From: Tethya wilhelma
Lineage: Eukaryota; Porifera; Demospongiae; Tethyida; Tethyidae
Direction of reading: 5' to 3'
Assembly (NCBI GenBank): GCA_964030475.1
Contig: CAXIPT010000008.1
Location: 3,098,937 to 3,162,936 of the forward strand
Length of the DNA stretch: 64,000 nucleotides
The notes under the pieces were generated by a model. That model ran no database searches. It saw only the letters and a program-made list of their open reading frames with translations, and was not told where the DNA came from. Within the stretch, counting starts at the first letter, position 1. Every line of letters starts with the position of its first letter. The position numbers and the translations under genes are program-made. This document shows, one piece after another, positions 1 to 64,000 of this stretch.

Positions 1-819
1 ATTGCATCCAAGCATTAATGAGGCAATGAGGAAGGCTATCGAGGCATGCATGCATGATTGTACTTATACTATCAGCGTTGCAATGTCATGTAAAACACAC
101 TTTCCATACTTTACTGCAGCTGTATAATATCAAGGCATACACTGTATTGTTGCACAGGCATGGCTACTTAGGCAGGCAACGTCGCGATCATAATATTTAA
201 TATCACGAGCTACCTTGCAACAGAGTTCGCAAAAACACAAGCAATTGGACTAGAAATAATCTGTTGCACCTAAGCATTTATACTAAAGTCAGTGTCGCTA
301 TCTCAGACTTCCAGTGTTCTAGCGAGGTGCAGCTAGCGCACAATCTGGCAACTCTCATTAGCTCGCTATACGTACGTAGTGCTAGTGGGTGGGGCTACGT
401 AGCCAAAATGGTCGCTCAAGCGATGGCTCGGACTGAAAATCCTGGCATAGCTCTAGAACTATAAGCTTTTAGCTTATGAAAATATAATTTTGTTAGTACT
501 CTATGGTTATGTCCATAATTTTCAGAGTAGATTTGCTGTTCTTCAGATTACGAGTGAACATAAACACATGGAAAAAACGACTACTATAACCCTTTTGGCA
601 TGTTTCACACACCGAGGGTTAACAAAAGGCTTTGAGCCAACTTTGACTGTACATAGTAACCTTTATTTGTTCTGAAGAGCGTTAATTCTTTGATACACAT
701 TTGCTGCCTAAAAGCCAACAAACAAAATCTAGGCAGCTTAAAAAATTAAAGCTATAAAAATTAGTGTACTGTAATGTAGGCATTTTATGTAGGTAAAGGT
801 CATCAATATACCAGCCGTG
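1..819. other. No gene seen
   Basis: A+T-rich sequence with only short ORFs that show no codon or motif support. I see no RNA gene, terminal repeat or recognisable protein relic here. Confidence 0.5.
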
Positions 820-827
820 TTTCATAG

Positions 828-958
828 CCTTTTACTGCATTGCCCATTCCTACACTGCTTATTTTTGCAAATTTTTACTACTTGTTCATTCATGCACTTT
901 TTTCAACACTAAGGTGCATGAAGGCTAGTAGAGACTGGTCTGTCTCTAAACAAAAGCA
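828..958 (+). repeat. Dispersed repeat fragment, shared with 58030-58165
   Basis: The stretch beginning TTTACTGCATTGCCCATTCC and running through the CAACACTAAGGTG and GAGACTGGT motifs matches, with small differences, the right part of the repeat at 57662-58165. A short related piece (AACTTCGGCACATGACTACT) follows near 1025, so this is probably a damaged copy of the same inverted-repeat element. Confidence 0.6.
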
Positions 959-1524
959 CGAGTGATTCCAGGAACATTGAATGTGCATGCGTATTATATG
1001 AGTGCAAACCACCGCAAGACTGGGAACTTCGGCACATGACTACTTATTTTTTTTTATGCCCAAGTCTTATGGTATAACAAAGATTTTGCCTGTATGCCTA
1101 CTGATACTTCATCTCAATTAACCAAGTGAATGCATGCATGACTACTGACCATGGCTCAGAATTGTTGACACAGCTTGGTCAGGAGACTGAAAATGAAGTA
1201 GTCATGACTACTTGTAGTATTATTATAGACTGACATTTTTCACTGACAAAATTGGAAATGAAATATTTTCGTCATTTTACTATCAATTCTGTACAAATTT
1301 AACAAACAGTCTAAGGCAGTGATTCTGAATATGAAAAATTTAGGTGATGCAGTAATCTGCTTAGCCTAGTAAATTTCTACCTTGAGAAGAGTATGAATCT
1401 CTGCAATGAAAACTGACTCCTTACAGCAAAACAAAAGCCAAAAGCAAAAACTTAATGGTCATGCTTTGGCTTAGCCTCATTCCCAGGCTCAGGTGACTTG
1501 TCAGTCTACTGATAAGGACATGAT

Positions 1525-2515
1525 TTACTAAAAAGTAAAAAAAGAACATTGGAAATGTATTGAGACATAGGAATGGCTAAATCGTAAAAAGAAAGCAAAC
1601 AAGATGGAATGGCTGTTCGAGTGTGTGCAGAATTCTTCCTGTGTGGCCTGCATGTAGCACTCTCTTTCCATGTTGAGTCCCTCATGTTGCCCACAGGAAT
1701 AATTCTTTACACACTCAAAAAGCCATTACTATGTCTCAATACATTTCCAATGTTTTTTTTTTACTTGTTTGTTCTCATTTTTTCATAATTCACATTTGAA
1801 TTTGTGTGTACATGGTAGTTACTTGTACACTATCAGCATGGATATTATAGCTTACATAATGTGCTATCAGCATGGAAATTATAGCAGTTTAATAAGCATC
1901 TCAGGAGGCTGGAGCTATTTCTTCGATTCTAACAAATTTAGTAGCTTTTCTCATCTTCTTATACATATAAGTGTAACAAAGTATTCAACTGTTACATAGA
2001 GTTCAGCACAACCAGAAATCTTCAGGTTAAGCAGGAGGCAACGAATATTCGGATTCCAAATAATGCACACTTGTCAATCAGGAAAAGGCTCTTCATTTTG
2101 AATTTTCAAGTAGCTTATGAATTTATGCATGAGTATAGAAATGGATGGCCGCTATACAGAGAAGGCGCTTTAGGTCTTCTATCTAGCCATCCAATGAGAG
2201 ACACGGAAAACCGATACCAAAGGCACGTGAAGACAAAGATACCAAGTTTACTCATTCAAGAATCAGCTTCTGAAAGTGAGCGGTCTGTAAGAAAAGTCGT
2301 TCTAAGATAGAAGAAGAAGAAGAAGAATCAGTAGGGGAAAATTGGAGGTTTGGCATATCTTAGTTTGGTACTTTAGCGATGGTTTTAGGCCATGTTTTTG
2401 AACTCATTAGAAAGAGAATAAGCTAAATAGTAATTAAAAAAGCCTTTTAATGCTAAGCGCTCAGCTTTTGCATAGCTATACGTGTGAACATTTGTATTGT
2501 GCTAATGTTTCATCT
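1525..2515 (-). repeat. 1-kb dispersed repeat, copy 1 (old, diverged)
   Basis: Reverse-strand copy of a repeat that recurs at 7465-11540 (split), 14105-15040, 27325-28325 and 36945-38030. Shared blocks, in plus-strand order, are a palindromic block with AATGGCTAAATCGTAAAAAG and GTGTGTGCAGAATTCTTCC, a middle block with GAATCAGCTTCTGAAAGTGA, a GAA-rich tract at about 2310-2330, and an end block with GCTAAGCGCTCAG. It is more diverged than the copies at 27325 and 36945. No protein-coding capacity is visible, so it is probably a nonautonomous element. Confidence 0.75.
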
Positions 2516-2578
2516 GTAGCCTCGTCCACAGGCTCCCCTTTGACCTTACCCATTCCAACACCTGAGCGAAATATAAGG

Positions 2579-2862
2579 AAGGGGTGGTAACTGCCAGTCA
2601 CTTAGTACTTGCAACTACAACTGCGGTCAGATCTTGATTATCCAAAATTTCTATTTTGACCGCTGACCGTCGCCATATAGTAATTTGATCTTGACCACTG
2701 ATCACTATGACATCAATGGTGATGACTTTAACTATAACTTTGACCATTCAAAAAATTTATTCTGATCGTTGACTTGCACTGAAATCTCATTTTGAGCATT
2801 GACTATCATCTTGACCATGGTCGCGGGTGCAAGTACAGAATGAATGGCAGTTGCCACCCCTT
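2579..2862. repeat. Small foldback element (MITE-like), about 284 bp
   Basis: The left end AAGGGGTGGTAACTGCCA and the right end (reverse complement AAGGGGTGGCAACTGCCA) form an imperfect terminal inverted repeat of roughly 35 bp that also includes GTACTTGCA. The interior contains many TTGACC/TGACCA-like words. No coding sequence is present. The class is not determined. Confidence 0.6.
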
Positions 2863-4819
2863 GACAAGGCTAAGGGCAAATCCTACAGTATCTATACACC
2901 GCAGAATATACAGGGCAAGATAAATGGATATAGCTTTGAAGCTAAGCACTCAGAGAAGCACGAAAGACTCAGATCTCAAAAACTACAGTATTTTGAAAGA
3001 CAATAAACATTTAATTTTTAGAGGTTATGTACCTTCCATTTTGACTCTAGAGCTGCTGTTCTTGAGATAATTTAATAACAGACACACACACACAAAACGA
3101 CTATCTTACTTTTCTGCACTGCTATACACATGCCGAAGCTTAACAATTATTCTGCAATAATGCTAAAAAGGGCAAAATAATTGCCAGAAACATGCAGGTA
3201 CGTACAGGCCACATTATGTTCTCCTATGCCTAATGTTTTGCAAATCGTACAACACNAACCTCCAACACAACCCTAGTACAACAATAAAACTGCTCATAAA
3301 CCGTGCCTTTTTCCATGGTAGCAAGACCCCTTATTACAAAAGTTTAAAGTGCAAAATGCTTCTTAGCATAGTGATGGTGAACATGCTCTGATAAAGTTTT
3401 AATTTTGAGGCAAAAAGCTGTATATTTCAAGAAGGGTGGGATACTTCATTGCTTTTGGAGCAGGTCAGGACATGGCGGCCCAGAGGTCAAAAAAGCAGAG
3501 GGGGACTGTCCCGCTAGAATCAGGATGATTGGCAACTATGAGTTTGTTGCACATTGCTACTTCTACAGCATGAAAGAAACAATACGCATTGTCAGATAAT
3601 TATGTGAAATAGTCCTCTTTCGTTGACACGATCTGTTCAATCATTTGTATAGTCTAGAAGAGATGTAGAAGGGTGATCACTTTTCATGGAAGAATTTACA
3701 AACTGGGCTGCTTAACACCATGAATCTTTTCGTATTTTTTGGATAGCTTCATGCATATATATATCAATGAACGTTCACGTTCTTTGTCAATTTGAGCTAA
3801 TCAACAATTCAAAAATGGATACAGTAATGATCCTCATCAATAATGGTTTCCCCATCAAATCCGACATTTCTATTGATGCAAGGAAGGCAGTTCCCTTGCT
3901 CATAAGAAGGGCTTAAATTTGACTAATTCGCATTTCAGCACAATTAGCAATTTTTAAATTTGGTAATTTAACACTACATTGTTTATATGCGTGTGTGTGT
4001 ATATAACTGGCGATTTGGAGATTAATCAGCAAATTTATCTGCTATACTGTATACAAGTTTACAGTGTGGTAAATTGTTACCATATTTCTTTGGCCAACTT
4101 CTTCGATTTTGAGCAACTTAGAAACACAAGTAACTTCGAGAATACTTGAAATTTTTAGCCACTCCAATAGATTCCATCCATAATTTTGCATTCTCCTACA
4201 CATTTTTTGTCCTTGCCAAAATCATGGATGTATCAATCATTGTTAAAGACATAATCAATGCCATACTAATCCAAAAAGAATTGCAAGTGGATTCTCCAAG
4301 GCCAGCTGGCAAGCACATAGTGTGCATGCACTTTTGCATGCAATGAAGCTGTACAGATCACGTGACCATAACATGGCTTGGCAGAAAAATTATAATACCT
4401 TGCCGATCCAAATTTCATTCGTGTTTATAATCTATGATTCAGTCAAGTAGTGATGTTGGTGTTTTTCTGATTATGTAGAATCTCTAAATTTCACATTCTC
4501 CCTCTGCACCTCCAGACTTGATGTTTATCTTGGAACAGGTTAAGTTGTACCTTCCACTTACCAACACTTGGTTAATTAACAAGTTTCTACGTAGTTTCAG
4601 CTCTCTCTAGCGCAGATGTTAGTTGACCAGCTACCTGCGAGCACCTGATTGGTCCCGAGAGTACCAAACATGGCATTGAATCATCAGTACTGCTATCACC
4701 CAATCGTTTGGCAGAGGTGCAGACTGTAACTAACAGGCTCATGCTTAAATTAATGAGACTCAAGAATATGCAATGATATAAATTCTCGAGCAATGCCTTT
4801 TAAACAGGTTGTTCAGTCA
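2863..4819. other. No gene seen; isolated N at 3256
   Basis: No convincing coding region, RNA gene or terminal repeat was recognised. A short CA run occurs near 3082 and a single ambiguous base lies at 3256. Confidence 0.45.
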
Positions 4820-6230
4820 ACAGTCACTCATTTGGCTTCTAAGAATTAATGTCTTTAATCTCCGCAGAGAGGAAAATGACCTTGCTGTTGTTACAGGGAA
4901 TGTGAAGTAAAGGCTGACAAGTTTGTAGACCTCACTTAACATTTATTTGTAAATTCTGCTCTGATTCATCAAGTCTCTGATAGTTTTCACATTGATGACT
5001 GCCTTAATGCTTGATTCAGAAGCTGTCTTTATCACATCAGGAATGAGGGACAGCTGACATTTTAGGTCAACATTTTTATAGAAGGTATATCACTTATTGG
5101 TCTATTGGCGGCATTCAGTTAAAACATTTCTATTACCTTGACTACTTTAAGATCAGCGTGATTAAACCTTATTCCACTTCTCTGGAAGCTAACTCTATGC
5201 TGATACTGATCCTTAGGACAAGAGTATACATGACAAAACTCTCCAGGATCAAATCTTCTGGGTTGTTTTCTATACCTTGGAAGGCAAGGTTCTTTGGTAA
5301 GGTTTGAGCTCTCCTTTACATCATGTTCATGAAATACAGCAACCCCACTTTGTAGTGAATGCAGATGTTTAGTAGGCATTGAAGCACTTTTAATGGCTTC
5401 TTGAATTGTAAGTTAAACTGTAATGTCTTTTCCTTGTAGGTTAACCAACAGTTGTTCAGCAGCAGAGAATAATAAGTAGGCCAGTTTCAATGAAACAAAG
5501 GTATCAAACTTCTTCATGTTCAGTAAAGCTGGACTAGCCTTTGTACGTTCCAAGACCTCCTAATTGTCAATAATGCTAATAATGCATAAATGTCTCTCTG
5601 TCCACCATGTGGGGCCAACAGTTCGGAGAGATGGTGTAGAATCATTATCTTTTACTGCTACCTCTTTCCTCAGCGTATCAAACAGGTCTAGCCTTTTAGG
5701 GGAGTATCGTATTAGCTGCACTAAATTGTAGATAAAATTCATAGCATTCCTTATTTATGCCTGACCGGCACTGGCTTGTGTTTGGCAGTTGGATCAGGCC
5801 TATTGTGTCTTCGTGAACAACAAAGCTATCATCAACCCAACTTACTGATAGCGATAGTTGTTGATGATGGGATACATCATTCACTTCATCTGCCAAGATA
5901 GCAAACCACTTATTTCACTTAGAAGTGTACGTACAAGCAGAGACTGTCCCATCATTTTAATGATCCATTTATGATCTCTGGTGATATGTAATCCAGTTTT
6001 GTAAGCCAAGTTATCATCTCAGGGTAAAAGTAGCATGAAGAGCTGGTACAGATTACCTTCGAATGACACACAATCTTCATGATGTCCTCGTAATGGTAAC
6101 CCTATGAAGTAGTTTTATCAGTATATCCCGATGGTGTTATTGGTCAGCCTTAAGTTGACTACTTAAGAAAGCATCTATGCTTTGATTTGATTGCAGCTAA
6201 CTGTCTCCGGATGTGTAGTTTTACTCTCGT
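4820..6230 (-). pseudogene. hAT transposase relic D (DUF4371 / C-terminal dimerisation)
   Basis: Read on the minus strand from 6230 down, pieces in family order are recognisable. GLPLRGHHED lies near 6090 and WFAILADEVNDVSHHQQLS near 5880 (the DUF4371 'xADExxDxS' signature). YSPKRLDLFD and a decayed PTRW-like site (GPTWWTERH) lie near 5690-5590. LPRYRKQPRRF is near 5280, and near 4890-4840 is an SFSSLRRLKT block of the hAT dimerisation domain. The family normally has a long stretch between the LPNT segment and SPKRL that is missing here, so the gene has an internal deletion as well as stops and frameshifts. It is a dead cut-and-paste transposase of the ZMYM1-like hAT group; no ends were identified. 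Confidence 0.8.
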
Positions 6231-7464
6231 GTCCATGGCATTTCTATTGCCTTCTTTAGGTTTTAAAACCTATCATCAATGAATGCATACATGTAGTACT
6301 TTGGGAATGTAAGTTTTTCAGCTTAGTACTACAACATGTACTACAGTAGATTTTGAGGGTCGAAGAACAGACACTCATTCAAGGGTAAGCTTTATACCAG
6401 CTAGCTTGCACGTGTCTAGTATATACTTGTGTACCTTTCCCTTTCCGGTTATGAGCATGGAGTTACTCCTAATCCTTTCAGCTCTTCTATTGGATGATAG
6501 GGTTTACAAGGATAAAAACAGATTGGGCACTGATATTCACTTCCACTTCCAGAGGTTAACTCTGAGCTAACAGATGACCCTCCTGGACTAGTCATCATTA
6601 TTCTTACTATTTTAATTGAACTTTCCAGCAATGTATTAATATGAATTGAAAGTGATATAATGATTATGTTTGAAGATATATAGAGCAATTGCTGACAGAC
6701 AGCATCACAAGCTGCTGGTGAAATAAAATTATAATGCTAGTAATTGCAGTTAGAGTATAATTTACTACAATAAAAACATGGAAAAACAACAACAATAACA
6801 ACTGTATATTAATTAACAGGGAATGCAACGACATGAAAAATGATAAGTACACATATTGTCTGTTTTAAATTTGTCCTTAAAAATGTCTCAAAGTATCTGT
6901 ATAGTGATAGCTTGTATTGAGTCCATGTTAATTGAAAAAAGAGATGCTGGTAATTTATTCCACAAACGTATGATTCTGTTATAGTAAAAATGATGAGATG
7001 ATCTATATCTAGTTGGGTTAGGAATTAGTTTATTTGCTGTTGCTGAACTTGTACTAGTTAGTCATTAGTTAAGTATCAAAAATCAATCAGATAATTTCAA
7101 TTATACCAGACTATGTTTAATTTTCATCTAGTAATACTACTAAATTAATGACAAATACAGCGATTGTTAAAGGTGCTCTTGAAGGAATAGTCCATCTAAT
7201 CAAAATAAGAGCTCAATACGCTTTGGAACAAATGAGATTGTAGTGATTACACCATTTCAGTGATGATATTTCCTAAGTCACGCTGTTGAGTAACAGATGA
7301 TATTTCTTGATTGTTTATACGACAATTTGTTTGAGTGTTGAGTTAGAACTGTTTGTGAAATGAAGAACAGAACATTTTAAATGAAAGTTTCCATTCAATG
7401 CATCACTTACAAAGGTCATCTAAATCTGATTGTAGCTTAGGTGAGCTTATAGAGATTGAGAGTA
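6231..7464. other. No gene seen
   Basis: Low-complexity A+T-rich sequence. The short minus-strand ORF with two CxxC-like pairs near 6500 has no other support. Confidence 0.4.
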
Positions 7465-7684
7465 TTCCCAGTACGGTATACAGGAATGGCACGGATGGCC
7501 CATTAGCGCAATACAAATATTCACGCGAATAACTCTGCAAGAACTGAGTGCTTAGCACTAAAAGGCTTCTTAAGCTACTATTTAGCTCTTTCCCTTTCAA
7601 AAACATGGCCTAAAAACATCGCTAAAGTAACAAACACAAACATGCCTAACCTGCAATTTTCTCCATCTTCTTCTTCTTCTTCTA
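7465..7684 (+). repeat. 1-kb dispersed repeat, copy 5, left part
   Basis: Starts CCCAGTACGGTATACAGGAA and contains GGCCCATTAGCGCAATACAA as in copies 2, 3 and 4. It runs into a TTC tract ending TA at 7683-7684, exactly where the IS630/Tc1-like element begins. The repeat resumes at 11172. Confidence 0.85.
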
Positions 7685-7918
7685 CTGTGTTCCAAATGAA
7701 GAGAGCAAACTTTGATCTTGCTCTGATTTTTATCCAATTCAAAATGGAGTTGAATTTCACACAATATGTCACTATTTAGACTTAAATCTACCACTTCTAT
7801 GGTCTTTAGTCAGCAGTTTTGGCAAAGTTTAGTATGCTAGTAGTACATTTCTAGCGCTTTTTGATGACATCACAAGTAATTGATGATGTCAGCATCACTC
7901 ACGTGACGAATTTAATTA

Positions 7919-9818
7919 GTGCCAGCCGCGGTTTTACAAATTGATAAGTGTTGCAAGTTGAGTAGGCAAGCGGAAGCTGTTATTACTACTACTACTACTA
8001 CCACCACTAGGAGGGGTTCTTTTCAGAACCAAACCACAGAGCCTCCACCCACCGGTTCTTCTGAGAACCAACCAACCACAACTTCCTGTGGCAAGAAGAG
8101 GAGTAGAGGAATCTCTGCTGCACTGAAGGAAGCTAGCAACCAACTTCTTGACAGCTGGAGATCTAGTTCCAAAATTGCAAAGAAGAAAATTAGTGCTCAG
8201 GCTACAGTAACCATGTTGCCTAGAGGATACCCCAAGGCAGCAGCAGCTACAAGGTGGGCTCAGACTGCGGAAACTGTTGCAAGTGAGCCTAACTACACTA
8301 CACTAAATCAAATATTGAAACATAACCCAGCAACCTATGAGTTAGGAAAAGAATCAGTTGATATGTACATAGAGCGAAATATCACCTCAGAAATGCACAA
8401 AGCTATTGCATTAAAAGTATTCAGCACTGCAATTTCAAGTTGGAGCAAAGGAATTATGGAAGCAGTTCAATGTGCATCAGACATTACAGGGTATTCTGCC
8501 TACACTATTAGAAAGTGGGCATCAGGTTTTTTCTTATCACTTGTTGACATTTGTCCAGAATCTGTGGACAATGAAATGATGGATGAGCTATTGATGTCGA
8601 ACAAAGGAAAGTGTTGGGGAAACCCAAGTAGCCTTCTGCACGATGAAAATTTTCAGTTAGAAGCAAGGAAGTATGTACGATGCGATGCATACAATCGAGG
8701 AGAACCAAATATGACTGCCGAAATGTTTAAGAACTGGGTTTCTAAAACATACAATTGTACAATTTGTTGTGAAACAGTAAGATTATGGTTACATCACTTG
8801 GGGGTTGACCAAAAAATCGACAAAAAAGGAGTCTACTTTGATGGCCATGAGCGCGAAGATGTTATAGAACATAGAACCAAACTAGTTGAAAAATTGCAGG
8901 ATCTAGACTGACGGACATGAGGAAGCACAACTAAAGGATGGAGAAAGACCACTAATTCAAATTCACCATGACGAAAGCACATTTTATGCCAATGCTGATC
9001 AACATCATTACTGGTCAGACGGAACTGACACAGTTCTTAAACAGAAATCTCTTGGACAAGCAATCATTGTATCAGACTTTATAGAAGAAGCAAGCTGTGA
9101 TTACCTTTGTCACAATGGCAAAGAAGCTAGGCTGTTACTAGAGACACAGACTGATGGATACTTCGACAACGAGAAGCTATTGATGCAAGTTGATAATGCA
9201 ATAACTATTTTTGAAGACAAGTATCCACATGTTCAAGCACTTTTAAAATTTGATAATGCTTCTAGTCACAAAAAATATCCCAAAGATGCCCTGAATGTTG
9301 ACAAAATGAATGTGAAGGCAGGTGGCAAGCAACCTGCAATGCGTGATACAATATATAATGGAGAAGTGCAGACAATGGTGTTACCTGATGGAACTCCAAA
9401 AGGACTTAAAATAGTACTGCAAGAAAGAAACATAGGAAATGAACGCAGCAAAAATGAGAGACACATTGAGGAAGCACGATGACTTTATGAATACAAAAAC
9501 AATTTTAGAAGAAGAAATTGAAAATTGAGGACATGTTATACTATTTTTGCCAAAGTTTCACTGCGAACTGAATGCAATCGAAAGGTGTTGGTGCCATGCA
9601 AAAAATACAGCCGAGCCTATTCTAATGGCACAATACCTAGGCTTAGGAAAGTTGTACCTGAGAGTTTGGACAGTTGTAGTTCGAACTTAATAAGTAAGTT
9701 TTTTTTGAAATGTAGGGACTATTTAAGGGCTTATCAAGCTGAGTGTACATGTTTTAATGTGGATGAGTTGGTTAAAGTGTATAAGTCTCACAAAAGAGTT
9801 TATAATACTGACCAGTAA
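7919..9818 (+). pseudogene. IS630/Tc1-superfamily DDE transposase, frameshifted
   Basis: Three frames together give one protein. The first part (to 8911) has an S/T- and basic-rich N-terminus, a GYSAYTIRKW segment and an HTH-like CCETVRLWLHHLGV, ending in GVYFDGHERED. After a -1 shift near 8905 comes HHDESTFYAN (first Asp, about 8965), then LKFDNASSH (second Asp, about 9250). After a second shift near 9475 and a TGA near 9524 comes HCELNAIERCW (catalytic Glu, about 9570). A last shift near 9603 leads to RLRKVVPE and VKVYKSHKRV, ending at 9818. The order D, D, E with DNxxSH and N-x-IE-x-x-W is that of IS630/Tc1 DDE enzymes. The open frame has no early ATG (first ATG 8213), so a 5' exon may exist. 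It is inactive as it stands. Confidence 0.85.
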
Positions 9819-10177
9819 TTTTTTTTTGCAATAATTTTTGTTGTTAATGCTACATAATTATTTTTAAATTAAATTTTGGCAAGGTGAATCTTCTGATTTT
9901 GTAGTGGTTTTAAAAAAAAAACAGTTTTTTTGTGTGAAAAAAAAAGAGTCGTACTTGTCGGTAGAGTAGATTTGGTAATATAGGAGATACGTATGATGAG
10001 GAGGTTATGTGTAGACTGGCATAACAGTAGATAAGGAGGTGCTAGTTAGATGCTGAATCGTCAACATCGAAGGTCAAGTCACTCAGGACACTGTGCTCCC
10101 TCTAGTGCTTCCTGGACAGGTACTCTAAGTGAACAGCTTCCTTTGGTAAGAATGCTGATGTCAACAACCCTGTACCT

Positions 10178-10557
10178 TCAGTTGCTGGGATGGCAGGAGT
10201 ACATATCAGATGTTACACGCCTGCAATAATAAATTTATAAGTAAGTTAGCTGTCAGTAGTAAGCAAACATGCAAAAGAAACTTACCCAAGTATACTGAAA
10301 GGGCCAAAAAGCATAGGAGAAAGCCACTCAGCAGCTTCTCTTGCAATATGTCCCAGTATCTTCATTTCACCATCACTGCACTTCACTCGAACTTCGACAC
10401 AATTATGGTCCATGACATTAAAAGGTCTTCTTATCAGTTGAACCTTGCTCCAGAAATGCAAACCTTCTTCCTTCAAACTGTAGAATTTGACTCCTTTGCA
10501 GTGTGTTCTGAAGTAGGCCAAGTCTACCACATACATTCTTTGTTTACTACTTCTCAA
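10178..10557 (-). CDS. HIRAN-like domain gene, two exons, inside the transposon
   Basis: Minus-strand exon 10557-10286 encodes a HIRAN-like core: GLHFWSKVQLIRRPFN, then DHNCVEV and GHIAREAAEWLSPML. HIRAN domains (HLTF/Rad5-type) bind 3' DNA ends; that is family knowledge, and its role here is unknown. The exon ends at a GTAAGT donor (10285-10280). A TTATTATTGCAG acceptor follows 65 bp on, and the joined frame continues LGRVTSDMYSCHPSN to a stop at 10178-10180. A second open frame (PATEGTGLLTS...) continues past that stop, so the end may be frameshifted. The true start may lie in an upstream exon. It sits antisense to, and downstream of, the transposase, within the same pair of TIRs, so it is either an element gene or a captured host gene. 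Confidence 0.6.
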
Positions 10558-11171
10558 GCTGTATGCAGCTGGACATAATTATCACTCACGTGTTTTGGTT
10601 AATGACATCAGACAGATGGCCAGATGCAATCATGACATCATATTACACCATCAAAAATAGCTAGATAGCAAGTATAGCTGCTTTTCTTCAATTTTATCTC
10701 CAATTAAGCACCCAAAGAGCAAATCTTTGCTTGTATCAAGAAAGTGACATCTTCACAATATTACTTTAGAAAATCAAAGCTTAACTCAAAAGATTGCAGA
10801 AATAAAATGCTAAAAACTTTTACCCCTCTAAAACTTGATTTTTGGTTATCTAGAACAATGCCTTTTGAGTTAAGAACCAATATTTACTATGAATATGTAG
10901 TTCAAAGGGTATTATCATGGAAAGAAAATTGAGAGCTTAACTCCAAGGTTTGTAGAAGAAAATTGCTAAAAACATTTTTAAAATCACCTCAATAAAAGAG
11001 CCCATACAGCTGCAGATGTGTCACGTGATAGCCCCGCCCATGTTTTACTAAATTCTCCAGTAATCAAATTATCTAATTAAATTATGTAGAACCCAACACT
11101 ACTTAGCATTGCTAGGTTAAGTGGCAAATAACCCAAATTCCAAAAGTTTGCTCTCTTCATTTGGAACACTG

Positions 11172-11540
11172 TATCTTGGCTCAACTTTTCTCAGAGACTA
11201 TTCATTTTTAGAAGCTGATTCTTGAACGAACAAACTTGGTTTCTTCCGGGACAGTCGCTTTTGCCATTGGTTTTTAGCGCCTCTCATTGAGTAGCTAGAT
11301 ACAAGGCGAAAAGTGCCCCCTCCATATGGCCGCCATTAATTTCTACACTCATGCATAATTCATTAGCTTCTAGAAAATTCAAATTGATGATCATTTCCAC
11401 GGACAAAAGGGTGGGTTATTGGAATTAAATGCACTGAAGTTGCCTTGAACTATTTTGTGACACCTGGTTGCTTTTCTTAAGAGATGAATCAGGACTTTGA
11501 TTATTATAACATGTAGCAAGGCTAGTAAATCTTACTAGTG
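11172..11540 (+). repeat. 1-kb dispersed repeat, copy 5, right part
   Basis: Resumes with TATCTTGGCTCAACTTTTCT and continues through GAAGCTGATTCTTGAACGAA and ATGGCCGCCATTAATTTC as in copies 2 and 4. It stops matching near 11540, so the palindromic end of the repeat is missing here. Confidence 0.85.
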
Positions 11541-11989
11541 AGATCAAAATGATCAGGGGGCGAGCCTGAGGAGGAGTTGTGTTGTGTTGTAACAAAGTGA
11601 ACATTGCACATGCGCATGCTGGTGCACGTGGAATTGTGGATGCGCATGCGTGTGTTACTGTGCTGTAGATTGTATCTTTGAGATGTAGCAAGAAACGAGC
11701 TGGACTTGGACGCGCGACGCCGCCTGGTGGACAATGGTGGTCAATGGAGGACAATGGAAGCTGCGGGCACCTCAGTTAGGTGACGTCACTGGTGGTAGAA
11801 AAAGGAGCTTTTGAGTAGAGATTCAAAAGCCAGTTGTATTTCAGTTTGATGGTTGCCCCTGGACCTGGATTCAATTGAATTTACCACGCCGTGTATTTGA
11901 CGCGGTAAGGGATAAAAAATGAGTGGAAGTCGCAAGAGGAAAGCAGGAAAAGCAGAGATTGGCAGTGCCAGCGATGAACTTGCAAGTGC
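11541..11989. other. No gene seen; CpG-containing stretch
   Basis: More G+C-rich than its surroundings, with CATGCGCATGC-like words. It could be the truncated end of the neighbouring LINE. No supported gene. Confidence 0.35.
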
Positions 11990-13697
11990 TAAAAGGAAAG
12001 AGTTGGAAGTGTCGGAGATTTTTGAAAATCTGTTACGGCTAGTACATACAAGGGGAAGGAAAGTGTCCAGAATGTCAAAGTTAATCAAATAGTGGTCAGA
12101 CATTGAGGCACATACATTTGAATCTATGTAAATGTTACATACTCTATTGGGTACATTTGTCATAATAATGTCTAGTATGTTTCTTTCTTTGTGGGTTGGA
12201 TCTTTAATTAATTGAACTAAATTTCATTGTAAATAGCATTACAGAGAGGTGTGAGAGATGCATTACCAGTGAGTGCGTGTCAGTTAATATTGGGAAGGTT
12301 CAGATCACCAACTATTGTAGTATCTACAAGTGGAAGAGATGCAATCGTGCTTGTGAGTTCATTTATTTCAGCTTCACTGCTTGAAGGTGGGATATAGGTG
12401 CATATTAGAATGCAAAGTGAGTTCAATGATGAGTAGTTCAATGTTATCATGGGTGGAGATGAGTCATGAAGGTATATTGTTTGACACAATTACAGCAATG
12501 CCACCTCCTCTAGATCCATGATCCCTCCGTTAAATTATGTAATTTGATGAGACAATTCCATTATTATAGATTGATTCATTAAGCCATGTTTCTGTGATAC
12601 AGAATACTTGAATTGGGACACTGAGAATCAGCGTTTGAATTAAGAATAATTTGTTTCTTACACTACCTGTGTTCCATAGAAATAGGCTGATCAGATAGTC
12701 ATTGTTGTGAGTCTGTATCAGACTCTATAGTTTTGGTATTGTCAACATCATTTTCATCATCATTGACATCGCTTGAGCCTAGCACAGTAATGGATGGGGA
12801 CTTTTTGATCTCAAACATTGAGAGTCAACAACAACCCCATGCTTTTTGTTGTCTACAAACAGGTAATTGAGGTTTTTGGTATTCCATTTGAAACAAGACA
12901 GTATTTTTCCTTTAGTAGTATTGATTCAATCTGTCTTTCTTTTGGGGACATATGCTTAATGGAGATACCAACGAATGATTTTAGTTCGTGTCTATTTGCT
13001 ACCACAGACATTGACTAGCTCATGTACACAGTTAAATTTAACTAGAATTGGTCGTGAACAAGATGAGTTATATTTCCCGAGTCTAGAGCAATCACGGATT
13101 GAAGCTTTTGAAACACCCAAGGCAGTTATTTTCGTCACTGACTCAAGATCTTATGATAGTCTAGCATGTCTGTTGGTATGTTTAGGGCTTTCTTGGATGT
13201 CATAGATGAATGACTACTTTAAATTTCTTCTCTGGATTGTTGCTAGGTTTAGACTTGGGCTAGAGTCAGAGCCTTTTTTGAGGATATTAGAGTAGCTAGG
13301 CTTAGTTTGTGACACTGGTGAAGATACTACTGGCATAACCAAGGAGGCCTTTAGAATCATCACCAATTTAGATAAGCCATACTTATATACTTACTGTAAG
13401 CATGAGAAGCAAGAAAAGAAATTGAATCACTGAAGGAGACTTGAGTGTCTTCAAATAGAAATTTTAAAGCTGAAAACGACAAAAGCGGGCTCTAGTCAAG
13501 TTCCATTTTTCACATTTTCCCTCACAATGTAGGGAGTCTTGGCCAGAGTCTTTGTCTGTGGGGTCCTTGATAATGCTTTCACAGATTCCACAGTGAATGG
13601 ACCTCTCTGTTTGTCTTTGCCTCTAGTTTTACTGCACTGTTTTGAAGCAGCTGCAGCAGTCCTTGTTGACTTTCCAGGCATTTTTTTTGGTGGTCAT
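11990..13697 (-). pseudogene. LINE retrotransposon relic: PHD-like ORF then AP endonuclease
   Basis: On the minus strand a start at 13697 opens MTTKK. Following a shift in the run of A, CGICESIIKD ... LHCEGKCEKW is a PHD-like zinc finger (near 13590-13500), as found in ORF1 of some CR1/L2-type LINEs. Further on are SLFLWNTGSVRNKL and FCITETWLNESI (12660-12575), GSRGGGIAVIV (near 12510), VDTTIVGDLNLPNIN (12325-12280), NILDIIMTNVPN (near 12160) and MSDHYLINFDI (near 12090). These are the ordered motifs of the apurinic-type endonuclease (ITETW, GGG, GDxN, SDH). No reverse transcriptase was found downstream, so the copy is truncated as well as frameshifted. Confidence 0.75.
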
Positions 13698-14104
13698 GGC
13701 AGTTGGCGTAGATATTATAGCTAACAAATAAAAAAGGACTGAGCTATATAAGCATTAGGATTTTGAAAATGGCAGCTAAAGCTTACCTGAATGTTCCTCC
13801 ACCCTAGCAAACTTTAACTTTTGCTAAACCTACTGTACTGTGTATTTAATGTCTCATTAACGCACACCATCATGATGTCACTGGTTAATACCTAAGATCA
13901 AGAGCAATTGTCAACTTGAAATGAAATAACAGTGTTAATCTAATAACTTGTGTAAGACTGTCAGATTGTCTGGAAAAGAAAGGTGCCCCCATACCCCCCA
14001 TGGTTCCTATGCCACTGTGACCAGATAGTATGTTCACAGTGCGCTCTATATGTCGGAACTGCTCTTCTACAACAGACTGATCTACTTCTTCCTTATATTC
14101 CAAG
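13698..14104. other. No gene seen
   Basis: Between the LINE start and a dispersed repeat. No supported coding sequence or RNA. Confidence 0.4.
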
Positions 14105-15040
14105 TATGGTAGTACTGGGTATACAGGAATGGCATGGATGGCCCATTAGCGCAATACAAATATTTCATGTGAATAACTGTGAAAACTGAGCGCTTAGCAC
14201 TATAAGCTTAAGCTACTATTTAGCGCTTTCTTTCAATGAGCCTATCGCTAAAGTAATAAACTAAAATATGTCAAGCCTTCAATTTTCTCCATCTTCTTTT
14301 TCTATCTTGGTTCAACTTTTCTCAGAGACTATTCACTTTTAGAAGCTGATTCTTGAAAGAACAAACTTAGTTTCTTTCGGGATAGTCGCTTTTGCCATTG
14401 GTATTTAGCTCCTCTCATTGAGTAGCTAGATACAAGGCAAAAAGAGTCTTCTCCGTATGGCCGCCATTAATTTCTACAGTCATGCATAATTCATAAGCTA
14501 TACTATGGAATTCAAATTGATGACCCTTTTCACACACAAGTGTGCATTATTTGGAATTCAATTGCCTGGAACTATACTATGATACCTGATTGCTCTTCAT
14601 ACTATGAAGGTGAATAATTTCTTAGATTATTATAATAGAGCAAGGCAAATAAATCTTATGATACAGCACCTGCCTCTAAATGACTGAGATGTGGGTTTTA
14701 CTTCAGTATCAAGCAGGCTACGCAACTCAGTTCAGTGCAGTGTAGCTGATACACACACAAAGTCAATTGTGGTTTGTAGAGTTATGAAAAAAGGAGAACA
14801 AAGTAAAAAAATAATTTGGAAAAGTACTAAATCGTAACAATTGCAAGAAAGCAAACAAGATATGGAACGGCTGTTAGAGTGTGTAAGGAATTCTTCCTGT
14901 GGGCAAAATGAGAGACTAAATTATCATTATAATGCAGTCCATACAGGAAGAATTCTGCACACATTCACACAGCCATTCCATATCTTGTTTGCTTTTTTTT
15001 ACAATTTAGTCATTCCTATGTCTCATTACATTTTCAGTAA
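14105..15040 (+). repeat. 1-kb dispersed repeat, copy 2
   Basis: Contains the whole order: GGTATACAGGAATGGC left end, TTC-rich tract with an uninterrupted TA (14303-14311), GAAGCTGATTCTTGAAAGAA, ATGGCCGCCATTAATTTC, then the terminal palindromic block (GGCTGTTAGAGTGTGTAAGG against its inverse near 14960). The block at about 14820-15030 is an imperfect inverted repeat, so one end of the element folds on itself. Confidence 0.85.
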
Positions 15041-15290
15041 AAATGTTGACCAGGTAGCAAAGCAGCACAACGTTAGAATTTAAAAGATCTCACAGTTATA
15101 GCCAGTATCAGATGGCTCAGATGGCTCAGATGGCTCAGGAGCCACTATCAAGTTAATTTGCTTGAACATTGTATGGCTTATCAGTGTCCAGTGAAACAAT
15201 ATGTGTAATACTTCTTAATCGGTGTGGCGGAGATGTCCTATATGTTTTAAGTGTATTCCCTGGACAAGCGGCAAGGACAAATATATCTTA

Positions 15291-15506
15291 TATACCGTAT
15301 AGCGGGAAAGTTTCACAGTGTCAAACTTTTGTGGAAGTCTCTAGTCAAACATTTTTGCAGTTTAACTTTCGCGGATGAGCTGTGCGCAAGCCCATACGTA
15401 TAATACATTTCGAAAATTTCCACGGATAAAAACTTTCACGGATGGATCGTGATCCGCGAAAACCGCGAAAGTTAAACCCCGCGAAACTTTCCCGCTATAC
15501 GGTATC
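15291..15506. mobile_element. Palindromic MITE, about 215 bp
   Basis: Perfect 23-bp terminal inverted repeat: ATACCGTATAGCGGGAAAG... at 15292-15314 and its complement at 15483-15505, flanked by TA-rich DNA. The interior is rich in CGCGAAA and TTTCGCGG words that extend the pairing. Non-coding; a nonautonomous element of unassigned superfamily. The possible target duplication is TA, but the flanks are too simple to decide. Confidence 0.8.
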
Positions 15507-15796
15507 CATAAATGCAATGTGGACAAAACTGTCTAAGTAAGATGCGACTACCCAACATCTGGAAATTTTCACAGGTGTAACTGCGCTTTGATAAAGATCT
15601 CCAAATGTTTTTGATTTTCACCACTTGCACTTGTGGTGAAAATTTTTTTAAACCGATGCCGATCAACACAACAGCCACTATCATCAAAGGTAAAGAAAAA
15701 AGACCAAGATTTAACCATACAAGAAAGTAGTTGTGTCTCATTTTGTTCATAACAAATGGCAGATATTCATTACTTGTACTTCGTTAAATTAGATAT

Positions 15797-16021
15797 ATGG
15801 CTGGGAGGGCAAGTGCGTTAATTAGAATACCTATGCGTATCATAAAGTACTACAAGCAACATGTGGAGTACCAAGAAGAAGGCTTCCTAAAAGTCGCTTT
15901 GGTGAAGGATCAAGGAAACTACTGTTTGTACAACTACTCCATAACCATAGACCAAGCTACAGCAGCTCTTATCAAGAACACTTGCGATGATTCTGACATG
16001 CTCTGGAGGCTTCATGTATGA
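15797..16021 (+). CDS. Possible last exon of an unrecognised gene
   Basis: An open frame of 74 codons. Its later part (YYKQHVEYQEEGFLKVALVK ... ATAALIKNTCDDSDMLWRLHV) has a balanced composition unlike the surrounding A+T-rich noise, and it ends at a TGA. An AATAAA occurs at 16242, about 220 bp downstream. The first ATG may be fortuitous, since an AG just before the YYKQ codons could be an acceptor. I do not recognise the family. Confidence 0.3.
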   Translation: MAGRASALIRIPMRIIKYYKQHVEYQEEGFLKVALVKDQGNYCLYNYSITIDQATAALIKNTCDDSDMLWRLHV

Positions 16022-17749
16022 CTTCTTTTACTGTGTGATCTGTCAAGAACTTTGAGAGAACAACCAGCAGCTTGTGAAAACTTTTGTTACATTAAACTGT
16101 CACTTATGTACATCCTACAGAGCAAGTATCTACTGTGTACCAGCTAACATCGGACAGCCGAAGAGATCAAGTGAAATATTGGATACAATCTACTCTGCAT
16201 TGTCAAGCACTGAGATATTTGTTAGCTTTTGGACTATTGCTCAATAAATCCATGTCTGTGGATAGTCCTCCACTCTGATTTACTTGTTGGTTTGTACTGT
16301 GTGTGTGTTATTGCATCATACATGGTGCAAACATATTACATTATGTTCTTGTGTGAAAGATACACATATTTTTGGCTTCTGCAGGATGGTACACAATAGT
16401 TAAAGCAATTTATTACTTATACTGATAGCGCTGAATACCAACCATAACTGCAAACTTCTTTCTGTCTGGCTGGGCAGGACAGCTTACCAGATAATGTCTT
16501 GGTCATGTTAATTTTACTGTTCTTAGAGTTTAACTTTTATTTTCTTTATATAAGTTGTTTAAAAAGCAACTAAACCAACAACAATAGGTAGCATTACACC
16601 CAATAATGTGAAACTTTTGATTATTACTTGCAAGAAGTTAAGGTTTAGAGCCAAAATAGCTGGATATTGGGCCTACTTCAAATGCAAGATCCACGGCAGC
16701 TGGAATGATGGCATGGCTCAGCTAGACCCTCCCACACCTCTTCTGTAAATGTCTTCCTAATGCAGCTAAGCTCACCCACGATTTCCTGAAGTTTCAGGGC
16801 TTCTGTGTTCATTGCTAATGTACTTCAGCAATACCAATGAATACGCTAATGAGCACACTTGCCCTCCAGACCGTAATTCTAATTTAATGAACTACAAGTA
16901 ATGAATATCTGCCATTGTCAATGCTCTTTTCTTCACACATGTTCACTGATGCAGTTGAAGCTTGTGGAGTCTCACTAAAGCTAATAGAGCTACAGACTAC
17001 TGAATAAACTAGGAGTGTGCTAGTACTGCAACAAACAAGGGGTACGTAGGACCACTCCCTGGTTATCCTCTACATCCTCCCACACTTGTTTCTGCAGATA
17101 ATCTAGATTGTTTTACACAATTGGAATGGAAGGAACAGAGACATTGTCAAACATGTACATAGGTGACTTAGCATCATCTTCATTTAATTTAAGAAGAGAT
17201 CATTATTCTGTACTTAATGCCCCCAGCCTGGTCAATACACCACTTACACTACTGCATTTCAGTATTAGCTGGCAGAATATAATGTACCTATCAACACCAT
17301 GACAGTACGAGATAGGGGGCCGGGAGGAGAGTGGGGATTTGACAATGTCACTACCTTAAATGGCCCACTCCTAGGGATGGGTTAGCTCCATTAATCTCCA
17401 CTCTTGCCTGGGATTCTCAATAGAGGTGTTCGTGGGGATTTATCTTGCTCTACAGATGAATCTACCATGATGACCAGAAAGATATTTAATTTTTATATTT
17501 CTTACGATTGAAAATCCATAATAATAACATGTTTTTGCATAAAGATGTGCACTTAGATTTACGTGGAAAACCTTTATATCAGTTTCAGGTTCTGTAGATA
17601 GCCCTTTACTTGAGAAACAAAACAACCCATTACACATGTCACAGCCTACCAAGGACTGTCCACTTGATGTATATTATAGTCTGTCCCACAACTTCCACAA
17701 AAAAACTGAAGATTTTTGCTGTTGAAGGATGTTGCTGCTTATACTCATT
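16022..17749. other. No gene seen
   Basis: No supported coding region, RNA gene or terminal repeat. Confidence 0.4.
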
Positions 17750-18985
17750 GAAGAAGGTTGCTGCTGCTTCTCAGTTGAAGATAGTTTCTGCTGCTCCTCA
17801 GTTAAATTTGAAGATGTTGCGCGCTGCTGCTTCTTCCTTCTCGTTGTAGCAGCCTACTCCTCTCTTCCTGTTTTAAACAATAGTGGCAAGATGATCTAGC
17901 CAAATTTATATTTCATCAGGACTCAGCAACACTTCTTTTGCAGCATCTCTGATTAACTGTTTGGTAATATTATTGTCACTGGAAAACAGTTTTTTTAGAC
18001 AGCGGTTGTACTACAGAATTAAGTGAATTGGTGTTAGTTGCTTGGTTGAATAATAATGCCCACCACAAAAGGATTTGTATACAACTGGCACATACTCACT
18101 ACCCCAAAGTCTCCCTAGGTAAACAGGCAACAGGTATGTGTGTAATGAGTGGTTCGCCAGGATACCAACTAGGGGTAACCTCAGACTGTCCTCATTGACA
18201 AACTGGATCCTCACAGTTAAAACAACATCTTAAAATGAATATATACATGGATGGCAGCCTGTGAACCATGTGATTGTTGTGGATTTTCCAAATAGTTGCA
18301 AATGTTGAATAGACTTCAGGCTTTTCCTTCTCAAGTGCTGTCTTGCTTTTCTTTGAAGATCTCCAGTGTTGTCTTGATACTCACTTGAGTGGGAGCCCTC
18401 AAACAACTCAATAGTCACCCACTCACACAACTTATGTAAGTGTCAATTGTTAATTGGAGGTTTCTCTTCAGTTTATCCTTGCCCGACTCACTATCTACAC
18501 ATTACCCTCCCAGTGTGGAGGGAATGAATGTGTTACCATGCCCCAAACTTAGACACCCATTTATTAGTTCAACCCTGTTAATATAGACTTCCACTACTGC
18601 TGTGCAGGGTTGCAACTTTCTTTTGGGTTACATGCCCCATTGTCCACCAATGCTGCACTATCAATGATTAGGTCCTTCGTCACATGCACCATCAACCCTA
18701 ATGTGGTCTATTTCTGTATCTTGACCAGTGACAGGATTCTCACAAACTGACTGCAGTGATAACTTTCCTCTTTGCATTACAATATCAAACGTGTTGTGAG
18801 TGTTCTTTTGATGTAGTGGACAGGCTTTGACATCACCAATACACACTTCAGTGGTTGTTGGCGTAGACAAAAAGTTGTAAGAGGTAACTGACTGGTACTT
18901 GTTACCATAGTCAATCCATGTAGTGAGACATCTTGGCCTTGCAGAGTTGGAGTGCTGTAGGTAGTCATGGTGTCCAATCTAAATT
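17750..18985 (-). pseudogene. Relic of an unnamed repeat-associated protein family
   Basis: Minus-strand pieces in several frames fit together in one order: EIDHIRVDGACDEGPNH (near 18670), VYINRVELINGCLSLGHG then NTFIPSTLGG (18570-18505), WVTIELFEGSHSSEYQ (18420-18375), WYPGEPLITHIP (near 18160) and AAKEVLLSPDEI then LDHLATIV plus NRKRG (17945-17860). Together they recall a large protein I remember as dispersed in invertebrate genomes, but I cannot name it or its function. At least six stops and several shifts separate the pieces, so it is dead. The conserved VELxNGC and SPDEIxxWLDHL segments would be good search seeds. Confidence 0.5.
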
Positions 18986-19539
18986 CTGTAGAGTCATCTC
19001 AATTAATATTGCGTCCATCTTGATACTAAGTGGTGTTCACAGCTTTGTAGAAGAAAGCAGACCAATTTGAGTCAGGATTATACTTTAAATTAAAACCTTT
19101 CCTTGCTCTTTGCGTTGTGACTCTAGCTAATCGGGGATATCTCTTTGCAAATTGTCTAGGCTTGTTTTGTGCCATGCACATCTTAACTGTTTCATATGCA
19201 AAATATCTTTTGTACTTGTTACTTTAGAATCTTAAATGGAGTTTTATCAAAGCCAAATAAGCCTAGAAGCACAAAAACCGCTATGACACTTGAGACAGCT
19301 GAGTAGCTACATAGTGCGAGTTCATTCTGCTGAAAAATGTATCACGTGGAATAAGCATAGTTTTCAAAAATTCGTGGCGTGCTTACACGCACAATTCTGA
19401 ACCCCCATTCTGCTCTGCCACTGCATACTCACTACTTTACAAGACTTGCAAGAAGCACCTGGGTACTTTAGCGTCAAGTGACACTACTGTATGACTAAGA
19501 GTATTTAAAAAAGAGCCAAGGGATATATTCTCTCCAATA

Positions 19540-20065
19540 TATTCTTTAGTTAGTGTCTGAATTGATTCTTCATGGAGCACCACCTTTCTCTTTTTGGCTT
19601 TCTCCACCACCAGCTAACTGTTCAACTGTTACATCAGTTTCTGCTTGTTCTTCTTGATAATTTCTATAAATTCAAAAAGGATTGGGTGTGCTTTTCTGAC
19701 CACTCTCTTTAGCAACCCAATGGTTGTTGGTGTGAGTGCCCTCATAGCAGTGATAGTTCCATGTACATGAAGGGAATTGACCATCTAACCAGCTAGTCTT
19801 AAAGTATTCTTCAGCTTTTTGAATTGTAGGTGCATCAGACTGCCTAAATAGCAGCTCCATGCTACTCAAACAAAGGCTAGTTAGACAAAGATAATAGGTA
19901 ATTATTCTACAGAATGAATTTTCTTGTTTCTTTATCATAATTGCAAGCCCTAGAGATTGAACATTTCTCCATATATACACTGGAAACAATAGATGAGACA
20001 GCCCTGAATCTGTACACCTGGAAACTGAATTTCGAGAGATATTGGAAGGCTAATTATAGCCTTGT
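19540..20065 (-). pseudogene. MULE (Mutator-like) transposase C-terminal relic
   Basis: From 20065 down on the minus strand: FPGVQIQGCLIYCFQC, RNVQSLGLA, a hydrophobic block, then AEEYFKTSWLDGQFPSCTWN and THTNNH, followed by SGQKSTPNPFEFIEIIKK. This is the end of the MULE catalytic region (QGCxFHFxQ ... WRxVQxxGL ... TNNxxEGWH). The EGWH part is lost after TNNH, and there is a shift near 19985. The upstream side is cut by the foldback element that starts at 20104. Confidence 0.7.
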
Positions 20066-20103
20066 ATCCTAGGTTACAGCTAGGGAATAAAAATGATATT
20101 TGG

Positions 20104-21625
20104 GTCAATCCATGTCAAATCAACACACAAATTGCATGACCATCATGAATTTCGCCGAAACTTGGTGAACAGGTACCTTACGTTAACTGATTTACTGAGA
20201 TAGAATTATAGCCCTCAAACTTGTGTGGCTTCTCTGTTACAAGTGTCTAAAATTTCAAAATTTTTGCATATTTTTGACTGATCTGCTTACATTGATCTAT
20301 TATAACTCAAATACACTTCAGTTATGAAATGGGGGACTGAAATATTCTGAAAGCATACGAATTGTGCTTTCCATTGATATGCTTGATTAAATTAATTGAA
20401 TTAATTAGGATTAAACACTACCATCGCTTAATAAAAAATTTGTGAAAAAAAGATTCTTAAAATTTTTAAATTTTTGTTCGAGAACTTCCTTTACTATAAT
20501 TATGACTTCATGTTGTGTGAGTTTCTTCCTGGGACCACAGTGGGATAGGGAGATATTGAATTGATTATTACCTAAGGTAAGGTAAAAAGCACATAACCAG
20601 TAGAGCACTTTAACTAGGCAAAACACTATTTGAGACGACTAAAATGGCTTTGTATTTATTCAGATAACTTGTCTAATGTGGTTTTTTGTTTTATATACTT
20701 GAAATCTTCTACGAAAATGAATTGTATATGAAAAGAAGGCATGTAAAGATTATATCAAGCTTTTTTCTTGTGCATATGTGTCAACTAAATATTCTACTAC
20801 TATAATATAGCTGGAAAACAAGTCTTTAAATACTGCTTCTTGTGGATTTAGAATTAAAAATTTTGTTTGAGTTGTACAACACAACAGGTGGATGGGGAAA
20901 TGAATAATCATAATTATGTTATGATAGCTAGTGAGGCAAGGTTTTGCTAGGATATGAGTTCTGCAGTGAGACAATATACTTTGTACAGTTAAAATTTCCC
21001 TCTTTATTTTTGAACTTTGATAAAACTGACCTTATTTGACTACCATTATGGTAGTGTAATTATTTCCATTGCTGATGTGTCCAGAATTACTACTGTTAAT
21101 TAAATAAATTAAAACCTCTTTTAATGATTTAATGTACTCAACTAAAGTGACTGACACTACATAAAAAGTATTACTGTAACCCTTTCCATTGTGTTTTGCC
21201 TTATTAATATGCTCTGCTGGCTACCCTAAAGTGCTCTTTACCATACCTTAGACAATAATCGATTTAATATCTCTCCATCCCACTGCGGTCCCAAGACGAA
21301 ACTCACACAACATGAAACCATATAGTAAAGGAAGTTCTCGTACAAAAATAAAAAAATTTAGAGAATCCTTTTCTCAGAATTACAAAGTTTTAATTAAACG
21401 ATAGTAGCATTTAATTCAATTAATCTAATCAAGCATATCACTAGAAAGCACAATTCGTATGCTTTCAGAATATTTCAGTCCCGCATTTCAAAACTGATCA
21501 AAGTAAGCATATCGATCAAAAATATGCAAAAATTTGGAAATTGTAATAGAGAAACCATACAAGTTTGAGGGCTATAATTCTATCTCAGTTCATGCAATTT
21601 GTGTGTTGATTTGACACGGAATGAC
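20104..21625. repeat. Long foldback element with arms of about 430-530 bp
   Basis: The left arm (20104-20630, starting GTCAATCCATGTCAAATCAA) pairs with the right arm (21190-21625; reverse complement starts GTCATTCCGTGTCAAATCAA). Pairing includes TTGAGGGCTATAATTCTATC, GAATATTTCAGTCC, CTTCCTTTACTAT and AGGCAAAACAC. The left arm has about 50 bp not present in the right. The roughly 560 bp between the arms has no recognisable gene. Arms differ at several per cent, so it is not a recent assembly mirror. Nonautonomous DNA element is the likely class. Confidence 0.8.
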
Positions 21626-22438
21626 TCATTTCCCTGTTTTTGGTTAGATATTTCCCTCCTCATGGAAAATTTATGTTGAGAATATGGCTTTATTATTAAT
21701 GACAGCTGTATAACAATATCATGCATTATCAAAATCAATATAATGTGATGACTTTGTGCACATGCATATACACATGCATAAATCACTAAACAGTTCGTCA
21801 ATTTCTCCTCGAGTAACGTATGCTGTTGTAGACTGTGGTACGTTGTTGTTCATGTTAATAGCCATAGTCGTACTAGGAAAGCCATTAGAGTTACATCTAT
21901 CCACTCCCTGTTTTGCCCGGGAATCTACGAGATTGAATCAGCAATGGTATTATTTGCTTTGGCAATTTACTCTGCATATAAGTGTATGTCATGCTTAGCA
22001 ATAAAAAAGTGGAAGCACCATATATAGTAGGTGCATAATTTTACGGTGTTTGCTTGTGTGACTCTTGAGAATACTAACTACTGCCATATTGTCGACTGGA
22101 CCGGGCGAGTGCATGTTACTTTGCCCATGAATTACCCCAAATTGCGACTGCTAGAACAATTATTGATAGAAGCTCTTTTGTGGAATAAGACTGATCTAAT
22201 TAGAATACTATTAGCTTTAATGTATCTTTGATGTATTTAGGTCTTACAGTTTGTCTCTGTTTGTATTTCCTAACAGTCCCCTTGACCACTTCCTAGAGAT
22301 TTAATATTTATGTTTGGTTTAAGTTTATATGGGACTAGCATTTGTACTTCTTATAAATACTGTAAGTTCTTGTAACAAAGTTATCATGAAGTTATTGTTG
22401 TAATAGTGCATATGGCAGTGGTGAACTAAAGTCACAAG
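21626..22438. other. No gene seen; possible 5' LTR region of the gypsy element
   Basis: Directly upstream of the gag start. A matching copy 3' of pol was not found, so an LTR cannot be proved. Confidence 0.25.
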
Positions 22439-22865
22439 ATGGCTCAACTATGACTCGAACCTCCAGATCCATTCATTTTTCGCACACCGGATGACTGGCC
22501 AAGATGGAAACGCCGGTTTACTCAATACCGCACCGCATCTGGTTTAGCAAGTACTGAAGCCAAACAGCAGACCAACAACACACTCCTTTAATGCATTGCA
22601 GAAGCTGAAGATTCAGTTTTGACTTCTACAAATGCCACGGCAGAAGACCGCAAATCGTATGACAAAGTATTGGAAAAATTTGATGTGCACTTCCAAGTAC
22701 GGAAAAACGTCATTTAAGAACGGGCAAGGTTTAACCGCCGATACCAACAAAGGGAAATGGCCGAGCAGTACATAATGGAGCTCTACCGCCTAGCAGAAAC
22801 ATGCAACTACCGAGGACTAAAAGACCAGATCATCTGAGACTGCCTAGTTGGGTAGATGGCAGAAG
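22439..22865 (+). pseudogene. Ty3/gypsy Gag N-terminal part
   Basis: One frame from the ATG at 22439 reads through PDDWPRWKRRFTQYRTASGL, TAEDRKSYDKVLEKFD, RARFNRRYQQREMAEQYIME and LYRLAETCNYRGLKDQII. It has in-frame stops at a Tyr-like, a Phe-like and an Arg-like position, and another after LVG. This is the gypsy capsid domain of metazoan elements. It breaks off near 22862, and non-matching DNA follows to 23330. Confidence 0.85.
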
Positions 22866-23333
22866 TAAACATGTATCCAAACTTAGAAAATATTTCAAAA
22901 AAAATTCTTAAAAAATCAGTATAGTTCATGCATCGAACCATGGACCATACAGTCCACAGCACTGCTTACTACCTATCTATCCCACCAGGCTGTTCCTGTA
23001 AGCTTTCCCTTTTTAGCCTTACTTCAATGCAATCTCTAATAATAATAATATATTGCACTAGACCCCTATCCCTTGCCCCAGCCCAAGCGCTACCCCTAGC
23101 CCTACCCACGGCCTCAGCCCTAGCCTAGTAGACTAGCCTAAGCACAAGCCAGAGACTGGGGCCCGTAGGGCCCAAGTCTCTTGCTTGTGCTTTGTAAAAT
23201 CCATATATTAGATATATTAATCCATATATTCATATATTAGTTATGAATATGCTAATTAGGATACTAGTTTATTTTTGCTATCAACCCCTAGTGGTCGGGA
23301 TAAGAGACACTTCCCTTTCCCAACAACTCCAAC
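22866..23333. other. Unrelated insert between gag and pol
   Basis: No gag or pol similarity. Contains a CCTAGCCC/CCCTAGC-like imperfect simple repeat (23080-23125) and short ATATTA repeats. It may be a small insertion that was not bounded. Confidence 0.4.
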
Positions 23334-24864
23334 TTGATGCCGATCTCAGCCCAAAAAGAAGATCAGGCAAAGAGAGGCAGTGGTAGAACAGCAAAGAGAG
23401 CTCAAAGAGACTCAGCCTTGAGGCAATTGGAGATCGCCATTACCCAAAATGGGGAAAATGACCACCAAAACAGCCAGCAAGGAAATGCACTTGTTGTGAA
23501 AATGAGCCGCAAATGTTCAGCAAAAGATGCTAAATGCCATTGCTGAGGCTAACAAGGCCAAAATGTCTGACCAAACGAGTAGCAGATGTCACCAATGACG
23601 CAGACAAGATCTTACTAGACATGGGTTACCTTGATGCAGTCGATAGCAGGAACAACATGGCATGGATTGCAACCATTCAGCTAAATTATCAGGCAGTGAA
23701 ATTCAAATTGGACACAGGTGCTGAAGTGACAGCTATATCAGAGAAGACCTACAACGACATAAATTGCCCAAAACTCTCAGCCTCCAAGAAGAAACTGTAT
23801 GGTCCATCGTGCCAAACACTCAATACACTGGGTGAATTTGAAGGCAAAATAGCCCACAAGGTAAAGACAACAACCCAAGAGACTTATGTCATGCAAGAGC
23901 TGAACACAAACCTTTTTGGACTACCTGCAATCAACGCACTGGCATTGGCTGTCTGGATAGACTCGGTAGAGTCAATTGATCCAACAGTTGACATCAATCA
24001 ACAGTTCCCTTCTATCTTCACTGGACTCGGAAACCTGGGAGAGGAATACGAAATACACTTCAAGCCATGAGCTGTGCCACATTCTCTGTTTGCGCCCAGA
24101 CATGTACCTCTACCCCTATGACCTAAAGAACTGAATCGCATGGAAGCAATTGGAGCCATCTTAAAGGTAGAAGAGCCAACACCCTGGTGGGCAGGCATTG
24201 TGGTGGTACCAAAGGAAGAAGGAGCAATCTGAATTTGCATCAACCTCAAACCACTGAACGAGAGTTTTCTCCGAGAAGTACACCCATTTTCCAGAGTCGA
24301 TGATACCTTAGCACAACTTGCCAGAGCCAAAGTGTTCAGCTAGCTAGATGAATTCTCGCCTTCTCATCACACCATTTGGACGTTATTGCTTCAACAAGAT
24401 GCCATTTGGCATATCAAGTGCACCAGAGCATTTCCAGAAACGCATGTCACAGATCCTGACAGGGCTTGAAGGTGTCATCTGTCTTATGGACGACATCCTA
24501 GTCTTTGAGAGACTACTAGCTGTCCTCACGTGAATTGCCTCAGCTGGAGATACTCTAAATCCAGCTAAATGTGTATTCAGCAAAAATCAAGTGAAATTTC
24601 TTGGTCACCAACAGGGAATCCAAGCAGATCCCAACAAAAAAAACAGCCATCACAGAGATGAAGCCACCCACCTATGTACCTGAACTCAGGCGCTTCATGG
24701 GAATTGTCAACCTGCTGGTAAAATTCTCAAGCAACATGGCTGAGCTCACTCAACCTCTCCGACAACTTCTAAGTAAGGAGTCAACATGGCTATGGGGACC
24801 AGACCAAGACTCAGCATTCACTAAAGTCTAGGAAGAATTTGGCAAAGCCAACGATCATCTTTAT
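23334..24864 (+). pseudogene. Gypsy nucleocapsid end, protease and RT, first copy
   Basis: A decayed zinc-knuckle region (CSAKDAKCHC near 23520) leads into the protease with LDTGAEVTAI (23709-23738). RT follows: NRMEAIGAILKVEEPTPWWA, VVVPKEEGAI, then LLITPFGRYCFNKMPFGISS and AEHFQ-type residues, with the active-site LMDDILV (YxDD family, 24484-24504), and RRFMGIVNLLVKF. There are in-frame stops after FKP, after VPL, after EGAI and after KVFS. Between VFS and RLLITPFG roughly ten residues of the usual SGFWQ segment are missing. Everything from 23688 is repeated exactly downstream. Confidence 0.85.
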
Positions 24865-26041
24865 ATCAGGCAGTGAAATTCAAATTGGACACAGGTGCTG
24901 AAGTGACAGCTATATCAGAGAAGACCTACAACGACATAAATTGCCCAAAACTCTCAGCCTCCAAGAAGAAACTGTATGGTCCATCGTGCCAAACACTCAA
25001 TACACTGGGTGAATTTGAAGGCAAAATAGCCCACAAGGTAAAGACAACAACCCAAGAGACTTATGTCATGCAAGAGCTGAACACAAACCTTTTTGGACTA
25101 CCTGCAATCAACGCACTGGCATTGGCTGTCTGGATAGACTCGGTAGAGTCAATTGATCCAACAGTTGACATCAATCAACAGTTCCCTTCTATCTTCACTG
25201 GACTCGGAAACCTGGGAGAGGAATACGAAATACACTTCAAGCCATGAGCTGTGCCACATTCTCTGTTTGCGCCCAGACATGTACCTCTACCCCTATGACC
25301 TAAAGAACTGAATCGCATGGAAGCAATTGGAGCCATCTTAAAGGTAGAAGAGCCAACACCCTGGTGGGCAGGCATTGTGGTGGTACCAAAGGAAGAAGGA
25401 GCAATCTGAATTTGCATCAACCTCAAACCACTGAACGAGAGTTTTCTCCGAGAAGTACACCCATTTTCCAGAGTCGATGATACCTTAGCACAACTTGCCA
25501 GAGCCAAAGTGTTCAGCTAGCTAGATGAATTCTCGCCTTCTCATCACACCATTTGGACGTTATTGCTTCAACAAGATGCCATTTGGCATATCAAGTGCAC
25601 CAGAGCATTTCCAGAAACGCATGTCACAGATCCTGACAGGGCTTGAAGGTGTCATCTGTCTTATGGACGACATCCTAGTCTTTGAGAGACTACTAGCTGT
25701 CCTCACGTGAATTGCCTCAGCTGGAGATACTCTAAATCCAGCTAAATGTGTATTCAGCAAAAATCAAGTGAAATTTCTTGGTCACCAACAGGGAATCCAA
25801 GCAGATCCCAACAAAAAAAACAGCCATCACAGAGATGAAGCCACCCACCTATGTACCTGAACTCAGGCGCTTCATGGGAATTGTCAACCTGCTGGTAAAA
25901 TTCTCAAGCAACATGGCTGAGCTCACTCAACCTCTCCGACAACTTCTAAGTAAGGAGTCAACATGGCTATGGGGACCAGACCAAGACTCAGCATTCACTA
26001 AAGTCTAGGAAGAATTTGGCAAAGCCAACGATCATCTTTCT
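23688..26041 (+). repeat. Perfect 1177-bp tandem duplication within gypsy pol
   Basis: The unit at about 23688-24864 recurs at 24865-26041 with a constant offset of 1177. Every open frame on both strands is letter-identical in the two copies, including all the inactivating stops. The junction GATCATCTTTATATCAGG joins the 3' edge (GATCATCTTTCTC in the second copy) to the 5' edge (TATCAGGCAG) with about one extra base and no clear microhomology. Confidence 0.95.
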
Positions 26042-27270
26042 CTACAATCCAGAAGCACCCACCAAAGTCTGTGCAGATGCATCCTCATATGGATTATGAT
26101 GCAGAAACATGATCAGGAATGGAAACCCATTGCCTATGCATCAAGATCTATGACAGAGACCGAGAGGTGCTATGCCCAAATTGAGAAAGAAGCTCTAGCA
26201 ACTACATGGGCATGTGAGAAAGTTTCCACATACATCCTCGGAATGCAATTCACTATTGAGACAGACCACAAACCAATGGTACCTCTTCTAGAGACAAAAC
26301 AACTTGACAGCCTATCCCCAAGAGTGCTACAATTTCGCTTAAGATTGACAAGGTTTGACTATACATCATCCATGTTCCAGGAAAACTATTGTGTACGGCC
26401 GACACTTTATCATGAGCCCCTTCATCTTCAACAGAAAATGATGAACGCCTGGAACAGGAAGCAGAGATGGTCTGTGTATCGACAAGCCCAAATGCAAGAC
26501 ACAATCTGCAAAGCTGTCAAGGAGCACTGCAAGAAGGGATGGCCAAACAGACAAGAGGAACTACAACCAGAACTTGGGCCATACTGGATGGCACAAAGTG
26601 AACTTACCACAAACAACCAAGGCCTACTTCTATACTAAAAGAGGATAGTTGTACCAAAGCCACTCCAAAGGAGAACACTGGAGAAGATCTATGCAGGACA
26701 CCAAGGAATACAGCGATGCAGACTCCAAGCAAACACAGCTGTATGGTGGCCGAAGATCTCCCACGAAACTGAAAACATGGTTCAACAATGCTGCACTTGT
26801 GCACAGAATGCAAAGCCAAGAAAGCAACAGATGATCCCAACAGAGCTACCTGATTACCCCTGGCAGAAGATTGGGACAGACCTTTTCCACTACAAAGAAA
26901 CAACCTACCTAGCAGTTGTAGACTACTTTTCTAGATACCCAGAAAATACAAGCACTCAGAGGTACAATATCTGACAACATCATCAAAGTACTCAAAAACA
27001 TATTTGCCTGATTTAGCATACTTATTGTCAGTGACAATGGTCCACAGTATTCATCCAGTGAGTTTGCTGAATTTGCAGAACTTTAAGCATGTGATAAGTA
27101 GCCCACTCTTTGTAAAAGCAATGGCCAAGTCAAATGAACTATTCAAACATGGAAGAAAATGTTCAAGGAATCTCAAGACCCTCACATGGCTATTGCAAAC
27201 TCAGTAATAGTACATCTTTTACCTACCCAAGTATCATTACATTGACACTGCATAGTGCGATACCTCCAAG
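24865..27270 (+). pseudogene. Gypsy protease-RT second copy, RNase H and integrase
   Basis: After the second protease-RT copy the frame continues to EAPTKVCADASSYGL, then MMQKHDQEWKPIAYASRSMT and IETDHKPMVPLL: RNase H with its Asp (CADAS) and TDHKP motifs. Integrase begins with the HHCC finger near 26700-26820, of which CCTCAQNAKPRKQQ is the CxxC half. DYPWQKIGTDLFHY and VVDYFSRYPE carry the first catalytic Asp region, and VSDNGPQYSSSEF (about 27030-27065) the second. Frameshifts occur at about 26400, 26660 and 26945. The end, near TWLLQT, is followed by the 1-kb repeat. Confidence 0.85.
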
Positions 27271-27324
27271 ATCCTGATGCATCAGTGCAGAGAACGGTAT
27301 TGGGGGTAGCATTGTTATGTACAC

Positions 27325-28068
27325 AAGTAAAAAAAAATTAGAAATGTAATGAGACACAGAAATGGCTAAATCGTAAAAAGAATGCAAACAAGTTAGAATG
27401 GCTGTTAGAGTGTGTGCAGAATTCTTCCAATATGGGCTACATTTAACAATCTCCTTATTAAGTCTCTCATTTTGCACACAGGAAGAATTCCTTACACACA
27501 TTCCATCTTGTTTACGTTCATTTTACGATTTAGCCATTCCTGTGTCTCATTACATTTCCAATGTTTTTTTTACTTGTTTGTTCTCATTTTTCCATAATTT
27601 TACAAATCACATTTGAGTGGTGGTAGCTACTGAGCTAGTAGTCTAGCAAGCCAGACTGCGGCCGGTCTGCTGAGTAAGTTGATTAGCTTGCTTGATATTA
27701 AGTGAAACCTGGAGGCAAGAACTGTATTATAAGATTTATTTGCCATTCTATAAGTTATGATAAATCAAAGTCATGATTCAACTTTTAAGAAGAGCAACCA
27801 GGTATCAAAATAGTTCCACATTTGAACTCCAAATAACGCACTGTGTGGAAAGGGTCGTCAATTCCCGAATTTTCTAGAAGCTAATGAATTATGCATGAGT
27901 GTAGAAATTAATGGCGGCCATATGGAGGAGGCGCTTTTCGCCTTGTATCTAGCTACTCAATGAGAGGCACTAAATACCGATGGCAAAAGCAACTGACCCG
28001 GAAGAAACCAAGTTCGTTCGTTCAAGAATCAGCTTCTAAAGTGAGAGAAAAGTTGAGAAGAAGAAGAA

Positions 28069-28100
<32 letters not shown>

Positions 28101-28325
28101 AGATGGAGAAAATTGGAGGTTTGGTATGTTTGTGTTAGTTACTTTAGCGATGGTTTTAGGTCATGTTTTTGGGCTCATTAGAAAAATAAAGAGCTGAATA
28201 GTAGCTTAAGAAGCCTTTTAGTGCTAAGCGCTCAGTTTTTGCAGAGTTATTCGTGTGAATATTTGTATTGGGCTAATGGGCCATCCGTGCCATTCCTGTG
28301 TACCCATACTGGGAATACAGGCATT
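27325..28325 (-). repeat. 1-kb dispersed repeat, copy 3 (complete)
   Basis: Reverse orientation. It has the palindromic block at 27340-27580 (AATGGCTAAATCGTAAAAAG against TTTTACGATTTAGCCATTCC). The spacer holds GTAGCTACTGAGCTAGTAGT. The middle carries ATGGCGGCCATATGGAGGAG, a (GAA)n tract at 28055-28100, and the end block GGCCATCCGTGCCATTCCTG. Best-preserved copy with copy 4. No coding potential. Confidence 0.85.
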
Positions 28326-28377
28326 ACCCATGTACTGTGCCACTTTTCCAAGAACATACTCTACCACAGTAAACTAA

Positions 28378-29931
28378 TTATTTTAGATATATCCAATTGT
28401 GTAGTTGTGGTTTGCTATGAGCCACGTCAATCACAGCTTTTGTTTTCCTTGGCAATAGTGGTTCTTCAGTGTTTGTTCTGTCCTTCATTTGCAGTGTTTG
28501 CTTGTAGAACAAGTCAAACGTAGCATCATTTCGCATCTTTCTTAGGGTCTCAACTGTCTGTTTAGCAATGAACTGAGCTTCTGAAGCAGACATAGATTCA
28601 GCTTGCAATGTTCTGCTTAAATTGTCTGTAATATTCAAAATTCTCTCACAGAGATGTAATCCAAAAAGCGAGCTAATCTTAGACATGAGCGTCTGGACAC
28701 CAATAATCCTGCATTTGATGTCTCGTTCTAACCTTTCATTGAGACATTCTTCCCAAACCTGTTTTAAAACACAATAATTGTCGATAATACTGTCTCCTCT
28801 CACAGTCCATCTGGTGGGACAGAGCTTTCTGATTCCTACAGACGAGTCCTCGTGATTGCTCTCAGCCTTTATTCGATCAAACTTCTCATTTCGTTTTGGA
28901 GAGAATTTGATTAATTTACAACTTTCAAATGCTAATTCCAATGACTCACGGCATATCCTTGACTGCTATATGGTACTCCCAACAGCAAGATTAAGGGCAT
29001 GGCCATAGCAGTGTGAGAATACAGCCCTTTTTCTCCACGGCCTGAATTTGAGTTGCCTGTCATGTTTGATGCTCCATCAAAGCATTGAACTCGGCACTGG
29101 GACAAGGTGAGACCCATACGTATCAGTGTATCTTTGATGGCAAAAACCAGTGTATTTGAATCGATCCTTGGAACTTCATATAAACCAATAAATCTTCATG
29201 ATCTTCTAAATCAGCCCCTACCCATCTAATGCAGATGGTGAACTGTTCTTTGTTTGAGATGTCTGTGCATTCGTCTGCCATTATGGTGTAACATCCACTC
29301 TCTTTAAATTTGCTTCAGAGATGACGAGTAATTTGAAGGGCCATGATCTGTAAGCATCATTTGGATGGGAGAAGAAGTGTACTAGTTTGTCTTCTTTTTT
29401 AGCCAGTCATTCAATTCAGGTCTATCTGAGCTTCGTAAATGCATCAGCTGCATAAAATTGCTGTTAATTTCTTCTCTATGCCCTCGAAAAGGCAGACCCT
29501 GACGAGCAAGATACTTTACATTCTCAAAGACCATTATAAGCATCCTTAGATTAATCTTCTTCATGTTGCTTGCTTAACAGTTCTCCAATATCCTTTGTTT
29601 AGGGATTCATCACTTGACAAGCTTCTTGATAACTACCACTTGCTTAAAAGATGTGGTTGCCTCTTTCCAATTGGTAAAACCTTTACTAATAAAGGCAGGA
29701 TCTCTCTTCGAGCTTGACAGAAACTGCTTGTTTTTAGACACGGTCATACAAGTATAACAGAAAGCTGCATCCAGAGACACATCATAATGCAGCCAGTAAA
29801 ACTCACGACAACAATCAACCCTAAAAAATCTCTCATAAGCACCAAATTTCCTCTTTGGAAATTTGAAGGTTGAAATTTATCAGGTAAATCACCAGCTGTT
29901 GCCATCACATGTGCTTTGAATCTTTGAAATA
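28378..29931 (-). pseudogene. hAT transposase relic A (TTF finger + DUF4371)
   Basis: Read leftward from 29931: FPKRKFGAYERFFRVDCC, FYWLHYDVSLDAAFCYTCMT and DPAFISKGFTNWKEAT form the TTF-type zinc finger domain. Then come GHREEIN (29490) and CRVQCFDGASNMTG (near 29080, the xYDGAxNMSG motif). CKLIKFSPKRNEKFD and LCPTRWTVRG (near 28890-28800) follow, and a helical tail ends near 28378. Several frameshifts separate these. The Harbinger element at 29932-32826 is inserted at the N-terminal side. Beyond it, 32827-33094 leads to an end CTACGCCTCTG that looks like a hAT terminal repeat, so the hAT probably spans to 33094. The left end is lost at the 1-kb repeat. Confidence 0.85.
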
Positions 29932-30150
29932 AGCCCCGTTTACACGTACACTTTAATGTGCATTAAACTCAATGCGAATTGCGTGTAAACGCCCTCTAAT
30001 GCGGCTTCAATGCGCATTGGCCTAATCCACATCCGGATGTGGATTGAAGGTGGTTTAGCGTAATGCGCATTGTGTGTAAACAGCTGTAACCGCATTAGAG
30101 CAGCTGGTTTATGTAGCAAAAGGACACTCAAAACCAAATTGTGCAAGGAA

Positions 30151-31068
30151 ATGGATCAGGAAGTAGTTGCAAGAAGTGGTACTTGGAGTGATGAAGAGAT
30201 TAAGTGTTTACTTGCAATTTGGGGAGAGGAGAGTGTTTAACAGCAGTTAGATGGTGCTGTAAGAAATAAAGAAATCTTCGAAAAAATTTCATCAGAAATG
30301 AGAAATAATGGACATGGCAGGGACATGGGTCAGTGCATGACAAAAATTAAGAATTTAAAGCAAATAATATATAAAAAAATAAAAGATGGACACCACCAAA
30401 CCGGTCAAGGACGCACACCGTTCAAGTATTTCGATGAACTGGATGAAATACTAAGTCATCGACCTGCCACAACACCATTCTCCCTTTTGAACTGATTAGA
30501 AGATGAGGGCACAAGTTCTACCTGCATCGGAGAAAATGAAGTAGATGGTATAAATAAATCATACATTATGTAGTGAGTAAATCTTATCTTTTGTGTTTTC
30601 TTTTGCAGATGGAAGTCAAGTGAGAGCTAAGTTGCCGCAACAATCTGGGATGGGTGAAAATGATAACCCATCTGATGATGATACAAGTACGTATACAATG
30701 CTGTCTTTACATCATGTAAGCACACACATATAAACATACTCTCTCTCTCTCTCTCACTCACACACACACACTGTATAGAGGCACCTCCTGCAAAGAGGAT
30801 AAAAAGGGCAATGAAAAGCAAAGCAGAAAAGGCAGTCGAGAAGGCATTCACTTCTTTCATGAATTACCAGCGAGAAGCTGAGGTGCGGTGGGAGAAGAAA
30901 GAGAGTAAACAGCTTGAACGTGAAGAAAAATATAAGCAGGAGAGATTGAAGGAGACAAGACAACACCACAGAGAGATGCTGGAAACTCTTGGAAGGATAT
31001 TCAGTATCAGCAGCCATCATATACCAGCATCGATCAGTATGACAATCCTTATGATGAATATTAGCTAA
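30151..31068 (+). pseudogene. Harbinger Myb/trihelix-like partner protein A
   Basis: Starts MDQEVVARSGTWSDEEIKCL, with the Trp-rich start of a Myb/SANT-like domain, then EIFEKISSEM, KIKNLKQ and GRTPFKYFDELDEILSHRP. A TAA lies in frame at 30238 and a TGA at 30493. An intron (donor GGTATAAAT near 30548, acceptor TTTTGCAG at 30608) leads to an acidic linker exon. A second intron from about 30690 contains a CT/CA microsatellite and ends TGTATAG at 30779. Exon 3 is a basic coiled-coil-like tail: KSKAEKAVEKAFTSF and ERRE-like repeats. In Harbinger systems this protein helps bring the nuclease to the nucleus and to the ends; that is family knowledge. Confidence 0.75.
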
Positions 31069-31283
31069 ATCAATAAACAACATAGTTCACCCCTATACAT
31101 CTACTAGGCTCTTACATATTCAACATCGATATAGCAATCACTACATGCATGTATACGTATTAGCAGAACTACTCCATGTAACCACTCTACTAGCTATCTA
31201 CAATGAAACTACAATGATAACAATATTACATGTACGTATGCCAGCTCAGTTATTCATAAAGTATGTTGATAGTGCATCTCGAA

Positions 31284-32486
31284 TTATGCGACCATCAGTC
31301 TGCGAACATGTCTGTGATGTGCTGCTTGTACTGGTTTGTGTTGAACCCAATTCTCATCAAAAAACTCACCACGAACCTCGCAAATGTTGTGCAAAACACA
31401 ACAGGCTGAGACAAGAGTCGGAAGGTCTTCAATGCACGTTGAGTTCAAGTTCAAAAGACAATGCCAATGCCCTTTTAGCCGACCGTAGGCATGTTCTACG
31501 ACAACACGAGCTTAACTCAGTCTGTAGTTGAACGTCTTCTGCTGACGTGTTAGATGACCAGTATCTGGATAAGCTTTCATCAGCCAACTCAACAAAGGAT
31601 ATGCTGGGTCACCTAAAACAACAAGAGGGATCTCAACATCACCAATTTTCTCTTTCATATCTGGAAGCAATAAACCTTGCTGCACTCTTCTATAGAATGG
31701 TGAATTAACAAATACACGTGCATCATGAACTCGTCCAGGCCATCCAACATAAATATCGATAAAGTGACCGCAGTAGTTTACGACACCTTGTAGTATAATG
31801 GAATGCCACCCCTTGCGATTATAATAATCAGCTGGACATTCATGTGGAGCAACAATAGGAATATGTGTATTATCTATAGCTCCCACACAATTAGGGAATC
31901 CAAGCTTCTGCTTAAAACTATTAACAGTGCATTGAAGAGCTTCGCCACGAGGTACTTTTATGTACTTGGGTAGTAGGACAGACACAATAGCTCCACAAAA
32001 CTCCTTCACTACAATACACACAGTTGATTTAGAAACACCAAATAGATGGCCAAGACTTCTGTAATCCATGTTTGTTGCCAGGTACCACAGTGCTATTCCA
32101 ATTCGTTTGTTTACTGGAATAGACAGCCTCATTATGGTATCTTCGTGTTTAAGGCTATCATTGAGTTCGGTACACAAATACTCAAACATCTGCTTCGACA
32201 TTCTGAAGTTTTCATTCCAATTGAAGTCTCCACTGTTGTTGGCTATGCTTTCCCACCAATCATTGCTCCTTGTTTTCATCCAAATTGATCGTGAGTGCGA
32301 GGTGAACAAGCCACAGATAGCCAGTGACACGAAAAAGGTGAATACTGCTCGTTCTCTAGCTTGCCTTGCATAAAATCGCCTTTTTCTCATCAAAGCTCTC
32401 TTTCTCCTTGCATGCACTACATGCTTATGTTGATTTTCGCTCAAAATTTGTGACAAACACACAAACACACAAGCTACTTCCATCAC
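31284..32486 (-). pseudogene. HARBI1-type DDE transposase A, one internal stop
   Basis: An open frame from 32486 encodes a basic N-terminus with a hydrophobic segment, WWESIANN, FRMSKQMFEYLC, HLFGVSKSTVC (HTH-like), GAIDNTHIPI (first Asp, 31872-31874) and HDARVF (second Asp, 31722-31724). A TAA at 31512-31514 interrupts FNYRLS/ARVVVEHAYGRLKG, so the catalytic Glu (31494-31496) lies just after the stop. The same frame stays open another 76 codons to 31284 and would give about 400 residues, the usual size. It is therefore a nearly intact transposase killed by one nonsense codon, unless the base is a sequencing error. Confidence 0.9.
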
Positions 32487-33612
32487 TGAGAGAATTTGTC
32501 ACAAACTGTACAGTGCAGTTGCTATGGAAGCTAGATCTTTTAGTACGCATGCTCAGTATATAAATATATAGTATACTTATTGTAATAGGCTTACTTTAAA
32601 ACAAGATCCAGTGTTAAAAAGCTTCTGAAAGTAGCTGCAAACAATTTCTTCTTTGTTTTTCCAATTGGAGCACTGTTTATAGTGATGTAATAAACCGCAT
32701 TGAAGCCACTTCAGCGTTTACACGCCACAAAGATGAGTGTGGTTTGTGGTACACGTGTAAACGAGCCGATGCGCATTAATGCACATCCGTTTAAACCAAT
32801 TTAAGTGTACGTGTAAACGGGGCTATAGACTATACTGTACTATGATATATTAGAACACGTACATGCGCACATGCGGGCTGACCTTTTGATTGCAATCTAT
32901 GACCTTGACATCATTAGTTCTAAATAGTGCCAATCATGAGGTAAGAACTCCGTACTAGTATAAGTATTACGAGTTTACTATAATCTAATCCGAGTGCTCA
33001 GCGGTGAGAGAAAAAGAGATAAACAGACAAGAATATTGGTAAGACAATTGCCTGGGCTGCCCCCCTCCCCCCCCCCCTGGCTCCTACGCCTCTGTAAAGT
33101 TGGTGTATTTTGAGTGGGCGGGACTTTTGCTTTTGCTTATTTAATTAGTGACCCGTGAAGGGGTGTGTCCAAGATTTTTATATCAAAATATACAATTGAA
33201 AATAAAAGTGTTCAGGAGATGCTGGAGATCATTTTCGTGCAAAAACTAGTGACTGAAAGTTGTCTTCAAACAAAAGTGACTGGAAATTAGACCACATCAG
33301 GTATACTAGTAAAACGATACAAAATGAAATTTTAGAAATCGCAGCTGACCAAATTCGGGAATTCTACAGGAATTGTTTAAAACAATGTCCACACTTTTCT
33401 ATAATGGCTGATGAGGTTACCTCTCATGGAAAAGATATATTGTCAGTTTGTTTATGTTTCCTACAAGTTAACAATGTAAGCTTTGATGTAAAGCCAAATA
33501 AACATGAGCTTTTATTGGATTTCACTTTTTTGAAGAGGATAACTGGGCCAATCTATTGCAAGCATACATCGTGGTCAAGCTTCCGACACCACTAGTTCTA
33601 TGAGTTCCTCCA

Positions 33613-33644
<32 letters not shown>

Positions 33645-35355
33645 CATCTCTTTTACAGGCCACAAAAGGCCCAACATGGGGGGGTGGGGGGTGGGGTACA
33701 TGATATTAAAAGTTCATTTCAGGCTAACATGTCCAAGCTGATTTCTTGGACCTAGTTCATTGAGCTATAGGAAGGCATAAAAACTCGTCGTGTGACTCAG
33801 CTGTGAAATATGGAACATCATCCGTCACTGTGACTTCAGCTCAATATGAGTAAATGTTATATTCTCTTCACCAATGGGATCACCAACATCAATGGGATCA
33901 GCAGAAGCAGAATGAACACCACTATGGGTAATAATCTTCACAGGTGACCATAATAAACTGCCATCCTTAGATTCAACACAAATACCAGGTGTTAGATACA
34001 GGTGTGCAGGCTCATATCCAAAGAGTAGCACCTGATGCAGACTACCAAGGTTGCTGTCTGCATAGTCAGAATTTAGTGATATACAAGGCTTCAACAATTC
34101 CAGTAGTAAGAAACATGTTTGACAGTTGTCAACAAGCATATATTTATCTCCTTGCATGCACTACATGCTTATGTTGATTTTCGCTCAAAATTTGTGACAA
34201 ACACACAAACACACAAGCTACTTCCATCACTGAGAGAATTTGTCACAAACTGTACAGTGCAGTTGCTATGGAAGCTAGATCTTTTAGTACGCATGCTCAG
34301 TATATAAATATATAGTATACTTATTGTAATAGGCTTACTTTAAAACAAGATCCAGTGTTAAAAAGCTTCTGAAAGTAGCTGCAAACAATTTCTTCTTTGT
34401 TTTTCCAATTGGAGCACTGTTTATAGTGATGTAATAAACCGCATTGAAGCCACTTCAGCGTTTACACGCCACAAAGATGAGTGTGGTTTGTGGTACACGT
34501 GTAAACGAGCCGATGCGCATTAATGCACATCCGTTTAAACCAATTTAAGTGTACGTGTAAACGGGGCTATAGACTATACTGTACTATGATATATTAGAAC
34601 ACGTACATGCGCACATGCGGGCTGACCTTTTGATTGCAATCTATGACCTTGACATCATTAGTTCTAAATAGTGCCAATCATGAGGTAAGAACTCCGTACT
34701 AGTATAAGTATTACGAGTTTACTATAATCTAATCCGAGTGCTCAGCGGTGAGAGAAAAAGAGATAAACAGACAAGAATATTGGTAAGACAATTGCCTGGG
34801 CTGCCCCCCTCCCCCCCCCCTGGCTCCTACGCCTCTGTAAAGTTGGTGTATTTTGAGTGGGCGGGACTTTTGCTTTTGCTTATTTAATTAGTGACCCGTG
34901 AAGGGGTGTGTCCAAGATTTTTATATCAAAATATACAATTGAAAATAAAAGTGTTCAGGAGATGCTGGAGATCATTTTCGTGCAAAAACTAGTGACTGAA
35001 AGTTGTCTTCAAACAAAAGTGACTGGAAATTAGACCACATCAGGTATACTAGTAAAACGATACAAAATGAAATTTTAGAAATCGCAGCTGACCAAATTCG
35101 GGAATTCTACAGGAATTGTTTAAAACAATGTCCACACTTTTCTATAATGGCTGATGAGGTTACCTCTCATGGAAAAGATATATTGTCAGTTTGTTTATGT
35201 TTCCTACAAGTTAACAATGTAAGCTTTGATGTAAAGCCAAATAAACATGAGCTTTTATTGGATTTCACTTTTTTGAAGAGGATAACTGGGCCAATCTATT
35301 GCAAGCATACATCGTGGTCAAGCTTCCGACACCACTAGTTCTATGAGTTCCTCCA

Positions 35356-35387
<32 letters not shown>

Positions 35388-35890
35388 CATCTCTTTTACA
35401 GGCCACAAAAGGCCCAACATGGGGGGGTGGGGGGTGGGGTACATGATATTAAAAGTTCATTTCAGGCTAACATGTCCAAGCTGATTTCTTGGACCTAGTT
35501 CATTGAGCTATAGGAAGGCATAAAAACTCGTCGTGTGACTCAGCTGTGAAATATGGAACATCATCCGTCACTGTGACTTCAGCTCAATATGAGTAAATGT
35601 TATATTCTCTTCACCAATGGGATCACCAACATCAATGGGATCAGCAGAAGCAGAATGAACACCACTATGGGTAATAATCTTCACAGGTGACCATAATAAA
35701 CTGCCATCCTTAGATTCAACACAAATACCAGGTGTTAGATACAGGTGTGCAGGCTCATATCCAAAGAGTAGCACCTGATGCAGACTACCAAGGTTGCTGT
35801 CTGCATAGTCAGAATTTAGTGATATACAAGGCTTCAACAATTCCAGTAGTAAGAAACATGTTTGACAGTTGTCAACAAGCATATATTTAT
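32404..35890 (+). repeat. Near-perfect 1.74-kb tandem duplication
   Basis: Unit 1 (32404-34147) and unit 2 (34148-35890) match throughout; the one difference I found is a C-run one base shorter in unit 2. Unit content in order: the N-terminal part of transposase A, the right end of Harbinger A, the right end of hAT A, the 5' part of hAT B and a TTA-repeat insert. The join ATATTTAT/CTCCTTGC shows essentially no microhomology. Confidence 0.95.
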
Positions 35891-36890
35891 TTTTCCACAA
35901 CTCTCCAAAGAGACAGCAATTTCTAGAAAGTGTTGTCCAACTGCTAAGAAAGTAAAGATCAAAGGCTTGTGCCAAACTAGGTGGGTAGAAATACATTCAA
36001 CATTTGATACTATCCATGAGCTTTATACCTTGTCCAAACCTGGGATGAAATGTGTTGCCCAAGTGATTTTACCCAGATAGTTTAAATTGGAATTGGGATA
36101 GTGAAACCTGAAGTGCTGCTAATGGTTTGTGACATGTATTCTGTGGTTTTGAGCATATTGTCATTTTTACTGTTTCAAAGCAGCTACTAGAACCCATGCA
36201 TCCAATTGCAGAGTGCTTGCAAAAACGACTGCAAGAAGTCTATTTTGGTTTCAAGAAGATTGATAAAGTGATGCAGTGCTACGAAAAAATTCGCGAAGAT
36301 GTTTAATCAAAACACAACCGAATTTATAGCAAAGCAAAGAAACTAGAAGCTGATGTGCATTCTGAAGAATCTATGCCTTGCATTATAAGAGGAAGACAAG
36401 CTGCTAGGTCCAATCCTGATGTGTCTTCACCATATGACTACTGGAGAGTTACCATCCCGTTTATTGATTCGATCATTGCTGAACTAGAGAGTAGATTTTC
36501 TTCTAATAAAATAGCTTTGTGTTCTAATACCAGAGGTGATTAAGGATCACGAACACCTAGAAACAACAGTACAGGTTCTAACATCAAAATGGAAACATAT
36601 AATGCACTCTAAAGACAACTTCGAAAGTGAGCTTACAAGATGGAAGCAGCATTGCAGCCAGATTTCCGGTGAGAAGTCTGTCACACAACTGCTTGCTGAA
36701 GATGCAGACCCAATTTTTTCCCCAAATATTCAAGAACTTCTTTTCATCTTAGCAATACTTCCAATCGGTAGTACACAAGCAGAGAGATCATTTTTGTGTC
36801 TAAGACAAATACATACTTGGCTTCGTACAACAACTTGTGCAGAGCGATTGTGTAACATTGGATTCAAGCATTGTACTTGATATTGACAGA
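33250..36890 (+). pseudogene. hAT transposase relic B (DUF4371 + dimerisation domain)
   Basis: Plus-strand order: IRYTSKTIQNEILEI, FSIMADEVTSHGKDILSV (ADExxS motif) and LLDFTFLKRITG (unit 1, 33293-33550; repeated at 35036-35293). After an insert carrying a TTA microsatellite come RVAPDADYQGCCLHSQNLVI and SIPVVRNMFD-like residues, then KIKGLCQTRWVEIHSTFD (near 35960). Beyond the duplication follow IDSIIAELESRFS (36463-36500) and FSPNIQELLFILAILPIGST with AERSFLCLRQIHTWLR (36720-36825), the hAT dimerisation signature. Frameshifts occur near 33555, 36075 and 36530. The tandem duplication repeats its first third. Confidence 0.8.
34148..34569 (-). pseudogene. Second, truncated copy of the Harbinger A right end
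   Basis: Identical to 32404-32825. It holds the first codons of the transposase and the right TIR (...GTGTAAACGGGGCT), but no left end. It exists only because of the tandem duplication and is not a separate insertion. Confidence 0.9.
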
Positions 36891-36944
36891 ATATGTCTAC
36901 ACTTCAAACTGAAACACCCGAGAAGAATATGTACTTCTTCAATT

Positions 36945-38030
36945 TTGTATTCTCAGTACGGTAGCACGGATGGCCCATTAGCGCAATACAAATATTCACG
37001 CGAATAACTCTGCAAAAACTGAGCGCTTAGCACTAAAAGGCTTCTAAAGCTATTTAGCTCTTTCTCTTTCTAATGAGCCCAAAAATATGGCCTAAAAACA
37101 TCGCTAAAGTAACAAACACAAACATGCCAAACCTTAAAAATTAGTCATGTAGGAATGGGCAGCACGGTAAACAGTACTACTTGTATAGTTATAGTTACCC
37201 TTTCTAATGGTTTACATGTCAGCTTCAAAAAGTGAATAGTCTCTGAGAAAAGTTGAGTCAAGATAGAAAAAGAAGAAGATGGAGAAAATTATTTGTGAAT
37301 GAACGAACTTGGTTTCTTTCGGTACAGTCGCTTTTGCAATCGAGTTTTAGCGCCTCCTCCATATGGCCGACATTAATTTCTACACTCATGCATAATTCAT
37401 TAGCTTCTAGAAAATTCAAATTGACAACCCTTTCCGCACACAAAAGTGTGCATTATTTGGAATTAAATGCTCTGAAGTTGCCTGGAACAATTTTGTGATA
37501 CCTGGTTGCTCTTCTTAAGAGATGAAGCAGGACTTTGATTATCATAACATAGAGAAAGACAAGTAAATCTTATGATACAGCTCCTGTCTCCAAATGACTG
37601 AGATGTGTGTTTCACTTCAGTATCAAGCAGGGTACACAACTTGTGACTTCAAGTACCAGCTCAGCAGCCCACCGCTGGCTCAGTGAGTCTGGCTTGCCAG
37701 ACTACTAGTTCAGTAGCTAGCTACACACACCAACTCAAATGTAATTTGTAGAAATATGGAGAAATAAGAAGAAACAAGTAAAAAAACAGTGGAAATGTAA
37801 CAGGAATGGCTTAATCGTAAAAAGAACGCAAAAAAGATGGAATGACTGTTAGAGTGTGTAAGGAATTCTTCCTGTGGGCAAATTGAGAGACTCAAAAAGG
37901 AGATTGTTAAATGCAGCGCATACAGGAATAATTCTGCACACACTCTAATAGCCATTCCATCTTGTTTGCGTTCTTTTTACGATTTAGCCATTCCTGTGTC
38001 TATATATTTCCAATTTTATTTTACTTGTAA
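36945..38030 (+). repeat. 1-kb dispersed repeat, copy 4 (complete)
   Basis: Begins TCTCAGTACGGTAGCACGGA, includes an AAGAAGAAGATGG tract with the uninterrupted TA site at 37262, the ATGGCCGACATTAATTTC block, and the palindromic end at 37770-38010 with GACTGTTAGAGTGTGTAAGG. Part of the segment around 37150-37260 is rearranged relative to the other copies. Non-coding. Confidence 0.8.
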
Positions 38031-39254
38031 TTAATAGTACTGTGAATGCTCTTTGTTTATTACAGTCAGTGTATATCAATTATTGTAACAGAGTATGTTT
38101 GCAAAGACCAAAGTGCATGTTGCTTGAGGAAAAAGGGGGGTGGCTAGCCACCCTATTCACCACCTCTGGATCAGCCCCTAACTATAGGACTTGTATCCAG
38201 CATTTTCCCTTTTATGTCAAAGGTTAAACTTTCTGAGATCGGACATTGGGAATTGGCACTTAGCAGGCTTAAAGGTCCGAACATTGGCAATGTAACCATA
38301 GACTATGTACATGGGATCGGTCATATGACAGTATAGTCCCATAGTTAACTCGCGGTACCTTCTGCATTGTTAATTTTTGGTTATTTTTTGTCTAGTAAAA
38401 TTGATTGGTTAACGACTTACCAGATCCAATCAAGAACAGAGAGGGAAAACCCATTCCAGTGCCACTTTTCTCGGTGTGTGGGTTGGCAGAAGTGCTGGGT
38501 GGGTGGCCCCCCGCCCCCCTTGCACAACAATTAGGTCATGCAGTGGGTTTGAAGGGGGAAATCCTTCAACACTGAGGTAGGGATGAGTCCCCAGAAAATA
38601 GCTATGAACTAAAACAAAACAATGCGAAACAGGGAGGGTGGGTGTTTGACTTTCTCTGCATGAGGCCTAGTCTGGGATATGTGCATGCGCACCACCCATC
38701 TCTAAATAAGTGAGGGGCTTGGCTCCTCATCATTAACCGCGTTAAACTTCATTTAACGACTTACCAGATCCAATCAAGAACAGGGAGGGAAAACCCATCC
38801 CAGTGCCACACCTTTCCCGGTGTGTGGGTTGGTAGCCCCCGCCCCTTGCACAACAATTAGGTCATGCAGTGGGTTTGGGAGCTAGTGAAGCTTCACCCAT
38901 CCCAGCACTTTAGTGGACTCCTAGCCCCAAGCCACTGACGATTATTTCTTTTTATATATACCACAAGTATTATACTTATAACACATAAGGAAACAACATG
39001 CAATACGACGACACTGTAGCAAACTACAATAGTATCATAACAATTACTCATTGGGAAGACATTGGTATGCAACAAAACACCTATATATATTATAACAACC
39101 ACTATACCAACACATATATAGTCAACTCAGAGTCACCAGTAGACGAGAGCACCCTGCCAGCCGCTATCTTGGAATCTTTACATACTGCAGATAGGCGAAG
39201 CTCCCAAGAGTCTTTATTATTGAGTCCTAGATACCTTTTGATGCAGCTGTAGTT
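38031..39254. repeat. Direct repeat pair (38409-38550 and 38753-38876), otherwise no gene
   Basis: Two direct copies begin TTAACGACTTACCAGATCC and end GTCATGCAGTGGGTTT. The second is shorter in the middle, with several substitutions, so it is old. The rest shows no recognisable gene. Confidence 0.6.
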
Positions 39255-40383
39255 CAGTGGCGTACCCAACCATTTAACATTGGTAGGGCATGCCGCTGCC
39301 GCTAAAGGCAGCATGCTGGCCGCGCTTGTGTGGCCTATCTAAATTTTTTGAAATTTACATGCTCTGAGATGTGTTCTGGTGCAATCTAGTAGAGGTTCTA
39401 AATGTACATTCTAATGCAGATAAAATGTAGTGCAATTCATGTCCATGCATGGTCTCAGTTTAGCTTCCATTCAGGTCACCTTTTTTTACATGACATTGTT
39501 CAATACAATACTATTCTGCTATTTTTGTGTTTTTGTGCCTGACTATCAATAATATCATCTAACTTTATGCAATCAGCTAGCTCTCATTCAATAGAAAGAA
39601 TTGCCAAACTTGAAAGACATTTGTCTGACATAGGTAACCTTTAACTCTCTTCAAGGCAGAAAATGACCTCTCACATTGAGCAGTACTAACAGGGATAGTT
39701 AAGGCGATCTTCAACAAGTGTAAAAGTGCAGGGAATGCATCTTTTAGAGGTGCCAACTAAGTTATCACATCAGTGAGATCATTAAGTTGTAAAGTGCGTT
39801 TAGCTACAGGAGCTTCCAACTCAATAATGCTATGATTCAAACCATACATATGGCTCAGGGTTTGCTGGTTCAAGAAAGGTTTTTGATGAAGGGTTGCAAG
39901 GATGAATGACTCTCATTATATCAATGGTTTTGCTGCTGAAGCGGCGTTTCATTTTACCTAACATTTGATCAATGATGGGGTAGTAGAGGTTCACTTTGAA
40001 GGAATAGTTATCATCTACAATCTCTCTTGTACCAGTAGTTTCACAAACAATACCACCATCAAATCTACTCAGACGCTTTCTCTGACATGTTTGTTCAGAT
40101 CTGATCAGAATATCATACTGCTTGCTACACTCTCTGCATATGTGTAAACCTTTGCCCATGCACTCTGAGTCAAATCGAAAATCTTCCAATATTTCAGTTG
40201 TTGTGAAAATGAGATCAGCTGCTTTAAAAAGATCAAGGTTAGTACCTTGAAGAGCATCAGAGAGGCATTTTGTTTGAGAGAGAAGTCTGTCAAGAATCAC
40301 TAAAGTTAGCAGAAATTTGAAGGATTTCACTTGCAAAAGAAGACCATTTGCTTCTACTGCCTTGTTTGTATTGTCACCTTCTG

Positions 40384-40749
40384 CAGTGGCGGATCTAGGA
40401 TTTGATATAGGGGGGATGTAACTAATGCGCGCGCGGAGCGCGCGGAAAATTTTTGGGTAACCATGCCCACTTCCGGTTTGAAAATCCGCCCCTTTTGCGT
40501 GCGTGCAGCTAAAATTTTGGCAGATCAGGGCCTGAATGGCGAAAAAACGGCAAGACACAGACAGAATCTCTTCTATCTTCCACAAAAAACTGTTTTTCAG
40601 TGAAATTTTGAATTATTTTTCTTTTTTCAAATTGAAAGGGGGGATCTTTGACGCTACTTTTTTATTTGTGTAGCTGTGCAGCTGTATGGGTTTCCAGCTG
40701 AAAGGGGGGATCCATGGATCCCTTGGATCTCCCCCTAAATCCGCCACTG
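40384..40749. mobile_element. MITE nested in hAT C, 366 bp
   Basis: Ends CAGTGGCGGATCTAGG and CCTAAATCCGCCACTG form an inverted repeat. TTCTG flanks both sides (40379-40383 and 40750-40754). Removing the element plus one flank reconnects the hAT codons ...SELAE and GDNTNK in frame, which fixes the boundaries. The centre holds a CGCGCGCGGAGCGCGCGG self-complementary block. Non-coding; hAT-like ends. Confidence 0.9.
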
Positions 40750-40851
40750 TTCTGCTAACTCAGATAGTGTTGAGAGTACAGCAGAAAAGGTACTACACAA
40801 TACGTTACATTGTACCGGCAAGCCCACCTTGTGCCAGACAATGTTTGTAGC

Positions 40852-41512
40852 TCATGATGAATCAATTTCTTCTAAAAATCGTGGTAAATACTTGAGTTAG
40901 TTGGGAAACATCATATTGATGTACAGAAAAAGTTACACGATGGTGCATGAAATGCTAAATATACTTCTCCAGATATCCAAAACTCACTAATTGAAATCAT
41001 GGGTGGTATGGTTCAAGATCTAATCACAAAAGCAATCCAAGAAGCACAATTATACTCAATCCTTGTTGATGAAACCAGAACAATTGGGTATCATTTTACG
41101 CTATGTGGATATTGCTAAATTTTCTATACATGAGGGGTTCCTCACGTATGTGCCAGCTGTGAACCTTACTGCTGAGTGTTTAACTGAGTATATATTGGAA
41201 ACCTTAAAGAAACATGACCTAGATCCTATGAAGATTGTAGCACAAGCATATGATGGTGTATCAGTAATGAGTGGTTGCATCTCTGGTGTACAAGCATGGA
41301 TAAAGGAAGTAGTGATACATGCCATATATGTTCACTGCAATGCACACTGTCTGAATCTTGTTCTTGTAGACAGTGTTAAAGCAGTTTGTGATGCATCTGA
41401 ATTTTTTGCATTAATGGAGAAGCTGTATGTGTTTCTAACTACTTCTAAATCTCATTCTATATTTTGTGCTAAACAAAAAGAATTATGTCCCAACAAACAG
41501 CCACGGCCCCTC
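40852..41512 (+). pseudogene. Inverted middle third of hAT transposase C
   Basis: On the plus strand, from HDESISSKNRGKYL through SLLVDET-like residues (shifted), QLGIILRYVDIAKF, NLTAECLTEYILETLKKHDL, AQAYDGVSVMSG (the YDGAxxMSG motif), VHCNAHCLNLVLVDSVKAV to KQKELCPNKQPR. In related transposases this segment lies between the ALRG and GTRW motifs. Here those motifs are on the minus strand at 41512 and 40850, immediately outside. A single inversion with breakpoints near 40850 and 41512 accounts for the arrangement. Confidence 0.9.
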
Positions 41513-42606
41513 TAAGCGCCAGTTCTTGCTTGGCACATAACAAAATTATTTTAATAATGGTTGCAATAATAGTGGTAATTGTTCTTTATTAGTAACTTGT
41601 GAGAAGAATCTAACCTTTTGTCGACAGTCAAACCTCGAGATGAACCCAAAGAAAAATCTTTCTAGCAAGCCATTGCTTGAATATGTGTACTACACTTGTC
41701 ATGAGTATTTATTACTCTATTTGTACTCAATAGCATTTTTCCAATTTCGAAAACCACTTGTAAATGTTTCTTGAAAGCGACCAGTTGCAACTGAAAAATG
41801 TCGGCAAGAGTAACAATATACAGCTTCTTCAGCAATTGAGTATTCAATCTAGTTGAATTTGTTGCACCACTCTGGGTTAAATGCTCTTTGGTGGCCTTGC
41901 CCAATAGCATGAGAAGGAAAGTGACTTAACTTTGGTTGGACAGGTGGGGTCACTGGACCAAGAGAAATATCACTCCGAGTGGGCGATGGTTGTGGTAGTG
42001 TAGAAGCTTTATCTTTGTGTACACAAGTAGTAGTGTTCGAACATGGTGCTGATGTATTGGAAGTATGTATTACTATTGAAGAATTACCACTACAACCATC
42101 AAAGCTAATACATTTGTACACCTTGCTTAGTACAATCTTGAGAAGACAGACAAGCCAAAGGAATCAGCAACGTCACTGTCAACATCATCCATGGCAATGT
42201 GGTGACTGTGGTCGCCAGGACGGTCAGCTGAATCTGATCCATAAGCTCTTGTCGCATCATCAGTTGAAGAAGTTTTTGCTGACTTGCTACACTGAAAAAG
42301 GGTAAGTTGTCCTGCATTACAATGTTTCTTTTTTGGTGGTGGCATGCTAACCACTGTGGTCAAGTTCAACTAGACTGTCAGTCAGCTGGTAACTAAGTCT
42401 TTAGCCACATGGCTAAGCCTAAGGACAAAGGTCATGGTAAAATTAAAATTTACTCATTTATAACTCTGAGTCAGAGCATGCAATGCCAGCAAATTATGCA
42501 CGTTCAAAGACCAGGACAAGGACTCCGTCGAAGAGATCTAGACTGATAAAGTAAGTAGGGCACATGCCCTAGTGTGCCCTAGTGTAGCTACGCCACTGCT
42601 GTAGTT

Positions 42607-42940
42607 GCCGCACTGATGAGAAAACTATGCCCAAAAACTTGTTTGGGTCAATGTCTGCTACCTTCAGTGCCTCATTGACTGACGAGTGAGAGCCTTGCGA
42701 TCTGCAAACTTGAACAATGGGCCTGACCCCATACCACAGACAATTCAGCACTGCTGCAACATGATAGATCTCTGAATCTGTCTTTCCCAAAAAGAGGTTG
42801 ACCCCCTTGCAAATGGATCAGTTTTGGATGCTTTGATAGGACTGATGGAGAATCCGCATCGTCCACAGCAATGTCAGTGGGGCTCAAATGAACAGCTTCG
42901 TCATACTCACTATCATTAAGCCTTGGCGCATGCATAGCAG
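42607..42940 (-). other. Possible host coding stretch next to hAT C, unrecognised
   Basis: Two overlapping minus frames look coding: LNDSEYDEAVHLSPTDIAVD (42910-42850), then TDSEIYHVAAVLNCLWYGVR ... DPNKFLGIVFSSVRQLQ (42785-42607), with a shift between. The sequence runs straight into the hAT target site. On the far side (39246 downward) the same frame would continue only a few codons to a stop. I do not recognise the protein. Confidence 0.25.
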
Positions 42941-43201
42941 GATTACAGTAGTTGTTTTGTCCGTCTGTCTGTCTGTCTGTCCCTCAAGAAAGACAGTTCT
43001 AGCGAAAAAATGAATGGTACTTATGTTCATAAAACTGAATGATCTTGTAAAATTACATTTTCTGCTCTCCAAAATACTGTAGTTACTGAGATTTGAGGCT
43101 TTTGTGCTTCTTTGAGCGCTTAGCTTCGAGACCACGCCTATTAATCTAGTGTGCGTTATCTAGAATTCAGTAATGCTTACTGCATGAAGATGCTGGTTGA
43201 T

Positions 43202-43204
43202 CAG

Positions 43205-43236
<32 letters not shown>
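43202..43236. repeat. (CTG)n microsatellite
   Basis: About eleven CTG/TGC units with one interruption. It lies just beyond the decayed tyrosine-recombinase end of the DIRS element. Confidence 0.9.
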
Positions 43237-43237
<1 letters not shown>

Positions 43238-43493
43238 TGTTACGTTGGTCATTGTTTGGCAAGTCAGACAGGGGTTGATGGCTTTCTATGGAGGCATATT
43301 GTCATGTATAGATATTTCAGTGTGGCTGGCTATTGGCTGTATGGCCACTACTCAGCACTGAGCTCAATGTGCTCCCAGTACTGATTTTGCTTCCACTCCA
43401 GCTGAGCACTCTAGTAGTAGATTACTGTTGTGTGTTTTGTATCAATGCTCCAAGGCTGACTGGCATAGCCTCATACTAGCTACAGCTGAGCAT

Positions 43494-44030
43494 TCAATTT
43501 GCAAGTACTACAAGCATCAAAAGTATATTTCTAAACAGAGGTTTGAATATTCTAACTAGGCTGACCACAATACATTTGTAGTTGCAGCAGGTTGATAGGC
43601 TGACACTTCTCAGTGGACCGTGCTGGTCATAGGCCACGCATGCATGTTTAGTTGTGCATGATAGTTGGGTGCGCTGAGGGTTATGCACCTCGGTGCTTTC
43701 GTCATCTCTCCAGCTCTCAGAAAGAAAGAAACCTAAGTAGCAAGCTGCCCACAGCATCCTTACATCAAACTCGCCACGGTGATGCCCACACAGCTTGATC
43801 AGCTTGTTGGTGTGATTGGAAGGCGGGTGCCCTCCTGCATTCCCTTCTCTGCTTCGTCTTTCTTGATACCCCTGAGTATATAGTCAAGTCTTGGCCACGC
43901 CACACTGGCATAAGGGTCCGAGTATCCTGATGCAATCTGCAGAGAGAGAATGGCTGATAGGTAGACTTTGATTGACTTATTTATACTTGAGACCTCGGGA
44001 AGCCAACGCTGACCCTCTTGGGTGAAGCGG
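43494..44030 (-). pseudogene. DIRS tyrosine recombinase, N-terminal part
   Basis: QRWLPEVSS, SIKVYLSAILSLQIASGYSD, WPRLDYILRGIKKDEAEKG and TRLPITP (44012-43800) are the SAM-like DNA-binding part of DIRS/Ngaro recombinases. After a stop, MLWAACYLGFF and, in the next frame, FLRAGEMT follow near 43757-43700, the start of the catalytic domain. The R-H-R-Y residues cannot be traced; the match fades by 43494. Confidence 0.75.
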
Positions 44031-44184
44031 CAGTGGAGTGACAGAATTCTGGGAACATTTTAGGTAACGATCCTTATAATGTTCGCTGAGTTGAGGGGGC
44101 TAGAAACAAGGTCCTCCAGGTTGCTGTCACCCAGTCTGGCACTGATTTAGCTGTGTGAGCTGCATGAGGAACCTGTTGATACAT

Positions 44185-44399
44185 TATTCCTGGACAAACT
44201 ATCTGCTGCCACGTTACCTCTACCCGGGATATGTAACGGTACCAAAAAAGATGGAAGTGTGCTGTGGAAAAAAAGACACCTCATCAGGTGTATTGCCAGC
44301 CGTCAGGTCGAGTGGCTAGACCTGACGTGTAGGAGGGCGCGTTGGTGGCTGTGCAGCCTTTGGCGCGAGCCTGAGGACGGTGGTCATGGAAGTCGGAAT

Positions 44400-44433
<34 letters not shown>

Positions 44434-44640
44434 TCAACTAGCCCTGAAAATGGATGGCGCTGAAGCGTCGTACCCATACCTGACTTCATGATCGAAACAA
44501 CGGCTGCATTATTGCAGATTGTCTGGCCTTGCCACTTTGTACCCCACAACGCACATGCCACCACAATTGGCAGAAGTTCTTTAACCGTTAAGTGGATTGA
44601 TGCCCATGACTCAGGCCACCTAATCTGAAACCACTACTCA
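44185..44640 (-). pseudogene. DIRS RNase H domain, interrupted
   Basis: SIHLTVKELLPIVVACALWG, then KWQGQTICNNAAVVSIMKSG (44605-44485), and on the far side of the 28S piece HLMRCLFFF and VPLHIPGRGNVAADSLSRN (44293-44190). In related elements NNAAVVxIxxSG is followed after only about eight residues by HLLRCLFFF, so the rRNA piece replaced or was placed in that short linker. Confidence 0.85.
44298..44484 (+). rRNA. 28S rRNA fragment, two segments in swapped order (pseudogene)
   Basis: The right segment (about 44376-44484) contains GACGGTGGTCATGGAAGTCG, GTGTGTAACAACTCACCTGC, GAATCAACTAGCCCTGAAAA and TGGATGGCGCTGAAGCGTCG, then ACCCATACCTGAC. This is one of the most conserved eukaryotic 28S core stretches. 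The left segment (about 44298-44375) contains CCGTCAGGTCGAGTGG, CCTGACGTGTAGGAGGGCG and GGCGCGAGCCTGAG. In 28S genes this sequence follows, rather than precedes, the ACCCATAC stretch. The swapped order is judged from remembered yeast and human 28S. About 190 bp in all, not functional, and inserted antisense in the RNase H of a DIRS element. Confidence 0.9.
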
Positions 44641-44761
44641 TTACATATGGCCCCACAACCCTTAATTACCCGATGCATCAGAAAAAAGTGTCGCAAAGTG
44701 GTTTCCTGGAATCACAAGTTAACATCTGCACCACATTCCACTCACACAGAAACAATGCAAG

Positions 44762-45260
44762 TCAGAGCGAAATGCTGCATTTCACTGAGGTAGATAGATT
44801 TATCATTCTATGTAAAAAAGACCTTCCTGACGGTATTAGTCGACAGGTATGCTGCAACTGTCCAATCAGGGACAGAAGTTCCCTCTTAGTGCAGTTCTGC
44901 CAAGATTGTTTCCTTAAGACGTGCAAGCTTCTCATTGGGGAGCCAAATCTCAAGCTTCAAGGTATCCAGCAGATACTTAGAAATGGCAGTAGTGTTGCTG
45001 GACCTTCCAGGCCACAGGGATGCTGAGATACTAAGCAGAATATCCAGCAGGATACCTAGAAATGGCAGTAGTGTTGCTGGACCTTCCAGGCCACAGGGAT
45101 GCTGAGATACTCACACAGAAGCAGAATTAGCTGCAGAGCTTCGCACACTCCTGAGAGTCTGGATCCCGAAACAACAAGTAGTCATCCAGGTAATGTATTG
45201 CTGCATGCAATCCTTGTTCACCCAAGATACCCGAGGTGGGGCTGGTCACTCTGCGGGCTA
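44762..45260 (-). pseudogene. DIRS reverse transcriptase, C-terminal half
   Basis: AAIHYLDDYLLFRDPDSQEC (near 45205-45150) carries the YLDD active site. Then come FLGILLD (within the duplicated 79-bp block) and PMRSLHVLRKQSW, ELLSLIGQLQHTCRLIPSGR and SFLHRMINLSTSVK (44940-44775), the thumb region typical of DIRS RTs. The palm N-terminal part upstream of 45260 is not recognisable. Confidence 0.85.
44963..45120. repeat. Tandem duplication of 78-79 bp in the RT
   Basis: Two adjacent copies, each with GTAGTGTTGCTGGACCTTCC and CACAGGGATGCTGAGATACT, differ by one inserted G and a few bases. The duplication disrupts the RT frame around the FLGI motif. Confidence 0.9.
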
Positions 45261-45699
45261 ATAATTATACTCAAGTCACTCATATATCTGTATCTCCCAG
45301 CTACCAACACATCTTCTATCACCACACCTGTAAGTATGCAAGCAGAGGGGACAGTGAATAATTTTTATGGCCCCTCTCACTTGTAATACCCATTATCAGA
45401 TCAGACCTGAACTTAATGACTACCTGACCATAGTATTCGCCCACCACTCCTGGACATCTGCAATCGATATCACAGCATTTTATTATTGTAACACAATCAA
45501 CAGAGCCATCTGAGAAAATTGTAAATAGAAATGACCAAATAAACTGCTCGGTTTCACCGTGTTGGAATCACATAACGAATGCTTTCTCGGCTATGATAGA
45601 TAAATGTTAACCTCCGATCTATACTGTCCTGGAAGTGTCCTCTCAACTTCGAAGAACCCCTGCATCCGCTATCACTCTCGACGTCACTAATGTGAGATG

Positions 45700-46548
45700 A
45701 GGCAGATCTCCCCACATGGCACACCACCTCCCGGTGCTCAGCAGACCCACACTAGCACTGAATCTGCAGTATGTAAGTGAACAATGGCCATCATTCCACG
45801 CAAAACAGGCACCCCGAACTTCGGACTGATTCCTTGCCGGTCAGCAGTCCAAACCCTCACGAACAGAGAGAGGGTAACGACTCCCTAGCTGCCTGTCAGC
45901 TGCTTTCTCCACTGTCGCTGGTGCTAGGTCAGAAGTGGCTGCCGAGTGATCCAACCCCATACAGTGTAGGCATGTTCTTCCTCGATTGTTCTGCTGGGCC
46001 AGGAATGTAGTAGAGTGTAACAAAGTGTTGAGCACCGACCAATAGGCCTTCTCATTGTTGGCCACCTGTTGTCTCATAGGCTTACCAACCCTTGCCCCCG
46101 CAGCAGCAGGCCTCCTAGTCTGATATGCCAACAATTGCCTCATCCTCTCTGGGCGCTTCTCACACACAATGCTGGCATAAACACCAAAACAGGTCACCCA
46201 ACTCAGGAGGTCTGGGACCTCTCTCCGGCTACCCTTTATTGACTGAAATTTTTGCTCCTCGGAGGATAGCCTCTGTTCCTTCTCCATGTTATCCTGTAAG
46301 AGATCCACCATATCAACGTAGTCACCCCTTACTGCCAACTTGACTGGCACTGCCGGTAAGAATGAATGCTTTCCCCCCAGATTTAGGGGCAATATCTACA
46401 GTTTGCTTGAACGAACCCTCAGAGGAGGAGCTTTCTGCAGGGGCCAAAGTATTGGCAGAGGCCTTTTCCCCCTTTTCTTTTGGAAATTCCAGTAGTTGTA
46501 GGTCTTTCACTGATGGCAATGTGGGGCCCAACCCTGCATATAAACTAA
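45700..46548 (-). pseudogene. DIRS Gag-like protein, C-terminal part
   Basis: LGPTLPSVKDLQLLEF, a Ser-rich linker, then PAVPVKLAVRGDYVDMVDLL, VPDLLSWVTCFGVYASIVCE and WSVLNTLLHSTTFLAQQNN, and a zinc-knuckle remnant CLHCMGLDHSAATS in which the last Cys is absent (46540-45870). A second Cys-rich piece, CFAWNDGHCSLTYCRF (about 45815-45760), follows in another frame. The LLSWVxCFxxY and TFLAQQ words are typical of Gag proteins of DIRS-like elements. Confidence 0.8.
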
Positions 46549-46699
46549 AACCCCGTTTACACGTACCCTAATCCGGACTAAACCGGATTAGTTGATCCGG
46601 ATTACAACCCACATTGTGGGTGTTTACACGTGTAGCCACGAAGCCAAAAATGTTTAACAGTGTAAACGTGTAAATGGGTTCCAACCCGGTTCAAGGAGG

Positions 46700-48303
46700 T
46701 GCTCTACATTTAGAAAAGAGCAAAGATCGAGAGAGAAAGAGTTCTTGGAAGTGTCTGAGGATCAAGATAACCATTAAAGGTGAGATATGTGTTTTTTATG
46801 TACTGTACTGGGCACGAGCAGAGTGGGCATGCGCAATTTGTCACATGAAAACAAATTGCTAAGCAACAAAAATAGAATAAAGTAGATAGATCATGGACAT
46901 GGTGCTTGCTATGCGAGTGCATTTGTTGGGGAGGAGACGTAGAGCTGATAAAAGATGGAGAGCTGTAATGGTCCTGCTAGGGCCTGCTCAAGTTAGGGCA
47001 ATACAATATATGAATATCATTAAATGACCCAAAACCATTGCCATGACATTATATGTTTGTAGTTGCAAGCTAGCCAAGCGCGTAGACTGTAGAGCGCAGA
47101 CTAGCAGGCTTCCTCCAGAATCCTCCTTTGACCTTTCATGCTTCCACTCAAGGAAATTTTAGGAGACGACTCTGACTGCTCATTGAGCTGCTCATCTTCA
47201 TGAATAAGCTGCATGAGACTGATGATGTCTGTACCAGACGTGGATCACTCCGCACTGACTCAGATTCAGACTGATGATTAGCCTGGTAAGTATAAATTTG
47301 CAACTTGACTCAGTAGTTCAGAGTCACTCACATACACAACAATGATTGTTTGACTAAACCTAAGATATAAACTGTCAGCCACATTATGCCACATGCATAC
47401 AGAGTCATTGAATTGGCTGTAGATACATGTCAGGCTTATAGTATGTGTGTCAACAGTCTCAAGAGGTGCATGGTCAACAGTCATACCATACTATGGTATG
47501 TACCATACTAATATTGGTAATCTGGACCAAAATTTGATTGTCCAATTTTTAGGCCTTGACTCTTGATTGCACAATTTTGGAAGGCTTGATCGTAAAGAAT
47601 TTGACCCGTGAAATCAGCTATAACATGCTAGCTGTAGCTAAGGCTTAGTCTGGCTTACTAGCTAGTGCCCATTTACTGTTGATCCTGGTTGTGGGTGTTA
47701 ATACAGCAGTATCGTGACCAACCACTTGTGTCTGTATCAGTTACCATGCTGAACTCTATATAGTGTCCGAGTCACCATAACAATACGTATTAATTTTATT
47801 CATTTATTGTGGACAGACAATGTTTGCTACGTACCTGCACATGTACATGGACTGAGCATACAACTACTGATGGTTCTCGATCAGATGACATTACTGTCCT
47901 CAACTCCATGAACGGTATGATAGCCAAGAACACCCTGTTTGAGATCTTTACTTGATTGTAATCTGAAGCAGTTCTAGGATCATCCATCATAAGGGATACT
48001 ATTGCAAGGCCTGGAGACTCCAACAGATCTGTTATCAAGCTTTGTCATTTGGTCAACAAACAACTTGAAAGCTCTCAAGGTAAGTTTATTCTAGCCTTTC
48101 TTTCACACCTAATTTCCATGGACTGATTGTTGTAGTCTAGTTCTAGACCTCACCTCTCTCTGTTAGCAGAAAAAGGGAGTCTAGAAAAACTGGCACATGC
48201 ACATTTTGTGTTCCTGCTCAAAAACGGCTAGACTGCGGCCAACTAGATTGCTAGCTTGTTCAGTGTTACATGACACAACCTCAAATATTTTTCACACAAG
48301 TAT
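46700..48303. other. No gene seen
   Basis: Short frames only. A 44-codon frame at 46893 is basic but unsupported. Nothing recognisable. Confidence 0.35.
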
Positions 48304-48347
48304 TGTGTGTGTGTGTGTGTATGTGTGTGTGTGTGTGTGTGCATGTG

Positions 48348-48396
<49 letters not shown>

Positions 48397-48408
48397 ACGC
48401 ACGCACGC
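48304..48408. repeat. (GT)n microsatellite
   Basis: About 100 bp of imperfect GT repeat with GCATG and ATG interruptions, ending GCACGCACGCACGC. The Cys-Val and His-Thr frames across it are meaningless. Confidence 0.95.
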
Positions 48409-49449
48409 AAGAGAGAAACTTAGAATAAAGTTAATGTAATAACTATATATATGTATTAAATTTTGATTTTCCAACCCATACAGCTCCAGATCAGCATTGC
48501 ATTGTGTGGGGGGTGACCAGTGTAAAAGTTTGCCAGGAGATTACTGGAATATCCTAAGTCAAACTACTGACTCCATCTGTCTTTGAAGAGTGAAAAGCTG
48601 GGTGGAACTGTTCCATGCAATCAACTTATTAAGTTCCTCCGGAATAACAGTTACCAAACTTAAATAATTTGTACCCCTTTTTGTCTATTTATGTCCACAA
48701 AATTAAATTATTTTGTGCCAATTTCTACAGCGAGCTAGACTCTCTAGATCTCTTCACTGCATACAACAGTAGTACCCTTCCCTAAGTTAATTCTTTCATT
48801 TACTAAGTAATCATCACTATACACACCCTCTGGTCGCGTAATACACTTCACCTAGCTACATATAGTGAACTGAATTAACAGTATCAATTATTTATTTCCT
48901 GTAATACTGAACTCATCACTACCTGTATAACTATAGCTATTGAAAACTGTTGTTTGTGCTTGTGTTATGATTACTGTGCATGCAGTACAGAATGGACCCT
49001 CCAAGATATATTGGGACATTGTATTGTTGACATGTCAACAAAGAACAATTCTTGGTTCCCAAAATTTATATTTTGATTATAGCAATACAAACAAAACCTC
49101 TGAGAAGAGGACAATCTCTCTAGTATATACAAAGGACAAAGAAGCTTAATTGTCCCCCAAAGTGTCCTTTTTTTTGGAGATTTTACTGTATAATGATGTA
49201 TCCATTGCAAGTGCATGTGTGTGTGCAAGGTGTTTGCCTTTCTTTCTATCCATTAAAATGGTATGGTTGTGCACTTAAACAACTAAGGGGCTGGATGGAA
49301 CTTTGGGTGCTGGCATAATGTTATGAATAGTTGAACACCCCTACTGCAGGTTCATGCAACTCTATGTATATGAGTGTGTGTGCATGTGTGTGTGTGTGTA
49401 CGTAAGTGTATGTATATACATGTCATAGATACAGTCAGTCATGCATATA
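48409..49449. other. No gene seen
   Basis: A+T-rich, with no supported gene. A short GT run lies at 49374-49400. Confidence 0.35.
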
Positions 49450-50270
49450 CTACTTGTACAACCATGATTGTGTGCATGAATATAAGGGCAAGGCTTATAA
49501 TTTGTGTCTCCATGGAGTGATGATGATATAGCAATAGCATGCATGATTCTGTGTTTCACTTTCGTGCTATAAAAATGCAACTGCCCTAACTGGGCACATG
49601 AAAAGTTACTGTCCTTATTAGGGCACTTCAACTATAATGTGAGAGAAATGCTTTGTGACAGCTTTTGTGACTTTTGCAATCATGAAAATATGATTTTTGT
49701 TAACTATTATTATATTTGCATGCTTTTAAATGCAACTGCCCTAACCAGGCACTCAAAACGTTACTGTCCTCATTAGGGCACTAGAACTTTATAGTGCTAT
49801 CGATGCAATTGCAAGCTTAATACTTTAAGAATTCTGGACTTCTGAGATCATAGTAACATATGTACCCTAGCTAATTCACCGTTATTATAAGTTTGATGTA
49901 GTGTGTGTGTGTTTGTGTACATGTGTGTGTCTGTGTGTGCAGTGTATGTGATATTAATGCTATTCCATGAAGAATACAATTGTAAGAGTACATACTTTTG
50001 AACACGCATGCACGCTTTAACAGAATTAGGTGTAAGTTTGATATAGTGGATTATTATTATGCTGATAGGATACAATCAATCATTACTGTCAGTTGAAGTG
50101 CCCAAATGTGAGGACAGTATATCATTCAAGTTCAGGTGTTTGGTTTGGCCATGCAAGTGAGACTTTTACTGCGATTGAATTTCAAACAAATTGCTGCATA
50201 TGGCAAACAAAAACACACGCATGCAAACATGTGCAGCACACATACACACACACACNNNNNNNNNNNNNNN

Positions 50271-50353
<83 letters not shown>

Positions 50354-50810
50354 CATCAAACTTATAATAACAGTGAATTAGCTAGGAACATAATAATAAT
50401 ATTATTTTATATGTTGTTATGATTTCAGAAGTCTTAGTGCATTAAGCTTGCCATTGCATATCAATATATAGCATTATATACAGTTTTAGTTCCCCAAAGA
50501 GGACAACAACTTTCGGAATGCATATGCATGCCCGTAGTAGCTGGTTAGGGCATGCAGTTGCATTTTAAAGCATGCAGATATGAAAATAGTGAACAAGGAT
50601 TATGTTTTTATTATTAAAAAAGTCACAAAAGCTGTCACAAATCATTTTCCTTACATTATAGTTGAAGTGCCCTAATAAGGACAGTAACTTTTCATGTGCC
50701 CAATTAGGGCAGTTCCATTTATAGCATGAAAGTGAAACACGTGCAGATCCAGGCATGCTCCATGGTGTCACAAAGCCTTGCCCTTATACACAACCATGGT
50801 AGTGCAATTG
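49450..50810. repeat. Large inverted repeat centred on a CA microsatellite and gap
   Basis: The left arm (about 49450-49905) and right arm (about 50343-50810) are inverted copies: TTGATGTAGTGTGTGTGTGT against ACACACACTACATCAA, AGTTACTGTCCTTATTAGGG against CCCTAATAAGGACAGTAACT, and the GTTTCACTTTCGTGCTAT region against ATAGCATGAAAGTGAAAC. The centre has a long (CA)n run and 15 Ns at 50256-50270. The right arm recurs again at 52761-53225. Confidence 0.75.
50256..50270. other. Assembly gap (15 N) inside a (CA)n tract
   Basis: Fifteen ambiguous bases flanked by CA repeats on both sides; the true microsatellite length is unknown. The CA tract after the gap runs to about 50350. Confidence 1.
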
Positions 50811-53800
50811 TATTATGATCACGACTGCATATTATGTATCTATAAAACATGACTCAACTCAATCAAATAAGTAATGATTAGTCTATTATAGTCATACAGC
50901 ATTGTACCAATTTAAAGTTTGCCAGTGAGTTGCCACCTCCCATTGATTGTTGTTAGATGGACTGTTTTAAAATTAACTGTTACATATAGGCAGCAAAAAT
51001 CAATGTACCTTACCTTCTGATGTTACAGTGATGTAAAGACCACTTCATTACATGTACGGTTGCATGCATTTAGAATGATAATAATACTGTACAGATGACT
51101 AGCTTGGCTAGGGATATATATTGTGATTGTTATCATATAATCATGTAGACACAACTTGATTGACAGAGACCAATACCCTATATAATATTATACTGATCAA
51201 GTTTCCTTTTCGACATCAAAGCAATTCCTTTGGATTATACACCAGCCTCACAAAGAATTTTCCTCACATCTATAGCTAGTACATTGAAGTGCCCTATAGC
51301 GAGGTTGCATTTAAAAGCATTATCACTAACTAGCTGTAACCCGTAAGTTTAAGTTGATATTTTACATGAACTCGTTATTTTAATCGGATTCGACCCACTA
51401 GTATTGCATCTATTGTAATCTAGCACTTAGTCTAGTTCAAATGTCACAATATAACTTTAGTTACTCAGCACTGGCTGGACTATAGGATATAAAAAAAAGC
51501 ATGAGAATCTGAAACAGTAGGCAATTGAGCAACAAAATAAAAGCATCAACATGATCATATATAGGCTTGGTAGTAATTATAAAGTTGATGCTTGTGGGAT
51601 AGCAGTGCTCTGTTGTTGCTGATGGCCATGAGGTGCATGGTATTGGTGGCTGTACACCTGTAAGACGAAAATTTCTTCCTAGTGTGATGTGCTACAGGGG
51701 GACCAAAAGATGTCGGTGTTGGTTTCGACTTCAAACCCAGGCACTCCATCTTTACTCTGATACCTAATAGACAAACGATTGTCAATGTCCTCATCACCAC
51801 TCTAAGTAGCTATTTTAAAATTAACAGCACTACGACTTAACTTCACACTTAACCACAGTAACTGTACAACTTGTCACATTGGGCAAAGAAGGGTATTTTC
51901 AGGATTCTCACGACAGATAGCTAAAAGATAGTCGGTCTGTCACTGTCCATTGGCTCACCAATCAAGCAGCGGAGGTCCACAGAAACTTGATCAGTATCAG
52001 ACTGAGAGGGTAGTGATATGGACTGCTGCCATCATAATTCACAGGCTTAGCATCCGAGGATTGCTGCAGACTAACCCTAACTTGAACAGAATGGTGGGCA
52101 CTATTTCTTGAAGAGTTCTTTACAGCAACAGTCTTGCTATTCTTGAGTCTTCGAATTCTGAGCCTTCTTCTCTTAGGTTTTTATACCTAGAGTATTATTG
52201 TCCTTCTTGGCCACTACTTCGATATTTGCAGTCATTTTGGATCAGAACAAAGAGACAGAGAGGCCATTGGCACATGTTGGCAGTTCAGTTTCTTGGTCAA
52301 GTTCCACTGATGACATAAGTTGAGGCCTCAGACAGTTGGAGTCCTTCCTCTTGTATAGCAACAAGGGTAGACAAAGGGAAGCCAGTCCTTTGAAGGGGCT
52401 TGAGCTGTCCTTCGATCACAACAACTGAGATCAACTCACTAGCAGGGGCTAACATCATGTTTGATTCCTTATGGCACGAGCCAGAGCACAGCAATATTGC
52501 GATCCTGCATACAGACGTCATAGTCAACGTCATGTATGTGATGAACACGTAGGTTAATTAGATTTATATTTCCGGTGCCCTAATGTGAGCAAGCCTTAGG
52601 TGGACCATTACACGAGTTAAGTTCGCTACTAGTGCGCATGCGCACGACATTTCTGTTGAAAATTAAATCTTGACTGACTACATACATGTTAGTGTAATCA
52701 TAGATACTACAGACTACGTGGTTTAATGATATCTAGTGCTATTATAATAATTATTATTANTACATGCATCAAACTTATATATGAATAACAGTAAATTAGC
52801 TAGGAACATAATAATAGTATTATTTTATATGTTGTTAATGATTTCAGAAGTCTAGAAGTCTTAGTGCATTAAGCTTGCCATTGCATATCAATATATAGCA
52901 TTATATACGACAACAACTTTCGGAATGCATATGCATGCCCGTAGTAGCTGGTTAGGGCATGCAGTTGCATTTTAAAGCATGCAGATATGAAAATAGTGAA
53001 CAAAGATTATGTTTTTATTATTGCAAAAGTCACAAAAGCTGTCACAAATCATTTTCCTTACATTATAGTTGAAGTGCCCTAATAAGGACAGTAACTTTTC
53101 ATGTGCTCAATTAGGGCAGTTCCATAAATTATAGCATGAAAGTGAAACACATGCAGATCCAGGCATGCTATCATCATCTCTCCATGGTGTCACAAAGCCT
53201 TGCCCTTATACACAACCATGGTAGTGCAATTGTATTATGATCAGGCAGCAAAAATCAATGTACCTTACCTTCTGATGTTACAGTGACGTAAAGACCACTT
53301 CATTACATGTACGGTTGCATTTACAATAATATACTGTACAGATGACTAGCTTGGCTAGGGATATAATGTTATGATTGTTATCATAATCATGTAGACACAA
53401 CTTGATTGACAGAGACCAATACCCTATATACTGATCAAGTTTCCTTTTCGACATCAAAGCAATTCCTTTGGATTATACACTAGCCTCGCAAAGAATTTTC
53501 CTCACATCTATAGCTAGTACATTGAAGTGCCCTATAGCGAGGTTGCATTTAAAAGCATTATCACTAACTAGCTGTAACCCGTAAGTATGAACTCGTTATT
53601 TTAATCGGATTCGACCCATATTGCATCTATTGTAATCTAGCACTTGGTCTACTTCAAATGTCACAATATAACTTTAGTTATTCAGCACTGGCTGGACTAT
53701 AGGATATAAAAAAAGCATGAGAATCTGAAACAGTAGGCAATTGAGCAACAAAATAAAAGCATCAACATGATCATATATAGGCTTGGTAGTAATTATAAAG

Positions 53801-54900
53801 TTGATGCTTGTGTGATAGCAGTGCTCTGTTGTTGCTGATGGCCATGAGGTGCATGGTATGGCTGTACACCTGTAAGACGAAAGTTTCTTCCTAGTGTGAT
53901 GTGCTACAGGGGGACCAAAATTGGTTTCGACTTCAAACCCAGCTTTACTCTGATACCTAATAGACAAACGATTGTCAATGTCCTCATCACCACTCTAAGT
54001 AGCTACACCACCAATTTTTAAAATTAACAGCACTACGACTTAACTTCACACTTAACCACTGTAACTGTACGACTTGTCACATTGGGCAAAGAAGGGTATT
54101 TTCGTACTCTTGACAAAAGACAGAGTATTCATCTTGCTGAGCACACAAATCTATAGTCAATCTCAGATCAGTTAGGATGACCTCAGGATTCTCACGACAG
54201 ATAGCTAGAAGATAGTCGGTCTGTCACTGTCCATTGGCTCAGTGTCAAGCAGCAGAGGTCCACAGAAACTTGATCAGTATCAGACTGAGAGGGTAGTGAT
54301 ATGGACTGCTGCCATCATAATTCACAGGCTTAGCATCCGAGGATTGCTGTAGACTAACCCTAACTTGAACCGAATGGTGGGCACTATTTCTTGAAGAGTT
54401 CTTTACAGCACCAACAGTCTTGCTATTCTTGAGTCTTCGAATTCTGAGCCTTTTTCTCTTAGATTTTTATACCTACCGTGAGTATTATTGTCCTTCTTGG
54501 CCACTACTTTGATATTTGCAGTCATTTTGGGTCAGAACAAAGAGACAGAGAGGCCATTGGCACATGTTGGCAGTTCAGTTTCTTGGTCAAGTTCCACTGA
54601 TGACATAAGTTGAGGCCTCAGACAGTTGGAGTCCTTCCTCTTTTATAGCAACAAGGGTAGACAAAGGGAAGCCAGTCCTTTGAAGGGGCTTTGAGCTGTC
54701 CTTGGATCACAACAACTGAGATCAACTCACTCACTAGCAGGGGCTTATGGCACGAGCCCGAGCACAGCGCTATTAAAATATTGCGCTCCTGCATACAGAC
54801 GTCATAGTCAACGTCATGTATGTGATGAACACGTAGGTTAATTAGATTTATATTTCCGGTGCCCTAACGTGAGCAAGCCTTAGGTGGACCATTACAAGAG
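50343..54900. repeat. Imperfect tandem duplication, about 2.2 kb per unit
   Basis: Unit 1 (50343-52616) and unit 2 (52761-54900) match from CATCAAACTTAT to AGGTGGACCATTACA, with many small indels and a few substitutions. The units are separated by about 145 bp that ends in an isolated N at 52760. Unit 2 ends directly at the transposase start (54903). Both contain the same minus-strand coding-like blocks, for example LAICRENPE and TLLCPM, SFGPPVAHHTRKK, and ELISVVVIEGQL. I do not recognise the protein. Unit 1 lacks 81 bp (27 codons) present in unit 2 near 54110-54190. Confidence 0.85.
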
Positions 54901-54902
54901 CT

Positions 54903-56065
54903 ATGGTGAAAGCAAGGGAAAGGAGGAGAAAGGCCTTTTACAGGAGACAAGCCCAGCAACATGCCATGTTTATGTTGCTACTTGTAACTGCTACAGTTAG
55001 CTCTCAGTTAGTGACAGAGAGAGTGATTTGGGAGAAGACGAGAAGCAGCAACTGGTGGGAACAGGTGGTGAATGCTAGCTTCAATGCTCAGGATTGGCTT
55101 CAGAATTTTCGTATGTCAAAGGCGACATTTGCATACATCTGCAATGAACTTCGTTCATCCCTCACCAGGCAAGGAGGAAAGCATTGTCAACTGAGAAACG
55201 GATTGCTATATCTTTGTGGTTTTTGGCAACTGGGGCTGACTACAGAACAATTGGGCATTTGTTTGGTGTCGCCAAATCGACAGTGTGTGTGTCTGTTAAA
55301 TAAGTATGTTCACAGATTGTAATACACCTGTTGTCACGCTACATACACATACCTCATGGAGATTCACTAAGAACAATTGTAGATGGCTTTGAGAATGAAT
55401 ACGGCTTCCCACAGTGTGCTGGTGCTGTGGATGGAACCCATATACCGATTGTATCCCCAAATGAATGCCCTGCTGACTACTACAACCGAAAAGGGTGGCA
55501 TTCAATAGTCATGCAGGGAGGAGTAGATCACAAAGGTCGTTTTATGGACATATATGTAGGCTCGCCAGGTAAAGTACATGATGCTAGGGTTTTTTCAAAC
55601 TCAAGTCTTTACCATAAAGGGGAGAGCAAGACCCTTCTTCCAGACTGGAGAAAGAAACTTTGTGATGTGGTAGTCCCGCTTGTGATGGTTGGTGATCCAG
55701 CTTACCCTCTGTTGACATGGCTCATGAAAGCATTCCCAGACAATGAACACTTGTCTCGCCAACAGAAACACTTTAATTACTGCCTGAGTCGAGCCAGAGT
55801 CATAGTAGAGCATAGCTACGGTCGTTTGAAGGGGCGATGGAGGTGCTTGTTAAAACGGCTAGATGTGTCAACTGCTGATGTACCTGAGCTTGTTTCTGCA
55901 TGTTGTGTTCTACACAATATTTGTGAGATTCATGGAGATACTTTCGATGATGATTGGCTGGAAGGGGTTAATCTGCAAGAGGAAGCATCAGCTAGTTCAA
56001 GTGATACATCTACATTAGATAGTAAAGCCATACGAGAAACATTTATGTCATACTTTAGTCAATAG
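54903..56065 (+). pseudogene. HARBI1-type DDE transposase B, one shift and one stop
   Basis: The frame from 54903 gives a basic start, WEKTRSSNWWEQVVN, FRMSKATFAYICNELRSSL. Near 55165-55180 the frame shifts to continue EKRIAISLWFLAT, HLFGVAKSTVCVSVK, then a TAA, then VCSQIVIHLLSRYIHIPHG. From 55331 it is intact to 56065, with GAVDGTHIPI (first Asp, 55430-55432), HDARVF (second Asp, 55580-55582) and VIVEHSYGRLKGRW (Glu, 55808-55810), then CCVLHNIC. The catalytic triad is complete, but the N-terminal half is broken. The leader present in transposase A is missing where unit 2 of the duplication abuts. Confidence 0.9.
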
Positions 56066-56186
56066 CCCGAAACTATCACAAGATGTACATAACATAATTA
56101 TGTATTATTAATCACTGCCTTTATACTTTATGCCTATGTGTGGTATACGTTTATACATGCTTTACTCTATCTCATGACATAGTTAC

Positions 56187-56513
56187 TTAGTACTGGAACT
56201 CGTCATAACCACTGTATTGATAGGTATTTGTACGGGTATTGTTGAACATTTGCCCCAACATCTGCATCATCCTCAGCTCATACTTCCTGTCTTCCTCTCG
56301 TCTCTTCTCTTCCAACTCCATTTGTTTCTTCCACATATCTTCTTCATTTGCTTTGAACCTCTCCTCAAATTCCCTTTGGTACTCCAAATAGGCACTAACG
56401 GCTTTATCTATTGGTTTTTCAGCCTTGCTCTTCTTCTCGGTTTTTAGTTTCTTTCTTGCTGGTGCTTTTACTGTGTGTGTGTGTGTGTGTGTATGTGTGT
56501 GTGTGTTGGCGTA

Positions 56514-56596
<83 letters not shown>

Positions 56597-57149
56597 TTGT
56601 TAATCACCTGTTTCCTCTCCACCTTCAGGGTTGCTATTGATGCTGGTGCTTGCAGCTTCATCACCGGGCAGTGTGGGTACTTCACCACTGTCTACTGTCT
56701 GCACAGGGGACTGATTGGTCACATAATCTTCATCATTCTCATCTGAAACAAAACTCTAATATGATGATTTATTTGTTACGAATTCAGGTTATTTTTATAC
56801 TTACCATTAGGTTGTTGACATGCACCTTCCACACTCCCACTGTATAGCAAGCAATTTGGTATAGATGCTGGCCTATTACCCAGGATTTCATCCAGCTCGC
56901 TAAAAAACTTGCACGTTTTACGTCCTTGTCCGGTTTCCCTGTTGTTGTCTTTATACTCTTTCTTTAACTTTTTTATTTTATTTCGGCACTGGTCACAATC
57001 CTGATTGTATCCTATCTCCTTTAATTTCGTGGAAATTTCTTCAAACACTTTTCTGTTTCTTACAGTTCTTCTTGAACATTGCTCTCTCCCCATACACTGA
57101 TTAATGCTTTTACTTCCCTGTCACTCCATGGAAGCCCGCGAATGCTCAT
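56187..57149 (-). pseudogene. Harbinger Myb/trihelix-like partner protein B
   Basis: Starts MSIRGLPWSDREVKALISVW, then, after a shift near 57085, VRNRKVFEEISTKL, CRNKIKKLKKEYKD, TGQGRKTCKFFSELDEILGN and RPAS, ending at a GGTAAG donor (near 56806). The middle exon is acidic (56746-56615). The next intron holds the (CA)n tract and ends CACACAG. The last exon is KAPARKKLKTEKKSKAEKP followed by the charged coiled-coil EEKRREEDRKYELRMMQML and ends at 56187. Same exon plan as partner A. Convergent with transposase B, 120 bp apart. Confidence 0.75.
56473..56595. repeat. (GT)n microsatellite inside the partner-gene intron
   Basis: Long GT/CA run with TTGGCGTATGTGC interruption. It lies in the second intron of Myb-like gene B, the intron that in gene A carries a CT/CA run. 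Confidence 0.95.
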
Positions 57150-57395
57150 GTTTACTCTACTACACTTTACTTTACTCTACTGCACTTTACTCCACTCAAA
57201 ACTCACTTTGGATCTGGGCCAGCTGTTTACACGTGCGCTCTTCGCGCCTAATCTGGATTGACCTGGATTCTAACCCACCTCCAGGATGTGGGTTAGCTAA
57301 TCCGGATTAGTATCGGTGTTATTGCGTTTACACGTAAGTGGGTTAAAACTAATCCGGGTTGTAATCTGAGTTAACTGCTACAGGTAAACGGGGTT

Positions 57396-57660
57396 AGAGA
57401 TCCTAGCCACCAACAATGTGCCTGCTCGCACCCCCTCCTGACATCAGCAGTGGCTGAACTGACTGGGTCTCCACCATGACCCCTTTCTTAAACTCTGGCC
57501 AAAACTCTGGACCAAACTCTGTGTGACCTGGAGACCACTTGTACCCCCGAGGGGGTGTCCCTGCATCCTAAACTACCAGCTTCATGGCCTTGGTACCCAA
57601 CCAGGTGCTGTAACTAAGGCAGGGTGGTGCACTGATACATATACATGTCCATCCCGACTA
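57396..57660 (-). pseudogene. Possible N-terminal part of the DIRS Gag
   Basis: The minus frame LVTAPGWVPRP, stops, then GHPLGGTSGLQVTQSLVQSF and GVRAGTLLVARIS runs up to the right end of the Harbinger-like segment. The first Gag residues on the other side (LYAGLGPTLPSVKD) could follow directly. Composition fits, but there is no decisive motif. Confidence 0.35.
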
Positions 57661-57661
57661 C

Positions 57662-58165
57662 ACAAGTAGTAAAAATTTCAAAAAAATAAGTAGTGTAGGA
57701 ATGGGCAGTGCAGTAAAAAGTATTGAAACAAGGCATGGTCTCAATTTCGGCACATGACTACTTCATTTTTATTATTGATCACTTATATTTATGGATTTTC
57801 AGCACTGTGTTGCGATGATCTGTACAATAATACCGTAGCTAGCTTATTATTACTGCATAATTGGTTCAAATTTCTCAGTACATTATAATATAATTATAGC
57901 TAATCACTTGGCTACTGAAATAATGGAGTAAACTATAAAAGACAAGTATATAACTTAAACTGGATTACCAGCCAAGAGTTGGACATAAAAATTAAGTAGT
58001 CATGTGCCGAAATTGAGACCATGCCTTGTTTCAATACTTTTTACTGCACTGCCCATTCCTACACTACTTATTTTTTTGAAATTTTTACTACTTGTTCATT
58101 CACTTTTTTCAACACTACAGTGTGGAGACTGTTAGAGACTGGTAAGTCCCTACAAAAAGCTTGAG
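57662..58165. repeat. Inverted-repeat element (arms about 110 bp)
   Basis: ACAAGTAGTAAAAATTTC at 57662 and its complement at 58078-58095 are the outer ends. Pairing runs through AGGAATGGGCAGTGCAGTAA and CATGGTCTCAATTTCGGCAC. Similarity to 828-958 extends about 65 bp past the right arm (TTCAACACTACAGTG, GAGACTGGTAAG), so the real element may be longer on that side. Non-coding. Confidence 0.75.
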
Positions 58166-59585
58166 TAAGAGCTACATGCACTAGAGGGAGCTAATGCGCA
58201 TGCATATATAATGCCACGTGCAAAGATAATGAATGACCTTTGAACTCTACCCAGAAAGATGGCTGCATTGTAGTACATGAATTTATACGCTAAGTTTTAA
58301 GGCTTTCTAGTTTTTGTTTAGGCCTATTTATGATGAAAACGAGTATTAAGGAATGTAGTACCCATGAAAAGAACTTACTTTGTGCTGTCAAAGTTGGCTC
58401 AACACATTCTGGTTCTCTGTTTTCAAGTAAGTCAGTTAGGAAGTACGTAAGTAAGTAAGTAAGTTAGATGAACAAAAATGGCACTATGGTGGCTTCCCAC
58501 TAGCGCTCTCTACGAGTGCTGGGGAAAGTTTTTGTGAGTTTTAAGACTTGCATGCAGTTGGTAATCTGTCAGTGAGAGCCTCTGAGCAACTTTGAAGGTC
58601 TAGTTTTGTTTGACTAGATTTTTATGGTGGCCAACATTTTGTATTGTGTCTATGGGACAGTCGGCCCATTCCTACTATACGTACTACCGTACGTATGATA
58701 ATGACCCACCAGCAGCCACTACAAGAAGTTATCACTATGGCTAGCTAATCCTGGCTTGGATGACTCTCCTCTAAACTCGGGTCATCCTGCAGTACCTCCT
58801 TTAGTAGCCTCTTAAGGTTATTGGTTTTTGAGTGGGCGGGGATCAAACTAAAACAGTAATGATATTCATAGGCTCATAGAAACTCGTGACACTATCTCAA
58901 AGCCGAGAGGATTTGGGCTGATTATTGCTCAAAAGGGTCAAAGGTCAAATTTAGTTGCCCTCTAAAATGGATCCATTGCCACTCACTCATAGGGAACAAC
59001 AACCAGGCGGCTTGAAAGACAACAGATGAACGAAAAAATGTACGTTGAAAAAAAGCAAAAAACTGCTCATCAAGTCTGTAGAAGACTTTTTATACTATGT
59101 ATACACTTTTGACAACCACATTCTCTCACAAAATGGGCGGTTCCAGTTAATAAGGGTATCACCCCATTGAGGAGGGAATTTTCAGAAACCCTCAAGACAA
59201 TAATCCTTTAGTACAGCCCCCTGAAGACAATTACCACATCATTGCCGCTTCCCCCAGGACAAATTTGTGTCAACAGTGAACCCTTTGATAGCCTGCGGAC
59301 ACAAATGCTATGTAGAATGCCCCCTAAAGACACATTATTAATATGTTAGATATACCCTCAGGACACCATGCAATAATGCCATCCCAGCCTCAAGAAGACT
59401 TTAAAATGGTATACATCATCCTGGTAACAATTAATCAGTGTCATATCTGCATAATTAGCAGTGAAATGGATGATTGTGTGTGTGTATGTGTGTGTGTGTG
59501 CAGACCAAAGTAACGGTAACCGTTAATCAATGTACAATAGTCAAACTACAAGGCTATAAATATAGCAGTGCTATATATAGGGGTC
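58166..59585. other. No gene seen; (GTAA)n and GT tracts
   Basis: Contains a short GTAAGTAAGTAA tract near 58447 and a GT run near 59475. Probably intergenic and 3' flanking sequence of the gene that ends at 59586. Nothing recognisable. Confidence 0.4.
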
Positions 59586-61246
59586 TCACAGAGGAGACCA
59601 CACCAATTGAATCTTTTCACAGCTGACAAGGTCAGAAAGTTCTTCGGTGTATGGGGTGGAAGGCTGTGATGAATATGTAACGGTTATTTCATCTGTTTCT
59701 TGACAGTATGAGTTCACCTCAGCAGTATACCAGCCTCCCCTCCAGCCTGTGTCCACAACTTCTTCCTTATCCCATTTAATGCGAACTTTGGCTCCTACTG
59801 TCTTCATTCTCTCTATATCTTCTTCTCCAGTACTCAATGAGCTAGCTAGTGGACCAGTTGGTGCACATGGTCGACAAGCCTGAGATTTATCATCATCAGC
59901 TCTCATTGTTCTCATACGTTCAATGGATTGAACTAATGGTACGAACAATTGGTTCAGGTTGTCATCACTGGTGATGTGTGTGGGAATGGGTACAAAATTG
60001 GCTGTAGACTGTAAAGAGTATCTACGTTTCCTGTAGATGTGAGTAGTCAGATTAAGTTTTCTTTCCTCTAGTAGAACTTTCTTGGCTAGATCAATCAAAT
60101 CCATCAACTCCTCTTCCTCCTTTGCAGTCACTGCAGCTTTCCTTCCCTGTCGTAATAAGTACACCCGTAATACTAGCTGTTCCTTCATCCCAATGACTGG
60201 CAAATGATGATATTGGAGAATAGATCTTAAGTGAGGTATTGTCAACCTCCCAATAGCAGAAGTACTAATTGGCACAGACAACAAGTTTCCAGAGTAAATG
60301 TTTCTGGAGGCCGTAACAGCTGGTGGTAGCTCTTCGCCTCTTTTAGCTGTGATTAGGCTAACAAGCTGGTGCTTCAGACTGCTGGAAGTGACTGGAATGC
60401 GCATTTTTCGACACATTGATTCCAATTGTGATTTTGTATTATGTTTGTACAATTCATGGTTCTTCCATCTTTCCTTTTCTCTGTCAACTTCCTTTTGGTT
60501 TTCTATGTTGTCTTTGACCTTTTTTAGATGCTGCTTCGCATCTTTTGGTGTCACCCAAGCTAATAGAGCGATGAGATTCAAAAGATCATTAGTTGGCTCA
60601 TGTATGACGGTAAAACACAAATTAAGAATCTTTTCTGGCAGAAATGCTGCTGGAATGTTGTCCCATACTCCATGTAATTGTGCTCTCTCTTCTAAAGGAA
60701 GATAGTGGAGTTCTCCTGTTCGAAACCATCTCAGATAATCTGGTATAGGCTGTGGTTCGAACCTATTACAGCTGATATTATCTCGGTTGGAATAAATTGT
60801 GGTAGTGTATTTGTCAGTCCATGCAGTACGCTTTTCAGTTGCATTGTTGAGTATAGTGTTGTGGTCTTCAATGTAACTTCCAGTGAAGTTATCACATACA
60901 TCCCAAGTGATATTTAGGGAGTCTTTGACAGCTCCATCCTGTGCAGAGTATGAACTAGGTGAAAACTCCTGTTTGCCAGCTTCACTCAATGTAAGAAAAT
61001 TTTGTAACTCAACTTCATCATTAAAGACGAAGTCTTCAGTCTTGACACNGAACCCTATCTTCGTCGGCAGCGTCAGATGTGTATAAGAACAGTACGCTTG
61101 CATTTACAATTAGTTACGTATACTAAAATCAATGGTGTTATAGTGATTTACAAAAAAGCAGTCACTATCGTTGAGCTTACTAGGATTGGTACACACTGCA
61201 GATGACCTGTACACATCATCCACGTCCAATTGCAGATCAGTCTAAA
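59586..61246 (-). CDS. SAP-domain-like protein with a Tudor-like C-terminal barrel
   Basis: The main exon, downstream from about 61048, encodes roughly 485 residues. After an acidic N-terminal part comes DYLRWFRTGELHYLPLEERA, then a helical Lys/Glu-rich region. Two SAP-like helix-turn-helix motifs follow: SQLESMCRKMRIPVTSSSLK with HQLVSLI (residues about 219-250) and HLRSILQYHHLPVIGMKEQL (about 288-318). SAP motifs bind A+T-rich DNA. The last 70 residues, GAKVRIKWDKEEVV, GWRGGWYTAEVNSYC and DEITVTY, look like a Tudor/agenet-type barrel; this is inference. An upstream exon is likely at 61246-61186 (TDLQLDVDDVYRSSAVCTNP, acceptor TTTTAG, donor GTAAGC). The annotated first residues SYTHLTLPTK are adapter sequence, not protein. 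The only long uninterrupted frame in the window, so probably a live host gene. Confidence 0.65.
61061..61092. other. Illumina Nextera Read 1 adapter embedded in the assembly
   Basis: TCGTCGGCAGCGTC followed at once by AGATGTGTATAAGA and ACAG. This is the 33-base Nextera Read 1 adapter with the transposon mosaic end, lacking one G. An isolated N lies 12 bases to the left (61049). It is synthetic, so the sequence joined across this point is unreliable. Confidence 0.97.
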
Positions 61247-63385
61247 ATCAATGAGAAATTGAGTAAAACGTCAAACATACAATATTAATTTTCAAATGAA
61301 TAAAAATTGGGAACTCAGATATACACTACACTTTATCTATGCTGGACAACTGAGCACAATTATGACACCACATACAGTCTTCTCTATGATTATTCTGATG
61401 ATGCTGCTATGCAGGTACAAATTAAAAGCAGTACTCTGAGGCTACTGGACTTTCAGAACATCACATATACTAATCATTCTTGTAACCTGTCACTCAGTGT
61501 ATTTGAAATAAGACAAAAGCTAAAGAAAAAAAGAGGTTTGCATTTTTTGTATGGTACATACTTTAGCGATGATTTTTTTTCAGGAACAAAAAAAGCCTCG
61601 ACAAAACAAATGTACAACCCTTATGGGAATGAGAAGTCACAACTTTAAAGTTACAAATCCTGGGGACGCAGAATAAAATACTAAGAACAAGATAACTCAA
61701 ATTTAGACAATAAGTTTCATATAACAAGAGCAGGATTAAACTTCAGATTTCACACAAATGCTCTCTATAAAAAAACTATAAGTGCTAAACGTGAAATGGT
61801 TGCAATTGGCGATCACAAGACAAATTGATTGCAAATGGAATGCAATGCAGACTAAACAGACATTCCCAGCAGTATCCTAGCCTTGCAGCATTAACATAAT
61901 TTGTCATTTAATGAAATTAGTAGCATGTAGAAGTGAGGTCAAAGGTCAAGTTGCCAAAATTCAGCTCTGTCCACAGCATTTTAACAGGACCGCGGTTGTG
62001 GCTCCAAGTAGACCCTTGTAAACCATTCAAAACAGAGCTACAAATAAGACACTCTTGCATAAGAGTTGTTTGCATGAGTACAACATGTGTGGGTGTTGAT
62101 TAGTTTGGTCCAACATTTAATTATGTGTTAGACAAAATCTTCTTGAGAACCATTGTATCATCCTGCTGAATCTACAAATACTTGTATTTATGCTTAAGGT
62201 TACAGGCTATTGTTTGCTCATGAATATTTTAATGAGCATGCGTAGTTATTTTAGTGCGGAGCAAACCGCAACTTGTGCAAAATTGTTGGCATGATTTTTT
62301 GGCGTCAGTTTATTTCCAAAGTATTCTGCGGGTGACCGCATAAAGTGGCTCTTTTTAACCAGATTGTAAGTGGGCAGAGCCAGATCTAAAAAGAAATTTG
62401 ACAGCACGTTCAACGACAGAGAAACGGCAGCTTTTGTCTTCGCTCCTGCTGCAGAATCAAGACAAGAAGTAAGTTTGAGCTACCATTTTTTTCATACTAT
62501 AAGAAAGAGAAGCCAACCGAATAGATCTGTCCCTGTAGAGAGTTGGAAATAAGTGTCTAACGCTACGCTCCCATAGTCAATCTGGAACGTTGCCTCTTGA
62601 AATAAACTGATGGAAAAAATTTTTGGCTACTCTTCCTGTGGGTATCTCTGAGGATAGTAAGCATACTGAGGTTGTCTTTTCGCTGTTTAGCCCTGAAAGT
62701 TAAAAAGAATAACTGTCTAAGCTGTTGTTTAAAATTTGGCAGGAAATTGCTGCAGTAATTTGCCAAAAAGAAACTATTTAATCTTGCTCATTAAATATTC
62801 ATAATAGAATGTACCCCGTAACCTTAATGACATGTTATTTTGGTTGTCAAAATTACCCCAGTTACATCACCTCTGCCCTTTGCCCCGTTAAACATCGATT
62901 TCTTCAAAGACAGTCAGTTTGAGGCCTGGAGCTGAAGAATGTAACTGAACCATTGCAAATACTCTCCATTGGCCATTGGTTTATTTACAGTTGCTCTCTA
63001 CCTAGTGGGTGGCCAGTGGCAGAAGCAGGATTATGAAAAGAGAGTTCCAAAGAGTACATGTGCAAAAAAATTTTGCCCTAGCCCAACCCACTTTTGGTTT
63101 TAGCTTTGCCCCTTTGTAGCTGAAAGTTTTCCAGAACTAGGCCTGAATGTCAAAAAGCGGCTAGAAAGAGGCAGCTATAGAAACTGAATTTTCGAGTATT
63201 TAATGGTAAATAGATACTAAATTAGTAATCTGCATATTCTTGGCTTACTGAAAGGCAGGTTACTTTGCATCCTTGGATCCTTGCTGGATCTACCACTGGT
63301 GGCGTAAGCTTCAATTACCCCTATCTACCCTTACCTCAATGCATTGCAATATTTTTTATACTATCAAATATCCAAACTTACACAC
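61247..63385. other. No supported gene
   Basis: A 113-codon plus frame at 61307 and a 60-codon frame at 62370 (GTG start, followed by a GTAAGT donor-like site at 62468) were considered. Neither has motif support. An upstream exon of the SAP-like gene may be hidden here. Confidence 0.35.
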
Positions 63386-63648
63386 CTTATGTTGATGCAA
63401 AAACTTCAAAAACTTGTCCAATTTTTCTCCTGCACTCAGACACTCTAAGTGAAGCTCTGTTGCAGTCTTTCTGAGTATCAAATTCTTTTCAGAAAGAAAG
63501 TCAATGCATGTAGAGCAGGATACATTCTCTATACAAGCATCGAGTTTTCTACTAAGACCACGTAGAGATTGTAGCAAATCAAAGTTTGACAGTGAATCTG
63601 CATCGTTTTCAGCTTCCATGACATCGAGAGAGTGGGATGACCTTCGAC
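63386..63648 (-). CDS. Possible exon of a death-fold (CARD-like) protein
   Basis: The minus frame is bounded by an AG acceptor (...AATTTGAAG) at 63648 and a GTGTGTAAG donor at 63385. It reads SHSLDVMEAENDADSLSNFD, LLQSLRGLSRKLDACIENVS, TCIDFLSEKNLILRKTATEL and HLECLSAGEKLDKFLKFLHQ. The alternating amphipathic helices and the DFLxxKxLI core resemble a CARD/death-fold, but no residue is diagnostic. Another coding-like frame at 63870-63990 (ERREPLYIALVEDGLTNSLI) may be the preceding exon, continuing out of the window. Confidence 0.35.
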
Positions 63649-64000
63649 CTTCAAATTGATACTCGAAATATTGAGGACCTTTACCAGATTGTTCCTGTTA
63701 CTTCCTAGCTTCGAAGCGAGGCTTGCTCTTGCATAGGGTGTGCAACATGAAAAATCAACATTCGACTTTTGAACAACTAATTCATGCAATATGTACAGTA
63801 GGTTGAAACTTAAACCAGCGCACCTTCAAACTCCGTTGTCTCCTATACTTCTGAATTCTTGGTACTAACTACTTTCAACCGAATCAGCCAGATGGTTACC
63901 AATAACAGAGGCTTGTTTCAACTCTATCAGAGAATTGGTAAGGCCATCCTCTACTAACGCAATGTATAGGGGTTCCCTTCTCTCTTGCATGTAAGCAAAA

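Follow-up and report, generated by a model that had tools for sequence, protein, structure and literature searches.

A base-exact circular permutation of a 28S rRNA gene fragment in a decayed DIRS element of Tethya wilhelma, possibly the remnant of a small DNA circle

A 184-nt fragment of the 28S rRNA gene, at positions 44299-44482 and with its 28S sense on the + strand, was found in the window, which is the whole stretch of 64,000 nucleotides analysed here (G000:C8:3098937-3162936) from the 124.6-Mb, 204-contig draft assembly of the sponge Tethya wilhelma. Its two parts are one continuous 28S stretch in reversed order. We read the insert, with about even confidence, as the fossil of a mononucleosome-size rDNA circle that reopened and was captured at a chromosome break within an old DIRS element.

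The order of the two parts was read from BLAST alignment with the genome's own 28S-like copies, which split the insert at 44373/44374. Piece A (query 85-193; 109 nt, window 44374-44482, + strand), which directly precedes piece B in normal 28S, matches C1:27145610-27145503, and piece B (query 10-84; 75 nt, window 44299-44373, + strand), which directly follows piece A in normal 28S, matches C1:27145502-27145428. At this locus (C1:27.145 Mb) A and B stand in normal order with zero bases between them, and the same adjacency recurs at C42:151 kb and C1:10.782 Mb. The adjacency is read from a degenerate 28S copy carrying many changes (C1:27.145 Mb) and from repeat-borne copies, the intact 28S segment being unreadable in the assembly. 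As the normal-order copies join A to B without a gap, the insert is an exact 184-nt circular permutation, and its order is what a 184-nt ring would give on being opened at a single point, with nothing lost. The initial annotation had described 28S pieces in swapped order, forming a circular permutation of a piece of about 190 nt, and had called for alignment of the insert to the organism's own 28S; this alignment and the mapping of the junctions bear out both descriptions, with a length of 184 nt and outer ends contiguous to the base. It had placed the insert correctly but with limits of 44298-44484, which are corrected here to 44299-44482. Its statement that the outer ends are contiguous in the normal gene holds, as the insert's outer limits CATACCTG/ and /GCCGTCAGG are neighbours there, but the cut it gave, TGAC^CCGTCAGG, is replaced by CATACCTG^GCCGTCAGG (CATACATG^GCC in the C1:27.145-Mb copy); the AC that follows CCTG fits the DIRS flank.

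Rfam assigned 44361-44464 (+ strand) to eukaryotic LSU rRNA, this being its only match, with no rRNA elsewhere in the window. At a lax threshold it returned a single match across the join (44302-44484) in the order of the model; we rejected this order, as piece B fits the model region before piece A poorly and piece A is preceded in this genome not by piece B but by TCTAGACAGC (copies L002 and L003). The closure join of the proposed circle, GAGCCTG/AGGACGG (44373/44374, + strand), was defined by comparison with the parent flanks and by a search of the assembly. As the 28S base before piece A is C and that after piece B is G, the join has zero overlap with either parent flank and cannot slide, and with up to 3 mismatches allowed it had one match in the 124.6-Mb assembly, the window itself. 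By simple arithmetic, assuming independent draws and a gene of ~3,400 nt, two adjoining pieces would be drawn by chance about once in 3,400 draws.

The landing site is, as its alignments indicate, a decayed DIRS-type element on the - strand, which is the host and not the likely maker of the insert. Alignment with pieces of a relative at C2:14.399 Mb (L018) recovers a reverse transcriptase (HYLDDY), RNase H and a recombinase-like stretch. The reverse transcriptase and the start of RNase H lie in several frames at 44478-45228 and the tyrosine-recombinase-like region at 43700-43981 (both - strand, tblastn with L018 pieces), and, apart from the frame change across the insert, the aligned pieces hold 2 others and 6 in-frame stops. 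The relative itself scores above the Pfam cut-offs for RVT_1 (47.1 bits) and RVT_3 (25.1 bits) and below the cut-off of 27.1 bits for Phage_integrase (17.5 bits), the window aligning to this same integrase-like piece; a DIRS element would be expected to carry these three domains. No Pfam match was obtained for the 183-aa ORF and the 49-aa piece of the window itself. A second copy of the window's DIRS stretch was not found among the best candidates, which alone were scored, the best DNA relative being 66% identical. Within the decayed reverse transcriptase region the window also carries a 61-bp direct duplication (44972-45111, 98%, spacing 79).

The insert lies in the RNase H linker, antisense to the element, just as had been annotated. 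The alignment with the relative runs to ...AVVAILCSG (residue 43) and resumes at residue 49 (LAMHLVRC), where the remaining RNase H of the window (LAIHLMRCLFF..., 44180-44299, - strand, by alignment to relatives) continues after 5 missing residues; residues 44-48 of the relative (WSKNS, 15 nt) are without counterpart at the insert. We fetched 16 DIRS relatives, of which 10 passed a motif and open-frame filter and 6 were dropped, and the linker from the AVV-like to the HL-like motif was of constant length in all 10, two pairs of which are near-identical. With the linker constant in the relatives and WSKNS without counterpart, the insert replaces ~15 nt of target (16-17 counting split codons). 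Comparison with DIRS relatives, proposed earlier as a means to define target loss or duplication, thus gave the loss and no duplication. DIRS coding sequence abuts both edges, at which no poly(A) or 3' tail and no LINE flank was seen, and the duplication, 3' tail and LINE partner of a target-primed retrocopy (LINE or SINE type) are all missing. The four bases CCTG at 44479-44482 (+ strand) fit both the end of the 28S piece and the Ser-Gly codons expected of the DIRS element, whose original bases are deduced from relatives that support 2-4 of them, and this edge may possibly hold a microhomology of 2-4 nt. Strand switching during DIRS reverse transcription, which the initial annotation had entertained, finds no positive support, as no second copy of the DIRS stretch was found, the frame is decayed and ~15 nt of target are replaced; DIRS reverse transcription is not needed for the origin of the insert.

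Under the DNA-circle explanation, an rDNA unit would have released a roughly nucleosome-sized fragment (184 bp), whose ends were ligated to create the join at 44373/44374, and the circle would then have been broken, or copied once around, at CCTG^GCCG. The product lies in the DIRS RNase H linker with ~15 nt of target missing relative to relatives; one of its edges was probably aligned through CCTG, and the other would have been joined with no clear homology, in the manner of end joining. Bases unique to the insert at three sites are what a freely changing passenger would be expected to show. A ring accounts for the exact outer adjacency, which independent jumps do not. Its nature, DNA or RNA, is judged indirectly, as size alone cannot tell the two apart, and a DNA circle needs fewer special steps. 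As rDNA is high-copy in general and nucleosome-size circles have been published, known steps suffice for a 184-bp rDNA ring. In the available text of a study of the mouse germline (PMC10581685), the size of circles centres on ~180 bp or multiples thereof, the circles deriving from nucleosome-sized fragments, and microhomology-mediated end joining is named as the main circle-forming route; in that of a study of apoptotic circles (PMC9295135), circles show a 188-bp size step, are mainly DNA ligase 3-dependent and correlate with genomic copy number. The locus thus has the permuted order with contiguous outer ends and the nucleosomal length of a reintegrated eccDNA, and lacks the short overlap at the circle join that is common but not required. 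This join without overlap, unlike that of many circles, counts against a DNA circle; in the same germline text more than one-third of the joins overlap by at least 1 bp and about two-thirds lack a perfect overlap (PMC10581685). Its observation that germline circles have hardly any association with germline deletions also speaks against this reading. The DNA-circle reading is drawn from one locus in one assembly.

The main rival, which we consider unlikely, is a circular 28S rRNA template, to which a broken - strand end (...GTCAGG) would have paired through CCUG, with a reverse transcriptase copying once around. The possible CCTG overlap does lie on the side expected for priming on an RNA template, although this is a one-in-two test, and a polymerase unable to displace its own product would presumably stop after exactly one lap; linear 28S pieces occur in LINE-1 chimeras (n = 18 in the available text of PMC13174262). 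In the predicted fold, however, the fragment ends are not specially close (10 exterior steps, the median of 101 equally long windows being 11), so a natural closeness of the RNA ends was rejected as an explanation, and the edges carry none of the poly(A), target duplication or LINE flank already looked for. Among the titles found on circular rRNA, many concern archaea or protists and none animal rRNA circles.

Quite unlikely, in our estimate, is serial template switching during break repair, in which piece A was copied and, after a jump back of 184 nt, piece B. Filler DNA at breaks is often templated, and both pieces do derive from a single 28S stretch and share its orientation. But neither this route nor template jumping between two rRNA copies, which had been offered as an alternative to circular permutation and stands now as the weaker of the two, gives any reason why copying should end right next to the base at which it began, and the lack of overlap at the jump is left unexplained. 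An insertion of a full rDNA unit circle, or of a one-unit piece of the array, followed by an internal deletion that left the two ends, we hold to be very unlikely. Extrachromosomal rDNA circles are known and B...A is the order to be expected where two rDNA units adjoin, but this route calls for a further event to delete several kb, does not account for the nucleosome-like 184 nt and finds no other rRNA in the window.

That the insert is an assembly or read chimera with modern rDNA is highly improbable, for although the draft assembly has single-N joins and a further 28S piece (L003) stops at one of them, the insert has no N close by (the window has N only at 3256, 50256-50270, 52760 and 61049, the nearest being 50256), both its flanks match the DIRS frame at codon level, and its bases at 44341, 44342 and 44384 occur in none of the 7 other copies with a letter there (one of the three differing from L003 over 96 aligned bases), when a chimera with modern rDNA would hardly differ. 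At 44318 and 44350 the insert shares its base with one and two diverged copies, respectively. The L003 piece (C1:18.73 Mb), one of the two copies from which the sequence preceding piece A was read, abuts its single N and may be an assembly join. Modern-looking rDNA was located at C3:12.625 Mb; a 5S gene and the 3' end of 28S are readable there, the neighbouring fetched bases being N. An 18S pattern matched one place only, with 3 mismatches, ~2 kb from the degenerate 28S. At C3:12.625 Mb (L075 2953-3845) the 5S rRNA gene lies ~290 nt downstream of the 28S 3' end on the same strand, and 5S is thus linked to the main rDNA unit there.

Other short 28S pieces are scattered through this genome. We compared 19 other 28S-like places, 10 of which hold at least two pieces and so allow the order to be judged. 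Their listed alignments showed no swapped order, save a weak hint at C1:20.555 Mb, and no further copy of the insert together with its flanks turned up among the best candidates, to which scoring was confined. Eight loci (L042-L046, L048, L049 and L035; C42, C1:10.78 and 10.79 Mb, C32 and C4) carry a 28S-derived piece in normal order within an interspersed repeat family with shared flanks, two of its copies being 96.6% alike over 2.3 kb. An ORF near one copy resembles the replication protein A OB fold (26.3 bits against a Pfam cut-off of 27), and a Helitron-like carrier for this family would be worth testing. The insert was rejected as a copy of this repeat: the repeat copies are 74-95% identical over the aligned parts and in normal order, the flanks common to them are absent from the window, which matches them around the insert only over the 28S pieces, and the window agrees with the non-repeat copies L002 and L003 at 44402 and 44459. 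Direct donation by the 28S pseudogene at C1:27.145 Mb is unlikely, several of its changes being absent from the window. Nor did a hotspot in this part of 28S hold up, as the excess of 12 loci (window included) against 2 includes 8 from the one repeat family, the queries were centred on this segment and later searches found pieces from other parts of 28S. A separate 28S piece at C2:1.766 Mb (L047 ~4997-5215) ends at the base of the closure join (GCCTG) and is followed by unrelated sequence. Close to another 28S piece lies a long hairpin (L070 509-634), mir-214-like below the Rfam cut-off on both strands, which is perhaps an inverted-repeat element.

The hint at C1:20.555 Mb (L032 1501-1593) consists of a diverged piece B followed by 22 bases in register with the closure join of the window. 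Past the join, 16 of these 22 bases match the start of the window's piece A (15 with the commoner base at 44384), the first three of them also fitting normal 28S. The score was reached in 0 of 5,000 shuffles and at 2 of 125,760 background positions in a test made post hoc, the background rate being 0.001 if 44384 is given its commoner base. This 28S piece lies between short direct repeats (32 bases, 87.5%). The match weakly suggests that this older locus may carry the same closure join, and if it does, the event in the window would be no single accident. Of two further searches, both of a kind that misses diverged copies, one (4 candidates scored) did not list L032 itself and the other (5 candidates) yielded no additional locus with the join. 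A recurrent 184-nt 28S circle in this organism, possibly of rRNA, copied once around at a broken DNA end and with an older copy of its join at C1:20.555 Mb, seems to us very doubtful.

Small DNA circles are abundant, yet they were barely associated with germline deletions in the available text of one study, that of the mouse germline (PMC10581685). Any genome can be scanned for the signature of a base-exact permuted insert, and such a scan would make the frequency with which nucleosome-size circles re-enter chromosomes countable. For this re-entry rDNA is a good tracer, being present in many copies and highly conserved.

Both ectopic 28S pieces and eccDNA re-entry are known already; in the open-licence literature searched on circles and re-entry we found no precedent for a base-exact, nucleosome-length, permuted rDNA insert. 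With DIRS retroelements the locus shares, through its landing element, a relative with reverse transcriptase, RNase H and a tyrosine-recombinase-like region scoring below cut-off, but the element here hosts the insert and is not its likely maker. CircRNA-derived pseudogenes, which are DNA copies that keep the order across a circle join, resemble the insert in this respect; they differ in that the source here is rRNA sequence and not a back-spliced mRNA, with no splice sites involved. Ectopic rRNA or rDNA fragments such as the 28S/LINE-1 chimeras described in the available text of PMC13174262 likewise place a short 28S piece at an ectopic site, but here the two parts have changed places, their outer ends are exactly adjacent in 28S, and the insert shows neither LINE partner nor poly(A) nor target duplication. 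From a reintegrated small eccDNA or microDNA the case differs in being one decayed locus whose circle is proposed from assembly sequence, and it agrees with one in the exact permutation of a contiguous locus, the near-mononucleosome length and the lack of a target duplication.
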